A DNA stretch of 64,000 bases. Source: Planctomycetota bacterium (GTDB lineage: Bacteria > Planctomycetota > UBA1135 > GCA-002686595). The stretch spans positions 62,001-126,000 of the forward strand of contig NYUD01000061.1 of assembly GCA_002683825.1 (NCBI GenBank). The letters run 5' to 3'. Numbering within the stretch: the first letter of the stretch is position 1; the number at the start of each line of letters is the position of its first letter. The notes beneath the pieces were generated by a model. It ran no database searches. It was given only the letters and a program-made list of their open reading frames with translations, and had not been told where the DNA came from. Shown piece after piece: positions 1-64,000 of the stretch. The position numbers and the translations under genes were made by a program.

Positions 1-1803
1 CCGAACGGAAGAGTCCTGGAGGAGTATCTCCCAGAACGCTATTCCCGCGAGCTCCTCTCGCACTTCCAGCAGATGCAGAAGCACAAGGTCCGCGATCGGA
101 TCGGTCCGCCCAATATCCTCGTGCAAAACGATGGCAACGGAGGGTTCTCGTGCGTGGAGAACACGCCCCTGGAGATCTATCGCAATACATTCCAGGCCAG
201 CTTCGCGGACTTCGATGTCGACGGCGATCCTGACGTCTACGTCGCCAATGACTTCGCGCCGAACCACATGTTCCGGAACGACGGAGGCACCTTCGTCGAC
301 ATCACCGCCGAGACAAATGCAGAGGACGTCGGCTTCGGCATGGGCATCTCCTGGGGTGACTACGACCGCGACGGCGATCAGGATGCCTACGTGTCAAACA
401 TGTACAGCAAGGCCGGCAACCGCATCCTCAAGAGCATCAAGGGGCTCAATCAGACCTTCCTGAGAATGGCGGCAGGGAACTCGCTCCTCGAGCTGGAGAA
501 CGGCTCGTTCGAACGCGTTTCCTCGCTGGAAGGGCCCGGCATGCACGTCGAAATGGCGGGCTGGTCCTGGGGAAGTCAGTTCGTCGATGTCGACAACGAT
601 GGTTGGCTCGATTTGTACGCGCTTTCCGGCCACTACACCGCGCCCAGGGAAATACGGGCCGGGCATGACTTGTGAAGCGAGTTCTGGCGCACGGTCGTGC
701 GCTCGGACGACAACATCAAGTTCCGCAAGCGCGATGAGGGGGATCTGAGCGACTTCGGAGAATCGAAGCCGACAAACTCCTTCAGCGGCGGCGAGACGGA
801 CCACCTGTTTCTCAGCGATGTCGGAGAGCAGTTCTACGACCTCGACATGCTTTCCGGATTGGCCCACCCGGGCGACGGGCGTACCGCGTGTCAGCTGGAC
901 TATGACAGGGACGGTTGGAACGACTTTGTCGTCGCAAGCGCCAACGCCCCTACCGTACAGCTGTATCGCAACCGAATCGGCGAACGCTTCCACCCGGATG
1001 CGAAGGGATCCCGCATGGTCGCCCTCCGTTTCGTCGGCGGCAACCGGACGACAGCCGCATCCACCGAATGGAGCCCACGCGCGGGCTACGGCGCCCTGGT
1101 GAACCTGAATATCGGCGGCAAGCCCCTGGTGCGAGAGGTTCGCTGCGGCGACGGCCGGGCTGCCGTCCACTCACGCACGATGCTGGTGGGCGTGGGCGAC
1201 AACAAACTCATCCGTGAAATCCACGTGCGCTGGCCCTCGGGCAAGGAGCACTCCTGGAAGAACGTTCCAGCGGGCAGGCTCGTGACCGTGTATGAAAATC
1301 CTGATGAATCGCCGAACAAGAAACCCTTCCACACCCAGCCGTACCTGAAGAACGTGTTGAAGGGCGCCAAGCTGGCACAGGCGGAGAAGAAGCACCTCCC
1401 GTTGACCCTCCCCCACGACGACTCGCCGGCGGCGTTGAACCTGGTGACGGCCATGTCGACACACTGCAAGGGTTGCCAGAGGCTACAGCCCCAGGTCGCC
1501 TTGCTACGTGAAACGTTCGACAGATCCCTCGTCGGCATCTGGGGCGTGGGCACGGACCTGGACGAATCGCCTGAAACACTGGAAGCCTACTCCGGAGCTC
1601 ATCAGCCGGCGTACTTGGTGCTGAGCGACCTGGCAATGGAAGAGCGACGCGCGTTGCGCGAACACGTGCGGGATACCTTCCAGGACGACCTGACACCGGC
1701 AACCGTGATCACGGATGCTTCGGGCGGGATCCTGCGAACCCTCACCGGAATTCCGACGGTGTCGGAGGTCCTGGAACTCCTGGACTCCGTGCAAGGACGC
1801 TGA
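1..1803 (+). CDS. FG-GAP / ASPIC-UnbV protein fused to a thioredoxin-like domain; 5'-truncated, one in-frame TGA (candidate selenoprotein)
   Basis: The frame is open from base 1, so the gene starts outside the window. The first part carries FG-GAP/VCBS calcium-loop repeats such as DFDVDGDPDVYVAND and DYDRDGDQDAYVSN. The middle part (about 1080-1310) is an ASPIC/UnbV domain ending in RWPSGKEHSW. From about 1320 comes a thioredoxin-like domain with a CKGC redox motif. One TGA at 673-675 interrupts the frame between G-H-D-L and S-E-F-W-R. Protein similarity, repeat phase and reading frame continue unchanged after it, and a hairpin follows it directly. Selenocysteine is one reading; a point nonsense mutation, a sequencing error or a broken gene are the others. 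If TGA were a real stop, the downstream piece could start only at GTG 697, which has no good ribosome site. The likely location is exported or envelope-associated, as is usual for this family; the signal peptide would lie off the window. Certain: domains and the stop. Inferred: recoding. Confidence 0.75.
673..702 (+). promoter_or_regulatory. In-frame TGA followed by a SECIS-like hairpin
   Basis: Bases 687-692 (GCGCAC) pair perfectly with 697-702 (GTGCGC) around the four-base loop GGTC at 693-696. The loop begins 17 bases after the TGA at 673-675. A lower helix CGAG/CTCG (678-681 with 702-705) can form instead with a six-base 5' bulge rich in U. Bacterial SECIS elements need a short stem-loop just after UGA with a G in the first loop positions, and the E. 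coli fdhF loop contains GGUC. Size, spacing and loop all fit. Chance pairing in GC-rich coding DNA is a real alternative, and no selA/selB/selC gene is in the window. Confidence 0.45.
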
Positions 1804-1834
1804 GCGAAGGCGCCGAGGCCTCAGCGCGCGGCGA

Positions 1835-2137
1835 TCATGCTCGCTTGGGTTTCTTCGCCCGCTCCTGGCGTTCGCGAGACTGTGCGATGATCATCTCGAA
1901 CAGGCGCTGCACAAAGGATACGTCCAGACCCCGCTGACGAGCGACACGCGCATACAACTCGCTCAGGAATGCCTCGCGCTCGGGATCTTCCACCGACATC
2001 AAGTTCTCGTTCTTCCAAATCGAGAGTTCTTCGACCACCTGGAACCTCTCCGACAGCACATGAACAAGCTCGAGGTCCAGCTCTTCGATGCGTTCGCGCA
2101 GGCGCTCGACTTGCGGAGGGAGGGGTCGTTCGTTCAT
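1835..2137 (-). CDS. Chorismate mutase, AroQ type
   Basis: A 100-residue all-helical protein that should convert chorismate to prephenate in the cytoplasm, on the route to phenylalanine and tyrosine. The N-terminal helix RLRERIEELDLELVHVLSER is the typical AroQ helix 1 (R-x3-I-D-x-L-D/L-x3-L-x-R), followed by a lysine-bearing helix (ELSIWKNENL) and P-x-R-E, as in the mutase half of PheA P-proteins. Its ATG overlaps the stop of the prephenate dehydratase gene (ATGA at 2134-2137), so the two are translationally coupled. The PheA functions are thus split over two small proteins. A lysine/arginine-rich tail ends the protein. The assignment is strong; whether it binds the dehydratase subunit is inference. 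Confidence 0.85.
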   Translation of the reverse strand: MNERPLPPQVERLRERIEELDLELVHVLSERFQVVEELSIWKNENLMSVEDPEREAFLSELYARVARQRGLDVSFVQRLFEMIIAQSRERQERAKKPKRA

Positions 2138-2760
2138 GAGGGTAGTTTCCGAACGATCACGAAGCGGGTTTCGTTCTCGGGATCGTCCTGAATGTCGGCA
2201 GCAAGGATGTGGAGACTGTAGGACTCAGCGGCGCGCTTTGACGCAATGACCGCGACGCCTGCATCGAGACGACCCTCACTGAGGTCGCGAGCGGCGGAAG
2301 CGGTGTCGCTCCAGTTCATCCACTCGCGCCCTGGAAATTCGCGGGAGAGGAATCCGGAACACTGGCTGATGGCCTGGGGATGGGAGACGACCCGCTCGAC
2401 GGCTGCGGGGCGCACCTCGGCAGTGCGGACGAGCAAGGAGTGACGAATGTCGAGGGAGATCTGGGCAATGGGTTGGAAGTTGAAGCGCCCCATCGCTTCG
2501 AAGGCACCGCGAACAAGACCTCCGACCAGGTTGGAAACAGGCAGGACGCCGAGGTCGACGCGCTCGTCGTCGAGGGCAGCCAGCACATCGTCGAAATCGG
2601 CCTTGTTCACAACCTCGCAGGTAAGGCTCTCGCGCTTTGCATAGGCGCGTGCAGCATCTTCGGAAAAGGATCCTGGAGCCCCGAGCGCACTGATATGCAC
2701 GCGCTCCCCGGCGACTCGTAACGGAAACCCGGCTGTAGTCTGACTCTTTTTCTTCTTCAC
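2134..2760 (-). CDS. Prephenate dehydratase catalytic domain, no ACT domain
   Basis: A protein of about 208 residues with the periplasmic-binding-like fold of prephenate dehydratase (prephenate to phenylpyruvate). Visible signatures are ALGAPGSFSEDAARAY near the N-terminus, the VLPVSN segment, the SHPQAISQC motif, and the catalytic T-R-F motif (NETRFVIV) almost at the C-terminus. The protein stops there, so the C-terminal ACT domain that binds phenylalanine in normal PheA is missing. Allosteric control must come from elsewhere or be absent. I chose the GTG at 2758-2760, preceded by GGAAAA and 13 bases after the DAHP synthase stop; an upstream start would run back into that gene. Operon order is DAHP synthase, dehydratase, mutase. 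Confidence 0.85.
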   Translation of the reverse strand: MKKKKSQTTAGFPLRVAGERVHISALGAPGSFSEDAARAYAKRESLTCEVVNKADFDDVLAALDDERVDLGVLPVSNLVGGLVRGAFEAMGRFNFQPIAQISLDIRHSLLVRTAEVRPAAVERVVSHPQAISQCSGFLSREFPGREWMNWSDTASAARDLSEGRLDAGVAVIASKRAAESYSLHILAADIQDDPENETRFVIVRKLPS

Positions 2761-2773
2761 TAATTTTCCAGGC

Positions 2774-3853
2774 TCAGGAGATCTTCCTACGGAAAACTTT
2801 AGAACCGAGTTCTTCGACACGACGGGCAATGCTGTATAGCACGCCCATCGTACGCTCCCAACCCAGACATGGGTCAGTGATCGACAATCCGCTTCGATCG
2901 ACCGTATCCGCATCGACCTCGGTCAAACTCTGACTACCCGGCTTGAGGAAGCTCTCGAGCAGGAATCCACGCACGAACGGCTGCAGCTCGGGATGTTCAC
3001 GCAGGTTTCCAAACACCTCGCGCACGACGTCGATTTGCACCTCCGGCGACTTCTTGCCGTTGACCCGGGAGTTGTCGTGGCTGGCGTCGATCAGGATGGC
3101 GGGGTTCTCGACGCCGAGCTCCCACATGTGACCCCGAGCTCGGTAGAGGTGTCTCAGGTGATAGTTGGGACCGTGTCCCCCCCCCCGCAGGACCAGATGC
3201 GCGTAGGGATTGCCGCTCGTCTCCACCTGAAATCCGTCGAAAACGGCGATATGCGAGCTCTGAGCGGCGCAGACGCTGTTGACGCCGATCGGAATACAAC
3301 CGCTGGTGGGATTCTTGAGGCCGACGGGAGCTCCTATGGCGGAGGCCCAGATGCGGTGTTCCTGATCTTCGCTGCTGCGCGCCCCGATGGCCACCCATGA
3401 CAGAAGCTCGAGGAACCCCTTGGCGTTGTGCGTGAAGAGCGCCTCGTCGGCGATGGCGAGGCCCATCTCGATGGCTTCGACCATCATGCTTCGCGAATAG
3501 CGCATCCCTTCTCTGATGTCCGGAGCCGAGAAAGGATCGGGTTGGTTGACCGGCCCGGTCCACCCCTTCGCGGTGCGCGGCTTTTGGATGTAGGTGCGCA
3601 GCACGATCTTGAGCGCATCGGACACTTCGCCTTGAATGCCGCGCAGCCTTCGCGCGTACTCCAGAAACGCCGTGTCGGGCCAGGCGGAACACGGACCGAC
3701 GATCACGAGCATGCGTGGATCGCGCCCCGCGAGAATGTCCCGCACTTCCCGACGGTCGCGCAAGATTCGCGCGTAGCCCTCTTGTGACAGTGGGATGTCT
3801 CGAATCAGCTCTTCGGCTGTGGGCAAGCTCTTGATGTTGCGGAGAAAGTTCAT
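2774..3853 (-). CDS. 3-deoxy-7-phosphoheptulonate synthase (DAHP synthase, class I)
   Basis: First enzyme of the shikimate pathway: phosphoenolpyruvate plus erythrose 4-phosphate gives DAHP. About 359 residues, the usual length of AroF/G/H. Family blocks are VIVGPCSAWPDTAFLEYARR, the RTYIQKPRTAKGWTG segment, WVAIGARSSEDQEHR, LRGGGHGPNY, the metal and substrate segment ILIDASHDNSR, GFLLESFLKPGSQSL, and the closing SITDPCLGWE. The start is ATG 3853, giving MNFLRNIKSLPT, which aligns with family N-termini; a longer form from 3937 is possible but adds an atypical leader. It heads the operon with prephenate dehydratase and chorismate mutase, so it is probably the isozyme devoted to phenylalanine. 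Which feedback inhibitor it senses cannot be read from the sequence. Confidence 0.92.
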   Translation of the reverse strand: MNFLRNIKSLPTAEELIRDIPLSQEGYARILRDRREVRDILAGRDPRMLVIVGPCSAWPDTAFLEYARRLRGIQGEVSDALKIVLRTYIQKPRTAKGWTGPVNQPDPFSAPDIREGMRYSRSMMVEAIEMGLAIADEALFTHNAKGFLELLSWVAIGARSSEDQEHRIWASAIGAPVGLKNPTSGCIPIGVNSVCAAQSSHIAVFDGFQVETSGNPYAHLVLRGGGHGPNYHLRHLYRARGHMWELGVENPAILIDASHDNSRVNGKKSPEVQIDVVREVFGNLREHPELQPFVRGFLLESFLKPGSQSLTEVDADTVDRSGLSITDPCLGWERTMGVLYSIARRVEELGSKVFRRKIS

Positions 3854-3943
3854 GGTGTTCGATCGAGAATTTTCGGAAAGGATTCCCTCAACAGAAACGT
3901 ATCCCCGTTTTGGCAGAGAGGCTTGGAGAGCCCCCAATTCGAG

Positions 3944-4552
3944 CTAGCGCGGGGGGGAAATATCTTCCCGCCCGGGAAGCCAGTCGGCGAAGCGCTCGTT
4001 CCAGTCCTCGGCCAGCACACTCATGTGATGCTCCCGCCGCCGCTCGCCGTCTTTCCATTCGGTCGAGCGGCTGCGAACGTGGACGAACCCGTTACGCTCG
4101 AGAACCTTCATCGAAGCCCGGTTGCCGTCGAATACCCAGGCGAAGAGAGCCTGCGTGTCCAGGTACCGAAAGGCCCAATGGGCCGCCAGGGTGAGCGCCT
4201 CGGTCGCCAGTCCGTGGCCCTGAAAGGGCGCTCCGACCCAGTAGCCCACGTCCCCCACACCGGGGTGTCCCACGAAACGCAAGGAGATCGAACCCGCCAG
4301 GGCCCCCGAAGCGTTGTCCACGATCCCGAGCCGGTAGTCGTCCCCGTCCTCGGTGCGAAAACACCACTCTGCGTAGTACTCCTCCAGCTCGAGGGCGGAG
4401 GCGGGCCCTTCCCAGGTCAGCCACGAGAGGATGCGCTCCTTTTCGTGAAGCAGGACGAAGGCGGCCCCGGCGTCGTCGCGGTGATGCCCCCGGACGGTCG
4501 CTTTCTCGCCCCGAAGCGAGATGGAGGGGGGATCGGGCGGTGCACTCTCCAT
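3944..4552 (-). CDS. GNAT-family N-acetyltransferase (RimJ/RimL-like)
   Basis: A 202-residue acetyltransferase of the Acetyltransf_3 subgroup. It shows a GSISLRFVGHPGVGDVGYWV strand pair and the acetyl-CoA loop PFQGHGLATEAL, a form of R/Q-x2-G-x-G/A. Next comes AWVFDGNRASMKVLERNGF, the N-x-A-S-x-x-V-x-E-x-x-G-F signature typical of RimJ/RimL and ribosomal-protein or antibiotic acetyltransferases. The acceptor substrate cannot be predicted. It lies 90 bases upstream of the DAHP synthase start on the same strand and divergently from the dehydrogenase gene at 4601, so it may have its own promoter in the short 4553-4600 gap. Confidence 0.85.
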   Translation of the reverse strand: MESAPPDPPSISLRGEKATVRGHHRDDAGAAFVLLHEKERILSWLTWEGPASALELEEYYAEWCFRTEDGDDYRLGIVDNASGALAGSISLRFVGHPGVGDVGYWVGAPFQGHGLATEALTLAAHWAFRYLDTQALFAWVFDGNRASMKVLERNGFVHVRSRSTEWKDGERRREHHMSVLAEDWNERFADWLPGREDISPPR

Positions 4553-4600
4553 GGCCGATCGATATCCTAGTTCCCCCTAATTTTCCGGAAAAGCGACCTG

Positions 4601-5617
4601 ATGAAGCATTATTCCATCGTCGAGATCCTGGGCGACGGCATCTCTGTCGAACTCTCGCAAAGCGTGCAGGGCCTCGCCAAGACGCTCCCCTTCGAGGTGG
4701 ACTTCAGGCAGGTCGACCTGTCGCTCGACCAGCGCAGAAGGGCCAGGGAAGCCGCCTACGCCGATGCCAAGGCCGCCCTGAGCGAGCTGTGTGTCGCGAT
4801 CAAGTACCCCACCGTCACGGAGGAGGAGAGCCCGAACAAGGTGCTGCGCGAGTTTTGCGACTTCTCGGTCATTCACCGTCCGGTGAGATCCTTTCCCGGA
4901 GTCGAGAACAACTTCAAGAGAAACCTCGATATCGACGTCGTTCGCATCGCCACGGGGGGCACCTACAGCGATCGCGGCATGCGGATCGGCACCGAATCCG
5001 CGGTGTCGCTGCGGATCATCGAGCGCCAACCCTCGCGCTACGCAGCACGGTTTGCATTCCGGCTCGCCAGCTCGAAGGGCAGGTCCGTCGTTTCGACGAG
5101 CAAGTGGACCATCCAGCAGGCGGCCGACGGCCTCTTCCAGGATCAGTGCGATGAGATTGCCCACCACTATCCCGGTATCCCCTATCGGGGCGAACTCTTC
5201 GATGCCCTGCTGGCCGGAATCGTCCTGCGTCCCGACCGCTACGACATCATCGTCTGCCCGAACGAATACGGGGACTTTCTCTCCGACATGGCCTGCGGGC
5301 TGATCGGATCGATCGGCCTCGGGGACAGCGCCTCCTACTCCTTCGAAAAAGGAGGCCGGGTGCGGCTCGCCATGTTCGATCCCGCAGGTGGGACAGCGCC
5401 GGACATCGCCGGCCAGGACCTCTGCAACCCCAGCGCGGCCCTGCTCGCCTTCGGATCCCTCCTGAACCACATAGGGGAGCCCGAGGCGGGCGAGGCGCTA
5501 CGCAGCTCGGTGCGGGAGGCGATCGGCGAGGGCGAGAAAACCACGGACATCGGCGGCCCCCTCGGCACCCGTGACTTCACCGATGCCGTCATCCGCCGCG
5601 TAGAGGCCAAACTCTAG
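4601..5617 (+). CDS. Isocitrate / 3-isopropylmalate dehydrogenase-family enzyme
   Basis: A 338-residue beta-decarboxylating dehydrogenase, similar in length to LeuB. The NAD(P)-fold start is EILGDGIS. The catalytic tyrosine lies in the ATGGTYSD segment, the catalytic lysine in STSKWTI, and the metal aspartates in ELFDALLAG and the NEYGDFLSDMACGLIGSIG block. The adenosine-binding part DPAGGTAPDIAGQDLCNPSA is clear. The region that sets substrate specificity, around RPVRSFPGVENNFKR, does not match plain LeuB, Icd or tartrate dehydrogenase, so the substrate is open. No leucine genes are nearby. The start is ATG 4601; upstream AT-rich bases offer only weak ribosome-site sequence. Confidence 0.85.
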   Translation: MKHYSIVEILGDGISVELSQSVQGLAKTLPFEVDFRQVDLSLDQRRRAREAAYADAKAALSELCVAIKYPTVTEEESPNKVLREFCDFSVIHRPVRSFPGVENNFKRNLDIDVVRIATGGTYSDRGMRIGTESAVSLRIIERQPSRYAARFAFRLASSKGRSVVSTSKWTIQQAADGLFQDQCDEIAHHYPGIPYRGELFDALLAGIVLRPDRYDIIVCPNEYGDFLSDMACGLIGSIGLGDSASYSFEKGGRVRLAMFDPAGGTAPDIAGQDLCNPSAALLAFGSLLNHIGEPEAGEALRSSVREAIGEGEKTTDIGGPLGTRDFTDAVIRRVEAKL

Positions 5618-5632
5618 GCAGCGTCCGGGAAT

Positions 5633-5893
5633 TCAGTCCGCCTCCGCGGCGTCCTTGTCAGGCCATGCCGATTTCAGAATCGAACGAGCGAGCTCCAACG
5701 CCGAGCGCGGCACGTAGAGATCGGTGCCGCGGACCATGCCGTGCACGGCCTCTCCCAATTCTGCCACATCGAAGTCCGGCCCCTTCGTGAGGAAGGGAAT
5801 CCCGGCGTTCGCCAGGAGGTTCTTCGCCAGGTCCGACTCGACCGAATCGACTCCCTCGAGCAGCAGGACAACTTCTTGTTCCGTTTCCCTCAT
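5633..5893 (-). CDS. DUF2007-like small protein
   Basis: A soluble protein of about 86 residues. The pattern VVLLLEGVDSVESDLAKNLLANAGIPFL followed by an acidic or polar stretch and DLYVPRSALELARSIL is that of DUF2007 (putative signal-transducing protein). That fold is related to PII-like ferredoxin folds, and its role is unknown. I chose ATG 5893 because GGAAGAG sits about six bases before it; an upstream start at 5923 would add ten basic residues. It converges with the dehydrogenase gene, leaving only 15 bases between stops. Confidence 0.7.
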   Translation of the reverse strand: MRETEQEVVLLLEGVDSVESDLAKNLLANAGIPFLTKGPDFDVAELGEAVHGMVRGTDLYVPRSALELARSILKSAWPDKDAAEAD

Positions 5894-5933
5894 TCTCTTC
5901 CCCCGCTTTCGACTCCATAGCATAGGGCCCTAG

Positions 5934-7199
5934 GTGGAATCGGACCATTCCCAACCCCCGCCGCCCCCCCTCGGAATCCCCTGGAAAGTCTGCCGAGCTA
6001 CAAGCCTGCTTTTCCTTGGGCGCCAATGGGGAGCCGTATGCACGGCCCTCATTCTCGCGGTTTTGGCACACGAACTGCCGATCAGTGGGTTCGGTCGATT
6101 TACGTTCTATCTGGCTGTCTTCGCTTTTTTCGACGGATTCGTCGATTTCGGCACGGGGACGGTCACGCTGCAACGCGGAACGAGCAACGAGGAGCATTTC
6201 CTGGCCGCCCTCGGAGCGGCTCGCCGGGTACGGGCCGTCACGGCGAGCTGCGCGGGTCTCTTCCTGGGGACCTGCGTCTTGCACTGGGCGGAGGGAGGGG
6301 CAGCCTGGATCGCGCTGGCGGGCTTCTACCCGCTGACCCGGGTCTTCGAAGCCAGCGCCCTCTGCTTCCAGCGCAGCATCGCCCACGGTGTGCCCGTCCT
6401 GGTCCGCAGCCTGTCGGCCACCCTGCGCCTCGTTTCCATCTGCGGATTGGCCCTCGGCGGGGTGCATTCGGTTCCGCTCCTGCTCCTGGTTCACGCGAGT
6501 TGGATCGCAGCCGCCAACCTGGTGCTGCACCGGCTGGCCCGCAGACACCTTCCCCGAATCGGCGACTCCACAATCCCCCTCGACACGCCAAGGCTGGCGA
6601 CTTTGACGCTCCTGCGCACGGCCTTCCCCCTGGCCTTGGCGGGAATGTTCCAACAGGCGTACTTCTACGTCGACAACCTGTTCGTACGTTCGCTCCTGGG
6701 CCTCGAAGAGCTCGGGCTTTACAACGCGGCGGCACGGATCTTCTCGTGGCTCGTTCTGGTGGCCGCCTACGCAACCTCCGCCGCCTTGCCCTGGTTGGTG
6801 CGCCGGCACGAGGCCGGCGGACTCCGCGCCGCCACCGCCCGCCTGGGCCTTTGCCTGTCCGGTATCGGGGTTCTCGCTGTAGCCCCTCTCTGGCTCCATG
6901 ACGAGACGATCCTGGTCTCGGTCTTCGGAAACGCTTACGCGGGCTCCGCCACGAGCCTGCGCTGGCTCCTCGGAGCAGCGATCTGTGTCTTCGCCGGCTC
7001 GGGCTTCCTGACAGCGATCATCGCCGCTGGGAAAAACTGGACCGCGGCGATGATCGCCCTCGCCGCCTTGATCGTCAACGTCATCGGAAACCTCTTGTGG
7101 ATCCCGCACATGGGGATCGAGGGCGCTGCCGCCGCCACTTTCGCGAGCGAGTGCACGGTCTGCATAACTTCCATCCTCATCCTGCAAAGACACGTATAA
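5934..7199 (+). CDS. Polysaccharide flippase, Wzx/MATE-like (MVF superfamily)
   Basis: A 421-residue integral membrane protein with about twelve predicted hydrophobic segments, starting at TALILAVLAHELP and ending with CITSILILQRHV. The central segment FPLALAGMFQQAYFYVDNLF and the following glycine/alanine-rich helices resemble polysaccharide_synt/Wzx proteins, which flip lipid-linked oligosaccharides across the inner membrane. The GTG at 5934 is the earliest plausible start. Two GT4 genes follow on the same strand and a third lies beyond the ArsC gene, so the transported substrate is probably a surface glycan intermediate. No polymerase (Wzy) or chain-length regulator is recognisable here. 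Confidence 0.8.
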   Translation: MESDHSQPPPPPLGIPWKVCRATSLLFLGRQWGAVCTALILAVLAHELPISGFGRFTFYLAVFAFFDGFVDFGTGTVTLQRGTSNEEHFLAALGAARRVRAVTASCAGLFLGTCVLHWAEGGAAWIALAGFYPLTRVFEASALCFQRSIAHGVPVLVRSLSATLRLVSICGLALGGVHSVPLLLLVHASWIAAANLVLHRLARRHLPRIGDSTIPLDTPRLATLTLLRTAFPLALAGMFQQAYFYVDNLFVRSLLGLEELGLYNAAARIFSWLVLVAAYATSAALPWLVRRHEAGGLRAATARLGLCLSGIGVLAVAPLWLHDETILVSVFGNAYAGSATSLRWLLGAAICVFAGSGFLTAIIAAGKNWTAAMIALAALIVNVIGNLLWIPHMGIEGAAAATFASECTVCITSILILQRHV

Positions 7200-7211
7200 G
7201 CTCCCCATCCC

Positions 7212-8366
7212 ATGCGCGTTGGAATCGACTATCGCCCGGCCCTGGTGAACCGAGAAGGAATCGGCCGTTATACGCGCGAACTCGTGCGCGGAATGGTCGA
7301 ACATGGCTTCGATGCCAATCTGGGGTTGTTCGGGTACACGCTGCGCTCCAAACGATTCAGCCTCGCGGAACTGGGCTTGCGGGGGACGAAGGCGGAACTG
7401 TGTCGTTTGCCGTTTCCATCGCGCCTAGTTCCGGGGTTACTGAAGCTCGTTTCGAAGGGTGTGGACGATCTCGTCGGCGGTAGCGAAATCTATCATCACA
7501 CCTCGTACAACCGACTCGAGGTGCGCAAGGCGGTCGAGGTCTGTACGCTGCACGACTGCATCTATCTCAAGGAGAATGCCGACTACCTGGATGCGGGAGC
7601 CGCCGAACGCATGGGCCGCGCAGCACGCGAACTTGCTCAGCGCGCGCAACGCATCCTCGTCCCCAGTGAATTCGTGGGTGCCGAGGTGGTCTTGCACTTC
7701 GGTGTGTGGCCCACCAAGGTAACGGTGACCCATCTGGGCTGCGACCACATGGCCCGCCAGATTCCGCCCGAGGGTTTCCCGAAAGCCAAGTCGCCCTACC
7801 TTCTCACCGTGTCGCGGGTCGACAACAGAAAGAACCACCTGCGCATGCTGCAAGCCTTCGAAGGACTCGTACGAGAAGGCTTTCCACATCGCTGGGTCAT
7901 CGCGGGCCCCCCGGGCTACGGAGCCGAAAACTTCCGGAGGGCGCTGGCTGATTCCCCCGCGAGGGAACGGGTCGAGTGGCGACAAGACGTATCGGAGGCG
8001 GAACTTCCCCGCCTCTATGGTCAGGCGGATCTATTCCTTTTCGCAAGCCTGAACGAAGGCTTCGGATTGCCTCCCCTGGAAGCGATGGCTGCGGGCACGC
8101 CGGTCTTGACCTCGTGCGTCACCTCGATGCCCGAAGTCTGCGGCGATGCGGCGTGGTATTGCGAACCTACGGAAGTCGAACGCATCTTCGAGGGAGCCCG
8201 AAGGATTCTGTCCGAGGGAGAGCTGGCCGAGGATCTCATTCTGCGCGGCCGGCAGAACGCGCGCCGTTTCACCTGGCGCGAGACGGCAAAACACACCCTG
8301 ATCGCCTATCGCCGCGCGATGGAGCCCGAAGATGAGAACGCCCCGAAGTTACGCCGTTCGCTCTGA
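7212..8366 (+). CDS. GT4-family glycosyltransferase
   Basis: A 384-residue GT-B enzyme. The N-terminal domain starts VGIDYRPALVNREGIGRYTRE, as in mannosyl/glycosyltransferases of exopolysaccharide clusters. The C-terminal Glycos_transf_1 domain shows VSRVDNRKNHLRML, ADLFLFASLNEGFGLPPLEA with the paired glutamates (E-x7-E) that bind the nucleotide sugar, and GTPVLTSCVTSMPEV. It starts 12 bases after the flippase stop and is probably co-transcribed with it. Its 3' end overlaps the convergent ArsC gene by 18 bases. Sugar donor and acceptor cannot be deduced. Confidence 0.88.
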   Translation: MRVGIDYRPALVNREGIGRYTRELVRGMVEHGFDANLGLFGYTLRSKRFSLAELGLRGTKAELCRLPFPSRLVPGLLKLVSKGVDDLVGGSEIYHHTSYNRLEVRKAVEVCTLHDCIYLKENADYLDAGAAERMGRAARELAQRAQRILVPSEFVGAEVVLHFGVWPTKVTVTHLGCDHMARQIPPEGFPKAKSPYLLTVSRVDNRKNHLRMLQAFEGLVREGFPHRWVIAGPPGYGAENFRRALADSPARERVEWRQDVSEAELPRLYGQADLFLFASLNEGFGLPPLEAMAAGTPVLTSCVTSMPEVCGDAAWYCEPTEVERIFEGARRILSEGELAEDLILRGRQNARRFTWRETAKHTLIAYRRAMEPEDENAPKLRRSL

Positions 8367-8819
8367 GCCCACCGACGACGAAACCGGATCCAGGTCAAAC
8401 TCGCGGCACACCCAGCGGGACACGGACTCGCAGATCTCATCCCGCACGCGCCTGAATACGGCTTCGACCTCCGCCTCGTTCCCGTCAGCCGACGCAGGGT
8501 CGTCGAAAGACCAGCGCAAGGTAAGCACGGGGCTGGAAAATTCGGGGCAGTTGGGACCGGCCTCGCTGCAGACCGTGATCACGCAATCGGGGAGGTTCGC
8601 GCCTAGAAACTCGTATACGGATGCGGAGCGGCTCTGCCCGATATCGACTCCAATCTCCCGCATGATGGCGACGGCACGGGGATTCAGTCCCTGGGGGTCC
8701 GTCCCTGCAGCGAAGGCCCGAAGGTGGTCGCCGGCGATGTGCTGGGCCCATCCGGCCGCGATCTGGCTGCGACACGAAGCACCGGTGCAAACGAAAAGGA
8801 CGCGTCTCTTTTCCGTCAT
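8349..8819 (-). CDS. Thioredoxin-type arsenate reductase / LMW protein-tyrosine-phosphatase family
   Basis: A 156-residue protein opening with the phosphatase loop VCTGASCRSQIA (C-x5-R), with C-T-G-x-S-C-R-S as in the thioredoxin-coupled ArsC group. Downstream, DCVITVCSEAGPNCPEF places two further cysteines where the B. subtilis/S. aureus enzyme has its Cys82 and Cys89 relay. This supports arsenate reduction rather than tyrosine phosphatase activity. The C-terminus carries an extra 15-20 residues. It sits alone on the minus strand inside the glycosyltransferase group, with no arsR or arsenite pump adjacent. An ArsM-like gene is about 17 kb away. A protein-tyrosine phosphatase role in polysaccharide export is the alternative. 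Confidence 0.82.
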   Translation of the reverse strand: MTEKRRVLFVCTGASCRSQIAAGWAQHIAGDHLRAFAAGTDPQGLNPRAVAIMREIGVDIGQSRSASVYEFLGANLPDCVITVCSEAGPNCPEFSSPVLTLRWSFDDPASADGNEAEVEAVFRRVRDEICESVSRWVCREFDLDPVSSSVGSERTA

Positions 8820-8986
8820 GTTCTGGAGAATCGAGCGTTCGAACCGGCCCCGGGGCGGGGCGCGTACGGGCCTACTGGATACCCGGGCGCCGCATGTACA
8901 CCAAGCATTTTCCTTTGTGACGCTCCTTTCGGATTCAGGGCGTCCCGATCGCTCAATTCCGCCGTGGCAGGGCTAGGCTTTCCGGA

Positions 8987-10027
8987 ATGCGTGTGGGATT
9001 CGACACCGCCCCGCTGGTCATCCCCCATTCGCGGGGAGTGAGCAGGGTTTGTTCTGGATTGATTTCGGCCCTCGAAAAACGCGGCGAAATTCAGGTGGTG
9101 CGCCTCTCCCCCGCCCCCGACCAGGGCCTACGTAGCTGGCGACAGGTGGAACTCCCGGGTCTCGTTCGAAAAGAAAGGCTGGTCGGAATTCACTCGTTCA
9201 CCTCAGCCTTCGCACTGCGAGGTCCGGGACGCCGGGTGCAGACCGTACATGAACTCCCGTGGCTGTACGGAGTCCAAGAGAACGGCGGGTGGAAGCACCG
9301 GGCCTGGGCACGTTTCGGAGGACTCCGCGCCGATCGCATCGTGACACCGAGCGAGCACGTCGCACGTTCGCTGCGCAAGATTTCCCTGACTGCAGGGAAG
9401 ATTCGCACGATTCACTGGGGTGTCGATGAGAATTTTCGACCCGATCCGCCGGCTCTCGTGATGGACGAAGCCGTACTGGAGCGACATCGCCTGGGTGACG
9501 CCCCCTATCTTCTGGCACCCGGCGCGGATCGCAGCAAGAAGAATCTGAGCGCGCTGCTGCACGGGCTCGCCGAGCTCAAGCGTCGCGGCGAGACCCAGAT
9601 GCGGCTCGTAATCACCGGCAGGGACACAGCGGATCTGCGCAAGGATCTGGGCCTCGCGACACGCCTAGGGCTTTCACGTTGGGTCTCGACTCTGGGCGAA
9701 ATCCCCGAGCAGGACCATGCACCACTCATTCGGTTGGCGGAGGCGGTATGCATCCTGTCCCATTCGGAGGGATTCGGCTTGAGTGTGCTGGAGGCACTGG
9801 CCTGCGCAACAGCGGTTCTCGTACCGGTCGAGAGCGCGCAATCGGAAGTGGCCGGCGACGCGGGTATCGAATGCCTTCCCTCGGACCCCACGTCCGTTGC
9901 GGATGCGATCGAACGGGCACGAACGCAGCCTCGCGGCCGGCGCGAGGCAGCGCTCTTGCGAGCGAGCGCTTTTCGCTGGGAAAATTGCGCCGCAAGTGTC
10001 GAAGCGCTCTGGAAGGGACTCGCGTGA
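8987..10027 (+). CDS. GT4-family glycosyltransferase
   Basis: A 346-residue GT-B enzyme. The N-terminal half includes VGFDTAPLVIPHSRGVSRVC and the acceptor-side block VQTVHELPWLYG. The C-terminal half has APGADRSKKNLSALLHGL and the donor-binding signature SEGFGLSVLEALACATAVLVP. Next is SAQSEVAGDAG, where the usual glycine-rich P-E-V is altered. It is coupled by overlap (GTGA at 10024-10027) to the next glycosyltransferase. The 167-base gap before it, shared with the divergent ArsC gene, is the likely promoter region. Substrates are unknown. Confidence 0.86.
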   Translation: MRVGFDTAPLVIPHSRGVSRVCSGLISALEKRGEIQVVRLSPAPDQGLRSWRQVELPGLVRKERLVGIHSFTSAFALRGPGRRVQTVHELPWLYGVQENGGWKHRAWARFGGLRADRIVTPSEHVARSLRKISLTAGKIRTIHWGVDENFRPDPPALVMDEAVLERHRLGDAPYLLAPGADRSKKNLSALLHGLAELKRRGETQMRLVITGRDTADLRKDLGLATRLGLSRWVSTLGEIPEQDHAPLIRLAEAVCILSHSEGFGLSVLEALACATAVLVPVESAQSEVAGDAGIECLPSDPTSVADAIERARTQPRGRREAALLRASAFRWENCAASVEALWKGLA

Positions 10028-11136
10028 CGAGCAAGACACGCGCTCCCAATGTTCTGGTCGCCGGAGCTCTCCTGGGGCAGGAGATGGGAGGGGTCCGGCG
10101 GCACAACGCAGAGCTCCTGTCGCGGGCGAACAGAAAACTCTCCGCCGGCGGGGGCCGGCTGGCGATTCTGGAAGGGCGCACGAAGATCCGACTTCCACAC
10201 CCCGAGCAATACGAATGCCTGAAAAGCGACGTACCGGACAGTCCTCCCTGGGCGCGCGCGCGGCATGAATCCAAAGCCATCAAGAAGGCACTGCGCGAGG
10301 CGCAGCCCACCCCGTTCGACCTCGTTCACACGGGGCACCTTCCCGCACCCCACGGCCTGGGAATTCCCATCTCGCTCACGCTGCACGACCTGCGCAAGCT
10401 CGAGCGCTTTCCTCAGAGGCTCGTCGCCGCCCCGATCCTCGCCGACTCGATCCGCCGAGCGGCGGCGGTCATCACGGTCAGCGAAACGGTGCGCGCCCAG
10501 GTGGAGGCACGCTTTCGAACGACCCGCACCCGGGTCGTGCCCAACGCAGCGGATCACCTCCAGGTCCTGGCACGGAGGCCGGTTGCGGAGCCCTTTCTCC
10601 TTCACGTGGGTCATCTGGAACCCCGCAAGAACCTGGAACTTCTGCTGCATGCGCTCGCCCGGGACCCGGGCCTGCCGCCCCTCAAGCTGGCCGGTGGCGC
10701 CAAGGGGGGGGCGCAGCAGCGCCTGGAAGCACTCGCGCGGAATCTGGGCGTGAGCGAACGCGTGTGTTTCCTCGGCCCGGTTGCGGAGGAGCGCTTGGCC
10801 ATACTCTATGCGGAGTGCGCCGCAGCGGTCTTCCCCTCGCGTATCGAGGGCTTCGGAATCGGCGTCGTCGAAGCCCTGCGGGCTTCGGCCCCGGTGGCCA
10901 TCGCCAACGCGGGAGCGTTGCCGGAAATCGCAGGTTCGGGGGTCCCCCGGTTCGCCCCGGACGACGCCTCGGAATGCGCGCGGGCGATCCGCGCCACGCT
11001 GGGGCTCGGGGAAGAGCAACTGGAGGAGATGGCGCAGGGGGTCGAACGCTACTCCTGGGAAAGAAGCGCTGCCCTCCTCGTCGATATCTGGATGGAGATC
11101 GCTCGCCCTACGACCGCAGCATCTCGACCGCCTTGA
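10024..11136 (+). CDS. GT4-family glycosyltransferase
   Basis: About 370 residues, starting at the GTG that overlaps the preceding stop; a much longer upstream reading would simply shadow the previous gene. The fold is GT-B. The N-terminal part ends with ITVSETVRAQVEARF, and the donor domain contains LHVGHLEPRKNLELLLHAL, FLGPVAEERLAILYAECAAA and PSRIEGFGIGVVEALRASAP with the E-x7-E pair. Together with the two GT4 genes and the flippase upstream it suggests a short oligosaccharide assembly line. The final 29 bases overlap the convergent FHA gene. Confidence 0.86.
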   Translation: MTSKTRAPNVLVAGALLGQEMGGVRRHNAELLSRANRKLSAGGGRLAILEGRTKIRLPHPEQYECLKSDVPDSPPWARARHESKAIKKALREAQPTPFDLVHTGHLPAPHGLGIPISLTLHDLRKLERFPQRLVAAPILADSIRRAAAVITVSETVRAQVEARFRTTRTRVVPNAADHLQVLARRPVAEPFLLHVGHLEPRKNLELLLHALARDPGLPPLKLAGGAKGGAQQRLEALARNLGVSERVCFLGPVAEERLAILYAECAAAVFPSRIEGFGIGVVEALRASAPVAIANAGALPEIAGSGVPRFAPDDASECARAIRATLGLGEEQLEEMAQGVERYSWERSAALLVDIWMEIARPTTAASRPP

Positions 11137-11773
11137 AGGCGAAAAACGCCAGCACCGCGAAGAGCCCGAGGACGAAGACCACGGCGATTGTACGTATCCA
11201 CCAGGGTTGCTGGGCGAGATCGCCGCGCAAGAAACCGCGCCGGCGACCGCTGTCGAGCAACTCCCGACGGCGCCGTTCGTATCCTCCCCGCTCCTCCTCC
11301 TCGGGCGAGCGGAGTTCTTCGATTTCGATCTCGGGAAGATCGACGGCCTCCTCCTCGGGCGAGCGGAGTTCTTCGATTTCGATCTCGGGAAGATCGACGG
11401 CCTCCTCCTCAAGGCTCTCGAACTCGATTTCCTCCTCGAATTCGACCGCGCCCCCGACGGGCTCCGGCTGTGCGACACGGACCTCTGCGCCGATGCGAAT
11501 CCGGATCGGAAGCTGGCCCAGAAGAAATTCGTCGCGATCCATGACCTCGACACGCTTCAACCCGCGCCCATCCCGCCGGACACCGTTACGCGAGTTCAAG
11601 TCCTCGAGGAACCAGGCGCCGTCGACGCATTCGAGTTTGGCGTGGAAGCGACTGATGGAACGGTCCCTCAACGAAATCTCACATTCCGAGGAGCGCCCCA
11701 GCCGGGAAGCCTCCTCGACGGTGAACGAGCGCCCCACATCGCGGCCGCTGAGAATAAAAACCTGGGCCTTCAA
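11108..11773 (-). CDS. Tail-anchored FHA-domain protein
   Basis: About 221 residues. Residues 1-95 form a forkhead-associated domain (phosphothreonine-peptide binding) with conserved G-R, S-x-x-H and N-x-x-N-G-V positions in SRLGRSSECEISLRDRSIS, RFHAKLE and LEDLNSRNGV. A strongly acidic linker follows, containing an exact duplication of 18 residues, then a basic stretch and a single hydrophobic helix near the end (TIAVVFVLGLFAVLAFFAF). The FHA domain therefore faces the cytosol. I start it at TTG 11773, which overlaps the stop of the glutaredoxin-like gene (TTGA) and has GGAGAG upstream; no ATG fits. It should read Ser/Thr-kinase signals, but no kinase gene is in the window. Confidence 0.8.
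   Translation of the reverse strand: MKAQVFILSGRDVGRSFTVEEASRLGRSSECEISLRDRSISRFHAKLECVDGAWFLEDLNSRNGVRRDGRGLKRVEVMDRDEFLLGQLPIRIRIGAEVRVAQPEPVGGAVEFEEEIEFESLEEEAVDLPEIEIEELRSPEEEAVDLPEIEIEELRSPEEEERGGYERRRRELLDSGRRRGFLRGDLAQQPWWIRTIAVVFVLGLFAVLAFFAFKAVEMLRS
11302..11409. repeat. Exact 54-bp tandem duplication inside the FHA gene
   Basis: Two adjacent identical 54-base units, 11302-11355 and 11356-11409, encode two copies of an 18-residue acidic motif (E-E-E-A-V-D-L-P-E-I-E-I-E-E-L-R-S-P). The identity at DNA level indicates a recent in-frame duplication, or ongoing slippage, in the linker of the FHA protein. A third, diverged half-unit (EFESLEEEAV) lies just before it in the protein. Confidence 0.95.
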
Positions 11774-12087
11774 TCCGTCGAACTCTCCGGCCCGGAGTCC
11801 GCGACAATACGGGCATACTTGCGCCGGAAGTCCGCGGGGCTCATGCGCCCCTTGAACGCCGTCCGGCCTGCGATTTCGAGGACCGGGATCGAGCGTTCGA
11901 ACCGTTTGAGGAGTTCCGGGTCCTCCTCGATGTTGACCTCGCGAAGGCGAAACCTCGGTACGACCTTCGCCCTGGCCAGCACATCCTTCATCTCCTCGCA
12001 AAGGTGGCAACCCGGCCGGGAGAAAAGCACGAGTTGCGGCCCTTCTCGAGGCTTTCGCCTCCATCGTCCAAGCAGCCGCAAGAGCAT
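11770..12087 (-). CDS. Glutaredoxin/thioredoxin-like protein (DUF836-like)
   Basis: About 105 residues with the redox motif SRPGCHLCEEMK (C-x-x-C), a beta strand LREVNIEEDPELLKRF, and the cis-proline segment RSIPVLEIAGRTAFKG, the layout of glutaredoxin-like YruB/DUF836 proteins. It is presumably a cytosolic disulfide reductase. I prefer ATG 12087 (MLLRLLGRWRR); an in-frame start at 12159 would add 24 residues of non-family sequence. It is translationally coupled to the FHA gene and divergent from the ABC ATPase gene at 12172. Confidence 0.75.
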   Translation of the reverse strand: MLLRLLGRWRRKPREGPQLVLFSRPGCHLCEEMKDVLARAKVVPRFRLREVNIEEDPELLKRFERSIPVLEIAGRTAFKGRMSPADFRRKYARIVADSGPESSTD

Positions 12088-12171
12088 TCGGAGGCCCAAG
12101 ATATCGGGAAGATCTACGCTTCGCCACGCGGGCCCCGTGGAAGTCCGGGGCCCCGCCACGATAATGGCGCG

Positions 12172-12933
12172 ATGAGCTCCTCTGGATCAGCGACCCCCCC
12201 GGCCCTCGAGCTCAAGGGTCTTGAAATGCGCTATGGACGGAGCCTCTTTCGCCCGGCGAAGAGCGTGTTGCGCGGCGTTTCCCTGAGCGTGCCGGCGGGT
12301 GCTTCCATCGGTCTGATCGGACCGAACGGCTCGGGCAAGAGCAGCGTCCTGCGTATCGCCGCGGGAGCGCAGAGAGCGACGAAAGGCGGGGTGTTGATCT
12401 TCGGACGATCCCTCGAGGAAAAAAGCGCACGCGCTCGGCTCGGTTTTCTTTCTGACAGCTCGCCCTTCCCCCCCGAGCTCTCGGCACGTTCGGTCCTCAG
12501 GCTGCTCGCCGCCCTGCACCGGCTCGAGCGCGGCGCGCGGAATCGGCGCTGCGAGGACCTGCTCGAACGCACCGGCCTGGCGGCCGAAGCACAACGCCCC
12601 CTGGGATCCTTCAGCCGCGGGATGCTACGTCGCTTCGGACTCGCCCAGGCCTTTCTGCACACACCGGATGTGATCCTGCTCGACGAACCGACGGCCGGTC
12701 TGGATGCACCGGGCTACGGAGTGCTCGAAGACTTCCTGGGCGAAGCCGCCAGGCGCGGAGCGAGCCTGTTGTTGGCTTCACACAATCCCACCGATCTCAC
12801 GAGCTTCACGGGGCACGTCTTCGTGCTGCTCGACGGCCGGATCACGAGACAAGGAAGTCCCCAGGAACTCTTGCCGAACGGCCGGGGTATGGCCGAGTTG
12901 TACTGTTCTGGGCCCGCGAAGGGATCCCCTTGA
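12172..12933 (+). CDS. ABC transporter ATP-binding protein
   Basis: A 253-residue nucleotide-binding subunit. It has Walker A (IGPNGSGKSS), a Q-loop region near FLSDSSPF, an atypical signature (SFSRGMLRR in place of LSGGQ), Walker B with D-loop (VILLDEPTAGLD) and the switch histidine (ASHN). The altered signature and short form are typical of ABC-2 type exporters such as CcmA/NodI-like ATPases. Start ATG 12172 gives a family-like N-terminus (ALELKGLEMRYG). It overlaps the next gene by TTGA, so it works with that membrane protein. Substrate unknown. Confidence 0.88.
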   Translation: MSSSGSATPPALELKGLEMRYGRSLFRPAKSVLRGVSLSVPAGASIGLIGPNGSGKSSVLRIAAGAQRATKGGVLIFGRSLEEKSARARLGFLSDSSPFPPELSARSVLRLLAALHRLERGARNRRCEDLLERTGLAAEAQRPLGSFSRGMLRRFGLAQAFLHTPDVILLDEPTAGLDAPGYGVLEDFLGEAARRGASLLLASHNPTDLTSFTGHVFVLLDGRITRQGSPQELLPNGRGMAELYCSGPAKGSP

Positions 12934-14006
12934 GCCTGGCCCTGTCCCCCGACCTCGTTCGTCTCGGTTTTCGACGAACGCTTCCACCGGCCCTGTGGGT
13001 GGCGCTAGGTCTCTTCCTGTGGATCACGGCGACGCGCTCCTTTGCACCCGAGATCGCGACGTCCCTGGTGGGATCCGATTGGACGCCGGTGTGGACTCGC
13101 CACGGAATCTGGAGCGTCTTCTTCCTCGCGATGCTTCCCACCCTCATCTGGCGCTGTGCTGCACTAGGAAGGCGCTGGCGCGAGTTCGACGCCGATTGGC
13201 TGGGACCGCTTCCCCGGACGGGTTGGAGCCTCGCAGCTTCGACGATGCTCGGAGTCGTCGCAGCCTGTCTGTGCGCTTCGGTTTGCGCACTCCTGACGAC
13301 GCGCCTCAGCAAAGCGTCGGGGGCGGATCGGTCTCCGATGCGCTTCGTTCATTCCTTCGAACATCCCCCGCTGCTGTCGCTGGAGGGTGGCGAGAGCATC
13401 ACGCTCAGGTCGAAAGGCGGGTTCCAGGGCCCGAAGGAAGTCGGCGCCCTGTTCCTCACGCCTTCGGTGGCGCCCGGGTCGGGGCCCGCCGTCGATGTGC
13501 GCTTTGTGCTGCGCTCGGCGGATGGACTGGAGAGCCGATTGGAGCGACGCATCTTCGCGCGTACTCCCCTCAGCCTGCCCCTCGAGGGGGCGGGGCCCTG
13601 GACGCTCGAGGTGGAACGCGGTGTCGGTGCGGCGCTCTACATCACCGCTTCCAGCATGGCCCTCGTCGTCCCCGCGAAGAGTCGCTGGGGGGTCGATCTG
13701 GCCTTCTTCTGGCGCGCTTTCCTGGGGCTCGCCGCCTGGAGCACGCTGGCCTTCGGGCTCGGCGCCTGGATGCGGTTGTCCTTGGCGATCGCAACCAGCC
13801 TCTCGCTGTGCGTCGTGCCCTGGAGTTTCGGCGTTCTGGTGGGAGTCCTCCCCGCGGGCGATTTCTTGCGCAGTCTCTCCCAGCTGAGCCTGGGCATCGC
13901 GCCGCCCGCGACCCCGGCTGCGGTCTGGCCCACGGCCCTGCTCTTCTCGGTCGCTTCCGCCTGGCTGGTTCGTAGAGCGCAACGCGATGGAAGGAGCGCC
14001 GTATGA
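12930..14006 (+). CDS. ABC-2-like membrane protein with large exported loop
   Basis: A 358-residue protein with hydrophobic helices near 20-36, 55-75, 90-120, then a hydrophilic domain of about 115 residues (including VDVRFVLRSADGLESRLERR), then four or so helices at the C-terminus. The order suggests an ABC exporter permease with a beta-rich extracytoplasmic insert. No named family is evident, so the call rests on its overlap with the ATPase gene. The start is TTG 12930, overlapping the ATPase stop; the first ATG in frame is too far inside. It overlaps the following gene by ATGA. Confidence 0.6.
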   Translation: MSLALSPDLVRLGFRRTLPPALWVALGLFLWITATRSFAPEIATSLVGSDWTPVWTRHGIWSVFFLAMLPTLIWRCAALGRRWREFDADWLGPLPRTGWSLAASTMLGVVAACLCASVCALLTTRLSKASGADRSPMRFVHSFEHPPLLSLEGGESITLRSKGGFQGPKEVGALFLTPSVAPGSGPAVDVRFVLRSADGLESRLERRIFARTPLSLPLEGAGPWTLEVERGVGAALYITASSMALVVPAKSRWGVDLAFFWRAFLGLAAWSTLAFGLGAWMRLSLAIATSLSLCVVPWSFGVLVGVLPAGDFLRSLSQLSLGIAPPATPAAVWPTALLFSVASAWLVRRAQRDGRSAV

Positions 14007-14563
14007 GGGGCCGTCGTGTGGGCGCATTCCTCTGTCTCGCGGGGGCCTACCTCTCGTTCGCGCTCCCCGGCACCGCCGGGAAGCCGAAGCCCCTTTTCCA
14101 GAGGCTGCTGGGACCGCTGACCGAGCTGGCCGCCGACGTTCAGTGGATCCGTTTCCAGCGGGCCCGCATTCGCGGCGAAAACGAACGCGCGCTCTTCTTT
14201 GCCGAGGGCGCATTGTCACTCGACCCGGAGTCGACCGCCGGCTGGGAGCTCCTGGCGAGACATCTGGCCCTGTACCTCTCCTCTCCGGAGCGCGAAACGG
14301 ATCCCCAAAGGCGTCGCGCATGGTTCCGTGCGGGCCTCGAGGTGACCCGGCGCGGCAAGCAGAAGGCGGCGGAGCCCGCCAGACTCGATCTGTTGCGCGG
14401 GCTCCTGTTCCTCACCAAGGCCCAGCTCGACCCGGACCCCTTTTCGGAAGGAGAACGGGAGTTGTTGGAAGAAGCACGACGCGCCTTCGCCGCCGCCCGG
14501 CTAGCCGGCATCTTCGGGGCGGAAGACCTCGAGAACTACGTCGCGGAAGAACTGTCGCGTTGA
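14003..14563 (+). CDS. Small TPR-like protein of unknown function
   Basis: A 186-residue protein with an N-terminal hydrophobic stretch (VGAFLCLAGAYLSFALPG) that may be a signal or anchor, then helical repeats such as NERALFFAEGALSLDPESTAGWELL, a TPR-type pair. AAGGAG sits six bases before ATG 14003, and the gene overlaps the permease stop (ATGA), so it belongs to the same three-gene transcript. It could assist the exporter in the envelope. Its last 28 bases overlap the convergent pdxA gene. Confidence 0.6.
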   Translation: MRGRRVGAFLCLAGAYLSFALPGTAGKPKPLFQRLLGPLTELAADVQWIRFQRARIRGENERALFFAEGALSLDPESTAGWELLARHLALYLSSPERETDPQRRRAWFRAGLEVTRRGKQKAAEPARLDLLRGLLFLTKAQLDPDPFSEGERELLEEARRAFAAARLAGIFGAEDLENYVAEELSR

Positions 14564-15513
14564 ATCCAGCGCACGGCTTGTCGAACGGCGACACGGAGGT
14601 TCGTCGCATCGGCTCTTCCGCTCCCCGCCAGGTCGAAAGCCGTTCCGTGGGCCGGACTGACGCGCACGTAGGGCAACCCGAGCAGCAAGGTGACCGCCTC
14701 GCCCGGCGCGTGCAGCTTGACCGGAATGAAGGCTTGATCGTGGTAGAGCGCGAGCACTGCGTCGAACTCTCCAGCCGCAGCACGCAGGAAAACGGAATCG
14801 GCGGGCAGGGGTGGACCGACGTCCACGCCCTCGCCTCTTGCACGCTCGGAGGCGGGGAAGAGGATGTCCAGCTCCTGGGTGCCGAAGAGCCCCCGTTCCC
14901 CTCCGTGGGGATTCAAACCGGCCAGGGCGATCCGGGGACGGTCAAATCCGAGACGTCGCAGTCCGCGATCGAGAAACAAGAGCGCTTCGAACACCTTCGC
15001 CCCATCGATGTCCTTGAGCGCGTCCAGAAGGGGCAGATGTCTCGTCAGCGGCATCACTCGCAACCCGCGCGCGCAGGCCAGCATCTCGACCCGCTCCGAG
15101 CGAGCCCAGCGCTCGAGGAGCTGGGTCTGACCTTCCACACGCTCGCCGGACAAGTGCAACGCCTCCTTGGAAACGGGCGCGGTGACGAGGCCATCGACGA
15201 GCCTCGCCTGGGCCAACTCGGCGCCGAGCCTCAGGGCTTCGAGGGCGGCCTGACCGGAGCTCGCACTCGCCACGCCCTTCTCCCAGTCCCCCGTGCCGTC
15301 GCTTCCCAACCAGGCGTGCCCCTCTGCGGGGCTCCAGTCCTCGAACGCCTGGAGGGGCTCGAAATCCGTTGGGGCCTCGCAGGCGGGTCCGATCGCGAGC
15401 AGGTGAACCTCCTGCCCGAGCGCCGGATCCGCCAACACCTCGGCCACAATCTCGGGACCGATGCCGGCCGGGTCGCCCACGGTGAGCGCGATGGGAGGTT
15501 GGGAACGGGCCAT
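14536..15513 (-). CDS. pdxA: 4-hydroxythreonine-4-phosphate dehydrogenase-family protein (PdxA)
   Basis: A 325-residue protein of the PdxA family, which oxidises 4-phosphohydroxy-L-threonine in pyridoxal-phosphate synthesis. The N-terminus is ALTVGDPAGIGPEI. The three metal histidines are present in LTRHLPLLDAL, GLNPHGGERG and LYHDQAFIPVK, and the nucleotide segment VRVSPAHGTAFDLAG is intact. One odd point: the family G-H-T-E motif, whose histidine contacts substrate in E. coli, reads G-Q-T-Q here. That could mean a shifted substrate such as the PdxA2 threonate-phosphate enzymes, although those usually keep the histidine too. ATG 15513 gives the family N-terminus. It is the last gene of a glpK-amidohydrolase-pdxA run; no other B6 gene is near. 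Confidence 0.85.
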   Translation of the reverse strand: MARSQPPIALTVGDPAGIGPEIVAEVLADPALGQEVHLLAIGPACEAPTDFEPLQAFEDWSPAEGHAWLGSDGTGDWEKGVASASSGQAALEALRLGAELAQARLVDGLVTAPVSKEALHLSGERVEGQTQLLERWARSERVEMLACARGLRVMPLTRHLPLLDALKDIDGAKVFEALLFLDRGLRRLGFDRPRIALAGLNPHGGERGLFGTQELDILFPASERARGEGVDVGPPLPADSVFLRAAAGEFDAVLALYHDQAFIPVKLHAPGEAVTLLLGLPYVRVSPAHGTAFDLAGSGRADATNLRVAVRQAVRWIQRDSSSAT

Positions 15514-15565
15514 GGACCGGACATGGTAGTCGGCCGGGTGCGGCGTCGGCCAGGAAGGCGATCGC

Positions 15566-16867
15566 TCAAGAGGGGGTCCCGAGTCCCTCGAGCACGGTCG
15601 TGCGAAATTCCCGCTGCGGGAACCCCCGCAGGCCGCGGTGCCCGAAACCATCCTGTACGACCTCCTCCAGGGCTCCGGCGTCGAGGAGTTCCGGTTCCTC
15701 GATCACATCGCCCCTGGCGATGAGCAGGTCGGCCCGCTGACCGGGGGTGAGGGTCCCCGTATCGTCCTGGCCGATCTCCCGTGCGGCGAGGCCCGTCGCC
15801 CCGTACCAGGTGGCGAGGGGGGAGAGACCGTCGCGGATGAGGTACACGAGCTCCATGTAGTTGCGGCCGTGCATCCCGGGCAGAACGGGGTCGGTGCCCA
15901 TGAGGATGGGGAGTTCCCCCGAAGCGGCGTGGCCGACGGCCCGGGCGTGGCATTCGGCCACCTGCTTTACCTTCTCCATCACGAAGTCGGAGAGGCCTTC
16001 CGCACGTGTAAGTTCGTCGACAACCCAGGAGGTCGGGGTCACGGTGCATTTTTTCTCGAAGGCGATTTCGACCATGCGCTCGTCCATGAACGAGATGTGC
16101 TGCAGGTCGTGGACGCCGGCGGCGATGGCCAGTTCGATCCCCGAGCGGCTGTGGGCGTGGGCGGCCACCCGGAGACCGCGGGCCGAGGCCTCCTCGGTGA
16201 TGGCTTCGACTTCGTCGGGATGAAAGTCGCGGTGTTCCAGCTTGTCGCCCGGGGAAGCGACGCCCGGGCTCGCGCAGATCTTGATGAGGTCAGCTCCGCA
16301 GGCCGCGATCTCGCGCACGCGCTTGCGACACTCCAGGGGGCCATCGACGATACTCGACGGTCGCCCAGGGGCCTCTGGCCACAGTTTCGACAGCGCGCCG
16401 TGACAGCGATCGGGACCGCGAAAGTCCGCGTGACCTCCGGTACTGGAGAGCATGCAGATCGAGATTTTCAAACGCGGTCCTAGGCACGTGCCTTCGGCCA
16501 CAAGACGCTTCATCAGATCCGTCGCCCCACCGACGTCGCGCATGGTTGTTACACCGCCGTCGACGAGCGTCGTGTACAAGACCTTCTCGACCCATACCAG
16601 AGCGGCCTGGGTGTTCATCAGGTCCATGCTCTTGGAATCCAGCCCCAGGACGGTGACGTGGCCGTGACAATCGACCAGTCCCGGGGTCACGGTGTAGCCC
16701 TGGGCGTCGATCGAAACGTCCTCCGCACCCAGGGGGCGGTCGGGACGGTGGGGTTCCAGCGCGTGAACGCGCCCGTTCTCGAGGCAGAGGTCGACCGCGG
16801 AGTGCAAGGATTCGGCGGAAGCGCTCGTACCGTCGTAGAGTTTCTTGACGTTGGAAAGGACGATCAT
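15566..16867 (-). CDS. Metal-dependent amidohydrolase (imidazolonepropionase/prolidase-like)
   Basis: A 433-residue amidohydrolase-superfamily enzyme. The metal site begins with VTPGLVDCHGHV (H-x-H), continues with the lysine in ADLIKICASPG, the histidines in LRVAAHAHS and GVHDLQHIS, and the aspartate in ILMGTDPVLPG. The C-terminal beta-sandwich segment GTLTPGQRADLLIARGD is typical of the HutI/Xaa-Pro dipeptidase-like group. Likely substrates are small amides or dipeptides; nothing nearby narrows this. There is no signal peptide, so it is cytosolic. It lies nine bases downstream of glpK and is probably co-transcribed. Confidence 0.85.
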   Translation of the reverse strand: MIVLSNVKKLYDGTSASAESLHSAVDLCLENGRVHALEPHRPDRPLGAEDVSIDAQGYTVTPGLVDCHGHVTVLGLDSKSMDLMNTQAALVWVEKVLYTTLVDGGVTTMRDVGGATDLMKRLVAEGTCLGPRLKISICMLSSTGGHADFRGPDRCHGALSKLWPEAPGRPSSIVDGPLECRKRVREIAACGADLIKICASPGVASPGDKLEHRDFHPDEVEAITEEASARGLRVAAHAHSRSGIELAIAAGVHDLQHISFMDERMVEIAFEKKCTVTPTSWVVDELTRAEGLSDFVMEKVKQVAECHARAVGHAASGELPILMGTDPVLPGMHGRNYMELVYLIRDGLSPLATWYGATGLAAREIGQDDTGTLTPGQRADLLIARGDVIEEPELLDAGALEEVVQDGFGHRGLRGFPQREFRTTVLEGLGTPS

Positions 16868-16876
16868 GCGGACATA

Positions 16877-18412
16877 CTACGCGGTGGTGTTCGACAGCAC
16901 GCGCCGCACCGCAAGTTCCCATTCCGCGAGGCGGTCCTGGCGCGCGGCTTCCTCCAGCTTTGGAGTGAAAACCTCTTCCGGAGTCTGGCACCTCGCCATG
17001 GGCTCTCCGGGATCGCTCCACAGTCCGGCCCCCAAACCCGCGAGCGCTGCGACTCCACGGGCGGTGGCTTCGACACTCTCGAAACGCACGAGCGTTGCAC
17101 GTGCCAGATCCGATTGAATTTGCATCAGCAGGTCGTTCCGGGCCGCCCCGCCATCGGCCAGCACGCGCTCCACGGCCAGCCCCGATTCGGCCCGGAAGAG
17201 CTCGATCAGCTCCGCGTTCTGAAAGGCCATGGCCTCGAGCACGGCGCGTGCGATGTGGGCGGGTTCGGTTCCACGGGTGAGCCCCAGGAGCGCGCCACGC
17301 GCTTCCGCATCCCAATAGGGCGCACCCAGGCCGGCGAAGGCGGGAATGAAGTAGACGCCGCCCGCATCCTCGACCGACCCGGCCAAGGCCTCGATCTCCG
17401 CCGCGTCCCCGATGAAACCCAGCGAGTCGCGCAACCACTGAACGGCTGCGCCGCAGATGAACACGCTACCCTCCAGCGAGTAGACCGATTCGCCGCTGCG
17501 CCCGATCGCCAGGGTCGTGACCAGGCCGCGCTGCGAGTCCTTGCGTTCGGCTCCAGCATTCAGGAGTAGGAAAGATCCGGTCCCGTAGGTGGCCTTGAAA
17601 CTCCCCTTTTCGAAGCAGCCCTGGCCGAACAGGGCCGACTGCTGATCCCCCGCGACACCATGAATCGACATACGCCGACCGGCCGTGCGCCCCGGATCGG
17701 TGTAGGTCACGCAGGCGGTCGATTCGTTCACCGTCGCGAGCGCGTCGATGGGAACACCGAAGAGCTCACATAGATCGGGAGACCAGGCGCGTTTCTCGAT
17801 GTCATAGAGCATCGTCCGGCAGGCGTTCGTCGGATCCGTGCTGAACACGGCTCCTCCGGAGAGATGATGGATGAGCAGGGTGTCGACCGTCGCGAAGACG
17901 ACCTCGCCGTTCCGCGTGCGGCGTGCGAGCTGGTCATCCTGCTTCATCAACCACTCGATCTTGCTCGCGCTGAAGTAGGGATCGAGCAGAAGCCCGGATT
18001 GCCTGTGCACCGCATCCCCGTATCCGCCCTCGCGCAATTCCAAACAGCGTTCGGCGGTGCGTCGATCCTGCCAGACGATGCCACGACCTAGCGGACGGCC
18101 ACTCTTGCGCTCCAGGGCAAACACCGTCTCCCGCTGGTTGGTGATCCCGAGCAGCTCGACACCGCCCGCATCGGGATGTGCGAGGATCTCCCCCACCACC
18201 CCATCCACGGCCGACAGGATGTCTGCGGCCTCGTGCTCCACCCAACCCGGCCGGGGAAAGACCTGGGGAAACTCTCGATACGCCCGCCCCAGGGGACGCA
18301 GATCGCCGTCAAAAAGCACGGCGGTGACGCCGGTCGTTCCGGCATCGATGGCTAGGAGCTTGGCTTCGATCGGACCGAGCCTAACGCCCGAACTCGGCAG
18401 AACTACACCCAA
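16877..18412 (-). CDS. glpK: Glycerol kinase
   Basis: A FGGY-family kinase of about 511 residues that should phosphorylate glycerol to glycerol 3-phosphate. Recognisable blocks are LLAIDAGTTGVTAVLFD, PRPGWVEHEAADI, GITNQRETVFALE, GRGIVWQDRRTAERC, LDPYFSASKIEWL (glycerol-kinase specific), TDPTNACRTMLYD, GVAGDQQSALFGQGCFEKGS, YGTGSFLLLNAG and LADGGAARNDLLMQ. All match GlpK rather than xylulose or gluconate kinases. No ATG exists near the expected N-terminus; TTG 18412 is the only usable start and adds about 17 residues. No glpF or glpD is adjacent. Confidence 0.92.
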   Translation of the reverse strand: MGVVLPSSGVRLGPIEAKLLAIDAGTTGVTAVLFDGDLRPLGRAYREFPQVFPRPGWVEHEAADILSAVDGVVGEILAHPDAGGVELLGITNQRETVFALERKSGRPLGRGIVWQDRRTAERCLELREGGYGDAVHRQSGLLLDPYFSASKIEWLMKQDDQLARRTRNGEVVFATVDTLLIHHLSGGAVFSTDPTNACRTMLYDIEKRAWSPDLCELFGVPIDALATVNESTACVTYTDPGRTAGRRMSIHGVAGDQQSALFGQGCFEKGSFKATYGTGSFLLLNAGAERKDSQRGLVTTLAIGRSGESVYSLEGSVFICGAAVQWLRDSLGFIGDAAEIEALAGSVEDAGGVYFIPAFAGLGAPYWDAEARGALLGLTRGTEPAHIARAVLEAMAFQNAELIELFRAESGLAVERVLADGGAARNDLLMQIQSDLARATLVRFESVEATARGVAALAGLGAGLWSDPGEPMARCQTPEEVFTPKLEEAARQDRLAEWELAVRRVLSNTTA

Positions 18413-18466
18413 GCAGGCCCAAGTCCCGAGCCCGTCGCTCTCCCCGGGCGGCGCCCGGGGCGAAAA

Positions 18467-19102
18467 TCAGAAACCAGCGCTCTCCTGGGTCAGGGTGATG
18501 CGTTCAGCTCCGAACCGAACGGCACCATGAATGATGCCTCTCTCCGTGTGGAAGGCCGCAATGTTGAATCCGCGGCCCTCGAAGCCGGGATCGCCGGCGA
18601 ACATCGCCAACGGCAGTTCGAGCCCGTGGTGGAGATTTGCCAGGGCGAAGCTCGTCGGCTGGGCATCGAAGAACGAGAAGGTGGCGACCCCCCCGCCCGT
18701 GGAGGCGTCGAAGGGAGAACGAACCTGAAAGCCGACCCTCGCGCGGCCGGACTGAAGAACACCGGTGTCGAGCTGGACCTCGAAGCTACCGTGGAAGAGA
18801 AGCTGGAACTCGCCGTCCAAGGTCGGCGTCACCTCGATCGAACCGCTGCCGTCGATGGAAAGGATCAGGGCCCGAAGACTGTCGATGTCACCCGCAAGGC
18901 GGAAGCCGCCGCCCTCGTTGCCCGCGAGCATGGGCAGGCTCGTGACTTCCTCGCCCGGACTGGAAGAGGCCGTGGGATCCGGCTGGTTTTGACCCGGGCC
19001 GCGCCCACCCTGCGCGAACGACAGAGCGCCCAAGGCGAGACACGCTCCGACGAACCAGCTTGCGGAGCGAACGAACGAGGCCAGAAAAGTGCGATTCTTC
19101 AT
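18467..19102 (-). CDS. Secreted protein of unknown function, third gene of the sigma-factor operon
   Basis: A 211-residue protein with a clear signal peptide (basic MKNR, then a hydrophobic stretch ending in ALGALSFAQ with likely cleavage after S-F-A). A Gly/Pro/Ser linker follows, then a beta-rich domain containing IEVTPTLDGEFQLLFHGSFE and GGGVATFSFFDAQ. No family is recognised. Its ATG overlaps the stop of the zinc-finger/TPR gene (ATGA), so it is made together with the sigma factor and its partner, either as their envelope-side sensor or as their main target. It contains no C-x-x-C or lipobox. Confidence 0.6.
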   Translation of the reverse strand: MKNRTFLASFVRSASWFVGACLALGALSFAQGGRGPGQNQPDPTASSSPGEEVTSLPMLAGNEGGGFRLAGDIDSLRALILSIDGSGSIEVTPTLDGEFQLLFHGSFEVQLDTGVLQSGRARVGFQVRSPFDASTGGGVATFSFFDAQPTSFALANLHHGLELPLAMFAGDPGFEGRGFNIAAFHTERGIIHGAVRFGAERITLTQESAGF

Positions 19103-20196
19103 GAGGTCACCTCCCCCTCATCGGAGAGTGGGACATCGGTGAGCGGGGGAAAGGCCCCCTGGGAAAACAGTTCGGGACAGGTTTCGAACAAAGCTTGCGC
19201 GAACCCCGCGTGATGGTCGATTGCTGCGCGTGTGCGCGGCGAATTCAGGAAGAGCTGGGCGATCTCCGGAATGCGCGCGGGATGGCGGTCCAGAAGGCAT
19301 CGATAGGCCGCCAGGGAGCGTTTCAAATCGCCCAGGCCGGCGTAGTACATGCCGATGTTGAAATGGGCGAAGAAGAAGCGGTCGTCACCGACACCCGCTT
19401 CGTTTCCGCCATCCGCAATGCCGGAGACGACGATCCAGCGGTTGCAGGCGATCGCTTTCCGGGTCTCTCCCTCTTCGGCGTAGAGCTTGCCCAGCTGCAC
19501 CGCAGCATGGGCGCGGTTGGACGGCACCAGGGCGCTTTGGAAGATGCGGCGATAGGCCCCCGCGGCCTTGATGCGACGCCCCTCGTGGGCATCGAGGAAA
19601 GCCAGGTATAGCCGGGCCTCTTCGTTGATTCCGTCGGCCTTGACCGCCTCTTCGAGGAGCCGGCGTCCCTTTTCCAGGGGATCGACGATCTTCTCGAGCT
19701 TGCCATTCAAGAGGTGGCGCGCCTGTTGCCAATCGAGGCCGCTGCCCTGGCCGCGGCCGCTTTCGAGCACGCCGTCGACGAAGCCGCGGCCGTGGGTTTT
19801 CGTACCGCCGACCTCGACCGCCTGTTCGAACACGCGAACGCGGAAGTCGGGATCGATGGCGGTCAGCACATAGGCCTTTCCGAGCTGATAGAAGATGGTC
19901 GATAGGCGGTGGACCAGGTCGATCTTATCCAGCTCGTCCTCGAAGTCGGTCCCGAGCAGCGCGGAGTAGTTGTCGAGCAGTGCCTCGGGGTTGGACAGGT
20001 CCCGCTGGGCGCGAATCTGGCTACGCGCATCGTTGAAGAACGTGGAACAGGAGGCGCACTCCTCGAGGTGGGCGATCGCACGCCCGCCGGCGACCTCGTC
20101 GAGTTCGCCATCCACCAGACAGGACAGGTCCAGTTGAAACTGAATGCATACGTCCTGCAGGTCGTCAACCCACCACTCTGCACTGGGGGAGCTCAT
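19099..20196 (-). CDS. Soluble zinc-finger (zf-HC2) / TPR protein, probable anti-sigma factor
   Basis: A 365-residue protein. Residues about 10-55 carry the anti-sigma zinc motif H-x3-C-x2-C (AIAHLEECASCSTFF) after an LSCLVDGELDE helix, as in ZAS-type anti-sigma factors. From about residue 170 on there are TPR-like helices (INEEARLYLAFLDAHEGR, HAAVQLGKLYAEEGETRKAI, FFAHFNIGMYYAGLGDLKRSLAAY). No transmembrane helix is seen, unlike most anti-sigma factors paired with exported signals, so the signal is probably cytosolic or relayed by protein contact. It overlaps both neighbours by ATGA: the sigma factor upstream and the secreted protein downstream. Confidence 0.7.
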   Translation of the reverse strand: MSSPSAEWWVDDLQDVCIQFQLDLSCLVDGELDEVAGGRAIAHLEECASCSTFFNDARSQIRAQRDLSNPEALLDNYSALLGTDFEDELDKIDLVHRLSTIFYQLGKAYVLTAIDPDFRVRVFEQAVEVGGTKTHGRGFVDGVLESGRGQGSGLDWQQARHLLNGKLEKIVDPLEKGRRLLEEAVKADGINEEARLYLAFLDAHEGRRIKAAGAYRRIFQSALVPSNRAHAAVQLGKLYAEEGETRKAIACNRWIVVSGIADGGNEAGVGDDRFFFAHFNIGMYYAGLGDLKRSLAAYRCLLDRHPARIPEIAQLFLNSPRTRAAIDHHAGFAQALFETCPELFSQGAFPPLTDVPLSDEGEVTS

Positions 20197-21062
20197 AGTT
20201 CACCGTCCTTTGCTGAAGCCGCCACGACGTCCTCAACGCTGTTCTCTTCATTCGGATCGCGGGCGGGCCGGAGGTCAGGAGGAAGGCCTTCGAAGACGCG
20301 ACGCATCGAACGATGGATTTTTCTGCGCGCTCGGAAGATGACCATCTTCAAGTTCTCCAGCTTGATCCCTAGCTCCCGTGCTGCCTGCCGGTAACTGAAA
20401 CCCTGAACTTCCACCAGATGAATGGCCCTTTGTTCGCGGCCCGATAACATCCGGTAAAAACGAAGATAGAGGTGCAGGTAGGTCAGATAGAGGCGACCGC
20501 ACTGCGTTTGACTCTCGCTCACGATCGCATCCCTCAGCGGTTCCTCGCTTCCGGCCCCCGAGGGCTCGGGAAGGTCGTCGATGGGCACTTCTGCCCGACC
20601 GGAACGGGAGAACGAACGCAAGTATTTCAGAACCGTGTTTCGAACGATCGTCGACGTCCAGACTCGAAATGCATCGTCACGTTCCCCGTTGAAGCGGTGG
20701 GGATAGCGAAAGATGTTGAAGAACACCTCCTGGAGAACGTCGTGGGCGTCGGCCTTGCTGGAATAGCGGCGCAGGCGGCTGGCCACTTGCTGCAGCAGGT
20801 GGTGACCGGCGAGCTCGTACAAGAGGCCGAAGGCGGCCCGGCTGTGGGAGTCCCGATAGACCTCCATCAGTCGTGTGGCCAGAACGTCCCGCTTCGACTC
20901 CAGCGTTCGTTCCGCATCCCGCACGATCGCCATCAACGGGAGCCACTCGAATCCCTGCGCTTCCCGGGCGACTTCGGCCAGTCGTTCTGCAAACCCCTCG
21001 GGGTTCGCAATCCCCCCAACTCCTGCGGTCGGCAGAAAACCCGGAGAAGACATCACGGGCAT
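20193..21062 (-). CDS. ECF-like RNA polymerase sigma factor with N-terminal extension
   Basis: A 289-residue sigma-70-family protein. Region 2 runs through LLQQVASRLRRYSSKADAHDVLQEVFFNIFRYPHRF and WTSTIVRNTVLKYLRSF; region 4 shows LSGREQRAIHLVEVQGFSYRQAARELGIKLENLKMVIFRARRKI, a normal helix-turn-helix for -35 recognition. About 85 residues precede region 2 and about 30 acidic residues follow region 4, making it longer than plain ECF factors. The start is ATG 21062 (GGAGA just before it), with ATG 21053 as alternative. It heads the three-gene operon and is coupled to its probable anti-sigma factor. Confidence 0.85.
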   Translation of the reverse strand: MPVMSSPGFLPTAGVGGIANPEGFAERLAEVAREAQGFEWLPLMAIVRDAERTLESKRDVLATRLMEVYRDSHSRAAFGLLYELAGHHLLQQVASRLRRYSSKADAHDVLQEVFFNIFRYPHRFNGERDDAFRVWTSTIVRNTVLKYLRSFSRSGRAEVPIDDLPEPSGAGSEEPLRDAIVSESQTQCGRLYLTYLHLYLRFYRMLSGREQRAIHLVEVQGFSYRQAARELGIKLENLKMVIFRARRKIHRSMRRVFEGLPPDLRPARDPNEENSVEDVVAASAKDGEL

Positions 21063-21258
21063 GTCTCCAGGGACATCAGAGGCTTCGTCATGGGGCGTGG
21101 AAAGGGGTGTGAGCCGAGGGCCCGGGAAGGCCTTTACGTCTGCGTCGTGAGGACAGGACCCGGAACCCTGCGCCAGGGCACTAGTTCGGTATGGAGCGGG
21201 GGTTACCGGACCGGGCGGACGGTCGACGTAGCTTTTCCCTATAGAAAAGGCTCAAGGT

Positions 21259-21287
21259 ACTGTAATCAAACAAGTTAGATTGTTCAA
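21259..21287 (-). promoter_or_regulatory. Candidate sigma-70-type promoter of the sigma-factor operon
   Basis: Read on the minus strand, TTGAAC (21287-21282) and TACAGT (21264-21259) are separated by exactly 17 bases. They match four of six bases at each consensus hexamer and lie in the only AT-rich patch of this region. The sigma gene starts about 190 bases downstream. The same patch also precedes queG on the plus strand, so it may hold promoters for both. This is a weak match and is called only on spacing and base composition. Confidence 0.25.
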
Positions 21288-21296
21288 TAGGATGCG

Positions 21297-22430
21297 ATGG
21301 GAAGGGACGCGCAAAAGGCGGCGAATATCGTGTTGGAAGCGGCCCACGGGCTGGGTTTCGACCTCGTCGGCATCGCTCCCCTGCGTCCCCCGCGCCGCGC
21401 AGAGGCCTTCCGACGCTGGCTGGCCGCGGGGCACCACGCGGGGATGGACTGGCTCGAACGGCAGTCGGAACGGATCCTCGATCCACGCCGGATCCTCGAA
21501 TCCGAGGGCAGCATCCTCGTCTGCGGGGTGAGCCACGCGCGTGCTCCCCTGGAGATCGAAGGCGGTGGCAGGATCGCGCGCTATGCGGCGGGCCGCGATT
21601 ACCACAACCTCGTGGGCAAGAAGCTCGGCAAGCTGGCCCGTCGCCTCGAGGCACTCGGGCTCGCGGGGCGCGGGCGGACCATCGTCGACGCGGGACCGCT
21701 CCTGGAACGCTCGCACGCGAACGAAGCGGGACTCGGCTTCGAATCCCGTTCGGCCAATCTGCTCCACCCCACGTTCGGACCGTGGTTCTTCCTGGGCGAA
21801 CTCCTCCTGCCGATCGAGCTCGAACCGACGCCGACTCCCCCTGCCGCCTCCTGCGGAACCTGCAGCGCGTGCATCGACGCCTGCCCCACGGACGCGATTC
21901 CCGAGGCTGGCGTGATCGATGCGAACCGCTGTCTCTCCTACCACACGATCGAAAACCGGGGAACGATCCCCCACGAGCTACGCAAGAAGCTCGGTGAGTG
22001 GGCTTTCGGCTGCGACGTCTGTTCCGAAGTCTGTCCCTATGGAAGCGCTGCCCCCGATACCGAGGCCACCTTCGGCTTGCACCGGGGAGCCGAAACCCGG
22101 CTGGTCGACTGGCTGGCCCCTCGAAAAAACACCGAGGTAGCGGACGCGGAATTCTGGAATGGTTCACCGCTGACCCGGGCGAAACGCGAGGGGCGCGCCC
22201 GCAACGCGGCTCTGGTCCTCGGCAACCGCCCCACGGACGAAGGGCACAAAGCCCTCACCCGAGCCCTCGAGGGAGATTCGCCCCTGGTCCGGGCGGCCGC
22301 GTTCTGGGGCCTTTCGAACGGCCACAGGGACGACCGCGGGGTTCGCGAAGTGCTCGAACGCGCCCTGCAGCGGGAAGAGGATTCCGACGCAGCAGCGGAC
22401 ATGCGGACCACCCTGGCGCACTTCGGCTGA
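21297..22430 (+). CDS. queG: Epoxyqueuosine reductase
   Basis: A 377-residue cobalamin- and iron-sulfur-dependent enzyme that reduces epoxyqueuosine to queuosine in tRNA wobble position 34. N-terminal cobalamin-binding part: FDLVGIAPLRPP, MDWLERQSERILDPRRIL, YAAGRDYHNLVGKKL. Then come the DAGPLLERSHANEAGLG segment and two ferredoxin-type clusters, CGTCSACIDACP and CDVCSEVCPYG. The C-terminal ~70 residues are HEAT-like (AALVLGNRP, LVRAAAFWGLSN). AGGA precedes ATG 21297 by four bases. queA lies 6 kb away, so the final two steps of the pathway are both in this window. Confidence 0.93.
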   Translation: MGRDAQKAANIVLEAAHGLGFDLVGIAPLRPPRRAEAFRRWLAAGHHAGMDWLERQSERILDPRRILESEGSILVCGVSHARAPLEIEGGGRIARYAAGRDYHNLVGKKLGKLARRLEALGLAGRGRTIVDAGPLLERSHANEAGLGFESRSANLLHPTFGPWFFLGELLLPIELEPTPTPPAASCGTCSACIDACPTDAIPEAGVIDANRCLSYHTIENRGTIPHELRKKLGEWAFGCDVCSEVCPYGSAAPDTEATFGLHRGAETRLVDWLAPRKNTEVADAEFWNGSPLTRAKREGRARNAALVLGNRPTDEGHKALTRALEGDSPLVRAAAFWGLSNGHRDDRGVREVLERALQREEDSDAAADMRTTLAHFG

Positions 22431-22639
22431 AGGGGCGCTTCTCGGAGCGATGTTGTGCTCGCGCAACATGGCGTGTCCACGATGCTGGACGTGTTCAAGA
22501 GTTTGAACGGAGCTCGAGCGGGTGCTTCACGCACACCCCCCATTCCGACCGCGTCAGGCCGGTATTCTGCGTCGTGAGCACTTGGCAAGTCACTTGCTCT
22601 TCTACCCCCGACAAAACGAGCCGGGGGGGGCACGAACAA

Positions 22640-22882
22640 ATGTATCCGAGCGACTTCTACAGCGATCACAAGTACTGCGAAACCTGCTGTGACTACGTTT
22701 CCTATCTCCAGTCCATGGAGCACTCCTACTGCGTGCAGTGCGGCGATGCCGTGCGACTGTTCTCCAAAGAGGATTGGGAGGTCTTCAACGCCACCTTGAA
22801 GCAAAGGCGTCCGAAGGGCGGGCGCCCCAAGAAGAAAGAGCAGATCGCCCCGGAGGAGGGCACGGATAAGGAATCGGCCTGA
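22640..22882 (+). CDS. Small zinc-ribbon protein
   Basis: An 80-residue protein starting at ATG 22640, with two CxxC-type pairs (YCETCCDYV and YCVQCGDAV) spaced for one zinc ribbon. A lysine/arginine-rich tail (KQRRPKGGRPKKKEQ) with A-T-hook-like G-R-P follows, suggesting nucleic-acid contact. A longer in-frame reading upstream shadows queG in another frame and is not used. The function is unknown; the tail and ribbon suggest a nucleoid or ribosome-associated factor. The run GGGGGGGG at 22623-22630 may act as a ribosome site but is unusually far away. Confidence 0.6.
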   Translation: MYPSDFYSDHKYCETCCDYVSYLQSMEHSYCVQCGDAVRLFSKEDWEVFNATLKQRRPKGGRPKKKEQIAPEEGTDKESA

Positions 22883-22988
22883 GCGCGCTCCCCCACCCCC
22901 TGCCCTGAGTTCTCTTCCAGGCGCGCTCCACCCGACACGGCGGGAGTCGTTTCCTTCTGGACTGGATTCCCAGCAGAGTCCGGTCCAC

Positions 22989-23003
22989 AAGGGCCCGGCC
23001 CTT
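22989..23003. terminator. Weak hairpin between convergent genes
   Basis: AAGGGC and GCCCTT form a perfect six-base stem around CCG in the 164-base gap between the zinc-ribbon gene and the convergent TPR gene. It could terminate either transcript, but neither side has a T-run, so intrinsic termination is doubtful. The rest of the gap holds nothing recognisable. Confidence 0.25.
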
Positions 23004-23046
23004 CCGAACCTCGATCCCCGAGGGGACCCCTGTCCTTTTGGGGAGC

Positions 23047-24216
23047 CTACTCCCGCTCGCCTGATTCGCGCAGTTCCTGCACGCGGCGACCCGCTCGAAT
23101 CTGGTCGATCCTCTGCCGCACCGACCCGTAGTGAAGCTCCAACCGCTGCCACGTGCGCAAGTCGTTCGGACAGTTCGCCTCCAGTTCCCGGGAGGCCCAA
23201 CGCATACCCTGCGGATCGCCGAGCGCCGCAAGAACGTCCAGCGCAAAGATGCGCAGCGAAACCTCGTCGACCTCCTCCGGGCGCGCGGCCAGCATCAGCG
23301 GGAGGGCTTCACGGACTCCCTCCAGGTTACCGAGTTCCCGATGCAGCTCGACCTTGCGGGAGAGCAGATCGAAGCGACCGGGTTGAAGTGCCAGGGAAGC
23401 ATCGATCTTGCGCAGATCCTGGGTCGCGCGATCGATTTCGCGCCAGCGATCCTCAGCCGCCCGCCCATCCTCCTCCCGGCCCAGGTCGTAGAGCACCTGC
23501 ATCCACAGATACCAGGCCCGATTGTCGAACGGTTCGAGGGTTATCAGTTTCTCCGCGTGCGGGAAGGCCTTGGCGGATTCCCCACCGTCAAAGTAGATTC
23601 GACCGATCCAGTAGTGGCTCTCGCTGACCTCGGCGCCGCGCTTCAAGAGCCCCTCGAAGATGCGCAAGGCATCGGCCTCCTCACCGAGCCGAAGGCGCGC
23701 GAGCGCAAGGCCCCTCTGCACCGCCCCGTCCTCGGGCCGCAGGGCGTACAGCTTCAGGTAGTGATCGCGAGCGCGTTCGTAGAAGCCCAGGCTGTAGTAA
23801 CAGTGCCCCAGGGCCAGGGTTCGATACAGCAGTTTGGGCGTCGCTTCGATCAGCCGTTCATAGACCTCCGCGGCATCGCCGTAGCGCCGCAGCCGAAAGT
23901 AGGTCAAGCCCAGCATCGAAAGCGCTTCGGGTAGATCCGGCTCCGTTTCGAGTGCAGCGAAGAGAATCTCGAGTACGCGCGGATAGCGCTTTGCGAGATA
24001 GTCCTCGCGTACGCGCACGAGCTCCTCCGCGATCTCGCGTTTCACGCCGTAAAGAGCCAGGTCGCTCGCAGCGCCATAGTCGCTCCAGCGTCCGGCCTCG
24101 GCGCGGGGCAACTCGGTCGGCAACCGTCCCAGAATCGCAGGCAATTCGGACCGCTCCTGTGCGCGGTTCGGAAGTGAAAGCAAAGCACACACGATCGCCA
24201 CCACGACGCCCTTCAT
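23047..24216 (-). CDS. Exported TPR-repeat protein
   Basis: A 389-residue protein with a signal peptide (MKGVVVAIVCALLSLPNRAQ). It then carries at least five tetratricopeptide repeats, for example PEALSMLGLTYFRLRRYGDAAEVYERLIEATP, TLALGHCYYSLGFYERARDHYLKLYALRP and ESHYWIGRIYFDGGESAKAFPHAEKLI. ATG 24216 overlaps the stop of the ASPIC/UnbV gene (ATGA), and the protein presumably works with it in the periplasm. TPR domains are protein-interaction scaffolds; no enzymatic residue is seen. Confidence 0.8.
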   Translation of the reverse strand: MKGVVVAIVCALLSLPNRAQERSELPAILGRLPTELPRAEAGRWSDYGAASDLALYGVKREIAEELVRVREDYLAKRYPRVLEILFAALETEPDLPEALSMLGLTYFRLRRYGDAAEVYERLIEATPKLLYRTLALGHCYYSLGFYERARDHYLKLYALRPEDGAVQRGLALARLRLGEEADALRIFEGLLKRGAEVSESHYWIGRIYFDGGESAKAFPHAEKLITLEPFDNRAWYLWMQVLYDLGREEDGRAAEDRWREIDRATQDLRKIDASLALQPGRFDLLSRKVELHRELGNLEGVREALPLMLAARPEEVDEVSLRIFALDVLAALGDPQGMRWASRELEANCPNDLRTWQRLELHYGSVRQRIDQIRAGRRVQELRESGERE

Positions 24217-25892
24217 CGCCCCTTGCCCCCCTCTTCCGGCTCGACGATCGAAAGCACGCGGTCGAGCTCGACGTCGGTGTGTTCGGAACGGCGGCCCGAG
24301 GGCCAGCGCACGCGGATCCGCTGGAGGACCTCGACCGGCCCCAGGCCGAAATGGATCTCCGCCGGCACCGAGCTCTGGAATCCGCCCGAGGTGCGCATCT
24401 CTCGCTCCTGATAACCCCCGTCCCACTCCAGCCGGACGCGAGCTCCAATGCCCTGGGTATTGGCCCCCTGGCCGGACAGGCGCACGATCAGCCAATGGCC
24501 CTCGCCCTCTCCGCAATTGCGAAGCAGGCGCACGCCCCCGTCGAGCTCCAGTGCGACGATGTCGGGTCGGCCGTCCCGGTCCAGATCGACCGAGACGCCG
24601 GCCCGCGAGACCCCGGGCGCCGCATCGGAGAGGGGCTGCGCCAAGAACCCCAGGCGCTTCTTCGGGCCCCGCAATCCCAGGTTTTGAAGGAGCACATCCT
24701 GCTCCTTGAAACTCGAGTCCGTCCCGGGTGCATCGGCCTCTGGATAGACGTGCCCGTTGAGGACGGCCAGGTCGAGGTCGCCGTCGAGATCGAAGTCCTC
24801 GCACATCGCACCCCAACCGAGACGCGTGAGACTCCCGCGAGCCAACCCGGCAGGGGCCGCCCGATCGCGCCAGCGCCCGACCCGCAGTGACAGATAGAGC
24901 GCGTTGGACTCACCCGAAAAGTTCGAGATGAAGTAATCGTCGAGCCCATCGAGATTCAGATCCCCACAGGCGATTCCCATCCCGGCCTGCTCCTTGCCCG
25001 AAGCATCCAGAGCCACTCCCGCGCGCAAACCGATCTCGCGCCAGGAGAGCTCGTCACCTGTCGAGCGGCAGTTTTCCCACAGGTGGTTCGGCGTGGAATC
25101 GTTGGTGATGTAGAGGTCGGTGTCACCGTCCACGTCCATGTCGCTCGTCAGAACCCCCAAACCGAATCCGGCCCGCTCGGGACGAAAGCCCGTGGCCAAG
25201 CTGACCTCTTCGAAGCGCTTGCCCTCCACGTTTCGATAGAGCTGATCGTGCACCGGAACCAGTCCTTCGGGCCCGCACAACACAGGATGACCCTTCCAAC
25301 GACACCGCCCCGTCTCACGGGAAGCGACACGCTCGGCGGCGAAGGCCAGGTAATTGACCACCGCGAGTTCCAGGAACCCGTCGCCGTCCGCATCGAGGAA
25401 GGCGCCACTGGTCCCCCAACGACGGCCGTCGAAGCCGCTCTCTTCGACCTCCCGAAACCCCCTCGCCTCGACGTTTTCAAACAATCGATCGCGCCCCCAT
25501 TCGAGGACGACGAGGTCCGTGTCTCCATCGCCATCGAAATCGGCGCTGGCGGCGCCGGTGCCCCAGCGACCGCCGGGGATCTCCCACGTCTTCCCCGCCT
25601 CCCGGAATCCGCCATCACCACGGCCGAGGAACAGTCGCGGCGGCAGGCCCGGTTGGCCCGCCTCCACGCGCTCGAGCGTGGAGCCGTCGACCAGCACCAG
25701 GTCCGGCGCCCCGTCGCCGTCGAAGTCCGCGACGCAGAGCCCCGGACCGTTCACCTCGAGGATGTAGTTCTTTTCGCGCGCTCCGCAGGTCGTCCGCACT
25801 CCGGGGAGCAGCTTTTCCTCGAAAAGGGGGCCGCTCTGCTCCTGGAAACGGGTGAAGGAGAACGTCGAGAGGGCCAAGAGAATGGGGATCAC
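24213..25892 (-). CDS. Exported FG-GAP / ASPIC-UnbV protein
   Basis: About 559 residues with a short hydrophobic leader (IPILLALSTFSF), then at least five FG-GAP/VCBS calcium loops (DFDGDGAPDLVLVD, DFDGDGDTDLVVLE, DADGDGFLELAVVN, DMDVDGDTDLYITND, DFDLDGDLDLAVLN). The C-terminal ASPIC/UnbV domain includes GIGARVRLEWDGGYQ and RIRVRWPSGRRSEH. It should form a beta-propeller outside the cytoplasm. I prefer GTG 25892 over GTG 25898 because GGAG then sits about eight bases upstream. It lacks the D-L-x-S-x-F-W-R segment that holds the TGA in the left-edge homologue, and has no thioredoxin domain. It is coupled to the TPR gene. Confidence 0.85.
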   Translation of the reverse strand: MIPILLALSTFSFTRFQEQSGPLFEEKLLPGVRTTCGAREKNYILEVNGPGLCVADFDGDGAPDLVLVDGSTLERVEAGQPGLPPRLFLGRGDGGFREAGKTWEIPGGRWGTGAASADFDGDGDTDLVVLEWGRDRLFENVEARGFREVEESGFDGRRWGTSGAFLDADGDGFLELAVVNYLAFAAERVASRETGRCRWKGHPVLCGPEGLVPVHDQLYRNVEGKRFEEVSLATGFRPERAGFGLGVLTSDMDVDGDTDLYITNDSTPNHLWENCRSTGDELSWREIGLRAGVALDASGKEQAGMGIACGDLNLDGLDDYFISNFSGESNALYLSLRVGRWRDRAAPAGLARGSLTRLGWGAMCEDFDLDGDLDLAVLNGHVYPEADAPGTDSSFKEQDVLLQNLGLRGPKKRLGFLAQPLSDAAPGVSRAGVSVDLDRDGRPDIVALELDGGVRLLRNCGEGEGHWLIVRLSGQGANTQGIGARVRLEWDGGYQEREMRTSGGFQSSVPAEIHFGLGPVEVLQRIRVRWPSGRRSEHTDVELDRVLSIVEPEEGGKGR

Positions 25893-26033
25893 AACCACCT
25901 CTCCTACGGTAATCCCAAGGGGCTTCCCGCAACAGCGTCCTGAAACCCTCTCGACGCCGTGGCTTCATCCGCTACAAAGAGAGACCCCGCTGCCCCCGAA
26001 GAAACCCCTCTTTCCCGACCCTGCCCCTGAATC

Positions 26034-27191
26034 ATGAGCCAAGCTCCCCCCCTGGACGTGCTGGACGCCGTCCGCAACCGCTACAGCCAGGGCGCCAGAG
26101 AGTTCGTTCCTGAGCTTTGTTGTCCGGTGGACTACGACGCCTCCCTGCTCGAGGTTCTCCCCGAGGAGATCCTGGAGAGGGACTACGGCTGCGGGGACCC
26201 CTCGCGTTTCTGCCGCCCCGGCGACCGCGTGCTCGATCTGGGCTCGGGCGCGGGCAAGATCTGCTACATGGCGAGCCAATTGGTCGGCGAAAAGGGGCAC
26301 GTCATCGGTGTGGATACCACCCCCGAAATGCTCGAACTGGCGCGCAGCCATCAGGACGGGATCGCGAGACGCATCGGCTGGAAGAACACCGAGTTTCAAA
26401 ACGGCGTGATTCAGGACCTCGCACTGGATCGCGACAAGCTGGGGGCCTTCCTCGCCGAACATCCCGTCCGAAACCTCGCAGATCTCGCTGCGCTCGAAGC
26501 CGAGACCCAGAGGCTGCGCAAGGAGGAACCGATGATCGCCGACGGCTCGATCGATCTGGTGCTTTCCAACTGCGTCTTGAACCTGATCGACAACGCCGAC
26601 AAACAGAAGCTCTTCCGCGAGATCCACCGCGTCCTCAAGCGCGGCGGCCGCTGTGCGATCTCCGACATCGTCAGCGATCAGGATGTTCCCGAAGAACTCC
26701 GCGGAAGCGCCGAGTTGTGGTCCGGCTGTATCTCGGGAGCCATGCGCGAGGACCGCTTCCTGCAGGCCTTCTCCGACGCAGGGCTCTACGGGGTGGAGAT
26801 CGTCGCCTACCAGGAAAAGGCCTGGGCCATCGTCGAGGGGACCGAGTTTCGCTCCATGACCGTCGTGGCCCACAAGGGCAAGGAGGGCGCCTGCTACGAG
26901 CACAACGAAGCGGTGATCTACAAGGGCCCGTGGAAACAGGTGATCGATGACGACGGGCATGTTTTTCGGCGCGGGGAACGATCCGCGGTCTGCCGCAAGA
27001 CCTTCGGCATCATGCGCAGCGAGCCCTATGCCCCATCGATGTTGCCGATCCCTCCCCTGGCCGAGATTGCGACCGAGGACGCCGGTGTGTTTGCCTGCAG
27101 CACTACCCGTCGCCGCGATCCCCGGGAAACCAAGACGGGCGTGATCCGGGAAAACGTCGCCCCCGGATGCGACGACGAAAGCTGTTGCTAG
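26034..27191 (+). CDS. ArsM-like SAM-dependent methyltransferase
   Basis: A 385-residue class I methyltransferase. The SAM motif is VLDLGSGAGKICYMASQLVG, followed by GHVIGVDTTPEMLELARSHQ and LSNCVLNLIDN. The YGCGDPSRF stretch ahead of motif I and several conserved cysteines (ELCCPVDYD, ELWSGCISG) are those of arsenite methyltransferase-like proteins, which methylate As(III) bound by cysteines. The C-terminal ~90 residues form an extra domain (EHNEAVIYKGPWKQVIDDDG) with more cysteines and a terminal C-C. Arsenite is the most likely substrate; another thiol-bound metalloid is possible. It is divergent from the ASPIC gene and 28 bases ahead of the ThiE gene. Confidence 0.72.
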   Translation: MSQAPPLDVLDAVRNRYSQGAREFVPELCCPVDYDASLLEVLPEEILERDYGCGDPSRFCRPGDRVLDLGSGAGKICYMASQLVGEKGHVIGVDTTPEMLELARSHQDGIARRIGWKNTEFQNGVIQDLALDRDKLGAFLAEHPVRNLADLAALEAETQRLRKEEPMIADGSIDLVLSNCVLNLIDNADKQKLFREIHRVLKRGGRCAISDIVSDQDVPEELRGSAELWSGCISGAMREDRFLQAFSDAGLYGVEIVAYQEKAWAIVEGTEFRSMTVVAHKGKEGACYEHNEAVIYKGPWKQVIDDDGHVFRRGERSAVCRKTFGIMRSEPYAPSMLPIPPLAEIATEDAGVFACSTTRRRDPRETKTGVIRENVAPGCDDESCC

Positions 27192-27219
27192 CCCCCGGCT
27201 AGCGCGCGGAAACCGAGCG

Positions 27220-27894
27220 GTGGCCGACGACCGAAGAACCGAGCTGCGCGTGCGATTGGGCGATGCGCGCTTGATGCTGATCTTCACACCGGAGGTTTGT
27301 CGGGGCGGCGAGCCTCTTGGAGTGCTGGATTCTCTCCTGGCGCTGGTGGACGTGATCCAGGTGCGGGTGAAAGACCCCCGGCAAGGAAGCTCGCCGGCCC
27401 GGGAACTCTACGATTGGACGGCTCGCGTCCTGGAGAGCGTGCGGGGGAGCGGACACGCCCCCCTCGTGATCGTGAACGACCGGATCGACGTGGCGCTGGC
27501 GTTGAAGGAGGAGGGCGTCGCGGGGGTGCACCTGGGAACCGAGGACAGCACGCCCGAGCAAGCGCGGGAACTCCTGGGGGACGTAGCGCTCGTCGGGTTG
27601 TCGACCCATTCGGCCTACCAGGTGGCGGCGGCCCAGGATCGTCCGGTCGATTACCTGGGCTTCGGCCCGGTGTTCCCCAGCACCACCAAGGGATACAGCC
27701 AGGGGCTGGGCCCGGAGGCGGCCTGGATCGCTTCCCAGGCGAGCGGGGTGCCCGTGTTTGCGATCGGAGGGATCGACTTTCGAAACATCGCCCAGATCGC
27801 GGAGGTCGGCAGAGCCGCGGTTTCGAGCGCGCTTCTGTGCGCCGAGGATCCGGCCCGAACCGCCCGTGGAATGGCCGACGTCCTCGGCGGATAG
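27220..27894 (+). CDS. Thiamine-phosphate synthase-like protein (ThiE/TenI family)
   Basis: A 224-residue TIM-barrel protein. Blocks are VDVIQVRVKDP (the Q-x-R-x-K-D pyrophosphate site), LVIVNDRIDVALALKEEGVAGVHLG (N-D-R and G-V-H-L-G), VGLSTHSAYQVAAAQ, DYLGFGPVFPSTTKG and VPVFAIGGIDFRNI. These are all ThiE/TenI hallmarks: ThiE joins HMP-PP and thiazole phosphate. TenI-type aromatisation is the alternative. The start is GTG 27220. No other thiamine gene is in view. It converges with queA, with only six bases between the stops. Confidence 0.82.
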   Translation: MADDRRTELRVRLGDARLMLIFTPEVCRGGEPLGVLDSLLALVDVIQVRVKDPRQGSSPARELYDWTARVLESVRGSGHAPLVIVNDRIDVALALKEEGVAGVHLGTEDSTPEQARELLGDVALVGLSTHSAYQVAAAQDRPVDYLGFGPVFPSTTKGYSQGLGPEAAWIASQASGVPVFAIGGIDFRNIAQIAEVGRAAVSSALLCAEDPARTARGMADVLGG

Positions 27895-27900
27895 GGACGC

Positions 27901-28971
27901 TCAAACCAAGAGCATCGCATCCCCGTAGCTGTAAAAACGATATCCCGTTTCGATCGCCTCTTCGTACAAGCGAAGGATCCGGTCCCTGCCCGCGAAGGCG
28001 CTCACGAGAACCAGGAGGCTCGAGCGCGGCAGGTGAAAGTTGGTGAGCATCGCGTCGCATACCCGGAACTCGTACCCGGGGTATACGTAGAGCGACGTGC
28101 GTCCCTCCATGGCTCGCAGCTCCCCTTCCGCCGCCACCGATTCCAGAACTCGAACGCTCGTCGTGCCGACACAGACGACGCGCCCCCCCCGCTCTTTCGT
28201 GCGCGCGATGGCGTCCACGGTCTCGCCCGCTATCTCAAAGCGTTCCGAGTGCATGCGGTGATCCTCGATCGCCCGGCACTGAATCGGCTGGAACGTGCCG
28301 GGACCCACGTGCAAGGTGACGAAGGCGCACTCGACGCCCGAGGCTTCCAGGGTGGAAAGGAGCTCTTGTGTCAAGTGCAAGCCCGCGGTCGGAGCCGCGA
28401 CGGCCCCGGGGTGCCGGGCGTACACCGTCTGATATCGCTCACGATCTCCCGCCGATGCCTTCTCAGCCGGGTCGCGCTCGATGTAGGGAGGCAGGGGAAC
28501 GCTCCCGTACCGCTCGAGCATGCTGGGCACACCTCTCGTCCCGTCGCCGATGTCTTCGAGCCGCACCCACCACTGCCGCCCCGGGCGCCCCGTGGAATCC
28601 TCGGGCCGGCGCACCAGGGTCGCACGCAAAGCCCCCCCGGCGAGAAGCAACTCCTCCTTCGGACGCAGCTTGCCCGCCGGATTGCAGAGCGCGGTCCAGA
28701 CCTCGGGCTCGGCGGTGGGCTCGCAAAAAAGGAACTCGACCCGCGCTCCGCTCTTGCGGCGGCCGAAGAGGCGCGCGGGCAGGACACGCGTGTCGTTCAT
28801 GACCAGAAGGTCGCCGGGACGCAGGCAGTCAGCCAGGTCGGCGATGCGCCGGTGGGCGGTCGTATCCGCTCCGCGCCGATGAACGAGAAGCCGCGCTCCC
28901 TCCCGTCGGGGAGCCGGCATCTGAGCTATGCGCTCGGGCGGCAGGTCATAGTCGAAGTCTTCCGGTTTCAT
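27901..28971 (-). CDS. queA: S-adenosylmethionine:tRNA ribosyltransferase-isomerase
   Basis: A 356-residue enzyme that transfers the ribosyl part of SAM to preQ1 in tRNA, making epoxyqueuosine, which QueG then reduces. Family blocks: DFDYDLPPERIAQMP, VMNDTRVLPARLFG, VPLPPYI, RYQTVYARHPGAVAAPTAGLH, FVTLHVGPGTFQPI, MHSERFEI, VVCVGTTSVRVLES and LTNFHLPRSSLLVLVSAF. ATG 28971 overlaps the stop of the GT-C gene (ATGA); a longer reading would run into that gene. Full length for the family and very secure. Confidence 0.95.
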   Translation of the reverse strand: MKPEDFDYDLPPERIAQMPAPRREGARLLVHRRGADTTAHRRIADLADCLRPGDLLVMNDTRVLPARLFGRRKSGARVEFLFCEPTAEPEVWTALCNPAGKLRPKEELLLAGGALRATLVRRPEDSTGRPGRQWWVRLEDIGDGTRGVPSMLERYGSVPLPPYIERDPAEKASAGDRERYQTVYARHPGAVAAPTAGLHLTQELLSTLEASGVECAFVTLHVGPGTFQPIQCRAIEDHRMHSERFEIAGETVDAIARTKERGGRVVCVGTTSVRVLESVAAEGELRAMEGRTSLYVYPGYEFRVCDAMLTNFHLPRSSLLVLVSAFAGRDRILRLYEEAIETGYRFYSYGDAMLLV

Positions 28972-30395
28972 TTGGGCACTTTCCGAACGAAGTCGCGGCG
29001 CCACCACTCCTCGACCATCCAGACCATCAGGAATGGAGCGCCGAGAGCGAACCACAACCAACCCGGCTCACGCCACTCCCCGATCGCCCGCCATTCGGTC
29101 AGCGGCCAGTAGAGCAACGGGGCGGCGCCCAGGAAGAGAATCCAGGCTACGGAGGGCTGCAAGACCAACAGGGGAAGAATCCAGGTGAGGTACCAGGGGT
29201 GGAGCGTGGGTGTCAGCACCAGAAAGAGCGCGATCAGGCCGCGCGCAGCTTCGAAGGGGCGCTCGTTCCGCCGCCACAGATAGGCCACGCGCACGAGAAA
29301 GATCGCGCCGATCGCGAGGCGTGCGAGACGGCGCGCATCGAACCAGCCACCGTCCCTCGCGAAGAGCGCCCCGAAAGGGGCCTCGACGACGGGGAAGAGG
29401 ATGTTGAAGGACTCCCAGCGCAAGGCGTACACGCCCAGGCCTCGGGTCAACCCACCGACCCCACCCTCCAGGACGAAGAGGCCTGCCAGGGTGGAGAGCA
29501 GGGTCGCGACGAAGATCAGCAACCCGCGGACTGGACGTTCGCCATGGCGCAGGAGAAAGGGAAGCGCCACCACCGGCAAGAACTTGACCGCGCAGCCGAG
29601 CGCGAGCAGGACGAACGCGACCGCCTCGCTTCTAGCGTTCCCGGACTCGCCCGTCTCGAAAACCACCAGCGCAGCGACGAACAGAAGGATGCCCAGGGCA
29701 TCGAAGTGAGCCGAGCCCGCAAACTCGATCACGACGAGTGGACTCCAGGCCCAGAGGCAGAGACCGGCCTTCGGAATCCGGCGCTTTGCGAAGAGGCGCC
29801 ACAAGAGGCCGAGCACGAGAAGGTCACAGGTCGCGAAGAAGACGCGGAAGAAACGAACCGCCCGCTCTCCCCCCTTCGCCTCCGGCCCGCCGGCAGCGCT
29901 GACGACCGCCCCGAAGACGTACTCCGTGAGGGGTGGATAGGCGGCCGAGACCTCGGGATGGTTGACGAGCGAGTACACCTCGGGCCAGAGCTCGCGCTCC
30001 CTCTTCCGGCCGGGATCGGCCGGCGCCTCGACGTAGGGGCTTTGCCCTTCGGCCACCAGCCCGCCCTCGAAGACGTAGCGATACACGTCGTCGGAAAGCG
30101 CCGGGACCGCCCCGAGGGCCAGGAATCTCAGGCCCAGGGCCACGACCACCACGAAGAGGCCCGTCCCCGGCGTGTCGGGAACACGCCTCGCAACCCGTAC
30201 CGCGAAGATCCAGGCCAAGGAGGCGATCCCGAGGGCGAGCTGGACCTCTCCCCGTGCCTCGGGCCAGGTTCCCATTCCGCGCAGAGCCCAAAAAACCGCC
30301 AAGATCACCAGAGCGGCCACGAACAGGGGAACCCGCGAGCACCCCCCGTCACGGGCCTCTTTTGCAGTTACGACGAAAGGTCTGGAGCGTATCAT
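28968..30395 (-). CDS. GT-C-type integral membrane glycosyltransferase (DUF2029/GT87-like)
   Basis: About 475 residues with ten to twelve hydrophobic helices. After the second helix region comes ALSDDVYRYVFEGGLVAEGQ, the acidic D-D-x-Y-R-Y motif typical of polyprenol-phosphate-sugar-dependent GT-C enzymes, followed by SAAYPPLTEYVF. LTPTLHPWYLTWILPLL is another block common in this group. It probably transfers mannose or a related sugar from a lipid carrier outside the membrane. ATG 30395 is preferred to TTG 30401. It is translationally coupled to queA, an association with no obvious functional link. Confidence 0.78.
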   Translation of the reverse strand: MIRSRPFVVTAKEARDGGCSRVPLFVAALVILAVFWALRGMGTWPEARGEVQLALGIASLAWIFAVRVARRVPDTPGTGLFVVVVALGLRFLALGAVPALSDDVYRYVFEGGLVAEGQSPYVEAPADPGRKRERELWPEVYSLVNHPEVSAAYPPLTEYVFGAVVSAAGGPEAKGGERAVRFFRVFFATCDLLVLGLLWRLFAKRRIPKAGLCLWAWSPLVVIEFAGSAHFDALGILLFVAALVVFETGESGNARSEAVAFVLLALGCAVKFLPVVALPFLLRHGERPVRGLLIFVATLLSTLAGLFVLEGGVGGLTRGLGVYALRWESFNILFPVVEAPFGALFARDGGWFDARRLARLAIGAIFLVRVAYLWRRNERPFEAARGLIALFLVLTPTLHPWYLTWILPLLVLQPSVAWILFLGAAPLLYWPLTEWRAIGEWREPGWLWFALGAPFLMVWMVEEWWRRDFVRKVPK

Positions 30396-30574
30396 TCCCA
30401 AAATTGGGATAACCGGCTATCTGATGAAGGAAGTATCGGGGAATACTGGATTACCGACGGAGGTTCAGCCGTTATGGATCCTGTGAGGCCAGCCAAAGAG
30501 CCACCATAAAGAACTCTCGCCCACGCCCGGGGGGGCCGTGGTCGAGGGAAGTCTCCGCGTAGGGAGATGGACAC

Positions 30575-30610
30575 GAGGGGCGCCAGCACGGGACACGGCT
30601 GGCGCCCCTC
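30575..30610. terminator. 13-bp stem hairpin at the end of the activator-like gene
   Basis: GAGGGGCGCCAGC (30575-30587) and GCTGGCGCCCCTC (30598-30610) form a perfect 13-base stem with a ten-base loop. It lies directly after the stop codon of the minus-strand regulator gene. On the minus strand it is followed by TCGTGTCC, without a T-run; on the plus strand ACTTTTT follows. It most likely ends or protects the minus-strand message. The remaining gap (30396-30574) shows no gene. Confidence 0.5.
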
Positions 30611-33182
30611 ACTTTTTGGGGCCCGCCTCGTGCTCTGCCAGTCCACGCTCTTCGAGCCGCCGCGTCAACGTGTCGGGATCCCAGCCCAGCCATCTGGCTG
30701 CACCCGTCTTGTTCCGGGTGCCGCAGGCATTGCGGCTCGAGGAGAGGGCCAGCTCCAGGTCGAGACGTCGCGGACGCAAGGAGGGCATACGCAGTCGCAG
30801 CTTCTTCGCAAAGCCGTGGCCGAGGTGGCGGATCGCTTCCGCGGAGACCTCTTCGCCAGGGAAGCTCAGTGCAAGTTTGTAGAGGAGACCGGACAGCTGG
30901 GAGAGGTTCCCCGGCCACCGTTGGCGCCACAAGAGCTCCAGGGCCCGAGCGCTGAAGCGCACGGGCTCCGCGCCTTGCGCGTTCGCGAAGCGCTTCGCCA
31001 GGGCGAGCACCAGGCCGGGGATCTCGTCGCGCCGATCCGCGAGCGGTGGGATCTCGACCGCCGTACGTTCCAGGACCTCGGAGAGTGGCCGCGGCATGGG
31101 CAGGCGCTCGAGAACGGATGCGACGGGCTCACGCGAGAGCAGGAACAGCCGCTCTCCGTCGCAAAGACCCGGACGACACTCCCCGGGGCCCTCCAGGCTC
31201 TTTGCTGCCAGTTCCCGAAGGTCACCCACGTCGAGCCCCTCGGCACGCACGACACGCATCGGCGTGTCGCGAAGCGCCCCCTCGAAGTCTAGGTAACGCG
31301 CCAGAAACTCCTTTCCGGCCCCCGCGGGGCCGACGATGCAGATGGGCTCCTGCGCCGTCGCGAGCGCCCGCAGCTCGAGTGCTCGGGTCGACCAGAACCT
31401 GGCGTTTGGATCGAAGGCCGGCTCGAAGCCATGGCGCTCCCGATGTGCGTCCCGGAAACAGGCCGCCCTCCATTCCCTCGCGAGCCCAGCCAGCATCCCT
31501 CGTACCCTTTCCTCACGCAGCGGCTGGTCCCCCCGCCGCGTACTCTCGCACACGAGAAAACTCATCCTGCGGCCATGGATCTCGAGGGGCACCACAGCTC
31601 CCGAACGAGCCTCCGCGTGCCATCCCAGGGAGCCGCCCGAGGCGCTGCCGGGCCGGTCGAAGAAGACCGCCCCTCGGGTGCGCCGAGCCCGGGCCAGGGC
31701 CCGCCGGCCACCGCCGCAGTCGGGACTCCCGACGAACGCCTGTCCCACGGCAGAGACCAGTGCAGGCTCAACCGTCTCGCCGTCGTACTCCAGAAGCAGG
31801 ACGCGCCGACGGGCGAGTTTCAGGCCCAGGCCTTCGATGAGCCGGCGCGCGGCCTTCTGCCTTTCCGAGGGCATGGGGCGGGCGGAAAGCGTCTCCGCTT
31901 CCGCGCCGGGGCGAGGGAGGCTTCGGCCTACCTCCGCCACCCTCGTCCGCCAGGCCCGGGCCACGCTCGCGAGCCTGGCCTCCGAAGGCAAGAGCGCGTG
32001 CTCGCATTCCAGGTGCACCCACCCGGCCACCTCGTGGTCCCCATCCCAGATGGGGACCAGGACCAAAGCGGCCGACCCGCTCCCGAGGGCACCGCGCAGG
32101 CGCGAACGCGGACGACCTTCCATCGCCGCCAGGCGATAGACGCTCTGCGCCGTGGAAAGAAGCTCGTGCTCGGGTTCGCCGATGCGGCGCCACGCCCCTC
32201 CGCGTTCGCGCGCGCGTTCGAGCGGTGCGTCTCCGAGGCCGGGGCTCGAGTCCAGGGCAAGGACCACCAGGCGTTCCCGCTCATCGAGGGCGAAGACGGC
32301 AAACACGGCTGCCGAAAAGCGCCGACGCGAGTCGCAAGCAAGCTCCCGCGGCTTCGTCCCCTGACCCCGGGCCCGACCGGGTAGAAGATCCGCCCACGGG
32401 CCGTGGCGACCGCGCAGTTCTTCCAGTGAGGAAGGCAACGGGCCGCCAAAGGGCTCGAGATCGCGGGCGAGGTCACGGGCCCGTGACTCCTCTCCGCAGA
32501 GAAGAGTCGCCCAGACGTGCATCCAGGAGAGTTCCGGATCGAAGAGCGCCGGGCTGCGTTCGCAGAGATCGCGCACGGCCCGCGCGTCGCAGCGCTCGAA
32601 GGTGGCCGCGCAAAGCCCCCGCAGGGCTGCGGTCACCGCACGCGGGTTCGGTGGCCCGGATTCACCTTCCTTGCGCAGGACCGCGAGCACCGCGCGCCAT
32701 GCCTCCTGCGCTTTTTCCGGTCCGTCGAGGTGGGCGCGCATCGCCCGCAAGCGCCCCAGCGTCACCGCCCCGGCGCCGCGCTCTTGCAGGGCCTCGAGCA
32801 GCCTGTCGAAGGTCTGTTCGCGGGCCTCGCCCGGCCGGGGCACCTCGGGCAGACCTGGATCTCGAGCGCGGAGAATCTCGAGCTGGTTCCAGGCTCCGTG
32901 CCAGGAAAGACGCACCGGTCCTGGATCCAGGAAAGTGTCCGTCGGTAGGAGCTCGACCAGGACGTGCAGGACCAGGACCTCGAGCAACGCGACGGCGCGC
33001 CGGGTCGAAAAAGTCTCCAGCTCGTTTCGAACCCCCTCCCATTGTCCCGCGATTTCACGCCCGCCTCCGTGGGCGTCATCCCGCAGAAGCCGGATCAAGG
33101 TCAGCACGCGCTGCAGCTTGAAGCGCTTCGCCTCCGAGTAACCCGCACACAGCTCATCCAACAACCGCTCCTGGGATTGCAT
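30609..33182 (-). CDS. Degenerate sigma-54-activator-like regulator (GAF domains, AAA+ remnant, Fis-type HTH)
   Basis: About 857 residues. The N-terminal ~280 residues are helical. Two GAF-like sensor regions follow (about 280-430 and 450-590). Next is an AAA+ domain with Walker A (IVGPAGAGKEFLARYL), then IPPLADRRDEIPGLVLALAKRF and RWPGNLSQLSGLLYKLAL, as in NtrC-type activators. The G-A-F-T-G-A sigma-54 loop is absent and Walker B reads GERLFLLSREP without the D-E pair, so ATP hydrolysis and sigma-54 remodelling look lost. The C-terminus has a Fis-like helix-turn-helix (NKTGAARWLGWDPDTLTRRL). ATG 33182 has GAAGGGG before it; TTG 33212 overlapping the previous stop is the alternative. It is the last gene of a three-gene operon. 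Confidence 0.72.
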   Translation of the reverse strand: MQSQERLLDELCAGYSEAKRFKLQRVLTLIRLLRDDAHGGGREIAGQWEGVRNELETFSTRRAVALLEVLVLHVLVELLPTDTFLDPGPVRLSWHGAWNQLEILRARDPGLPEVPRPGEAREQTFDRLLEALQERGAGAVTLGRLRAMRAHLDGPEKAQEAWRAVLAVLRKEGESGPPNPRAVTAALRGLCAATFERCDARAVRDLCERSPALFDPELSWMHVWATLLCGEESRARDLARDLEPFGGPLPSSLEELRGRHGPWADLLPGRARGQGTKPRELACDSRRRFSAAVFAVFALDERERLVVLALDSSPGLGDAPLERARERGGAWRRIGEPEHELLSTAQSVYRLAAMEGRPRSRLRGALGSGSAALVLVPIWDGDHEVAGWVHLECEHALLPSEARLASVARAWRTRVAEVGRSLPRPGAEAETLSARPMPSERQKAARRLIEGLGLKLARRRVLLLEYDGETVEPALVSAVGQAFVGSPDCGGGRRALARARRTRGAVFFDRPGSASGGSLGWHAEARSGAVVPLEIHGRRMSFLVCESTRRGDQPLREERVRGMLAGLAREWRAACFRDAHRERHGFEPAFDPNARFWSTRALELRALATAQEPICIVGPAGAGKEFLARYLDFEGALRDTPMRVVRAEGLDVGDLRELAAKSLEGPGECRPGLCDGERLFLLSREPVASVLERLPMPRPLSEVLERTAVEIPPLADRRDEIPGLVLALAKRFANAQGAEPVRFSARALELLWRQRWPGNLSQLSGLLYKLALSFPGEEVSAEAIRHLGHGFAKKLRLRMPSLRPRRLDLELALSSSRNACGTRNKTGAARWLGWDPDTLTRRLEERGLAEHEAGPKK

Positions 33183-33208
33183 GGGCCCCTTCACCCGATG
33201 ATTCGTCC

Positions 33209-34066
33209 TCAAGAAACCAGTACCCCCACGAGCCCGAGCACCCGCCCCACCGGCGAGCGCACATCCAGATCCTCAGCAAAGGAACGCGCCACTCTCATCG
33301 AGCTCACGCGTGGACTGCGATCGCTCCGCACCCAGCGTGCGATGCGGGCAAACGTCGCCTGAAACTCCGGGGCCGTCCCATCGACCATCAGCTCGAGCCG
33401 GGCGGCGGCGCGCCCCAAGTCCTCGGGCTGGCCCGACAGGAAGGCGAAGACCAGGGCGTAGATGATCGTACAAACACGACACCGCGGATCGTCCGCCGCG
33501 CGTTCGATGGCGGCCAGAGCGCACCCGTGATTCCCCGCCAGAAACTCCGCGAAAGAAAGCCCTTCGAAGATCAGCCACGGCTGGCGTGGGTGCCTGAGGC
33601 GGGCGAGCAATTCGCGAAAAACGACCCGAGCCTGGACCGGTTCGCCATCGGTGAGCCGCGCGAAGCCGAGATCCAGGCGCAGGGCTTCGGTCTCGCCGAG
33701 CCGCAATCCAAAGCGAACCAGGGAGGTCGGGCCGGGCCAGCCTTGTAACGGAGTCTCTGCCAACAGCGAGAGAACCCGGCCCGAGGCGGAGACCTTCCCC
33801 CGCCGGCCCTCCCAGTCGAGGGCATCCGCGACGCGCCCTTTCCAGGCGCACAACGTCGGTGGGCGCCGCAGAGGGGTGAGCAAGGGGTGGCATCGATCCC
33901 CCTCGACTCGGGCGCTCGAAGCGATGGCCGCGGCTTGACGGAAGAGGCGCACGATCTCCTGACGATGAACGTGCTCCAGCTCACAGCGTGCGCGCCGGAG
34001 GAGTTCGGTGTGGGAACGAGCCTGCCTTCGCACGGTGTCGTTTCTCTGGGTTCGGGGTTCGTGCAC
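33209..34066 (-). CDS. Conserved-looking protein of unknown function in the regulator operon
   Basis: A 285-residue, arginine-rich, mostly helical cytosolic protein. Segments such as LTDGEPVQARVVFRELLARLRHP and GNHGCALAAIERAADDPRC have TPR/SEL1-like spacing, so it may be a tetratricopeptide-type scaffold. I do not recognise a family. The start is GTG 34066, preceded by TGAGG with good spacing, eight bases after the stop of the first gene of the operon. It overlaps or abuts the regulator gene, so the three are made together. Confidence 0.55.
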   Translation of the reverse strand: MHEPRTQRNDTVRRQARSHTELLRRARCELEHVHRQEIVRLFRQAAAIASSARVEGDRCHPLLTPLRRPPTLCAWKGRVADALDWEGRRGKVSASGRVLSLLAETPLQGWPGPTSLVRFGLRLGETEALRLDLGFARLTDGEPVQARVVFRELLARLRHPRQPWLIFEGLSFAEFLAGNHGCALAAIERAADDPRCRVCTIIYALVFAFLSGQPEDLGRAAARLELMVDGTAPEFQATFARIARWVRSDRSPRVSSMRVARSFAEDLDVRSPVGRVLGLVGVLVS

Positions 34067-34074
34067 GGAAAACC

Positions 34075-34698
34075 TCAGGAATGGAAGCTCATGGGGGGAA
34101 TCGTCGGTGCGGGAACACCCTCGACGAGATCATCGATCGTCCGACGCAAACTGCGCAAAACCTCGAGTACGCCCAGAGCGCGCTCCGTCGCCACGGCGTC
34201 GGGCGAGGCGCCCTCGAGCAGGATGCGAACGAAGAGCTCACGCTCGAGCGGATCGCGCCGGTTGAAGGCGGCGCACGAGACGCGCATCGCCTGGGGCGCG
34301 AGCCCCAGGGGCCTCGCCAGAACCGTGAAGACGTCCTGGTGGACCAGGGCGGAGGGGCCGTTCGCCGGTCCTGAATCCGAATCCTCCAGGGCCGACTCGA
34401 TGGCCTCGCGGGTGCAATCCCGAAGAAAACGAGAGAGCCGGGGTTCGCCACGCCAGGAAACGGCGCGATAGGCCACCACGGCAAACAGCCGCTCGAGCAG
34501 GCGTTCGATATCGAGGAGGAACGCCCGCCGCCGAAGCTCAACGACGAGGAGGGCACGCAGACCGAGGCGATCGGAGGGAACGATCCGCTTCAGGACGGCG
34601 TCGGAACCTCCCACGAGCAAGAGCCCGGCCAAGTCCGAAGCCTTCGAGGACTCGGAAACACGGTCGGAAAACACCACGTCGCTCGGACGATCTCTCAC
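34075..34698 (-). CDS. Unknown helical protein, first gene of the regulator operon
   Basis: About 207 residues. The start is GTG 34698 with GAGGAG eight bases upstream; GTG 34707 is in frame but lies on the ribosome site. Helices include RALLVVELRRRAFLLDIERLLERLF and, later, CAAFNRRDPLERELFVRILLEG. The latter faintly recalls the region between sigma domains 2 and 4 of ECF factors, but no helix-turn-helix is visible. It could be a sigma-like or adaptor protein serving the downstream regulator. No family assignment is made. Confidence 0.5.
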   Translation of the reverse strand: MRDRPSDVVFSDRVSESSKASDLAGLLLVGGSDAVLKRIVPSDRLGLRALLVVELRRRAFLLDIERLLERLFAVVAYRAVSWRGEPRLSRFLRDCTREAIESALEDSDSGPANGPSALVHQDVFTVLARPLGLAPQAMRVSCAAFNRRDPLERELFVRILLEGASPDAVATERALGVLEVLRSLRRTIDDLVEGVPAPTIPPMSFHS

Positions 34699-35027
34699 CG
34701 GAAGCACTCCTCACGGGAGGAAAGGAGAACGAGAAAGAAGACGACGGGCAGGGTTTCCGGCAGTCTAGCGCCACTTCCTGGGACCGTGGAAGAGCGGCGC
34801 CGCGATTCGTGCGGATCCGCCGGGAACGGGGCGTCACGCCCTTCCGCACGCGCCTCCGATCCCACGGCAAAGGAGAATTCGGCGATTCGAAAACGCTCCG
34901 CCCGCGCAGGTTTTCCACAGGCGAGGACCCGTCCCCGCTTGAGTCCCGTGGGGCGAGCGGATATCTACGGCGGCTTGCATTCGGCGCACAGGTGGCGCGG
35001 AACCGACGAAAAGACTCCCTGGGAGGT
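34699..35027. other. Gene-free stretch between the divergent regulator operon and fabI
   Basis: These 329 bases hold no supported gene, tRNA or repeat. They must carry the promoters of both the minus-strand regulator operon and fabI. GGGAGGT at 35021-35027 is the fabI ribosome site. No clear -35/-10 pair stands out, perhaps because the sequence is GC-rich throughout. Confidence 0.6.
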
Positions 35028-35807
35028 ATGGACGTGGGCGGATTCTTGGAAGGCACGAAGGGCTTGGTACTGGGCGTCGCGAACAAGCGCTCGGTGGCTT
35101 GGGCTTGCGCCAAGGCTCTACGCCGGGAAGGCATGCAGCTGGCCCTCACCTTCGCCTCCGAAAGGCTGGAGGCGTCGGTGCGCAAGCTGGCCGAAGAGCT
35201 GGAGATCGAAACCGTCCTGGCCTGCGACGTCACGATGCCCGACGAAATGGACCGGCTGATCGACGGCATCGGAGAGCGGTTGGGAAGCCTCGACACGTTC
35301 GTCCACGGCGTCGCCTTCGCCAAGCGTGAAGAACTCAAGGGCACCTACCTCGAGACCTCGCGCGAGGGCTTCCAGATCGCCCAGGAGGTTTCGGCCTACT
35401 CGCTTCCGGCCATGTCCCGGCGCCTGATCCCGTTGATGGCGGAGAAGGGCGGCTCGATCACCACCCTGACCTACATCGGCTCGGAGCGGGTGATCCCCAA
35501 CTACAACGTCATGGGTGTCGCCAAGGCCGCGCTCGAGGCGAGCGTTCGCTACCTGGCCTACGATCTGGGTCCGCAGAACATCCGCGTCAACGCGATCTCC
35601 TCCGGGCCGATTCGAACCCTCTCGGCGTCCGGGATCGACGGGTTCACGGCGATTCTCGACACCATCGCCGAGCGTGCTCCGCTCCGCCGCAACATCACCG
35701 CGGACGAGGTCGGCGATGTTTGCGCATTCCTTTCAAGCCCCCTTTCGCGGGGGGTCACAGGCTCCACGATCTACGTGGATGCGGGCTACCACATCATGGG
35801 GCTCTAG
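35028..35807 (+). CDS. fabI: Enoyl-[acyl-carrier-protein] reductase (NADH)
   Basis: A 259-residue short-chain dehydrogenase-type reductase for the last step of each fatty-acid elongation cycle. The cofactor motif GLVLGVANKRSVAWACAKAL is diagnostic for FabI (V-A-N-x-R-S-I-A). The catalytic pair is in SEVISA-type context: Y in the SAYSLPAMSR segment and the Y-N-V-M-G-V-A-K-A block with tyrosine and lysine. ISSGPIRTLSASGI and GSTIYVDAGYHIMG complete the family pattern. ATG 35028 is preceded by the strong ribosome site GGGAGGT. It is monocistronic by position. Confidence 0.94.
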   Translation: MDVGGFLEGTKGLVLGVANKRSVAWACAKALRREGMQLALTFASERLEASVRKLAEELEIETVLACDVTMPDEMDRLIDGIGERLGSLDTFVHGVAFAKREELKGTYLETSREGFQIAQEVSAYSLPAMSRRLIPLMAEKGGSITTLTYIGSERVIPNYNVMGVAKAALEASVRYLAYDLGPQNIRVNAISSGPIRTLSASGIDGFTAILDTIAERAPLRRNITADEVGDVCAFLSSPLSRGVTGSTIYVDAGYHIMGL

Positions 35808-36059
35808 GAGCCCGCTCCGCCCGCCCTCCAGGAGGCCAGCTCCCACCAACAGCCCGAACCCTGCTCCGTAGTGCTCGTGTGCAGATCCGGGAGGAGGCTT
35901 GCGGGGAAAGGGCGTGGACACTAGAAAATGCGGTTTCCGATGGCCTATCGAGAAGCTGCGTATCTCGAGCCGGCTCTCGGCTGACCGCGGTTCATGATCC
36001 ACCGCGGCACAACCCATTCACCGCGTCACCTTCCTCGACGACTGTCGGTTCGAAGACCT

Positions 36060-36899
36060 ATGGGAACGATGATAGAGATACGGGGCCTTTCGAAGCATTT
36101 CGGCTCCCTGAAAGCAGTCGACAACGCCAGCTTTAGCGTGGGCCGGGGCGAAGTCCTGGGCTTCCTCGGCCCGAACGGAGCCGGCAAGTCCACCACGATG
36201 AAGATGATCGCGGGATTCGTCACGCCCACGGATGGCAAGATTTCCGTCTGCGGACACGACGTCGCCTCCGAACCCGTGGCCGCCAAGTCCCGGATCGGAT
36301 ACCTGCCGGAGGGCGCTCCGGCCTACAGCGACATGACCCCGCGGTCCTTCTTCGAGTTCGTCGGAGAGATCCGCGGTTTCTCCAGGGCCGAACGCGATCG
36401 ACGCATCGCCGAGGTCGTGCGACGAGTGCACCTGGAGAGCGTCGTCCACCAGCCGATCGAAACGCTCTCGAAGGGTTTCAAGCGTCGCGTCGGGCTCGCC
36501 CAGGCGATCCTTCACGATCCGGATGTCCTGATTCTCGACGAGCCCAACGACGGTCTCGATCCCAACCAAAAGCACGAGGTGCGCTCGCTCATTCGCGAGA
36601 TGGCACCGGAAAAGGCGATCGTGCTGTCGACCCACATCCTCGGAGAGGTCGAGGCGGTCTGCACCCGCGCGATCATCATCGACAAGGGCCGAGTCGTGTT
36701 TGACGGAACGCCCACGGAACTGGAAGCCAAAGCTCCCAGCTCGGTGGAAAAGAACCGCCTGGACTGGGTCTTCCGGTCGCTGACGAGCACCGAGGCGCCG
36801 ATCGGCGATTCCCACCGAACGCCACAGCCGACGCAGGCCTCCGCGGAAGAGACCCAGCAAGAGAAAGAAACGGCCAACACCGGCGGAGGTGAGCTGTGA
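36060..36899 (+). CDS. ABC transporter ATP-binding protein, GldA-like
   Basis: A 279-residue ATPase. Walker A is GFLGPNGAGKSTTMKMI (near residues 35-50), then GYLPEGAPAYSDMTP, the signature LSKGFKRRVGLAQAIL, Walker B with D-loop VLILDEPNDGLDPNQ and the switch histidine STHIL. The Y-L-P-E-x-x-P-x-Y segment and the adjoining genes identify the GldA/NatA-like group used with GldF and GldG. A Gln/Glu-rich tail of about 30 residues is extra. ATG 36060 or 36069 may be the start; the latter has GGGAA just before it. It overlaps the permease gene (GTGA). Confidence 0.9.
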   Translation: MGTMIEIRGLSKHFGSLKAVDNASFSVGRGEVLGFLGPNGAGKSTTMKMIAGFVTPTDGKISVCGHDVASEPVAAKSRIGYLPEGAPAYSDMTPRSFFEFVGEIRGFSRAERDRRIAEVVRRVHLESVVHQPIETLSKGFKRRVGLAQAILHDPDVLILDEPNDGLDPNQKHEVRSLIREMAPEKAIVLSTHILGEVEAVCTRAIIIDKGRVVFDGTPTELEAKAPSSVEKNRLDWVFRSLTSTEAPIGDSHRTPQPTQASAEETQQEKETANTGGGEL

Positions 36900-37630
36900 A
36901 GCACGTACTGACGATCTTCAAACGCGAACTGAGTGGCTACTTCCTCACCCCCGTCGCGTACATCTTCATCGTCTTCTTCCTGCTCCTGATCAACACGCTT
37001 ACTTTCTGGTATGGCGGGTTGTACGAGAACCAGCAGGCGGACCTGGCATCGTTCTTCAACTGGATGCCGATCCTCTTCATCCTCTTCATGCCCGCCATCT
37101 CGATGCGACTGTGGGCAGAGGAGCGCAAGACGGGAACGATCGAACTGTTGATGACGTTGCCCGTCACGATCGGACAGGCGGTGACCGGCAAGTTTCTCGC
37201 CGCCTGGGCCTTCGCGGCGATCGCGATCGCACTGACGTTCCCTCTATGGATCACAATCGCCTACCTGGGGGACCCTGATCACGGGGTCATCTTCTCGGGC
37301 TATGTAGGCAGCTTCTTGATGGCGGGAGCCTTCATCGCGATCGGGTCGGCGGTCTCCGCGCTCACCAAAAACCAGGTGGTCGCGTTCATCATCACCGCAT
37401 TCTTCGGGTTGGTCTTCTTCCTGATCGGGTTCCCCCCTTCGATCGACGCCATGCAGACCTGGATGCCCGATTTCCTGATCGACACCATGGCCTCTCTCAG
37501 CTTCTACACGCATTTTGACGGCCTTTCTCGCGGCCTGGTCGAAGCGCGCGCAGCGGCCTTCTTCGGGTCGCTCATCATCTTCTCCCTGTTCCTCAACGCC
37601 CTCTTCCTCGACGCCAAGAAAGCCGAATAG
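36896..37630 (+). CDS. ABC-2-type permease, GldF-like
   Basis: A 244-residue membrane protein with six hydrophobic segments. It opens with LTIFKRELSGYFLTPVAYIF, the standard start of ABC2_membrane_3/GldF proteins, and contains MRLWAEERKTGTIELLMTLPVT, the conserved coupling-helix region E-E-x-x-x-G-T-I-E-x-L. The start is GTG 36896, overlapping the ATPase stop. Together with the ATPase and the GldG-like protein it should form a heteromeric exporter whose substrate, outside Bacteroidetes gliding, is not established. Confidence 0.88.
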   Translation: MKHVLTIFKRELSGYFLTPVAYIFIVFFLLLINTLTFWYGGLYENQQADLASFFNWMPILFILFMPAISMRLWAEERKTGTIELLMTLPVTIGQAVTGKFLAAWAFAAIAIALTFPLWITIAYLGDPDHGVIFSGYVGSFLMAGAFIAIGSAVSALTKNQVVAFIITAFFGLVFFLIGFPPSIDAMQTWMPDFLIDTMASLSFYTHFDGLSRGLVEARAAAFFGSLIIFSLFLNALFLDAKKAE

Positions 37631-37647
37631 TCGGGAAACCGAGAACG

Positions 37648-39558
37648 ATGAAACACGCATTCACCTTGACCGTAGGAGCGCTGCTGGCGCTGGTTCTGTT
37701 CTTGGCTGTCAACGTTCTCGCGAACACTTCTCTGCGGTCGGTCCGCGGAGACATGACCCAAGACGGGCTCTACACCTTGACGGAAGGCTCCCGTGCGATC
37801 GCCGCGAACCAGGAGGAGGAGCTCACGCTCTACTTCTACTTCTCGAAGGACATCGGCCGTGAGCTACCCCAGGTGGCCGAATACGCCCAGCGCGTTCGCA
37901 ACCTCTTGAAGGAGTACGTGCGCGCCTCCCCGGGCAAGATCACGCTGATCGAGATCAACCCCGAGCCGTTCTCTGAAGAGGAGGACCGCGCCGTTCAGGA
38001 AGGGGTCCAGGGTGTGCGCATCGGGAGCGGCGAACAGCTCTACTTCGGCCTGGTCGGAACGAACGAAACCGGGGATCGTGAGGTCCACCCGTTCTTCGAG
38101 CCCTCCCCCTCGAAGGAGCGCTTTCTCGAGTACGACCTGTCGCGTCTGATCTGGACCCTGGCACACCCGAACAAGAAGCGCCTCGGCATCCTCTCAGCGA
38201 TCGAGCTGGTGGGCGGTCCGCCCCCACAAGCCAACCCCTTCCAAGAGCAGCCGCCGTCCGAGGCCTGGCAGATCCTGGATGAGCTGCGCCAATACTTCGA
38301 CGTCGAGGTCCTGGACGCCGCTTCCGGCGAGATCTCCAACGACCTCGACATGTTGTGTGTGGTGCACCCCCGCGGATTCTCCGACCCCGCCCTCTACGCC
38401 ATCGACCAGTGGGCGCTGCAGGGCAAACCACTGATGGTCTTCGTGGACCCCTACTGCGAGATCGACCCGGGCGACGTTCCGCCGGGAACCAATCCCCAGT
38501 TCGCCAGGTTCCAGGCCGAGAAGGGCTCCGACTTGGAAAAGCTCTTCGGAGCCTGGGGGATCGAGCTCGCAAACCAGAAATTCGTCGGGGATCGCACCCG
38601 TGCGCTACGCGCGACCGTCGGCCAGGAAGTCCTGCCCATCGTCTACTTCTTGGGCATGGGCGAAGAGGACTTCGCCGAGAAGGATCCGGTCATGAGCACC
38701 CTGAAGACGATGCGCTTCTCGGTCGCCGGAGCCTTGCGAGCGACACCGGACGCGACGACCAGCTTCCAGCCCCTGGTTCAAACCACCGAGGATGCCTCGG
38801 AGCTGGACGTCGGTCGCATCAAGTTCCCGAACTACTCCGAGATGTTCACCAACTTCGTACCCGGCTACGAGAAGCTGACGCTGGCGGCACGCGTCACCGG
38901 TGATGTCAAGACGGCCTTCCCCGACGGCAACCCCTCAGCACCCGAAGTTGCGGAGGGGGAAGCGGAGCAATCCTCCGTCGACGGCGATCACCTCGCCGCC
39001 TCGGTCGCGCCCTTGAACGCCATCGTGGTCGCCGACGCCGACATGCTGGCCGACCACCACTGGATCCAGATCCAGCGCATCCCGGGCACGGGGATGGCCC
39101 TGCGTCGGATGGTGAGCGAGAACGCCGACTTTCTGGTCAGCTCCCTCGAAAACCTCCTGGGGGGCAGCGAGTTGACCTCGATCCGGGCCCGCGGCGAACA
39201 TTCGCGGCCATTCGGTCGGGTCGATGAGATCCGGCGCGAAGCCGAACAGCACTTCCTCGCGGAAGAGCAGGAACTCGACCGGCGCCTGCGCGACATCCAG
39301 AGCCGTCTGGATGAACTGGAGGGCGAACGGGGCGATGCCAACGGCGAGCTGGTGACGGCCGCCCAGCGCGAGGAGATCCGCAGGGCGCGCGGCGAGCAAC
39401 TGGAGACGCGCAAGAAACTGCGCGATGTGAAGCACAACCTGCGAAAGGACGTAGAAGCCCTGGGTACCCGGCTGAAGTGGGCCAACATCCTGGCCATGCC
39501 GGCTCTGGTGCTCTGTTCGATGGGCTTTTTCCTCACCCGTAATCGGAAGCGGAGCTAA
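37648..39558 (+). CDS. GldG-like ABC auxiliary protein
   Basis: A 636-residue protein anchored by an N-terminal helix (LTVGALLALVLFLAVNVLAN) and a C-terminal helix (ILAMPALVLCSMGFFLTR). The domain after the first helix starts with the characteristic SVRGDMTQDGLYTLTEGSRAI and contains LRSVRG..LTLYFYFSKD and the ABC_transp_aux region (LGILSAIELVGG, PLMVFVDPYCEID). A coiled-coil stretch rich in R and E (about residues 520-610) precedes the last helix. The large central part is extracytoplasmic. It starts 17 bases after the permease stop and belongs to the same operon. Confidence 0.87.
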   Translation: MKHAFTLTVGALLALVLFLAVNVLANTSLRSVRGDMTQDGLYTLTEGSRAIAANQEEELTLYFYFSKDIGRELPQVAEYAQRVRNLLKEYVRASPGKITLIEINPEPFSEEEDRAVQEGVQGVRIGSGEQLYFGLVGTNETGDREVHPFFEPSPSKERFLEYDLSRLIWTLAHPNKKRLGILSAIELVGGPPPQANPFQEQPPSEAWQILDELRQYFDVEVLDAASGEISNDLDMLCVVHPRGFSDPALYAIDQWALQGKPLMVFVDPYCEIDPGDVPPGTNPQFARFQAEKGSDLEKLFGAWGIELANQKFVGDRTRALRATVGQEVLPIVYFLGMGEEDFAEKDPVMSTLKTMRFSVAGALRATPDATTSFQPLVQTTEDASELDVGRIKFPNYSEMFTNFVPGYEKLTLAARVTGDVKTAFPDGNPSAPEVAEGEAEQSSVDGDHLAASVAPLNAIVVADADMLADHHWIQIQRIPGTGMALRRMVSENADFLVSSLENLLGGSELTSIRARGEHSRPFGRVDEIRREAEQHFLAEEQELDRRLRDIQSRLDELEGERGDANGELVTAAQREEIRRARGEQLETRKKLRDVKHNLRKDVEALGTRLKWANILAMPALVLCSMGFFLTRNRKRS

Positions 39559-39566
39559 CGAGAAAG

Positions 39567-40790
39567 ATGCAGACAAAAGGACTGTTAGGCCTGGCGCTGG
39601 TCACGGCAGGCGCTGCCATCGCGGTGGCGGTGACGCTGCAGAAAGGGGAAGCGCAAGGCGGGCCCGAAGATCTGGGACTGCTCTTCGAGGGTCTCGACGA
39701 TCGCATCAACGACGTCGCCACGTTCAGCATCATGAAGGAAGGGGAAACCCTGACGCTCGAACGCTCGGACGAAGACCCCAACGAATGGCTCGTCTCCAGC
39801 ATCGGCGGCTACCCCGCGAAGTACGAACCGGTGAAAAAGGCCGTGGTCCGTCTCGCCAACATGGCGATCCAGGAACGCAAGACCAACAAGCCCACCCACT
39901 TCGAGAAGTTGGGCGTGACCGAGCCCGAAGCCGAGGGCTCGACGTCGAGACGGATCACCGTCGCTGACGCGTCGGGAAACGAACTCGCATCCGTGATCCT
40001 GGGAGAGACCACCTTCCGCGGCCGAAACCCCATCACCTACGTACGGCGTACGGGCGAGGAACGGGTCTATCTGTGCGACGGCAAGATCGATGCCGAGCCC
40101 GAGATCCGGACCTGGATCGACACCGTCGCGCTCAGACTCGAGAACGACCGCATCCAAGAAGTCACCATCACCCACGCCGACGGCGAGATCCTCGAGCTGG
40201 GCCGCGACGAAGACAATCACACCCAGTTTCGGGTCAAGAACCTCCCTCCCGGCCGCGAACTCAGTCACGAGAGTGTCGCCAACGGCATCGCGACCGCGCT
40301 ATCGTCGTTGAGCTTCGACGAAGTGCGCCCGGCCGATGAAATCGACTTTCAGGCCGAGCCCCTGGTCCAGGCACGCTACCTCTGCCACGACGGTCTGGTG
40401 CTCACGATCGAGATGGCCCGCGCGGACGACAAGACATGGGCCCGCCTCCGGACGAGCTACGAGGCCCCGCCGGCTCCTCCCGAGCCCGCCGAGGAGACGG
40501 AAGACGAAGAAGCGGCCGAAGCGAGCCCCGACGAGCTATCCACCGGCACCCCGGACCCCCAGGCCATTCGGGCGGAGGCGGAGGAGATGGCCACCCGCCA
40601 CGCTCTCTGGGCCTATGCCCTGCCCTCCTACAAGGCGGACGCCATCTCCAAGCGCATGGAGGATCTGCTGGCGAAGCTGCCCGAACCCGCGGTAGCCCCC
40701 GAGAGAGTCGCGCCGGAAGTCCCCGGAGAGGCCACGGAGACGTTCGACTTCGGGGATATCAAGGATTCGACCGATAACGGGGAGGGTTGA
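39567..40790 (+). CDS. DUF4340-domain membrane-anchored protein
   Basis: A 407-residue protein with one N-terminal helix (GLLGLALVTAGAAIAVAVTL) and a beta-rich extracytoplasmic region. DPNEWLVSSIGGYPAKYEPVKKAVVRLANM and TPSRRITV-type/VILGETTFRGRNPITYVRR segments match the DUF4340 pattern, in which short repeats of residue-rich strands follow GldG-type genes in many phyla. The C-terminal third is Glu/Pro/Ala-rich and probably disordered. It starts eight bases after the GldG-like stop and is the usual fourth member of this operon type. Its biochemical role is unknown. Confidence 0.82.
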   Translation: MQTKGLLGLALVTAGAAIAVAVTLQKGEAQGGPEDLGLLFEGLDDRINDVATFSIMKEGETLTLERSDEDPNEWLVSSIGGYPAKYEPVKKAVVRLANMAIQERKTNKPTHFEKLGVTEPEAEGSTSRRITVADASGNELASVILGETTFRGRNPITYVRRTGEERVYLCDGKIDAEPEIRTWIDTVALRLENDRIQEVTITHADGEILELGRDEDNHTQFRVKNLPPGRELSHESVANGIATALSSLSFDEVRPADEIDFQAEPLVQARYLCHDGLVLTIEMARADDKTWARLRTSYEAPPAPPEPAEETEDEEAAEASPDELSTGTPDPQAIRAEAEEMATRHALWAYALPSYKADAISKRMEDLLAKLPEPAVAPERVAPEVPGEATETFDFGDIKDSTDNGEG

Positions 40791-40854
40791 TTCCAAGCCC
40801 TGGGTGGAATCGACGCAACCGAGCCTACCCTAGCCCTCCCGGCCCGGACTTGGC

Positions 40855-41844
40855 ATGAAGACGACTCTTCTCCTCTTAGCCCCCTTCTTCCTGGCGACGA
40901 CCCTGGCCACGACCGGCCCCGAACTGGTATTCGAGCCCGAGGAAGGGACCGTCCTCACGCGGAGTTTCGTCGCCACCGTCGACATGGATCTTGTCGATTA
41001 CACGGCGACCCTTGACGGCGACGAGCTCGAGCTCAACGAGCTCGAACTCAAAATCTCCTCGGTCGAGACGATCGAGGTCACCGACGAGTTGGTCGGGGTA
41101 GAAGACAACCGTCCGACCGAAATCGTGCGCACCTTCGACGAGCTCACCCAGGAAGCCACGGTGACCGCGAACGGAGAGGAGTCCGAGCAACTCTCGACCA
41201 GCGCCCTGGAGGGCCGCAGCCTGCGTTTCGAGTGGGACGAAGATGCCGAGTACTACACCATCGAGACCGCCGACGAGAATGGCGATCTGGACGACGAAAC
41301 GCTCGAATGGCTGGAGGAAGACATGGACCTGCGAGCCGTTCTTCCCGAGGACGAAGTCGAGGTCGGCGATTCGTGGGAAATCGATGAAGGGGTCTACCTG
41401 CCCCTGATGTGGCCCGGTGGCTTGCTCGACTTCAGTGACGAGGAAGAAGAGGAAGAAGTCCCCGACTACCGGCGCGAGCTGAATCAGGAGACGATCGAGA
41501 ACCTCACCGGGGAGGGTGAGGCGACGTTTGAGAACGTCCGTGAGGAGGGCGGGGTTCGCGTTGCCGTTATCCGCATCGACCTCGAGATAGAAACGGACGC
41601 CTCCGCAACGGAGTCGGAAGGTCCTGCCGACGTCGACCACGGCCTGGACATCTCACGCCGGATCGAGGGAGTCATCCTGTGGGACCTCGATCACGGCCAT
41701 CTGTTCTCGGTCGAGCTGGAAGCCGAGGTCGAAATGACCCGCACGCGCACCCGCATCGTCGAGACCGAAGAGGTACTCGAACTGGAAGAGGAAGATCGCT
41801 TCGAGGGCGAGCTTACCTACGAGGTCTTCATCGAGCGGGAGTGA
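40855..41844 (+). CDS. Highly acidic exported protein of unknown function
   Basis: A 329-residue protein with a signal peptide (KTTLLLLAPFFLATTLATTG) and an unusually Asp/Glu-rich mature part, for example DEEEEEEVPDY and LEEEDRFEGELTY. The pattern of even beta-strands (LVFEPEEGTVLTRSFVATVDM, VEVGDSWEIDEGVYLPL) resembles proteins that measure or bind polymers or calcium, but no family is recognised. It lies 64 bases after the DUF4340 gene on the same strand and may share its transcript, suggesting an envelope partner or cargo of the Gld-like exporter. Confidence 0.7.
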   Translation: MKTTLLLLAPFFLATTLATTGPELVFEPEEGTVLTRSFVATVDMDLVDYTATLDGDELELNELELKISSVETIEVTDELVGVEDNRPTEIVRTFDELTQEATVTANGEESEQLSTSALEGRSLRFEWDEDAEYYTIETADENGDLDDETLEWLEEDMDLRAVLPEDEVEVGDSWEIDEGVYLPLMWPGGLLDFSDEEEEEEVPDYRRELNQETIENLTGEGEATFENVREEGGVRVAVIRIDLEIETDASATESEGPADVDHGLDISRRIEGVILWDLDHGHLFSVELEAEVEMTRTRTRIVETEEVLELEEEDRFEGELTYEVFIERE

Positions 41845-41846
41845 CC

Positions 41847-42536
41847 TTACCGCTCTTTCTTGAAGACCAAGAGGTGATTGAATCCTCGCAGATAGGAGTT
41901 GTCCTCGACGGCGCTCTTGTGAAACCGCGGGCTCTCTAGCTTTCGATTCCCGCGCACGACGGCCACGTGATCGATCGGCCGAAAGCGCCGGCTCAAGAGG
42001 CCGAAGAGCTCGAACCCGATCGGCACGAAGCCCTTCTTCTTCTTGAAGCTGTCCGACACATAAACGGCCAGGTACCTGCGGTTTCGAAGACAGCGATCGA
42101 CCTCCGCAAAGACGCGCTCGAGCTCCTCGAAGTAACGGGGCTCGAAGGCATCGAGCCTACCGATGCACTCCCCCCGAGCCGAATACTCGACGTGGGTCGA
42201 GTACGGCGGATCCATGAAGAAGAAGTCGGCCACGCCATTCTCCAGGGGCAGTGCCCGGGCGTCCGCACGAGTGATGTCGGGGCGATGCGGCTCGACGTCG
42301 AAGCCCACGCCCTTGCGCCCCAGTGACTCCGCCACATCCAGGGTGGTCCCGCCCCCACAGAACGGATCGACCACCAGATCCCCCTCCCGCGTGTAGCGTT
42401 CGAGCAGATTCCAGATCACATAGGCCGGTGTCCGTCCCGGATAGCGGGGATCGCCCATCGGCTCCTCGGAGTACTGCTGGCTCGGGTGGTACCAGAGCGT
42501 CGTGGTCTGGATCTTGGGCGGCTTGGGGGGTTTCAT
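41847..42536 (-). CDS. DNA methyltransferase-like protein (N4/N6 amino type)
   Basis: A protein of about 229 residues. The SAM-binding motif I is VVDPFCGGGTTLDVAESLG and the catalytic motif IV is MDPPYSTHVEYS (D-P-P-Y), with motif I first. That order is typical of gamma-class or Trm11/COG1041-like amino methyltransferases acting on exocyclic amino groups of DNA or RNA. The N-terminal HPSQQYSEEPMGDPRYPG is a short recognition-like stretch. No restriction endonuclease gene is adjacent, so an orphan DNA or RNA methylase is likely. ATG 42536 is chosen over a longer, non-homologous extension. Confidence 0.8.
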   Translation of the reverse strand: MKPPKPPKIQTTTLWYHPSQQYSEEPMGDPRYPGRTPAYVIWNLLERYTREGDLVVDPFCGGGTTLDVAESLGRKGVGFDVEPHRPDITRADARALPLENGVADFFFMDPPYSTHVEYSARGECIGRLDAFEPRYFEELERVFAEVDRCLRNRRYLAVYVSDSFKKKKGFVPIGFELFGLLSRRFRPIDHVAVVRGNRKLESPRFHKSAVEDNSYLRGFNHLLVFKKER

Positions 42537-42604
42537 GGTCGTGGAGTCCCACCAACCTAGCGTCGCCCGGGGCCCAGCCCAAAAGCTCCTTTCCCGCACT
42601 CTCC

Positions 42605-43300
42605 ATGGCAGAGCTACGCCTCACTCTCCCTCTCGACAACGCGAAGATCCCCGAGATCTCCGCCGTCTTCGAGGAAGCCGCTCCCCCTTCACGCGGAAGC
42701 GCCATCCTGCTCGCCCACGGCGCGGGGTTCTCGATGGATTCCCCCTTCATGGCGAGCGTCGCAGGGGGCCTTTGCCGTCGTGGGTTCGCCGTCCTGCGCT
42801 TCAACTACCCCTACCGCGAACGTGCCGTTCGCGAAAAGCGCCAGCGCCTCCCCGACAAGCCCGAAATTCTCGAGCACGCCCATTCCCGCGCCCTGCGGGC
42901 CCTGGAAGAGCGTGTCGGGGATCGCCGCATCCTGCTGGCCGGCAAGTCCCTCGGTGGACGCATGGCGACCCACCTGGCGGCCAAGGGCGAGAGTGCGGCC
43001 GCACTGGTCCTCCTGGGCTATCCGCTCCATCCACCCGGCAAGCCCGAGCGCATACGCTGCGAACACTTCCCGGCCATCGCCCAGCCCGCCCTCTTCCTGC
43101 AAGGCACGCGCGACAAGCTGTGCCGGCTCGACCTGCTCCAGACGGCGCTCGAACGCTACGCAGGAACCGCCACCCTCGAGCTCATCGAGGACGCCGACCA
43201 CGGCTTTCACGTGCGCAAGTCCAGCGGCCGTTCCGACACCGAAGTGCTGGTGGGCCTGTTGGATCGCATCGCGGAGTGGGAAACCGAGACGTTCGGCTGA
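42605..43300 (+). CDS. Alpha/beta hydrolase, TEX30/KANL3-like
   Basis: A 231-residue hydrolase. The oxyanion side is ILLAHGAGFSMDSPFM, the nucleophile elbow LAGKSLGGRMA (serine), the acid LFLQGTRDKLC (aspartate) and the base EDADHGFHV (histidine). These match the TEX30/KANL3-like predicted hydrolases of many bacteria. ATG 42605 gives a compact family-sized protein; a longer upstream reading runs through the divergent methylase promoter and is rejected. Substrate unknown, cytosolic. Confidence 0.85.
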   Translation: MAELRLTLPLDNAKIPEISAVFEEAAPPSRGSAILLAHGAGFSMDSPFMASVAGGLCRRGFAVLRFNYPYRERAVREKRQRLPDKPEILEHAHSRALRALEERVGDRRILLAGKSLGGRMATHLAAKGESAAALVLLGYPLHPPGKPERIRCEHFPAIAQPALFLQGTRDKLCRLDLLQTALERYAGTATLELIEDADHGFHVRKSSGRSDTEVLVGLLDRIAEWETETFG

Positions 43301-43341
43301 AGCGGGGTGGGCGGTGCCCGTCGCACACCCCTCGGCACAAA

Positions 43342-44550
43342 TCAGGTCGCGTGTTTCAGGGCGTACTTGACCAGCTCGCGGTGTTGCTCGTGGAAGTCGT
43401 GCGATCCACCGGCCAGTGGAGACTTGAAGAAACAGGCCGTCTGGGGCATCTCGCCCGACTCGCCCTTGCGCGCGGCGAATTCCGCCAGACGGACGAGATC
43501 GATCACGAGCGGCGCCGCCAGGGCGGAGTCGCTGCCGGCCCAGGTGAACTGCAGGCTCATCTTCGCGCCGAGGAACCCCTCGAAGTGCACGAAGTCCATG
43601 GCCGTTTTCCAATCGTGCAGAGAAGGCACGAAGTCGATGCCCACCTGGGTATGGGTCCGGTCATCGCCCAGGATCTGGTGCAACGGGGCGTCCTTGTTGC
43701 GGCACTTCTTGGCACGGCGAAGAGGATCGCGCAGGGTCTCGCCATCGCGGTTGCCCAGCATGTTGTAGCCCTGCCAGGCCAGGACGCGCAGGGCGCGCTT
43801 TTGAAACATGGGGGCCAGGGCCGTCTTGAGCAGGGTCTCGCCGGTCTTGCCGTCGTTCCCGCAATGGGGAAGCCCCCGCTCGATCGCCAGCTGGCGCAGT
43901 GCCTCGATGCTCGAGCCGTGGTTCGGCGTGAAGTTGACGAACGGACAACCGGCGGTCAAAGCGGAATAGGCATAGAGGCTGGATGCCGGAAACTCGCCCT
44001 CCCCATCCAGCGCCTTTTCAAACGCAGCCAGGTCGTTCCAGTGGGGAGACTCTTCGATGGCGGGCTCCGCGCTGGCCAGGTAGACGACGACGACACGCCC
44101 GACGCCGGTCTCCCTCCGGAAGCTCTCGATGTCCTCGCGCAGTCGATCGACCTTGGCGCGTGGAGAGGCGCCCCCCATGGAGGCCGCGGCAGGATCCAGA
44201 TCTGCACGCCCCACTTCCGCCAGGTCGAGGATGCCCGGGCGAATCGAGGCGTCGAAGGCGGCGGCATCGCCGCTGCCGGCGGCCACCACTTCCGCGGGCA
44301 GGACGCCCGCCCGAACCAGTTCGCCGGCAACGGCCGTCGACCCGGCCTCGGCGATCTCGTGACCGCCCAAAACGATGGCGTCGATCCCGGCCAGATCCAT
44401 GCGATTCAGGGGGGAGCATTCCGTGGTCAGCCCGACCGGTTCCAGAAGCCCCTGGCGCAATCCGGACAGGCCGTAGGCCACGCACGTCGAGATCGCACCG
44501 CGCGCGCCGATCATCCACAGGCCGAGGGGGGGGCTGTCCTTTGCTTCCAA
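43342..44550 (-). CDS. ino1: Myo-inositol-1-phosphate synthase
   Basis: A 402-residue NAD-dependent enzyme converting glucose 6-phosphate to 1-L-myo-inositol 1-phosphate. The dinucleotide motif is LWMIGARGAISTCVAYGL. Other blocks are VVVVYLASAEPAIE, FVNFTPNHGSSIEAL, HCGNDGKTGETLLKTALAP (the N-D-x-K-T-G catalytic region), LAWQGYNMLGNRDGETL and the HTQVGIDFVPSLHDWKTAMDFV region; the serine/lysine-rich active site is intact. The start is TTG 44550, with no ATG close by. Inositol phosphate feeds phosphatidylinositol or mycothiol-like/osmolyte synthesis; no downstream gene of either is here. Confidence 0.9.
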   Translation of the reverse strand: MEAKDSPPLGLWMIGARGAISTCVAYGLSGLRQGLLEPVGLTTECSPLNRMDLAGIDAIVLGGHEIAEAGSTAVAGELVRAGVLPAEVVAAGSGDAAAFDASIRPGILDLAEVGRADLDPAAASMGGASPRAKVDRLREDIESFRRETGVGRVVVVYLASAEPAIEESPHWNDLAAFEKALDGEGEFPASSLYAYSALTAGCPFVNFTPNHGSSIEALRQLAIERGLPHCGNDGKTGETLLKTALAPMFQKRALRVLAWQGYNMLGNRDGETLRDPLRRAKKCRNKDAPLHQILGDDRTHTQVGIDFVPSLHDWKTAMDFVHFEGFLGAKMSLQFTWAGSDSALAAPLVIDLVRLAEFAARKGESGEMPQTACFFKSPLAGGSHDFHEQHRELVKYALKHAT

Positions 44551-44563
44551 ACCGGTTCGTGTG

Positions 44564-45739
44564 TTAGTTGCGAGGGTCTTGATGCTCTTGCTGAACGCTA
44601 CGGCGAGCCTCGACCCAGCGAGCTACCAGGAGATCGTAGGCCGCGGGCCAAAACGGCCCCGAGCCGGCGACCCACCTGCCGGACTCATCCGCCACCGCAG
44701 ATGCCGTGGCGAAGGGAGTCGAAGCGTTCGCGGAGTCCTCGGTCAGCAGAGAGGAGCCCGATATTGTGCCCTTTGATCCCTCTCCGGTCGAAGACGGCAG
44801 CCCGTTTGGAGCGCGAAGGCCCTCCGCAAGGGCCCCACCCCCCGGAATCTCCCCCAACCCGCTACGCACCGCCTCCAGGTAGTTTCGGGCGATTCCGAGG
44901 CGTTCCCGTAGCTCCGGGGCTCCACCCGTGCGCCTCACCAGGCGGGACAGCTCCTTCTCGATCGAGCGACAGACCTCGGCGGCCCCGGCGAACTCCGCGG
45001 AGGTCGCCTCCCGCCCCGCCTCCAGGCGGCGGTCGAGGTCCTTGAGCCGGTTCCACAGGCCCAGCAGATCCTCGGCGTCTCCGGGCGCCAGGCGGCCGCT
45101 CTGACGGGCCTCGAGAGTGTCGGCCCCCAGGGCCCCGACCGCCTCGACCATGGCGCTGCTGAGGCGGCTCACATCGACCGACCGCGTGGCCCCCGGCCTG
45201 GCTTCCTCGAGCGTCATGAGCAGAAAACCCGCGGCCAGGACGGGCGCGACGATCGGAAGCAAGAGCGGCGGGAACATCGCCCGCAACGCTTCCGACGGTC
45301 GCAGGCGCGCCAGCACGGCCTCGCACACCAGCCGCTCCATCGCCCGCACCGGCGCACCTGTTCCCGAAGAGCGTTCGATCCCGTAGGCCGTGACCAACCC
45401 ACCCTGATAGCGCAATCTGCGGTCGAGGGCGCGGGCGATCCGGCGCGCGTCCGTCCGGTGTTCCAGCCACCAGGCCAAAGCAGCCAGGAGTCCGCCGAAC
45501 CCGGCGACGTAAATCCCCTGGGCGTCGGCGCGATCGACACCGACCCTGAGGGCGCTCGCCAGGAGGACGAAGGCCGCTGCAAGACCGAGGAGCACGCTCT
45601 CCCCGAGACGCGCCATCGACAGAGCGCGATGCGTGCGGTGCACGACGGAGGAGACCGACGCGGGTCTCCTTTCCGATTGGCCGCGCAAGTCCTTGTCCCG
45701 CCAGGAGGAGCGCGGCGTTCTTTCGAAGGAGCCGGACAT
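44564..45739 (-). CDS. Membrane protein of unknown function
   Basis: A 391-residue protein. Two hydrophobic helices (SVLLGLAAAFVLLASAL, IYVAGFGGLLAALAWWL) form a hairpin near residues 45-95 and a third lies near 160 (LLLPIVAPVLAAGFLLM). A soluble helical region follows, with E-L-S-R-L-V-type coiled coil, then a low-complexity Ser/Gly/Ala tail. The first half resembles the N-terminus of DUF4175-type membrane proteins, but the match is partial. Its ATG follows the previous stop directly (TAGATG), and ino1 starts 13 bases after its end. Confidence 0.55.
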   Translation of the reverse strand: MSGSFERTPRSSWRDKDLRGQSERRPASVSSVVHRTHRALSMARLGESVLLGLAAAFVLLASALRVGVDRADAQGIYVAGFGGLLAALAWWLEHRTDARRIARALDRRLRYQGGLVTAYGIERSSGTGAPVRAMERLVCEAVLARLRPSEALRAMFPPLLLPIVAPVLAAGFLLMTLEEARPGATRSVDVSRLSSAMVEAVGALGADTLEARQSGRLAPGDAEDLLGLWNRLKDLDRRLEAGREATSAEFAGAAEVCRSIEKELSRLVRRTGGAPELRERLGIARNYLEAVRSGLGEIPGGGALAEGLRAPNGLPSSTGEGSKGTISGSSLLTEDSANASTPFATASAVADESGRWVAGSGPFWPAAYDLLVARWVEARRSVQQEHQDPRN

Positions 45740-46525
45740 CTACTTGGAAGCTTCTCTCGAGACGAGCGGCAAAGCCTCGGCCCAGGCCGGGGGCAAACGA
45801 GTCACGCGTCGGCGCGCGAAAAGCAGTCGGACCTCCTGGCCCCGGGGAGGAATCAACCACCCGTTCGGCGCCCAGATGTATTGATTCACGCATTCCTCCA
45901 GCGCCCCCGTCAAGAGCGTGTTGCCCTGGTAGAAGAACGTGATGTTGACCAGGTTCTCTTCGAGATCGGCGACGAAGCTGGGGGGCTGCCCTTCACGGAC
46001 GGCCGCAAAGCGCGACCCCAGAAAGACCCAGGCGTGGCGGCGCATCGCGCGACCGGTCTCGAGGTTCGTCAAGAGATCCTCCACCCGAAAGAGATAGATC
46101 TCACCGGCCTCCCGCCAGGCGACGTAGAGAAACAATCCCGAGTGCTCCCCGGCGACGGGCGGCACGATGCGCGCGGGCTCTCCGTCGCTCTCGACCGCGC
46201 GCGCATTCGTCCCCGCTTCGACGCCGAGTGCCAGGAGCGCCGCGTTCAAGAGGCTGGGCTTGACATGGGTCAGAAAGAGACTCTCGTGGGCAGCTCCACG
46301 CTCTCCGACGAGCAGGTATTCGAGCAGATCGTTTCGCACCAGAACCTCGGCCGGCACCGAAACCAGTCCGCGGCTCGGATCGAGCTCGATCCCTGTCCCC
46401 ACGAGGGCCTGGCGAAGAAGCTCCGCCCCGTCCTCGGCCGTCTCCTTCTGGGTCGCGGGCAGCCCGGTCCGAACGGCTCCGAGGCCGGTGCAAAGGGCGA
46501 GGAAAGGCAGAACAAGCAAACGCAT
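45740..46525 (-). CDS. Exported protein of unknown function
   Basis: About 261 residues with a signal peptide (MRLLVLPFLALCTGLGAVRTG) and a mixed alpha/beta mature domain, including LVSVPAEVLVRNDLLEYLLVG, GEIYLFRVEDLL and ENLVNITFFYQGNTLL. No known domain, lipobox or membrane anchor. ATG 46525 is chosen; an upstream TTG would put charged residues before the signal peptide. It is directly followed by the membrane-protein gene and probably functions with it in the envelope. Confidence 0.6.
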   Translation of the reverse strand: MRLLVLPFLALCTGLGAVRTGLPATQKETAEDGAELLRQALVGTGIELDPSRGLVSVPAEVLVRNDLLEYLLVGERGAAHESLFLTHVKPSLLNAALLALGVEAGTNARAVESDGEPARIVPPVAGEHSGLFLYVAWREAGEIYLFRVEDLLTNLETGRAMRRHAWVFLGSRFAAVREGQPPSFVADLEENLVNITFFYQGNTLLTGALEECVNQYIWAPNGWLIPPRGQEVRLLFARRRVTRLPPAWAEALPLVSREASK

Positions 46526-46600
46526 GGAAACTCCGTGGGACTTGCGATTAGGACCCCGCGCCCGTGGACTCAAGCAGCCTGCACGGAACCCGGTTCGATG

Positions 46601-47431
46601 CTACCCCCCCGCCTCGAGAGTCGCGCGCTCGATCCCGAGATGATCGAGGTCCTCCTTCAGGAGCTCGTAGACGGCTCCGGCGTAGCACCGGATCTCGTAC
46701 TGCGCTTCGGGCTTGAGTCGCTGGGACAGGAAGTGCAGGACCCCCTGGAGCGATACGGTCCAGTAGGCCTGGGTGTAGAGGTTCTGGGGCAACAGAATGC
46801 GTGCGATCTCCTTGGCGACACCGCGCGCGATGCGCTCTTCGTACAGCTCGAAGGCGCGCTCGTACTCGGCGATCATCGTACGGCGTTCGCCCTCGTGATC
46901 GAAATCCTGCGGCAGCTCCACCGAGGCTTGCTTGTTTCCGTGGGACGGGTTCGCCCGCATGCGCAGGGGCACGTAAAACTCGGGCGTCCACTGGACGTAG
47001 CGTCCCGAGATCTCATTCCAGCTGCACCCCTTGTCGGTGTCGAACATAACGTCGAAGGCCTCGACGGAAATCGACCGGCCGTCCGCCGCGTACTCGCGCC
47101 AGGTCGAGCCGACCTGGTACTTGAAGGCCTGACGGAATACGAACAGGGGCGCCTTCCAGTGGAACGTGAAGAACGAATGGCGGTACGGCGAGGTATGTCC
47201 GTGGGCCCACAGAAATCCGGCCAGCTTCCGATCTCCCTCCTCGAAGGTGAGCTTCTCCTTGTTGTAGGAGATCCGCGCCGCGTTGACGACCTTCAGGGCC
47301 GGGTCGGAGCGCATGCGATCCACGAGCGCCAAGAACCCGACGCCATCGTCGAGGGGAAAGCACGCTCCGTCGGGAGTCTCCAGCAGGGCTGCGCGACTCC
47401 TGGGTCGGATCTCTCGGGTCGTTTCAGACAT
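46601..47431 (-). CDS. thyX: Flavin-dependent thymidylate synthase ThyX with insertion in its signature motif
   Basis: A 276-residue homologue of ThyX, which methylates dUMP to dTMP with FAD, NADPH and methylene-tetrahydrofolate. Family blocks: PLFVFRQAFKYQVGS, NEISGRYVQWTPEFYVPLRM and LHFLSQRLKPEAQYEIR. Two odd points. The R-H-R of the R-H-R-x7-S signature reads K-Y-Q here, as in some phage-like versions that have K-H-Q. And about 27 residues (REYAADGRSIS through KGCSW) are inserted between the motif and N-E-I-S-G-R. Flavin- and dUMP-binding residues outside are kept. No ThyA gene is in the window. ATG 47431; an in-frame start at 47488 would add 19 residues. Confidence 0.85.
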   Translation of the reverse strand: MSETTREIRPRSRAALLETPDGACFPLDDGVGFLALVDRMRSDPALKVVNAARISYNKEKLTFEEGDRKLAGFLWAHGHTSPYRHSFFTFHWKAPLFVFRQAFKYQVGSTWREYAADGRSISVEAFDVMFDTDKGCSWNEISGRYVQWTPEFYVPLRMRANPSHGNKQASVELPQDFDHEGERRTMIAEYERAFELYEERIARGVAKEIARILLPQNLYTQAYWTVSLQGVLHFLSQRLKPEAQYEIRCYAGAVYELLKEDLDHLGIERATLEAGG

Positions 47432-47499
47432 GGTGTTTACTCGGCGGGACTCTTCGTCGTACATCCGGGGAGATCCGGGTCGGTTCACCCTACCTTCGG

Positions 47500-50280
47500 C
47501 TACAGACGCGCTTCCAAACGTTCCTGTTCTTTCGCTGCGAGTTGGGAATGGCCGGCCTTGTCACGGGCCCTGCGGGCCAACTCGCGGGCACCTTCCTCTT
47601 CGCCGTCCTGCAGGGCGCGCCAGGCGCCGGCCTGCAGGACGGCGCTCTCGAGGCGGCCCCGGGGATCGATGCCCGCCTGCGGTTCGAAAACACCGAAGGC
47701 CTGTGCAAAGGCCGCCCGGGGCAGAACCCCCGCCCGATACTCACAAACGAGGGAGCGCGCCAGGCGCTCGGCATCGCAAAAGCGCTCCTGGCGCCAGGCG
47801 AGTCCCAGGAGCCGACTGCGCGCTCGCAGGCGGACTTCCGGATCCGGGCGGGCCTCGCCGGCGAGCGCGACGAGGCCCGCCTCCAGGAGCCGGCGCGCCG
47901 CGGGCTCTTCCCCCCCCTCCAGCACGCGCTCGCCCAGGGCTACCAACAGGCGCCCATCCAATCCGGTCCAGCCCGGGCTGCGCTCGAGGATGTCCCCAAC
48001 CCGTCGTTGGCCCGCCAGGAGGGCCGCGAGGTGCAGCTCGGCCCGCCAGGAGAAGACCGGGGAAGGGAGCTCCTGCCCGAGGAAACGCCGATGCAGGTCC
48101 GTGCGGGCGGAGGCGAGCGGCGCGTCGAGCAACAGGTGCTCGGAGCCTTCCGGGAAGCGGCCCGTGCGCCCCATCGAAAGAAACAGCTCGGAGCGCAGGA
48201 GCTGGCGCTCCTCGTCGCCCAGGCGAACGTCCGCCTGCACGACCTCCATTGTTCTCAGGATCACATCGATCGCTTCCAGCTCCCCCGACCGGCCCAGACA
48301 ACGGGCGGCCATGAGCCGGATCTCGATGTCGCCCGCGCTGCAAACCGTGCGCTCCAGGACCTGAGAGAGCCGCGGATGCTCCAGCTTCGAAAGCGTGCTC
48401 AGGGCCAGGGCGCGCTCCTCGGGAGAAGTCCGATCCGAAAGGACAAGGCTCGATAGAAAGTCGAACGCGGTGTCGGACGAGGCGAACTCCAGGGCCTCTA
48501 GCATGCGCGCCCGAAGCTCGCGGTCCGCGTCCCCGTAGCCCGCCGCGATCTCGAGTGCCGCCCGTTCGCCCACGCCGTCGCGGGGGGAGCCGACGAGGTG
48601 CAACGCCGCTTCGATCCGGGTCCGGCGCTCGGTCTCTCTCGTGAGGTATCCGGTCAGCGCCAGGCGGCCGCGTTCGCAACGGGCGAGGGCGTTGAAGGCG
48701 CTCTCAACCACCTCGGTGCTGACTCCGATCGCCCGCTCGAGGCAGCCTTCGAAGGCCTCGAAGAACCCCTCGACGTCCGCGGACATCGTCGCCAAGAGCG
48801 CCTGTACGCCAAGCTCGGCGGCGCGCGGCGGCGGGGTTCCACCGGGCCCGCTGAGCCCCGCGAGTTCCTGGGTCAACCAGCGCTCGAGTGCACGGTCGAC
48901 CTTCTCGTCCCCCACCAGCGGACGCAGAAGCTCGCACGCGCTCCGCCGCGTGGCCCGCACCTCGCCGAGGGCGAGCCAGTCGTCGCGGAAGGCCGGCAGC
49001 GGGTGTGCGCGCGGAAACCAACCCAGACGGGCGTGTCGTGACTCCACCTCCCATCCGCGCCAGGTCTCGAACAGCTCCGTCTGAAAGGCAGCGGGCCTTC
49101 GCAGAAGCGCGCGCCATGCGGCGGCGGCGATGGACGGCTCGGGATCCCTCAGGGCAAACACCAGGAGCGCGGCCGTCTCTCTCCACCCCTCGGGCTGTCG
49201 ACCCAGCGTGCTGCCGAGCGCCAGGACGGTCGCCCTGCGAATCTCGACCGGCCCCGTGGGCTGCAGGAACCCTCGAACGAGGGCCCGGTCCCAGCGCTCC
49301 AACCGATGGCCGAACTCGGCCATGAGCGCGACCCAGCCGGCCTCGGAAAGTCCCTCCGCCATGGCCAGCTCGAAAAAGCGCGCCGGCGGGACGAGACAGA
49401 CCAAGGCGCCGACGAGCTCGTCTACGGCGCGTTTGCTCTCGCTATCGTCGCTCTCCGAAAAGGCCGAGAGCTTCCGCAGAAAGGCGCGCGCCAGCCCCTC
49501 GTCACCCGATCGCGACGCGGTGAGAAAGAGCTCGCGATAGGGCCTTGCGTCCGCTCTCCAGCCCGCCTCGATCAGGGCCTCTAGATCCCCCCCCGCCGCA
49601 TGCGAGAAGCGCAGCACCTGGACCAATCCGAAGAGCGTGCGGTTCGCCCCCGCGATCCTCTCTTCGATGGCTGCCAGACATTCCAGGGACGGCGGAGCCC
49701 GCTCCAGCTGGCGGAAGAAGCGCTCGAATTCGAGCGTCTCTTCGCGTCCGCCGGCGGCTTGAAAAAGCTCGATGAAGAGCTCGGCTTTCACCTCCGCAGC
49801 CCCCACCGACACCAACGAGGCGCGCGCCGCCGCCTGGACCCGCGGGTCGGGGTCTCGGCAAAGCCGGGCGAGCACCTCTCCCGCGGCGACACAGGAGAGC
49901 GTGTCGAGGGCTTCGGCCAGGGCCAGGCGCACGTTGGGCAAGCGCTCCTCGGACAACGAGCGGGCCAGTTCCCCCGGCAAGCGAGCCGGTTCGAGGCAAG
50001 CCAGGACCGCGAGCGCCCGTGCGCGCACGTTGGGGTGTGGATCGAAGAGCCGTTCCTGCACGGGCGCGGCCCAGGATGCGTCCAACGCGCCTCCGAACTC
50101 CGCGCGGCGCAATAGGCCATCGAGGGCGCGAAGTCGCAGCTCCCAGCGCTTCGACAGCAAGGCCTGCGCGAGCTCGTCCTGCGAGCGGCCCGGCTCCAGC
50201 GCCAGCCGGCGTGTTTGAAGTTCCCACTCGACCGGCGTCTGCAGCGCCGCGCCGAGGAACAGGACGAAGAGGGCGTTCAT
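47500..50280 (-). CDS. Very large HEAT-repeat exported protein
   Basis: A 926-residue protein with a hydrophobic leader (MNALFVLFLGAALQ) and about twenty HEAT-like helical pairs. Clear copies are HPNVRARALAVLACLEPARLPGELARSL, LPNVRLALAEALDTLSCVAAGEVLARL, PSIAAAAWRALLRRPAAF and DIEIRLMAARCLGRSGELEAI. It should form a long superhelical scaffold in the envelope. Enzymatic residues are not seen. ATG 50280 overlaps the nnrD stop (ATGA), so it is made from the same transcript as the NAD(P)H-hydrate dehydratase, an association whose meaning is not obvious. Confidence 0.72.
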   Translation of the reverse strand: MNALFVLFLGAALQTPVEWELQTRRLALEPGRSQDELAQALLSKRWELRLRALDGLLRRAEFGGALDASWAAPVQERLFDPHPNVRARALAVLACLEPARLPGELARSLSEERLPNVRLALAEALDTLSCVAAGEVLARLCRDPDPRVQAAARASLVSVGAAEVKAELFIELFQAAGGREETLEFERFFRQLERAPPSLECLAAIEERIAGANRTLFGLVQVLRFSHAAGGDLEALIEAGWRADARPYRELFLTASRSGDEGLARAFLRKLSAFSESDDSESKRAVDELVGALVCLVPPARFFELAMAEGLSEAGWVALMAEFGHRLERWDRALVRGFLQPTGPVEIRRATVLALGSTLGRQPEGWRETAALLVFALRDPEPSIAAAAWRALLRRPAAFQTELFETWRGWEVESRHARLGWFPRAHPLPAFRDDWLALGEVRATRRSACELLRPLVGDEKVDRALERWLTQELAGLSGPGGTPPPRAAELGVQALLATMSADVEGFFEAFEGCLERAIGVSTEVVESAFNALARCERGRLALTGYLTRETERRTRIEAALHLVGSPRDGVGERAALEIAAGYGDADRELRARMLEALEFASSDTAFDFLSSLVLSDRTSPEERALALSTLSKLEHPRLSQVLERTVCSAGDIEIRLMAARCLGRSGELEAIDVILRTMEVVQADVRLGDEERQLLRSELFLSMGRTGRFPEGSEHLLLDAPLASARTDLHRRFLGQELPSPVFSWRAELHLAALLAGQRRVGDILERSPGWTGLDGRLLVALGERVLEGGEEPAARRLLEAGLVALAGEARPDPEVRLRARSRLLGLAWRQERFCDAERLARSLVCEYRAGVLPRAAFAQAFGVFEPQAGIDPRGRLESAVLQAGAWRALQDGEEEGARELARRARDKAGHSQLAAKEQERLEARL

Positions 50281-51194
50281 CGAAACTCGGCGCCGCGATC
50301 CGCCGCAAAACCCATCTGTGCGGCTGCGAGAGCCTCGATCACATCACTCGCGATCACCGCCGCTTCCCCCCGCTCTCTCGCAGCGAGATCCCCGGCCAGA
50401 CCGTGCACGTGGACCGCCCCACGCACCGCTGCAAAGGGCGTCCAACCACCGTCGGCGCTCGTCCGGGTTCGCGCCAGGTAGGCGCTCATCAAACCGGCCA
50501 AGACATCGCCCGAGCCGGCCGTGGCGAGGGCGGGGTTGCCGCTCGAATTCAAGGCGCTGCGCTCGCTGTCGGCGACGACCGTCGCGGCTCCCTTGAGACA
50601 GCAGATGCCGTCCGTCCGGCGCGCCAGGGTCCGGGCGAGTCGGCGGCGTCCGGCGTCATCGTCGGGAACCGGCGCGCCGGTGCGTTCAACGCCGACCAGA
50701 CGCCTCGCTTCCCCGGGATGGGGTGTCGTCACCAACACATCGCGCGCGGTCGCCAGAAGTTCCGGCTCTCCCGCACAGACGTTCAGTCCATCCGCGTCCA
50801 CCACCAATGGCACGGCGACCGAACGCAGGGTCGTTTCGAGAAGCGCCCGGGTTCTCTCGTTCGCACCGAGCCCCGGACCGAGAAGCACCGCGTGTGGAGC
50901 GAACGCCTCGAGCTCGTCGGGCCAATCGATGCGCCCTCCGCGGTAGATCCGACGCAGATCGAAAAGAATGGCCTCCGGCGCGGCGGCCGGGATCACCCGC
51001 AGCGGGTTCTCGTCGAAACAGCCGACGGCGACCAGCCCCGCCCCCCCACGCTGGGCCGAACGGGCGCACAAAACCGCCGCGCCTGGCATGGTTTCGCTGC
51101 CCGCGAGAAGGAGCACGCGACCGGCGCTACCCTTGTGTGCATCACGGCCGAGGGCGGGCAAGGGACGCAGCGGCTCTTCGGTGTTGTCGGCCAC
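50277..51194 (-). CDS. nnrD: ADP-dependent NAD(P)H-hydrate dehydratase
   Basis: A 305-residue ribokinase-fold enzyme repairing hydrated NAD(P)H at the expense of ADP. Blocks: GRDAHKGSAGRVLLLAGSETMPGAAVL, the VLLGPGLGANERT segment, VVDADGLNV, LVTTPHPGEARRL, GICCLKGAATVVAD and GNPALATAGSGDVLAGLMSAYLA, which holds the catalytic aspartate. The NAD(P)HX epimerase domain often fused at the N-terminus is absent, and no nnrE is nearby. The start is GTG 51194. It follows the asparaginase gene by seven bases. Confidence 0.92.
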   Translation of the reverse strand: MADNTEEPLRPLPALGRDAHKGSAGRVLLLAGSETMPGAAVLCARSAQRGGAGLVAVGCFDENPLRVIPAAAPEAILFDLRRIYRGGRIDWPDELEAFAPHAVLLGPGLGANERTRALLETTLRSVAVPLVVDADGLNVCAGEPELLATARDVLVTTPHPGEARRLVGVERTGAPVPDDDAGRRRLARTLARRTDGICCLKGAATVVADSERSALNSSGNPALATAGSGDVLAGLMSAYLARTRTSADGGWTPFAAVRGAVHVHGLAGDLAARERGEAAVIASDVIEALAAAQMGFAADRGAEFR

Positions 51195-51201
51195 GGATCC
51201 G

Positions 51202-52233
51202 CTAGACCTCCACCGCTAATTCGACGCGACCGACCTCTTGGCCCGCGTGGTTTCGCAGGGTGGGATCGCTCCAGCGTTCGAGGTGTTTGAGCTCGTCGGG
51301 CGTCGCCAGTTTCAGCCCCTCCAGGAGACCGATAACGACCGCATGCAAACCGCGCACTCTTCCGTCGTCAATCTTCACCGCCAGACCGCGGTCACCGCCG
51401 ACGATGCCGATGGCGTGGATGGCTTCGGCGCCGATCTTTGCGAAGAGCCGACCGCCGCTGGCGCGCAGGAGGTCGGTGTCGATGCGCTTCACGGTGCCGC
51501 CGATCAGCTCGGGATGGCGGGCCGCCACGCGCGTGATGCGCTGCAGAGCTTCGCGACGCTCCTGCGCCAACCCCTCGGGGTTGGCGACGCGCGCAAAGGC
51601 CATGGCCAGGGCGTTCAGGGGGAGTCGATACGTGGGCGCGCTACACCCGTCGATGCTCGGGGAGAGACTCTCCCCCGGAAGTCCACACATCTCTTCGATG
51701 GCGCTGCGAACGAGGCACTGCCCTGCGCTCGCCGGGTCGAGGTAATTCTCCGCCACGACTCCCAGGTGGAGACCGAGGGCGAGAAAGCCCGCGTGCTTGC
51801 CCGAACAGTTGTTGTGCAGGGGGTTGGGATCGCAGCCCTCCAGCGTGAGCGCGCGACGCGTCTCGGGGTCGTTGGGCGGATGAACACCGCACTGAAGGTG
51901 GTCGACGGACAGCGCGAGCCGATCCAACGTTCGCCGTACGGTGCGGGTATGACAGGGTTCCCCGGAATGGGAAGCGACCGCCAGCGCAACCTCCTCATCG
52001 TCCAGCCCGAAGCGCCTGAGGGCACCCGTCTCGAAGAGCGGCAGGACCTGCAACGACTTGACCGAACTGCGGGCGAAGAAGGGCGCCTGGAACTCCCCCT
52101 GGCCGGCGATCACGGCCCCGGCCGCATCCGTCAGGCACCAGGCGCCGCGGTGCACGGACTCCACACAACCGGCGCGGTGGATGCGACAGAGGACCGGATT
52201 CTCCGGGTAGGGACGTGCTGATCTGGATTCCAT
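51202..52233 (-). CDS. L-asparaginase II family protein (thermolabile type)
   Basis: A 343-residue protein of the Rhizobium-type asparaginase family (serine-beta-lactamase/glutaminase-related), not the classic AnsA/B fold. Conserved parts: FARSSVKSLQVLPLFETGA with the S-x-x-K pair, VASHSGEPCHTRTV, HNNCSGKHAGFLALG and SIDGCSAPTYRLPLNALAMAFAR. It should hydrolyse asparagine to aspartate and ammonia in the cytosol. It starts a long same-strand run (asparaginase, nnrD, HEAT protein) and is divergent from the zinc-ribbon membrane gene, with a 54-base shared promoter gap. Confidence 0.85.
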   Translation of the reverse strand: MESRSARPYPENPVLCRIHRAGCVESVHRGAWCLTDAAGAVIAGQGEFQAPFFARSSVKSLQVLPLFETGALRRFGLDDEEVALAVASHSGEPCHTRTVRRTLDRLALSVDHLQCGVHPPNDPETRRALTLEGCDPNPLHNNCSGKHAGFLALGLHLGVVAENYLDPASAGQCLVRSAIEEMCGLPGESLSPSIDGCSAPTYRLPLNALAMAFARVANPEGLAQERREALQRITRVAARHPELIGGTVKRIDTDLLRASGGRLFAKIGAEAIHAIGIVGGDRGLAVKIDDGRVRGLHAVVIGLLEGLKLATPDELKHLERWSDPTLRNHAGQEVGRVELAVEV

Positions 52234-52287
52234 TCGTGAAAAGGGGATACGATTCTAGGGTCCAGAAGGTGTACGCTCAGGCCCAAA

Positions 52288-52719
52288 ATGGCCCGTGGGT
52301 ATACGAGAATGGATCGGCTCGGGTGGCTGGTCTCCCCCGCGCTCCTGATCGGAGTCGGTCTGGGGGTCTGGCTCACGGGGCACGAGCCGAAGGCCGTCTT
52401 GCCCCTGGTCCTCGGACTCGGCCTGGCCTTTCCGACCCTCTGGATCCTGATTTCCGCTCTGTCGCCGGGGAAGGCGGACCGACGCTGCCGGGAATGCGGT
52501 GCCTCGGAGCTCGTACGCATCGACAAGGCCACGACCCTCGGCCTACGCTGCCGCGCTTGCGGGTTTCGCGATGAATCCGCCAGCGGATGGTTGCTCGCGG
52601 AGGAGGAGGGCCCGCTCGAGGAACTCGTGCTGAACCGGCGCCGAAACTACCGGCAACGCATCCGCACGGGCGAAAAGCCGGCGAGTTCGGACGTGGACAG
52701 ACGGGTGCGCTCGAACTAG
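52288..52719 (+). CDS. Two-helix membrane protein with cytoplasmic zinc ribbon
   Basis: A 143-residue protein with two hydrophobic segments (LGWLVSPALLIGVGLGVWLTG and VLPLVLGLGLAFPTLWILISAL). A C4-type zinc ribbon (RRCRECGASE and LRCRACGF) and a basic, arginine-rich tail follow. The ribbon probably faces the cytosol. ATG 52288; ATG 52309 is a shorter alternative. It is 12 bases ahead of the DUF151 nuclease gene and likely co-transcribed. No function is known. Confidence 0.6.
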   Translation: MARGYTRMDRLGWLVSPALLIGVGLGVWLTGHEPKAVLPLVLGLGLAFPTLWILISALSPGKADRRCRECGASELVRIDKATTLGLRCRACGFRDESASGWLLAEEEGPLEELVLNRRRNYRQRIRTGEKPASSDVDRRVRSN

Positions 52720-52731
52720 AAGGGGGGGGTC

Positions 52732-53169
52732 ATGGCCGAGTCTGCACCCCAATCCGAACTCGTCGAGTGCGTCCTCGGACGCATCGTGATTCGCGACGGA
52801 GCGGATCGGCAGTACATCTACCTGACCGAAACGGACGGGGAACGAGGCTTTCCGATCGTCATCGGCAACAACGAAGCCGGCGAGATCCACCGGGTGGTCC
52901 ACTCGATCGAACCCGACCGCCCCCTCACCCACCAGCTCATCTTCGCCGCAATCGAGGTCCTGGGAGCCTCGATTCGGACCGTCGACATCGTCGACCTACG
53001 CCAGAACACCTTCTACGCCAAGATCGTCCTGGCAGACGGAACGGGGGCGATCGTGGGATCCCTGGACGCTCGCCCCAGCGATGCGATCGCCCTGGCCCTG
53101 CGAGCCGGCTCTCGTATCCGCGTGGCCGAAACGGTCCTGGACGAGGCGAGCCGCTCAGAATCGGGGTAG
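52732..53169 (+). CDS. Bifunctional nuclease family protein (DUF151)
   Basis: A 145-residue protein. FPIVIGNNEAGEIHRVVHSIEPDRPLTHQLI, RTVDIVDLRQNTFYAKIVL and LDARPSDAIALALRAGSRIRVAE are the diagnostic blocks of DUF151, the family of plant and bacterial bifunctional nucleases. The conserved R-P-S-D-A-I-A-L-A segment is complete. The substrate in bacteria is unsettled. An AGAAGGGGGGG tract directly before ATG 52732 gives an excellent ribosome site. Confidence 0.88.
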   Translation: MAESAPQSELVECVLGRIVIRDGADRQYIYLTETDGERGFPIVIGNNEAGEIHRVVHSIEPDRPLTHQLIFAAIEVLGASIRTVDIVDLRQNTFYAKIVLADGTGAIVGSLDARPSDAIALALRAGSRIRVAETVLDEASRSESG

Positions 53170-53302
53170 GGGACGGTGGCGGCGGGTCGGCGGAATGTGA
53201 ACCGTGCCTTCGATCGGACGCGCACGTTTTTTATCCCTCTTCCAACCAGGAACCGCCCTTTTTCGTCTTCGGCCGCCGTCCTTGAAATGGGCGCTCTCGC
53301 AT

Positions 53303-53326
53303 TCAACCGTATTATATTACGGTTGA
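53303..53326. promoter_or_regulatory. 9-bp perfect inverted repeat before the lipoprotein array
   Basis: TCAACCGTA (53303-53311) and TACGGTTGA (53318-53326) are exact inverted copies around TTATAT, the most AT-rich spot in the region, 39 bases before the ATG of the first lipoprotein. The geometry is that of a dimeric repressor operator; TATATT inside the site resembles a -10 box, so binding would block transcription. The 11-6-11 overall plan also recalls Xer/dif recombination sites, but the arm sequence does not match dif well. The other 170 bases of the gap hold nothing else. Confidence 0.5.
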
Positions 53327-53364
53327 TATGCCCCTGTGAGGTTCTCCTGAATAGACTCGGAACT

Positions 53365-56300
53365 ATGAGGAATTCGGAATTCTCGTCCGCCTTCCGATCG
53401 CTTCCCCTCGCCCTCTTGCTCCTCGTCGCCGTCGGTTGCGGCGGCGGAGCCGTTGGCTTCAGCGACAACCAGGGACAGGTCGCGACCGATGGGGATCGAC
53501 TCTTCATCACCGACGCCCACCAAAACGGAGCCGCCCAGGAACTGCGCCTGGTAGAGATGTTCTGGGGACGCCTGGTGAACGTTCACGACGTCGACCCCGT
53601 CACCGGAAGCGCGAACGTGCGTCCGCTTCTGCGCGATCTTGTCATCAACGAAAATCTCTCCTCGGACGGCATCGACTACACCATCGACAGCAACCCGGTG
53701 ACGCAGGCGACGCGACTCATCATCCACCGTAGCTATGGCTCGTCCGAACCGGAGGCGTCGGAGTTTATCCAGCTCCTGAAGCGCGCCGGAAACGGGCTCG
53801 CTCCGGTAGTACCCCGGAACGACAACGGCACCTCATCGCCACCTTTCTCGTATGTCGCACGCAACGCGTGCCTCGTGGGCCGGTTCGACGATCTCCTGGA
53901 CGACTCCGAGGAAGCGCTAGTCCAGCTGAGCCAGATGGTCCGCGTGGTCACGGGCTATCCACCGGCCATACCGTTCCAGGGTCGGCTCCTCTTCGATCCG
54001 AATCATGGCGCGCTGCTAGGAGGCCATTTCCATTCGACGCGCGTCCTGATCGACCTCTCCATCTCGCGCGCCGAAGCCGAATCGATGCCCGGGCAAGTGC
54101 AGGCGAATTCTTTCGGTCTACCGAGCAGCCAGCTCAACTCGCCTTTGCCGAACGTCTCCCTGCGCCTGCCGACGCGAACGAACCCCGGTCAAGGACAGTT
54201 CCGAGTACTCTCGACGGTCGGCGGTGCGTCGCTTTCCAGCTCGAACGGCCCGATGGATCCGTTCTCGCCCACGCTGGATCTCGTGCGCGCCTTCCGGGCG
54301 GGCAATGACAACGACATCAACAGCGGGTTTGTTCTCGACTTCGGCTCGCCCCAGCTGGTGGGTGCGTGGTCCCTGGACCTCACCGGCACGCGCCCGCGCC
54401 CGGGGGGCGCGGCGGGCTTCGAGTTCGTGGCGGACCTGACCTATCTCAGCCCCTGCCAAAAGGCCCCGCGCCGCGGAGAGATCCTGACCATCGGCCCCCA
54501 CTTCCTGCAGGTATCCGAAAACGCGGTGACGCCCAATGACGGCGTGGTTTCGAACCTGTCCCTCGAGGTGCTCTCCGATCAGGCGGTTCCGAACGAAAAT
54601 TTCCTGAATGGACGCGGCTTCTTGCGACCCGTCTATGACGTCAACCTGAACGTTACCCCCGGGTGCTGGTTGAGCTTCTTGCCGGAGCCCGGCCTGCCGC
54701 CGGACAGGGAGATCTCTCCCAACATGCAGGCCATCGTACGCTTCAGCGAAGCGATGGCCCCGGGATCGGTCATTCCGATGGAGAGCTTCAATCTGATCCG
54801 GGGCTTCGGGGGTATGACGCCCACCCCCGCCAGCATTGTGATCGGTTCCGTCGCGACCTCCGACGACCTGCAGGAGTTCCGCTTCACGCCGTCCCTGCCC
54901 CTGTCCCACCAGCAGCAGAACGAGAACTACCATTTCCTGCTCGAAAATCTCACGGACCTGGCGGGCAACTCGCTTCTCGGCGCGCCCGACTTCCTGCCGT
55001 TCACGGTGGACCCCGAGGAACCGCCCCACGACAACGGTGGGATCACACTGCGCTTCAACGACCCGAACGAGGTGGACCCGACCGACAGCGGACCGGACCT
55101 ACGGGGTCAGTTTTTCTTCGACCTGAATCGCGGCGTGATCCTGCCGCGACCGGTCGGCTTTGCCTCGGCCCAGGCGGACCGATCCAATCCGGTACCGTCG
55201 ATCATGGTGCCCTTCGCACCCGGTGTTCAGACCCCCATGGCGCCCCTGGGCAGCCGGTTGCAAAAGGTTTGGCGCTACGTGGATTTCGGCTGGCAGGTTC
55301 TGGATGAAACGCGCTTCAATCTCGACGTCGTGGGTTTGAGCTGGTCTCCCATCGGCGGTTTGCTCCTCGCTGACGTTTACGAGAACTTCGAACTCCTCTT
55401 GGCCCACTCGCGACGGCTCCCGGACGAGTGCGTGACCGTGAACCTACTGCCCGCTGTAGGAGGGTCCGGTCTCCTGGACAACCTGTTCTCCAACAACATC
55501 CTGACCGGCGACCGCACGGAGCAGAAAATCGTTCACGATCGCAGCCTGGGATACGTCGTCGATCCCTCGCACCTGTTCTTGGCACCGACCGGAACGGTCA
55601 TGATGCCCTACCCGCTCAACCGCGGCAACGGGCCGCTCGTTACCTACACCTGGCGCGACACGCGTTCGTTGTCGACGGCTGGACCGTCCGGACGCGGTTT
55701 GCCGCTGTGCATCGAAATCGGCGCTCCGCTCTTCCTCGAGGACGGACCCCAGAGCCGCATCCGCGGCTCCAACAACGTACCGACCTTCGGCCTGCCTCTG
55801 CTGATAGAGGTGAAGACCTTCCCCTCCTCCTCCGGCATCGGTCTGAACGCACTGGATATCAGCCTCGCGATCAACTCGTCGAGAAGACCGAACTTCCGCG
55901 TCTTCTCGACCGGAGGGATCAACCGCTTCGGAGTCGCCATCGAGACCCAACCCGACCTCGAGCCGCAACCGCGAGGTGGCTTCAACCCCAACTCGACCCC
56001 TCCCGGCCGGCGCACTCCCGCCGGGGACAACTCCTTCTACGTCGGCCAGATGGACTACGTGACCCGGGTCAGCCTGGTCCACTCGATCTGGCTCCCCGGT
56101 CGCCCCAGCGGTCCCGGCGGACTGTCCCAGGTTCCGGACTACTTCGAGCCCGTCATCATCCCCACGGCGAGCGAACAGCCTGCAGGCACAGAAGTGATTC
56201 TCGAGTATCGCGGAGCCGTCGGATTCCTCGACGTCGAGGACTCCGTCTTCGATTCGTCCCAGCTGGACTCCTACGGCAATCCGTTCGAGATCCAGACGGA

Positions 56301-56493
56301 AGCGGACGGTTGCAACGGTTGTGTCCGCCCGAAGGGGACCGTGTTCTACCTCGACGACGTGCGCACGTGGACCGAAGACATCGACCTGCTCGACACGGCG
56401 AACTTCCTGCAACTTCGGATCACCTTCATCAACAATATCGAATCCGGTGAATCTCCTGAAATCGATGCGATCGGAATTCCCATCGATTACTAG
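53365..56493 (+). CDS. Giant lipoprotein with Ig-like domain, paralogue 1 of 3
   Basis: A 1,042-residue lipoprotein. The signal peptide ends in LLLLVAVGC (lipobox cysteine at about 25), followed by a Gly-rich linker. Residues about 433-555 contain a SbsA/Big_5-type Ig-like domain (QAIVRFSEAMAPGSVIPMESF and LQEFRFTPSLPLSHQQQ). Strongly conserved blocks shared with the next two genes are PVPSIMVPFAPGVQTP, WRYVDFGWQVLDE, NVPTFGLPLLIEV and FRVFSTGGINRFG. A C-x-x-C pair (CNGC) sits near residue 981. The remainder is beta-rich with no known family. ATG 53365 follows the dyad-symmetric site. Probably attached to the outer membrane and surface-exposed. Confidence 0.75.
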   Translation: MRNSEFSSAFRSLPLALLLLVAVGCGGGAVGFSDNQGQVATDGDRLFITDAHQNGAAQELRLVEMFWGRLVNVHDVDPVTGSANVRPLLRDLVINENLSSDGIDYTIDSNPVTQATRLIIHRSYGSSEPEASEFIQLLKRAGNGLAPVVPRNDNGTSSPPFSYVARNACLVGRFDDLLDDSEEALVQLSQMVRVVTGYPPAIPFQGRLLFDPNHGALLGGHFHSTRVLIDLSISRAEAESMPGQVQANSFGLPSSQLNSPLPNVSLRLPTRTNPGQGQFRVLSTVGGASLSSSNGPMDPFSPTLDLVRAFRAGNDNDINSGFVLDFGSPQLVGAWSLDLTGTRPRPGGAAGFEFVADLTYLSPCQKAPRRGEILTIGPHFLQVSENAVTPNDGVVSNLSLEVLSDQAVPNENFLNGRGFLRPVYDVNLNVTPGCWLSFLPEPGLPPDREISPNMQAIVRFSEAMAPGSVIPMESFNLIRGFGGMTPTPASIVIGSVATSDDLQEFRFTPSLPLSHQQQNENYHFLLENLTDLAGNSLLGAPDFLPFTVDPEEPPHDNGGITLRFNDPNEVDPTDSGPDLRGQFFFDLNRGVILPRPVGFASAQADRSNPVPSIMVPFAPGVQTPMAPLGSRLQKVWRYVDFGWQVLDETRFNLDVVGLSWSPIGGLLLADVYENFELLLAHSRRLPDECVTVNLLPAVGGSGLLDNLFSNNILTGDRTEQKIVHDRSLGYVVDPSHLFLAPTGTVMMPYPLNRGNGPLVTYTWRDTRSLSTAGPSGRGLPLCIEIGAPLFLEDGPQSRIRGSNNVPTFGLPLLIEVKTFPSSSGIGLNALDISLAINSSRRPNFRVFSTGGINRFGVAIETQPDLEPQPRGGFNPNSTPPGRRTPAGDNSFYVGQMDYVTRVSLVHSIWLPGRPSGPGGLSQVPDYFEPVIIPTASEQPAGTEVILEYRGAVGFLDVEDSVFDSSQLDSYGNPFEIQTEADGCNGCVRPKGTVFYLDDVRTWTEDIDLLDTANFLQLRITFINNIESGESPEIDAIGIPIDY

Positions 56494-59400
56494 CGAGACG
56501 TCAACCCGGACCGAAGAGCCCGGAAGCATTACCGGGATTGCTCTCGTGGTGGTTTTTTTCGCCCTGGCGTCCTGCACGGGCGGAGGAGGTGGCGTCGGGC
56601 AGGTCGGCGTGCCGGGGGAATTCCAGACGGATTCCAGCGGGCATCTTTTCTTCGTCGATCCGCACATGGGAGGTCGGGGTGAATCCCTACGCCTGGTCGA
56701 CATGCTGTGGGGACGGCTGGTCGACGTTCACGACGTCGATGTCGACGGAACCCCCAACCAGCAGCCTTTGATTCGTGATCTGGTCATCAACCAGAACGTG
56801 GTGACCGATGGCGAGTACACGCTGGAAACGAACCCGATCACGCGGCGCACACGGCTGGTGATTCACGAGCCCCACGATCCGTCCCTTCCCAACGATGGAG
56901 CCTTTCTGAGCCTTCTCCGCGATGCGACTGCAAACCTGGCGCCTATCCTCCCCAAGAACGACGACGGATCTTCATCTCCGCCGTTCTCACTGGTCGCGCG
57001 CAACGCCTGCATCGTCCTGCGCTTCAATGACCTCATGGAAGATTCCGCTGATGCCGCGCTCGGCATCAGCGAACGGGTCCGTCTGGGAACGGGCACTCCG
57101 CCGGACACGCCCTTCGGTTCCCGCATCCTTTTCGGTCCGAACCACGGAGGCAGCGTCGGAGGTCGATTCCATTCGACCCGCATCCTCATCGATTTGACGG
57201 TCTCCGAGGCCGAGGCCGTCGCCTCTCCCGTACCGATCGTGACCAACACCTTGGGCTTGCCCGCCTCGCCGTTGAATTCGACGAGCCCGAGCGCCGCGGT
57301 TCGTCTGCCGACACAGGTCAGTCCCGGCGATGGACAATTTCACATCCTGCAAACGCTCTTCGGGGCGGGATTGACCGGGCTGAATGCAGGTCCGATCGAT
57401 CCAACTTCCCCCACCCGGGATCTGGTTCGCGCTTTCCGGGCGGGCAATGCGGCCGATATCAACAATGGCTTCCTGCTCGATCTGGAACCGCCGCGCATCG
57501 TCGGTCAATGGCCGATCCGATTGACCGAGGTTCGACCCCGGAAGGGCGATCGTTCGGGACTGGCTTTTCAGGCCAACCTGACCTTCCTGGGCCCGTGCAC
57601 CAAAGCCCCCCTGAGGGGCGAGGTGCTCACGGTGGGCTTCCATTTCCTGAGCGTAGCTGCGAATGCGGCGGCGCCCGATGGCAACGGTGTCGTTGCAAAC
57701 GTCGAGCTCGGGCTCCTGGGAGTCGAGAGCATCGCCTCGCCGGACCTTCTGGTGGGCGATGGTTTTTTTAGGCCGATCTATCGCCCCGGCGGCAGCGTTC
57801 CAGGCGCCTGCTGGTTGACCTTCTCCCCCGACCCCAGAACGCCGCCCGATCGTAATCTCTCCAGTTCGATGCAAGCCTCTCTACGCTTCACCGAACCGAT
57901 GGATCCCGCTTCGGTCACTCCCCTGGAAACCTTCCAGATGGTGCGGGGCATATCCGGCACCCAGGTGGAACCCAAGAACGTCGTCATCGGCACCGTGAGT
58001 TCTTCCGGTGATCTTCAGGAGTTCCGCTTCACGCCCCTGTTGCCACTGTCGCACAGCCAGAACGGCGAGTTCTATCACTTCCGCCTGCTCGCCATGACCG
58101 ACCTCAGCAACAACGTCCTGGCCCAGGTTCCCGCCTCGATTTCGATCACGGTGGATCCCGAAGAACCCGTGATCGACACCGGGGGGCTCGCCCTGTTCTT
58201 CGACAGCCCCAACGAGATCGACCCCGCGACCTCCGGCAACGATCTGCGCGGACAGTTCTTCTACGACCTTGAAAAGGGTTCGATCCGGCCCCGCCCGGTC
58301 TTCTTCGCCTCGGCCGCCGCCGATCGAATCAACCCGGTCCCCAGCATCATGGTGCCCTTCGCACCCGGTGTGCAAACACCACTGTCACCGCTCGGCAGCA
58401 AGATGCAGATGGTCTGGCGCTACACGGATTTCGGCTGGCAGGTCCTCGACGAAACGCTCTACAACCTGGATGTCGTGGGCCTCAGCTGGTCCCCCATTGG
58501 GGGATTGGTGACCGCGGACTTCTACGAGAACTTCGAGATACGACTCGCCCACAGTTCCCGACTGACCCACGAGTGCCGAGGTGTCGCGACAGGTTTCCCT
58601 CTTTTCGGGGACTCGGGTCTGCATCCGGGTTTGTTCGTCAACAACATCCTGACCGGCGAGGGGATTGGCCAGGAGATCGTCCACCCTGCTCCTCTGGGCT
58701 ATCAAGTGAACCCCTCGGACCGCTTCACGTCTGCCGCAGGGACGCCCATGATGCCCTTCCCCTGGAACCGCAACGCCGGGAATCCCAACAGCTACACGTG
58801 GCGGGATACGCGCTCGCCTCTGGTCGGAGGCGACGATGGACCGGGCCTGCCTATTTGCATCGAAATCGGGGCTCCCCTGCTCCTGGAATCGCCGCCCAAT
58901 GGGCGAATTAGAAGGGCGGGAAACGTCCCCACGTTCGGACTTCCGCTCTTGCTGGAGTTTCGTTGCTTCCCGTCGAGCTCCGGTTTGGGCTTGAACGCCT
59001 TCGACATCTCGCTGGCGAACAACGCATCGAGGGGCCCCATCTTCCGTACCTTCTCTACCGGCGGCATCAATCGGTTCGGCAACCCCGTGCAAGTGCAACC
59101 CGACCTGGAGGATCAAGCCCGGGGCGGATTCAATCCAAACTCGTCCCCACCTGGAAGGAGAACCCCCCCGGAAGACAACTCGTTCTACGTGGGACAGCTC
59201 GATTACGTCATCCGTATGAGCCAGTTGCATTCGATTTGGCTCGACCTTCGCCCCGGCCCCATCGGTCCGTTCCAATGGACGAACTTCGCCCAGCCCGTGG
59301 TTTTTCCTCCGGCGCAAGCACAGCCGAGCGGAACCTCGGTCGTTCTCGAATACCGCGGTGCTTCGGGCTTTGCGGATGTTGGCGAGTCGGCATTCGACGC

Positions 59401-59644
59401 GCGCTTCTTGGATCCCTACGGCAACATTTTCGAGTTCCAGACGACCGATGAGCACAATTGCAACCAGTGCATCCGCGAAAGAGGAACGGTCTTCTATCAC
59501 GGCGGCGTCGAGACATGGTCGGAAGACATCGACGCGCTCGACGGTTCCAGTTTCATTCAGGTTCGCATGACCTTCTTCAACGACATCGGATCCGGCCAGA
59601 CCGCCCACCTCGACAGTTTCGGGATCGCGGTCGCCTACGAATAG
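56465..59644 (+). CDS. Giant lipoprotein with Ig-like domain, paralogue 2 of 3
   Basis: About 1,059 residues and collinear with paralogue 1, including the Ig-like domain (QASLRFTEPMDPASVTPLETF), PVPSIMVPFAPGVQTP and the C-terminal CNQC pair. The lipobox is VVVFFALASC followed by a Gly run. The start is uncertain: ATG 56465 overlaps the first gene by 29 bases and gives a long, poorly charged leader before the hydrophobic core, while no other ATG lies between it and the lipobox. Overlap with the previous gene indicates co-transcription and coupling. Confidence 0.7.
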   Translation: MRSEFPSITSETSTRTEEPGSITGIALVVVFFALASCTGGGGGVGQVGVPGEFQTDSSGHLFFVDPHMGGRGESLRLVDMLWGRLVDVHDVDVDGTPNQQPLIRDLVINQNVVTDGEYTLETNPITRRTRLVIHEPHDPSLPNDGAFLSLLRDATANLAPILPKNDDGSSSPPFSLVARNACIVLRFNDLMEDSADAALGISERVRLGTGTPPDTPFGSRILFGPNHGGSVGGRFHSTRILIDLTVSEAEAVASPVPIVTNTLGLPASPLNSTSPSAAVRLPTQVSPGDGQFHILQTLFGAGLTGLNAGPIDPTSPTRDLVRAFRAGNAADINNGFLLDLEPPRIVGQWPIRLTEVRPRKGDRSGLAFQANLTFLGPCTKAPLRGEVLTVGFHFLSVAANAAAPDGNGVVANVELGLLGVESIASPDLLVGDGFFRPIYRPGGSVPGACWLTFSPDPRTPPDRNLSSSMQASLRFTEPMDPASVTPLETFQMVRGISGTQVEPKNVVIGTVSSSGDLQEFRFTPLLPLSHSQNGEFYHFRLLAMTDLSNNVLAQVPASISITVDPEEPVIDTGGLALFFDSPNEIDPATSGNDLRGQFFYDLEKGSIRPRPVFFASAAADRINPVPSIMVPFAPGVQTPLSPLGSKMQMVWRYTDFGWQVLDETLYNLDVVGLSWSPIGGLVTADFYENFEIRLAHSSRLTHECRGVATGFPLFGDSGLHPGLFVNNILTGEGIGQEIVHPAPLGYQVNPSDRFTSAAGTPMMPFPWNRNAGNPNSYTWRDTRSPLVGGDDGPGLPICIEIGAPLLLESPPNGRIRRAGNVPTFGLPLLLEFRCFPSSSGLGLNAFDISLANNASRGPIFRTFSTGGINRFGNPVQVQPDLEDQARGGFNPNSSPPGRRTPPEDNSFYVGQLDYVIRMSQLHSIWLDLRPGPIGPFQWTNFAQPVVFPPAQAQPSGTSVVLEYRGASGFADVGESAFDARFLDPYGNIFEFQTTDEHNCNQCIRERGTVFYHGGVETWSEDIDALDGSSFIQVRMTFFNDIGSGQTAHLDSFGIAVAYE

Positions 59645-59773
59645 ACCCCGCCCGCGGACTGCACAGAAGCCGTGTATTCTGCCGGTAATGTAGCCACCCG
59701 GTCCCGGGGTCTCACAGGTTGAAGCGTTTGGGGTGCGTGTTCACGAATCGCCCGGGATAGAATCAAAAGGCAG

Positions 59774-62700
59774 ATGGGACGAAGCGGACTCCATGTTTGG
59801 CACATGTACTCGTGCAGGGCCGTCATTGCGGTGGGTCTTGTCCTCTGGACTTCCTGCGACGGTGGAGGCGGCGGCGGCCAGGTCGGCTTTCCGGGGCAGG
59901 TCCTGACAAGAGAGGACGGCAGGCCCTACTTCGTCGATACCAATGAGAGCGGAGTCGGCCAGGATCTACGCCTGCTCGACGTCTTCTGGGGCAGGCTCGT
60001 CGATGTGTTCGACGTGAACGAGGAGGGAAACACCCGAGCCCGTCCGATCTTCTCCGACTTCGTCATCGACCAAAACGTCCCTTCGAACGGACAGGAATAC
60101 ACGCTCGAAACCAATCCGATCACGCAGCGCCAAAGGCTGATCATCCACCGCCCCTACAGCGCAACCGAAAAAGGGGTTAGCTCCTTTGTCGCTCTCTTGC
60201 GCAACGCGGAGTCCGGGCTGCCCGTGGTCTTGCCCAAGAACGACGACGGATCCTCGGCCGCGCCCTTCTCGTTGGTATCGCGTAACGCATGCCTCGTACT
60301 ACGTTTTTCGGACCTCCTGGACGATGCGCCCGAGGTCGAGGAAATCGTGGCGGAGCTCGTCAAGCTAGCTACAGGGTATCCGCCGAGCTCGCCCTTCGCA
60401 GGTCGGATCCTCTTCGATCCCAATCACGGTGGGCCCGCCGGAGGTCGCTTTCACTCGACGCGCGTCCTCTACGACCTCACGATCTCCGATGCGGAGGCCG
60501 CATCGATACCGTCTCTGATTCCGGTCAACTCCCTCGGATTACCCGCATCGCGCCTGGGCTCCTCCCTCCCCAACGCTTCACTTCGCATCCCCACGCGCGT
60601 CGACTTCGCGAGCGGACAGTTCGAGCTCTTACACAACCTGCGCGGCACACCCCTGTCCCCGTTCACCAACGGACCGCGGGACGCCCTCGCCCCCACCGAA
60701 GACATCGTCCGAGCCATGCGCTCGGGAAACGACACGGATATCAACTCCGGTTTTCTACTCGACCTCGAGCCACCCAAGATCGTCGGTAGCTGGTCGACCT
60801 TTCTCTCCGAAATCCGCGAGTTCCCCGGGGACCCGTCCGGGTTTTCGTTCCTGGCCACGCTGACCTTTCTCGGGCCGTGCCAAAAGAGGCCGTTGCAGGG
60901 AGAAGTGTTCACGATCGGGCAGTATTTCTTCCGCGTCGCGGACAACGCCACGGCCCCCGACTTCGATGGTGCGGTCACAGACGTGCGTCTCGAACTGCTC
61001 GGCAACGAGCTCCCGAGCAATCTCTTCTCCCTGGAAGGCAACGGCTTCTATCGGCCCGTCTATGCCCCCGGAGTCGATGTGGAAAACGGCTGCTGGATCA
61101 GCGTTTCTCCTCAACCCGGTGTCCCCCCCCTGCGCGACGTCGCAGCAAGTATGCAGGCCGTCCTGCACTTCTCGGAACCGATGGAGCCCAATTCGATCAT
61201 CCCCCTCGAGAACTTTCAGATGCTGCGCGGCGCGCCCGGCGTTCCGGCTCGGTGGAACAACGTCGTGGTGGGGACGGTAGGCGCCTCCGGCGACCTGCGC
61301 GAGTTTCGCTTCACGCCCAGCCTGCCCCTGGCCCACAATCAGGACAGCCGGGAATATCACTTCCTGTTCAACAACATGACGGATCTCAGTGGAAACCCAC
61401 TGGTTGCGCAACCGCCCTTCGCGCGACTGACCGTCGACCCGTTGGAGGCTCCGCACGAAAACAGCGGCGTCTCGTTTTTCTTCGACACGACAAATGAAAT
61501 CGATCCCGACGGAACGGGCAACGACCTGCGTGGACAGTTCTTCTACGATTTCCCGCGCGGCGAGATCCGCCCGCGACCGGTGATAACCGCTTCCGCCGTT
61601 GCGGATAGGGTCAATCCGGTCCCCGGAATCATGATTCCCTTCGCCCCGGGTGTGCAGACCCCGCTGAGTCCGCTGGGGAGCAAACTGCAGACGATGTGGC
61701 GCTACGTCGACTTTGCCTGGCAGGTCCTGGACGAATCCCTCTACAACCTCGACGTCATCGGACTCAACTGGGCTCCGGTCGAAGGACAGGTGATCGCCGA
61801 CTTCTACGCAAACTTCGAAATGCGCGTTTCGCACACCCAACGACTCCCGGTGGAGTGTCGCGAAGCACAGTACGGCCTTCCCCTTTTTCCGGGATCGGGT
61901 CTGCAGAACAACCTGTTCACCAACAACGTCCTTTCCGGCCAGGGACTCTCCCAGGAGATCGTTCACGAGAAGCAGCTCGGCTACTCCATCAATCCCGTGG
62001 ATCTCTTCGTCTCCTCGTCGGGACGAACGATGATGCCGTTTCCATGGAACCGCGGCCGAAGCGCCGCCGAGCTGGTTACCTATACCTGGCGCGATACGCG
62101 CTCGAATGCGCTCGGCGGTCCAGGCAGCCGTGGATTGCCACTATGCATCGAGATCGGAACCCCGCTCTTCCTGGAAAACGGTCCTCCGCGGCGGGTCCGG
62201 TCGGAGAATGATGTGCCCACCTTCGGGCTGCCGATCTTGATGGAGTTCCGCTGCTTCCCTTCCGACTCAGGCGTTGGACTGAACGCCTTCGACATCTCCC
62301 TGGCTTCCAACTCGTCGATTTTTCCCTACTTCCGAACGTTCTCGACGGGTGGAATCAACCGCTTCGGAAACCCGGTCCAGGTCCAGCCCGACCTCGAGCA
62401 AAGCCCGATGGGAGGCTTCAACCCCAGTTCAAGCCCACCCGGCCGGCGCACGCCGAATGCGGATCCATCCTTCTACATCGGGCAACTGGATTATGTCGTG
62501 CGCATCAGCCATGTGCACACCGCGTGGATCGACGCACGCCCCAGTCCCGCCTTTTCGAAGCCGATCGACTACGCGACGCCGGTCGTCCTACCGGCACCCG
62601 CGGACCAGCCCCCCGGCACCCAGGCGATTCTGGAATTTCGCGGGGCGGATGCTCTGATCGACATGGGAGACGCGGGGTTCGACGCCGGCCAGGTCGACAT

Positions 62701-62929
62701 CTACGGACGGGTCTTCGAGGTTCAATCCGAGAATGACGGGTGCAACCAGTGCATCCGGACGAACGGGGTCGTCCTCTATCACCAGAACGTGGAGAGCTGG
62801 ACGACGGACATCGACTCCATCGATGGAGCCTCGTTCTTCCAGGCACGCGTTACCTTCCTGAACAACATCGAGTCCGAACAGGTGGCACGACTCGCCGCCC
62901 TGGGGTTCCCCTTTCGCTTCGACGGATGA
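59774..62929 (+). CDS. Giant lipoprotein with Ig-like domain, paralogue 3 of 3
   Basis: About 1,051 residues, homologous over the whole length to the two preceding genes, with signal peptide and lipobox AVGLVLWTSC, a Gly-rich linker, the Ig-like domain (QAVLHFSEPMEPNSIIPLENF), MIPFAPGVQTPLSPLGS, FRTFSTGGINRFG and CNQC. Starts ATG 59774 or 59804 are possible. A 129-base gap separates it from paralogue 2, so it may have its own promoter; TAGAAT lies ten bases before the ATG. Its stop overlaps the start of the sulfotransferase-like gene (ATGA). Confidence 0.75.
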   Translation: MGRSGLHVWHMYSCRAVIAVGLVLWTSCDGGGGGGQVGFPGQVLTREDGRPYFVDTNESGVGQDLRLLDVFWGRLVDVFDVNEEGNTRARPIFSDFVIDQNVPSNGQEYTLETNPITQRQRLIIHRPYSATEKGVSSFVALLRNAESGLPVVLPKNDDGSSAAPFSLVSRNACLVLRFSDLLDDAPEVEEIVAELVKLATGYPPSSPFAGRILFDPNHGGPAGGRFHSTRVLYDLTISDAEAASIPSLIPVNSLGLPASRLGSSLPNASLRIPTRVDFASGQFELLHNLRGTPLSPFTNGPRDALAPTEDIVRAMRSGNDTDINSGFLLDLEPPKIVGSWSTFLSEIREFPGDPSGFSFLATLTFLGPCQKRPLQGEVFTIGQYFFRVADNATAPDFDGAVTDVRLELLGNELPSNLFSLEGNGFYRPVYAPGVDVENGCWISVSPQPGVPPLRDVAASMQAVLHFSEPMEPNSIIPLENFQMLRGAPGVPARWNNVVVGTVGASGDLREFRFTPSLPLAHNQDSREYHFLFNNMTDLSGNPLVAQPPFARLTVDPLEAPHENSGVSFFFDTTNEIDPDGTGNDLRGQFFYDFPRGEIRPRPVITASAVADRVNPVPGIMIPFAPGVQTPLSPLGSKLQTMWRYVDFAWQVLDESLYNLDVIGLNWAPVEGQVIADFYANFEMRVSHTQRLPVECREAQYGLPLFPGSGLQNNLFTNNVLSGQGLSQEIVHEKQLGYSINPVDLFVSSSGRTMMPFPWNRGRSAAELVTYTWRDTRSNALGGPGSRGLPLCIEIGTPLFLENGPPRRVRSENDVPTFGLPILMEFRCFPSDSGVGLNAFDISLASNSSIFPYFRTFSTGGINRFGNPVQVQPDLEQSPMGGFNPSSSPPGRRTPNADPSFYIGQLDYVVRISHVHTAWIDARPSPAFSKPIDYATPVVLPAPADQPPGTQAILEFRGADALIDMGDAGFDAGQVDIYGRVFEVQSENDGCNQCIRTNGVVLYHQNVESWTTDIDSIDGASFFQARVTFLNNIESEQVARLAALGFPFRFDG

Positions 62930-64000
62930 AGGCGGCGCTTTGCCCGATCGGTGCGGCGGCCCTGGTTTGCAGTTCGGTGTTGTCGGCACAGGCGGCACCG
63001 GGTCACCGCGTGGTCAGTCCGATCTCGGGCACAGACACGCTGCTCTTCGATGACACCGGCGCGCTGGTCCACACCTGGCCCAGTGACTTCAAGGTCGGCA
63101 TGGCCTGCTACCTGAAGGAGAACGGCAACCTGCTGCGCAGCATCGTCACGACCAGCGGACCCTCGGGCACCGGTGGAGGCGTTCAGGAACTCGCCCTGGA
63201 CGGCACGGTTCTCTGGGACTTTCGCTACGACACCGGCGGCGTTCTTTCGCACCACGACATCGAACCCATGCCCGGTGGCAATGTTCTCTTGATCGCATGG
63301 GAGGAGCTCGCGCCGCAGGAGGCCATCGCCGCGGGCCGTGCCCCCGCACGGATTTCGGGCATCACCCGTCCGGACCACATCGTGGAGGTCCGTCCCTGCG
63401 GCCCCGGGGCCGGTGAGATCGTGTGGGAGTGGCACGTCATGGACCATGTGATCCAGGACATCGACCCCGACCGCTCCGACTTCGGCGACGTGGCTCGGCA
63501 TCCGGAACGGATCGACATCAACTTTCCGCCGGATCGCTCCGGCGGCGAGCTCAACCACCTGAACTCGATCGACTACGACCCGACCCACGACTGGATCGTC
63601 GTCAGCTCGAGCTTCCAGGACGAGATCTGGATCATCGACCACGGCACCACGACCGCCGAGGCCGCGGGCAGCACGGGGGGCCGCCACGGAATGGGCGGAG
63701 ATCTTCTGTATCGCTGGGGCAACCCCGCCTCCTATCGAGGAGCTTCCAGCGGCGAGCAAGTTCTCTTCAGCCCCCACGCCGCGCGGTTCGTGTCGAAGGG
63801 TGACGGGGAGCCGCCGCACGTGCTCGTGTTCAACAACAAGTCCTCCCCCCACAGCGAAGTGCTCGAACTGACCCTGCCCTTCGACGGCGAGCGCTTCGTG
63901 CGCCCGTCCTGCGCTCCCTTCGGTCCCCTGGAGGCGAGCTGGAGCTACTCCGCCGCCGGCTTCGATTCGGACCTGATGGCGAGCGCCGAGCGGTTGCCCA
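62926..64000 (+). CDS. Arylsulfotransferase-like secreted protein, 3'-truncated by window end
   Basis: The frame runs from ATG 62926 (overlapping the previous stop) to the end without a stop, giving at least 358 residues. A signal peptide (MKAALCPIGAAALVCSSVLSAQA) is followed by a beta-propeller-like pattern of the arylsulfotransferase (ASST/PF05935-like) superfamily: HRVVSPISGTDTLLFDDTGALVHTWP, DHIVEVRPCGPG, LNHLNSIDYDPTHDWIVVSS with the candidate catalytic histidine, EIWIIDHGT, and LYRWGNPASYRG followed by FSPHAA. Some relatives have no transferase activity. Its coupling to the third lipoprotein gene ties the enzyme to that array. Confidence 0.7.
   Translation, partial: MKAALCPIGAAALVCSSVLSAQAAPGHRVVSPISGTDTLLFDDTGALVHTWPSDFKVGMACYLKENGNLLRSIVTTSGPSGTGGGVQELALDGTVLWDFRYDTGGVLSHHDIEPMPGGNVLLIAWEELAPQEAIAAGRAPARISGITRPDHIVEVRPCGPGAGEIVWEWHVMDHVIQDIDPDRSDFGDVARHPERIDINFPPDRSGGELNHLNSIDYDPTHDWIVVSSSFQDEIWIIDHGTTTAEAAGSTGGRHGMGGDLLYRWGNPASYRGASSGEQVLFSPHAARFVSKGDGEPPHVLVFNNKSSPHSEVLELTLPFDGERFVRPSCAPFGPLEASWSYSAAGFDSDLMASAERLP

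Follow-up and report, generated by a model that had tools for sequence, protein, structure and literature searches.

A predicted family of exported bacterial selenoproteins with a CRTAC1-like propeller and an ASPIC/UnbV domain

The UGA codon at positions 673 to 675 of the window (the whole 64,000-nucleotide stretch of planctomycetal DNA analysed here) almost certainly encodes selenocysteine (Sec). By the sequence evidence, the gene belongs to a real and large selenoprotein family of bacterial proteins that are probably exported. We propose that SelB and tRNA-Sec would decode the codon, directed by a hairpin at 687 to 702, and that the product would be about 1,090 residues long, anchored in the membrane and probably exported. 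Its predicted parts, in order, are a CRTAC1-like FG-GAP β-propeller, an ASPIC/UnbV domain and a CxxC-bearing thioredoxin domain of the TlpA type; the Sec lies in the propeller part, where it begins a short conserved helix. The propeller selenol may be oxidised by a substrate, and the oxidised Sec may then be reduced by the CxxC domain within the same polypeptide. Taken as a whole, this explanation, in which Sec decoding produces a propeller/ASPIC/thioredoxin-tail selenol oxidoreductase recycled by its own CxxC, is the best we have and is quite likely correct. Redox catalysis, recycling in cis and export are the most likely reading of the patterns described below.

Position and conservation of the in-frame UGA

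The plus strand of the window is a single frame from position 1 to 1803, and the TGA at 673 to 675 is its sole interruption. A sequence-only reading had noticed one TGA splitting a continuous frame, and this held, with homology on both sides of the codon. The next in-frame stop is the TGA at 1801 to 1803, which is the true gene end. The 5′ part of the gene lies outside the window and starts about 1,470 bases (1.47 kb) upstream. The window corresponds to bases 62,001-126,000 of contig C76 in its genome (G000). In the window locus taken with its upstream flank (L001, G000:C76:60501-65300), the full frame from the ATG at L001:31 has 1,090 codons, and the UGA is codon 715. Because a second possible ATG lies further upstream, the start codon of the 1,090-codon frame is not certain. 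Downstream of the gene, three ORFs on the opposite strand (1835 to 3937, minus) look by eye like chorismate mutase, prephenate dehydratase and DAHP synthase, and so like ordinary aromatic amino acid genes.

Table 1. Features of the selenoprotein gene in window coordinates; residue numbers refer to the 1,090-codon frame.
Feature	Position	Strand	Basis
CDS, 3′ part of ASPIC/UnbV selenoprotein	1..1803	+	Homology to paralogues and relatives over the full length
FG-GAP/VCBS propeller repeat, residues 560-621, best-scoring of six matched stretches	208..393	+	Pfam PF13517, E 1.9e-34
Predicted Sec-site motif D713-L-U715-S-E-F-W719-R720	667..690	+	D, U, W and R invariant in the Sec-CxxC alignment (A3); helix 714-725 predicted
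UGA codon, almost certainly read as Sec, codon 715 of 1,090, motif D-L-U-S-E-F-W-R-T-V-V	673..675	+	TGA at the same column in homologues
SECIS-type hairpin: GCGCAC 687-692, loop GGTC 693-696, GTGCGC 697-702	687..702	+	Conserved only in UGA members; covariation
ASPIC/UnbV domain, residues 852-918	1084..1284	+	Pfam PF07593, 44.8 bits, cut-off 23.4
C-terminal thioredoxin-like (TlpA/AhpC-TSA type) domain, limits approximate	1408..1800	+	Pfam matches of relatives, fold search, β-α pattern
CxxC motif C979-K-G-C982 of the thioredoxin-like domain	1465..1476	+	Invariant in the Sec-CxxC alignment (A3)

We searched 41 related genomes with the read-through protein and found a single in-frame TGA in most of the strong matches. 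Eight TGA-bearing family loci (L001 and L063 to L069) lie in the window's genome alone. One of these (L066/L144) is of the U-S-C type and has no thioredoxin tail. Of 72 aligned homologues, 59 have U at the Sec column and the others have E, A, H, N or D. Among 167 distinct, non-redundant close homologues that share the WR motif, the column holds U in 134, A in 8, E in 7, N, R and Q in 4 each, and H, D and C in 2 each. That 134 of 167 homologues, among them eight loci of one genome, share the TGA at this column excludes chance. The sequence-only reading had placed a Sec between D-L and S-x-F-W-R and had proposed comparing homologues at this residue. The comparison bears the placement out, in that homologues have Sec (TGA) or rarely Cys at the column. 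The other residues found there are A, E, Q, D, N, H and R.

In the named sequence collection, the Sec members come from Verrucomicrobiota, Planctomycetota, Gemmatimonadota and Acidobacteriota, and one more entry, bearing the clade name BD2-11, is listed under Pseudomonadota. A locus from a genome of the window's family is 100% identical to Planctomycetota bacterium isolate OFTM79 across 3,204 bases, which points to Planctomycetota as the phylum of the window. Cys occupies the column in 2 of the 33 non-Sec WR homologues (2 of 167 overall), both from Verrucomicrobiota (L191 and L209). These two proteins, the only Cys homologues found, end shortly after the ASPIC domain and have no thioredoxin tail. 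Two unusual loci were also seen. An Acidobacteria bacterium (SZUA-115, contig QIHU01000415, L180) has two frames whose TGA falls in the Sec column of the alignment, although the motif is DLULPY or DLULPF and lacks WR; they are perhaps a second Sec subfamily. Another locus (L278, G060:C78:22300-27800) was counted with three in-frame TGAs. Its frame breaks 20 codons past the Sec position, and it is probably a frameshift or a decayed copy.

Domain layout and the co-occurrence of Sec with CxxC

The window protein scores above the Pfam cut-offs for both PF13517 (FG-GAP, 118.5 bits) and PF07593 (UnbV_ASPIC). An AlphaFold2 model, with Cys in place of Sec, has a pLDDT of 88.6 and a pTM of 0.87, and it places the residue at the N terminus of a predicted helix (714 to 725). 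The top Foldseek match of the protein is CRTAC1 (9etn; E 9e-26, 16% identity, TM 0.68 normalised by target length), which is also the sole PDB sequence match at E <= 0.01 (E 2.9e-31). Like CRTAC1 (cartilage acidic protein 1), the family has an FG-GAP propeller followed by an ASPIC/UnbV domain. However, the present family is distant in sequence, has the Sec-bearing helix with its WR motif, and mostly has a fused thioredoxin-like domain in addition.

No thioredoxin family matched the window protein at Pfam E <= 0.01, and the tail by itself found nothing when searched by sequence against the PDB. In relatives, the C-terminal domain matches AhpC-TSA and Redoxin above the Pfam cut-off. A fold search matched the tail to the thioredoxin-like structure 3eyt, and the modelled tail has a β-α pattern at high confidence, with C979-x-x-C982 at the start of a helix (980 to 984). 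The matches of relatives, the fold match and the model show that the thioredoxin-like domain read from the sequence is real, and its CxxC co-occurs with Sec. The tail is akin to the TlpA and AhpC-TSA thioredoxin-fold reductases in the matches of relatives and in a WASWCxxC-type motif. Unlike in those reductases, the domain here forms the tail of a propeller protein, whose Sec is located in the propeller and not in the thioredoxin motif.

Hydrophobic helices at the N terminus of the window protein suggest a membrane anchor. By a simple pattern, 31 of the 127 family members tested have lipoprotein-type signal peptides. These two features together make export likely, and family proteins are very likely to be located at the surface or in the periplasm.

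We found that Sec and the tail CxxC go together. Among Sec members without a nearby U-x-C and with a readable tail, 117 of 122 have the motif, versus none of 33 non-Sec members. The non-Sec members with A, E, Q or D have a tail of similar length from which the motif is absent, and in those with N, H, R or C the protein ends earlier. None of the five U-x-C Sec members has the tail CxxC; they occupy four positions on the tree (four lineages), mostly beside CxxC-bearing relatives. The exceptions to the association are varied. Two have a tail that lacks the motif (L019 and L297), one has no tail (L289), one has only a Cys five residues past the Sec (L288), and in L278 the frame is broken soon after the UGA. 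Three intact Sec members, L019, L297 and L289, have neither CxxC nor U-x-C.

A raw Fisher value for the association ignores shared ancestry and is not for use alone. The Sec label requires five changes on the tree, and the non-Sec members, all lacking CxxC, represent five independent losses. When five independent Sec/non-Sec pairs were drawn at random, CxxC went with Sec in four to five of them and never the opposite way. The pairs are suggestive, and a sign test over only five of them gives p 0.06 to 0.125, below formal significance. We think it probable, from this co-occurrence, that Sec and CxxC are coupled in redox chemistry. In U-x-C members, the neighbouring Cys, two residues away, would reduce the Sec instead of the CxxC.

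A different role for a genuine Sec has to be weighed here. The residue might bind a metal or a cofactor, or have a part in structure or sensing, and not be a catalyst recycled by the thioredoxin-like domain. Non-Sec homologues mostly have one of E, D, N, H, Q, A and R at the column in place of Cys, and several of these are possible metal ligands; the FG-GAP repeats are of the calcium-binding type, and D-rich repeats are conserved in the family. However, A, Q and R would be unusual substitutes for a ligand, and without selenol-thiol chemistry it is hard to account for why Sec co-occurs with CxxC and why U-x-C can take the place of that motif. We consider such a role unlikely but keep it in view because the replacements are mostly not Cys. 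Cys is rare among the replacements, and those commonly seen (A, E, Q, D, N, H and R) are not redox residues, so Sec could have another role in some lineages.

Beyond the selenol oxidoreductase reading itself, we lean modestly toward a broader picture. The family may be a large and ancient selenoprotein superfamily in which Sec and not Cys is ancestral, spread over Planctomycetota, Verrucomicrobiota, Gemmatimonadota and Acidobacteriota and rich in paralogues within each genome. Its members would be exported selenoenzymes, and their propeller selenol would be resolved by a CxxC in cis or by a Cys close by; the names of the MAGs suggest lineages largely of open seawater and sediment.

The hairpin after the UGA and the Sec machinery

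The sequence-only reading described a perfect six-base stem with a GGTC loop, starting 14 bases after the TGA, and a G as first loop base 17 bases from the UGA. The hairpin is exact, and 17 nt do separate the UGA from the loop. The 14 nt to the stem are counted from the first base of the TGA, which leaves 11 nt between the codon and the stem. Bacterial SECIS elements have a loop of 3 to 9 nt, a stem of 4 to 16 bp and a G in the first two loop positions, and lie 16 to 37 nt from the UGA (PMC13188914). The window hairpin and those of the family follow these rules. Of the 133 Sec members, 131 have a G within the first two loop positions of their best hairpin, and in 118 the spacing from UGA to loop is 17 or 18 nt.

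We compared the folding of the bases 3′ of the UGA with that of recodings that keep the protein and follow the gene's own codon usage, scoring the best hairpin of each sequence against its synonymous recodings. The Sec members (n = 133) average -10.6 kcal/mol versus -6.9 kcal/mol for the recodings (z -1.68). The effect is equally large in the Sec members of the named set (z -1.71, n = 29). In contrast, the non-Sec members (n = 33), which have nearly the same amino acids, average -6.8 versus -6.9 kcal/mol (z 0.01). Selection on the hairpin is thus confined to members that have the TGA. The common stem covaries: it has 29 double-changed cells against 12.9 for shuffled data, none of 500 shuffles scored as high, and stem registers slid from it score lower. 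RNAalifold found no consensus structure on a single-register alignment of 59 sequences, because there are two stem registers that differ by one base; the window's sequence is in the shifted one.

The earlier reading had also proposed looking for selA, selB, selC and selD, and all four are in the window's genome: tRNA-Sec (selC, 73.4 bits), SelB, SelA and SelD. SelD is itself a selenoprotein, with an in-frame UGA (AGAGUAAKLPPGKL; L302, G000:C109:29500-34500). The sequence 3′ of the selD UGA contains CGCA-GGTCT-TGCG, whose loop resembles the GGTC of the window. Across 392 genomes of the phylum, SelB is present in 63 of 69 genomes with listed TGA members versus 172 of 323 others (p 4e-10); at least 69 genomes have TGA members, as only the best-scoring members were listed. 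The six TGA-member genomes without a SelB match are incomplete MAGs (55 to 89%).

These results bear on whether the UGA is decoded as Sec at all. It could be a real stop or a nonsense mutation that leaves two genes or a pseudogene, as TGA is a stop in Table 11 and other TGAs in this genome end genes, for example the one closing the present frame. This is very improbable, given a TGA column common to 134 distinct sequences from several phyla with both halves conserved, a hairpin selected only with the TGA, and Sec machinery in the genome. We rejected a nonsense mutation on the shared column and the hairpin selection. Programmed readthrough would also retain an in-frame UGA, so the codon could be read as another amino acid such as Trp, through readthrough or code reassignment, or yield both short and long products. 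We give this equally little credence, since none of the 167 distinct WR-motif homologues has Trp at the column, the hairpin follows the bacterial SECIS rules (PMC13188914), SelB co-occurs, and TGA serves as a stop elsewhere in the genome; code reassignment was rejected on the same points. Although the assembly is a MAG, the chance that the TGA is a sequencing or assembly error is negligible and we rejected a read error for the family, because it recurs independently in 134 sequences, including seven other loci of the same genome.

Relation to known selenoproteins

A 2026 review catalogues 119 prokaryotic selenoprotein families (PMC13188914). We found no FG-GAP, VCBS, CRTAC or UnbV entry and no U-[ST]-x-[FY]-W-R motif among them. 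No NCBIfam model (release 20) matched the window protein at E <= 0.01. The earlier remark that this is not an established selenoprotein family therefore agrees with both resources. Our search of open-access full texts found no earlier report of a selenoprotein with UnbV, CRTAC1 or FG-GAP. Selenoproteins have been reported in cultured Planctomycetes, in a paper whose main text does not mention the family (PMC4807772). A selenoprotein is a known kind of protein, and it is the family and its architecture that appear new.

The known bacterial families likewise combine UGA decoding with a SECIS element immediately downstream in the coding region, but many of them have UxxC or CxxU motifs (PMC13188914). 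Cys homologues at the Sec position are a usual, not a universal, criterion for bacterial selenoproteins. Glycine reductase selenoprotein A (GrdA) has few or no Cys homologues (PMC1794560); it shares this scarcity with the present family but is an unrelated protein with a CxxU motif.

The family would add an architecture outside the published selenoprotein catalogue, mostly in Planctomycetota and Verrucomicrobiota. Pipelines that take every UGA as a stop would split each such gene in two, so a widespread family is probably misread in many genomes. The function of CRTAC1-like proteins is obscure, and the joint loss of Sec and the CxxC tail, or the replacement of the tail motif by U-x-C, suggests a testable redox mechanism for them.

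Follow-up and report, generated by a model that had tools for sequence, protein, structure and literature searches.

A probably functional lysine-type ThyX with a long inserted loop, common to a planctomycete family and uncultured viruses

ThyX, a homotetramer with its active site at the subunit interface, is discussed as an antibacterial target and is recognized in its classical form by the signature R-H-R, followed by a serine after seven residues. In the Thermotoga maritima member of the superfamily, Arg-78 and Arg-80 are named as conserved residues hydrogen-bonding dUMP in the consulted part of PMC3498832. R78 also stabilizes FADH-, lying opposite N1 and C2=O of the reduced flavin, and the active-site loop, residues 86-97, is mobile (PMC11940539, in part). 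S88, R90 and Y91 influence catalysis, and dUMP is activated by R174 (PMC8316439, in part). A lysine opens the signature in the K-H-Q or K-H-K ThyX of phages phiEcoM-GJ1, SNUABM_27, O4, Barba14A and VBP47, which have a 5-residue loop and a S-R-R-Y motif. K-Y-x forms occur in a Gram-positive set comprising phages 276BB001, NIIg9.7, Tomas and Mandalore and plasmids of Cytobacillus, Paenibacillus and Exiguobacterium. Finally, in ANME-1 archaea a viral thyX is described as displacing thyA (PMC9894754, in part).

The thyX homologue studied here belongs to a planctomycete and was found in a window of 64,000 nucleotides, the whole stretch of DNA that was analyzed. It lies at 46601..47431, the position given by an initial annotation made from the sequence, on the minus strand. 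It encodes 276 residues if, as we infer, translation starts at the ATG at 47431; a GTG in the same frame at 47488 is an alternative start, for a product of 295 residues. The 276-residue protein scores 123.4 bits against TIGR02170 (NCBIfam, cut-off 87.9) and 127.8 bits against PF02511 (Pfam, cut-off 24.8), both matches being split into two stretches. Thy1 is its sole Pfam family at E<=0.001, and PF00303 (ThyA) gives no match at this threshold. The first AlphaFold2 model, a monomer, superimposes on T. maritima ThyX (TM0449; TIGR02170, PF02511) with a Z-score of 19.6 and an rmsd of 2.6 Å over 212 aligned residues, and Foldseek matches the whole model to the same enzyme less tightly (TM 0.61 by query; rmsd of 5.7). 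A search of BFVD returned 25 matches at E<=0.001, headed by a Caudovirales ThyX with 32% identity. By profile and predicted fold, the protein is a member of the ThyX/Thy1 superfamily. It stands outside the narrow classical R-H-R group, having K-Y-Q as signature and S142 36 residues past Q106, as compared to 8 in T. maritima ThyX.

The replacement of the signature, already proposed in the initial annotation, is borne out by alignment with T. maritima ThyX, whose chain and usual numbering differ by 12, as derived from the alignment itself. K104-Y105-Q106 (47114..47122, minus strand) stands at the place of R78-H79-R80. From K-Y-Q to N-E extends a loop of 32 residues (107-138; 47018..47113, minus strand), where T. 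maritima ThyX has 4. The insert, estimated beforehand at about 27 residues, therefore amounts to +28 relative to R-H-R-IASY-N-E and +27 relative to the phage form K-H-Q-VGFSW-N-E. It parts the signature from an intact N-E-I-S-G-R-Y (46997..47017, minus strand), which corresponds to T. maritima residues N85-Y91, the start of the active-site loop (PMC11940539 and PMC8316439, both in part), and the remainder of ThyX is kept, again as the initial annotation had it. Window residues H79, Q101, N139, E140, S142, G143, R144, Y145, E208, R211 and R238 correspond to T. maritima H53, Q75, N85, E86, S88, G89, R90, Y91, E144, R147 and R174, and N163 is replaced by S227. In the alignments, the equivalents of H53, Q75, N85, E86, S88, R90, Y91, R147 and R174 are all kept. 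Since the mapped catalytic residues are retained, the active site is altered rather than lost. Moreover, the 28-residue insert lies between two active-site segments, and because of this placement a role in the active site is likely. Among 17 solved ThyX sequences, it is absent from all five for which an alignment was shown.

Two AlphaFold2 runs on the monomer, one with 47 sequences (mean pLDDT 80.7) and one with 106 (81.9), both draw a β-hairpin in the loop, with strands 109-116 and 119-126 and a turn at the conserved G118 (47054..47107, minus strand), in a block where pLDDT is only about 46-67. The predicted hairpin is followed by a D-T-D-K-G-C element (residues 131-136; 47024..47041, minus strand). 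In an alignment of 106 rows (67 from the 75 family sequences, 39 from the 60 viral loci), K104, Q106, D131, D133, G135, C136, S137 and W138 are invariant, and Y105 and K134 each deviate in a single row (105/106). Many hairpin positions vary, unlike K104, Q106, D131, D133, G135 and C136. The viral rows were mostly found via a seed spanning D-K-G-C, so that their lack of variation in this element is partly built in; every family row contains a second seed as well (PLFVFRQA), and the same-family homologue search of 37 genomes was seed-free.

The STW and CSW flanks of the insert had been taken to suggest a partial duplication, an idea that the data do not support. A search of 46990-47140 for direct DNA repeats gave none. 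Compared with shuffled sequences, the two flanks are similar at p<=0.05 in 38 of the 103 rows from the family and the viruses (median 0.135), the window's own row giving p=0.02. Loops of relatives at the same place measure 10, 12, 16, 18, 19, 32 and 45 residues. Rather than a duplication, this series looks like a growing loop, with the window protein at the long end.

An alignment with the phage K-H-Q enzymes, suggested by the initial annotation, shows that the lysine is shared and that, in three of the five K-H-Q/K-H-K phages, K-H-Q is followed by V-G as in the window protein. The latter differs by its 27 additional loop residues and by S-G-R-Y in place of S-R-R-Y. The K-Y-x enzymes are similar to the window protein in having K-Y, V-G-S or the like, a lengthened loop and a tryptophan before N-E; unlike it, they have loops of 10-16 residues, lack D-x-D-K-G-C and carry S-S-R-R-Y. 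More generally, 1226 phage and 239 plasmid records gave a match, and identity at the best place stayed below 60% in all of them. Of these, 19 phage records (from 1226 and 1234 in two scans) and 3 of the 239 plasmid records were hand-picked for inspection: 6 of the 22 are of the R-H-R type, with loops of 4-5 residues, and 16 of the K type, with loops of 4-16 residues. D-K-G-C is present in none of the 22. Within the part of the ThyX literature covered by our search, itself seen in part, no description of the K-Y-Q/long-loop form was found.

In the planctomycete family (f1), a homologue is found in 36 of 37 genomes, including the window's own, with 67-76% identity in the 35 others; G028 is the one without. 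The K-Y-Q/loop motif was read directly in 29 of the 36. Together with the invariant positions, this argues that the signature and the insert result neither from chance nor from an assembly error. Only weak matches were obtained in other families of the same order, in 2 of 24 genomes. As a DNA pattern, D-x-D-x-G-C-S-W-N-E occurs in 22 of 392 Planctomycetota genomes, which are all 22 sampled members of the family, and in none of the 370 genomes outside it. A seed scan of an 84,980-species collection gave 74 loci; where their titles name a group it is always planctomycete, the others saying only 'bacterium'. Outside the family, the type was found, in the collections scanned, only in IMG/VR viral contigs. 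The downstream neighbor (45740-46573) recurs in at least 45 of the 74 loci, the upstream HEAT-repeat gene in at least 31, HEAT matches being unspecific, and the gene at 43342-44550, which we take to be an inositol-3-phosphate synthase, in at least 35, all counted in flanks of up to 3 kb. One family copy (G035:C27:11199-11984, L018) has an in-frame TGA.

Gene content bears on whether the enzyme works. ThyX is present in 69 of 73 family genomes, and those showing none (G028, G066, G074 and G082) are 64-81% complete. ThyA and DHFR are each detected in 1 of 73 (G027 and G077, respectively) and a TK-type thymidine kinase in none of the 23 family genomes examined. The initial annotation saw no other thymidylate synthase in the window; this holds and extends to the whole genome (G000, 92% complete), where a search for thyA gave no PF00303 match at E<=0.001. 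Given that ThyX is nearly universal in the family and that ThyA, DHFR and thymidine kinase are almost absent, the gene is very probably working and usually the sole thymidylate synthase. Over all 121 surveyed genomes, ThyA is found in 23, DHFR in 22 and both in 21, a co-occurrence expected for the other pathway; that genomes with thyX often lack folA is a known pattern (PMC9931769, in part). In addition, five pairs of the window gene and relatives gave dN/dS of about 0.17-0.30 (Nei-Gojobori, dS 0.65-1.07): the thyX of the family is under purifying selection. Judged on sequence, we therefore hold with good confidence that the gene is an active thymidylate synthase of the planctomycete family, the only one in nearly all members, and a K-type ThyX variant.

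A seed scan of viral contigs yielded 60 loci of the family's type. A scan seeded outside the loop retrieved 21 viral contigs, of which 20 were known already, all with a loop of 32 residues. The new one, L265, has K-H-Q and an 18-residue loop ending in D-T-D-S-G-N-S-W. It lacks the lysine and cysteine of D-x-D-K-G-C; hence K134 and C136 are not required by every related enzyme. The L265 gene (6131-7801, minus strand) also contains an intein-like insert of more than 250 residues between H-T and S-P-F-R-H. In whole-protein scans of the viral contigs, the window protein retrieved 1 locus and that of L160 retrieved 2 (its own contig and that of L163). No viral contig showed an insert-free K-[HY]-Q-x-G with four residues before N-E, but this negative carries little weight, the spacing being one residue short of the K-H-Q phages. 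In L111 and L113, the two contigs inspected for gene content (L111 by Pfam domains, L113 by likeness), the gene sits in a replication module, with a DNA polymerase A gene on one side and SbcD/SbcC-like genes on the other. Another L111 gene was tried as a phage-host link and set aside, its matches in 32 of 61 genomes being short and weak (best E 1.4e-10, G028). By its sequence, the family thyX shares its type with the viral contigs, and we are dealing very probably with a family-wide functional ThyX variant common to uncultured viruses.

Trees were built with the signature and the loop cut out. The first contained 72 rows, including 17 of the 75 family sequences (window plus 74 loci) and 29 of the 60 viral loci. 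For the wide-outgroup tree and the AU test, 12 of the 72 rows were dropped as long branches, short or R-H-R (S-CBS4, NP1, L174, L162, L170, L172, L173, CindyLou, Lorelei, Orchid, RcBigEagle and P74-26); in the nearer-outgroup tree 7 outgroup rows were kept and L265 was added. The family forms one clade (SH-aLRT 99 in the first tree, 100/97 with the wide and 99/96 with the nearer outgroup) and groups with the viral rows (98, 100/99 and 100/100). Together with the K-type phages and plasmids, this larger group is separated from the R-H-R rows with an SH-aLRT of only 88, the K-type outgroup being drawn from phage and plasmid collections only. L111, L113 and L114 are closest to the family (92, 99/96 and 99/92). 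As for the direction of transfer, in the trees as searched the family falls within the viral rows, albeit with long-branch warnings on the wide- and nearer-outgroup trees (L164 with L265 in the latter), and viral loops are more variable (18, 19, 32 and 45 residues) than those of the family, which have a single length in the 17 rows used. Both observations speak against phages having taken the gene from planctomycetes, which we regard as only rather unlikely; viral monophyly with the family outside is nevertheless compatible with the data, at p-AU 0.649 with the wide outgroup, where the constrained tree was 5.4 log units better, and 0.0985 with the nearer one.

The enzyme would be a ThyX that uses FAD and NADPH to methylate dUMP and gives back tetrahydrofolate. 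It groups with the K-type ThyX sampled from phages, plasmids and viral contigs. In these enzymes K-[HY]-x takes the place of R-H-R, and N-E is often preceded by a longer loop; in the family and its viral relatives this loop is predicted to form the β-hairpin, then D-x-D-K-G-C. At the flavin, K104 would supply the charge that R78 provides elsewhere, a role that a lysine could fill given that R78 stabilizes FADH- (PMC11940539, in part). The work of H79 and R80 near FAD and dUMP may fall to Q106 and D-x-D-K-G-C, with K134 and C136, and the hairpin might pack over the flexible active-site loop where the subunits of the tetramer meet. A β-hairpin and a D-x-D-K-G-C element would in this way replace the lost arginines.

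This reading competes with others. The protein may be an ordinary ThyX in which K-Y-Q and the long loop are neutral decoration without catalytic meaning. The range of loop lengths among relatives (4 to 45 residues), the low confidence of the hairpin model, the retention of the remaining mapped catalytic residues and the lack of the K and C in L265 all fit such a view, which we nonetheless find rather improbable, because K104, Q106, D131, D133, G135 and C136 are fixed in 106 rows, the viral ones partly seed-chosen, and because the change is located between two active-site segments. Arg-78 and Arg-80 are described as binding dUMP (PMC3498832, in part), and without the pair the reaction might be weaker or altered. 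The main product could be another pyrimidine than dTMP, for instance a ribo or hydroxymethylated compound. The fold is shared with PolB, which methylates UMP/dUMP (4p5a, Z 17.0), and two viral relatives hold the gene in a replication module; however, most family genomes examined show no other thymidylate synthase or TK-type kinase, which makes dTMP from this gene most likely and the alternative product very improbable. Finally, loss of signature residues and the in-frame TGA of the G035 copy could indicate a degenerating, inactive gene, but given the dN/dS of 0.17-0.30, the family-wide retention and the failure to find a replacement enzyme, this has next to no chance of being correct.

Returning to the rebuilt-site reading, we propose, tentatively and as somewhat less than an even bet, that the family lives on a ThyX derived from tailed phages, in which the arginine pair is gone and the hairpin and D-x-D-K-G-C, perhaps via the invariant Lys and Cys, do its work. 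If so, ThyX catalysis would not depend on the R-H-R signature held to define ThyX. A bacterial family apparently dependent on an arginine-less ThyX would show that the arginines are replaceable, and offer a natural test of how flavin and dUMP are held. It would also be another probable case of close virus-cell exchange of an essential thymidylate synthase, beside ANME-1 (PMC9894754, in part). There too, the chromosomal thyX of a lineage lacking thyA is closely linked to viral thyX, and a viral origin is proposed; the ANME-1 enzyme differs in being archaeal, and the consulted part of that paper mentions no signature change.

Several further observations concern thymidylate synthesis around this family. 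Within it, G027:C115 carries an additional ThyA, G077:C372 a DHFR and G080:C252 (L174) a second ThyX, of the R-H-R type; each may reflect acquisition or contamination. On the Exiguobacterium plasmid pMC2 (L237), a K-Y-V type thyX adjoins a predicted dfrE gene. In the same order, thymidylate synthases differ between families: f1 has the K-Y-Q ThyX, f8 an R-H-R ThyX, f4 a ThyX and f5 mostly ThyA with DHFR. In G038 (family f3, 93% complete), ThyA and ThyX were not found and a TK-type thymidine kinase is present. Families f6 and f7 mostly show two Thy1 matches. In 21 same-order genomes (G041, G046, G053, G103 and others of f6/f7), two such matches are found near each other on one contig, in frames of 534-1224 residues, consistent with a tandem-duplicated ThyX.
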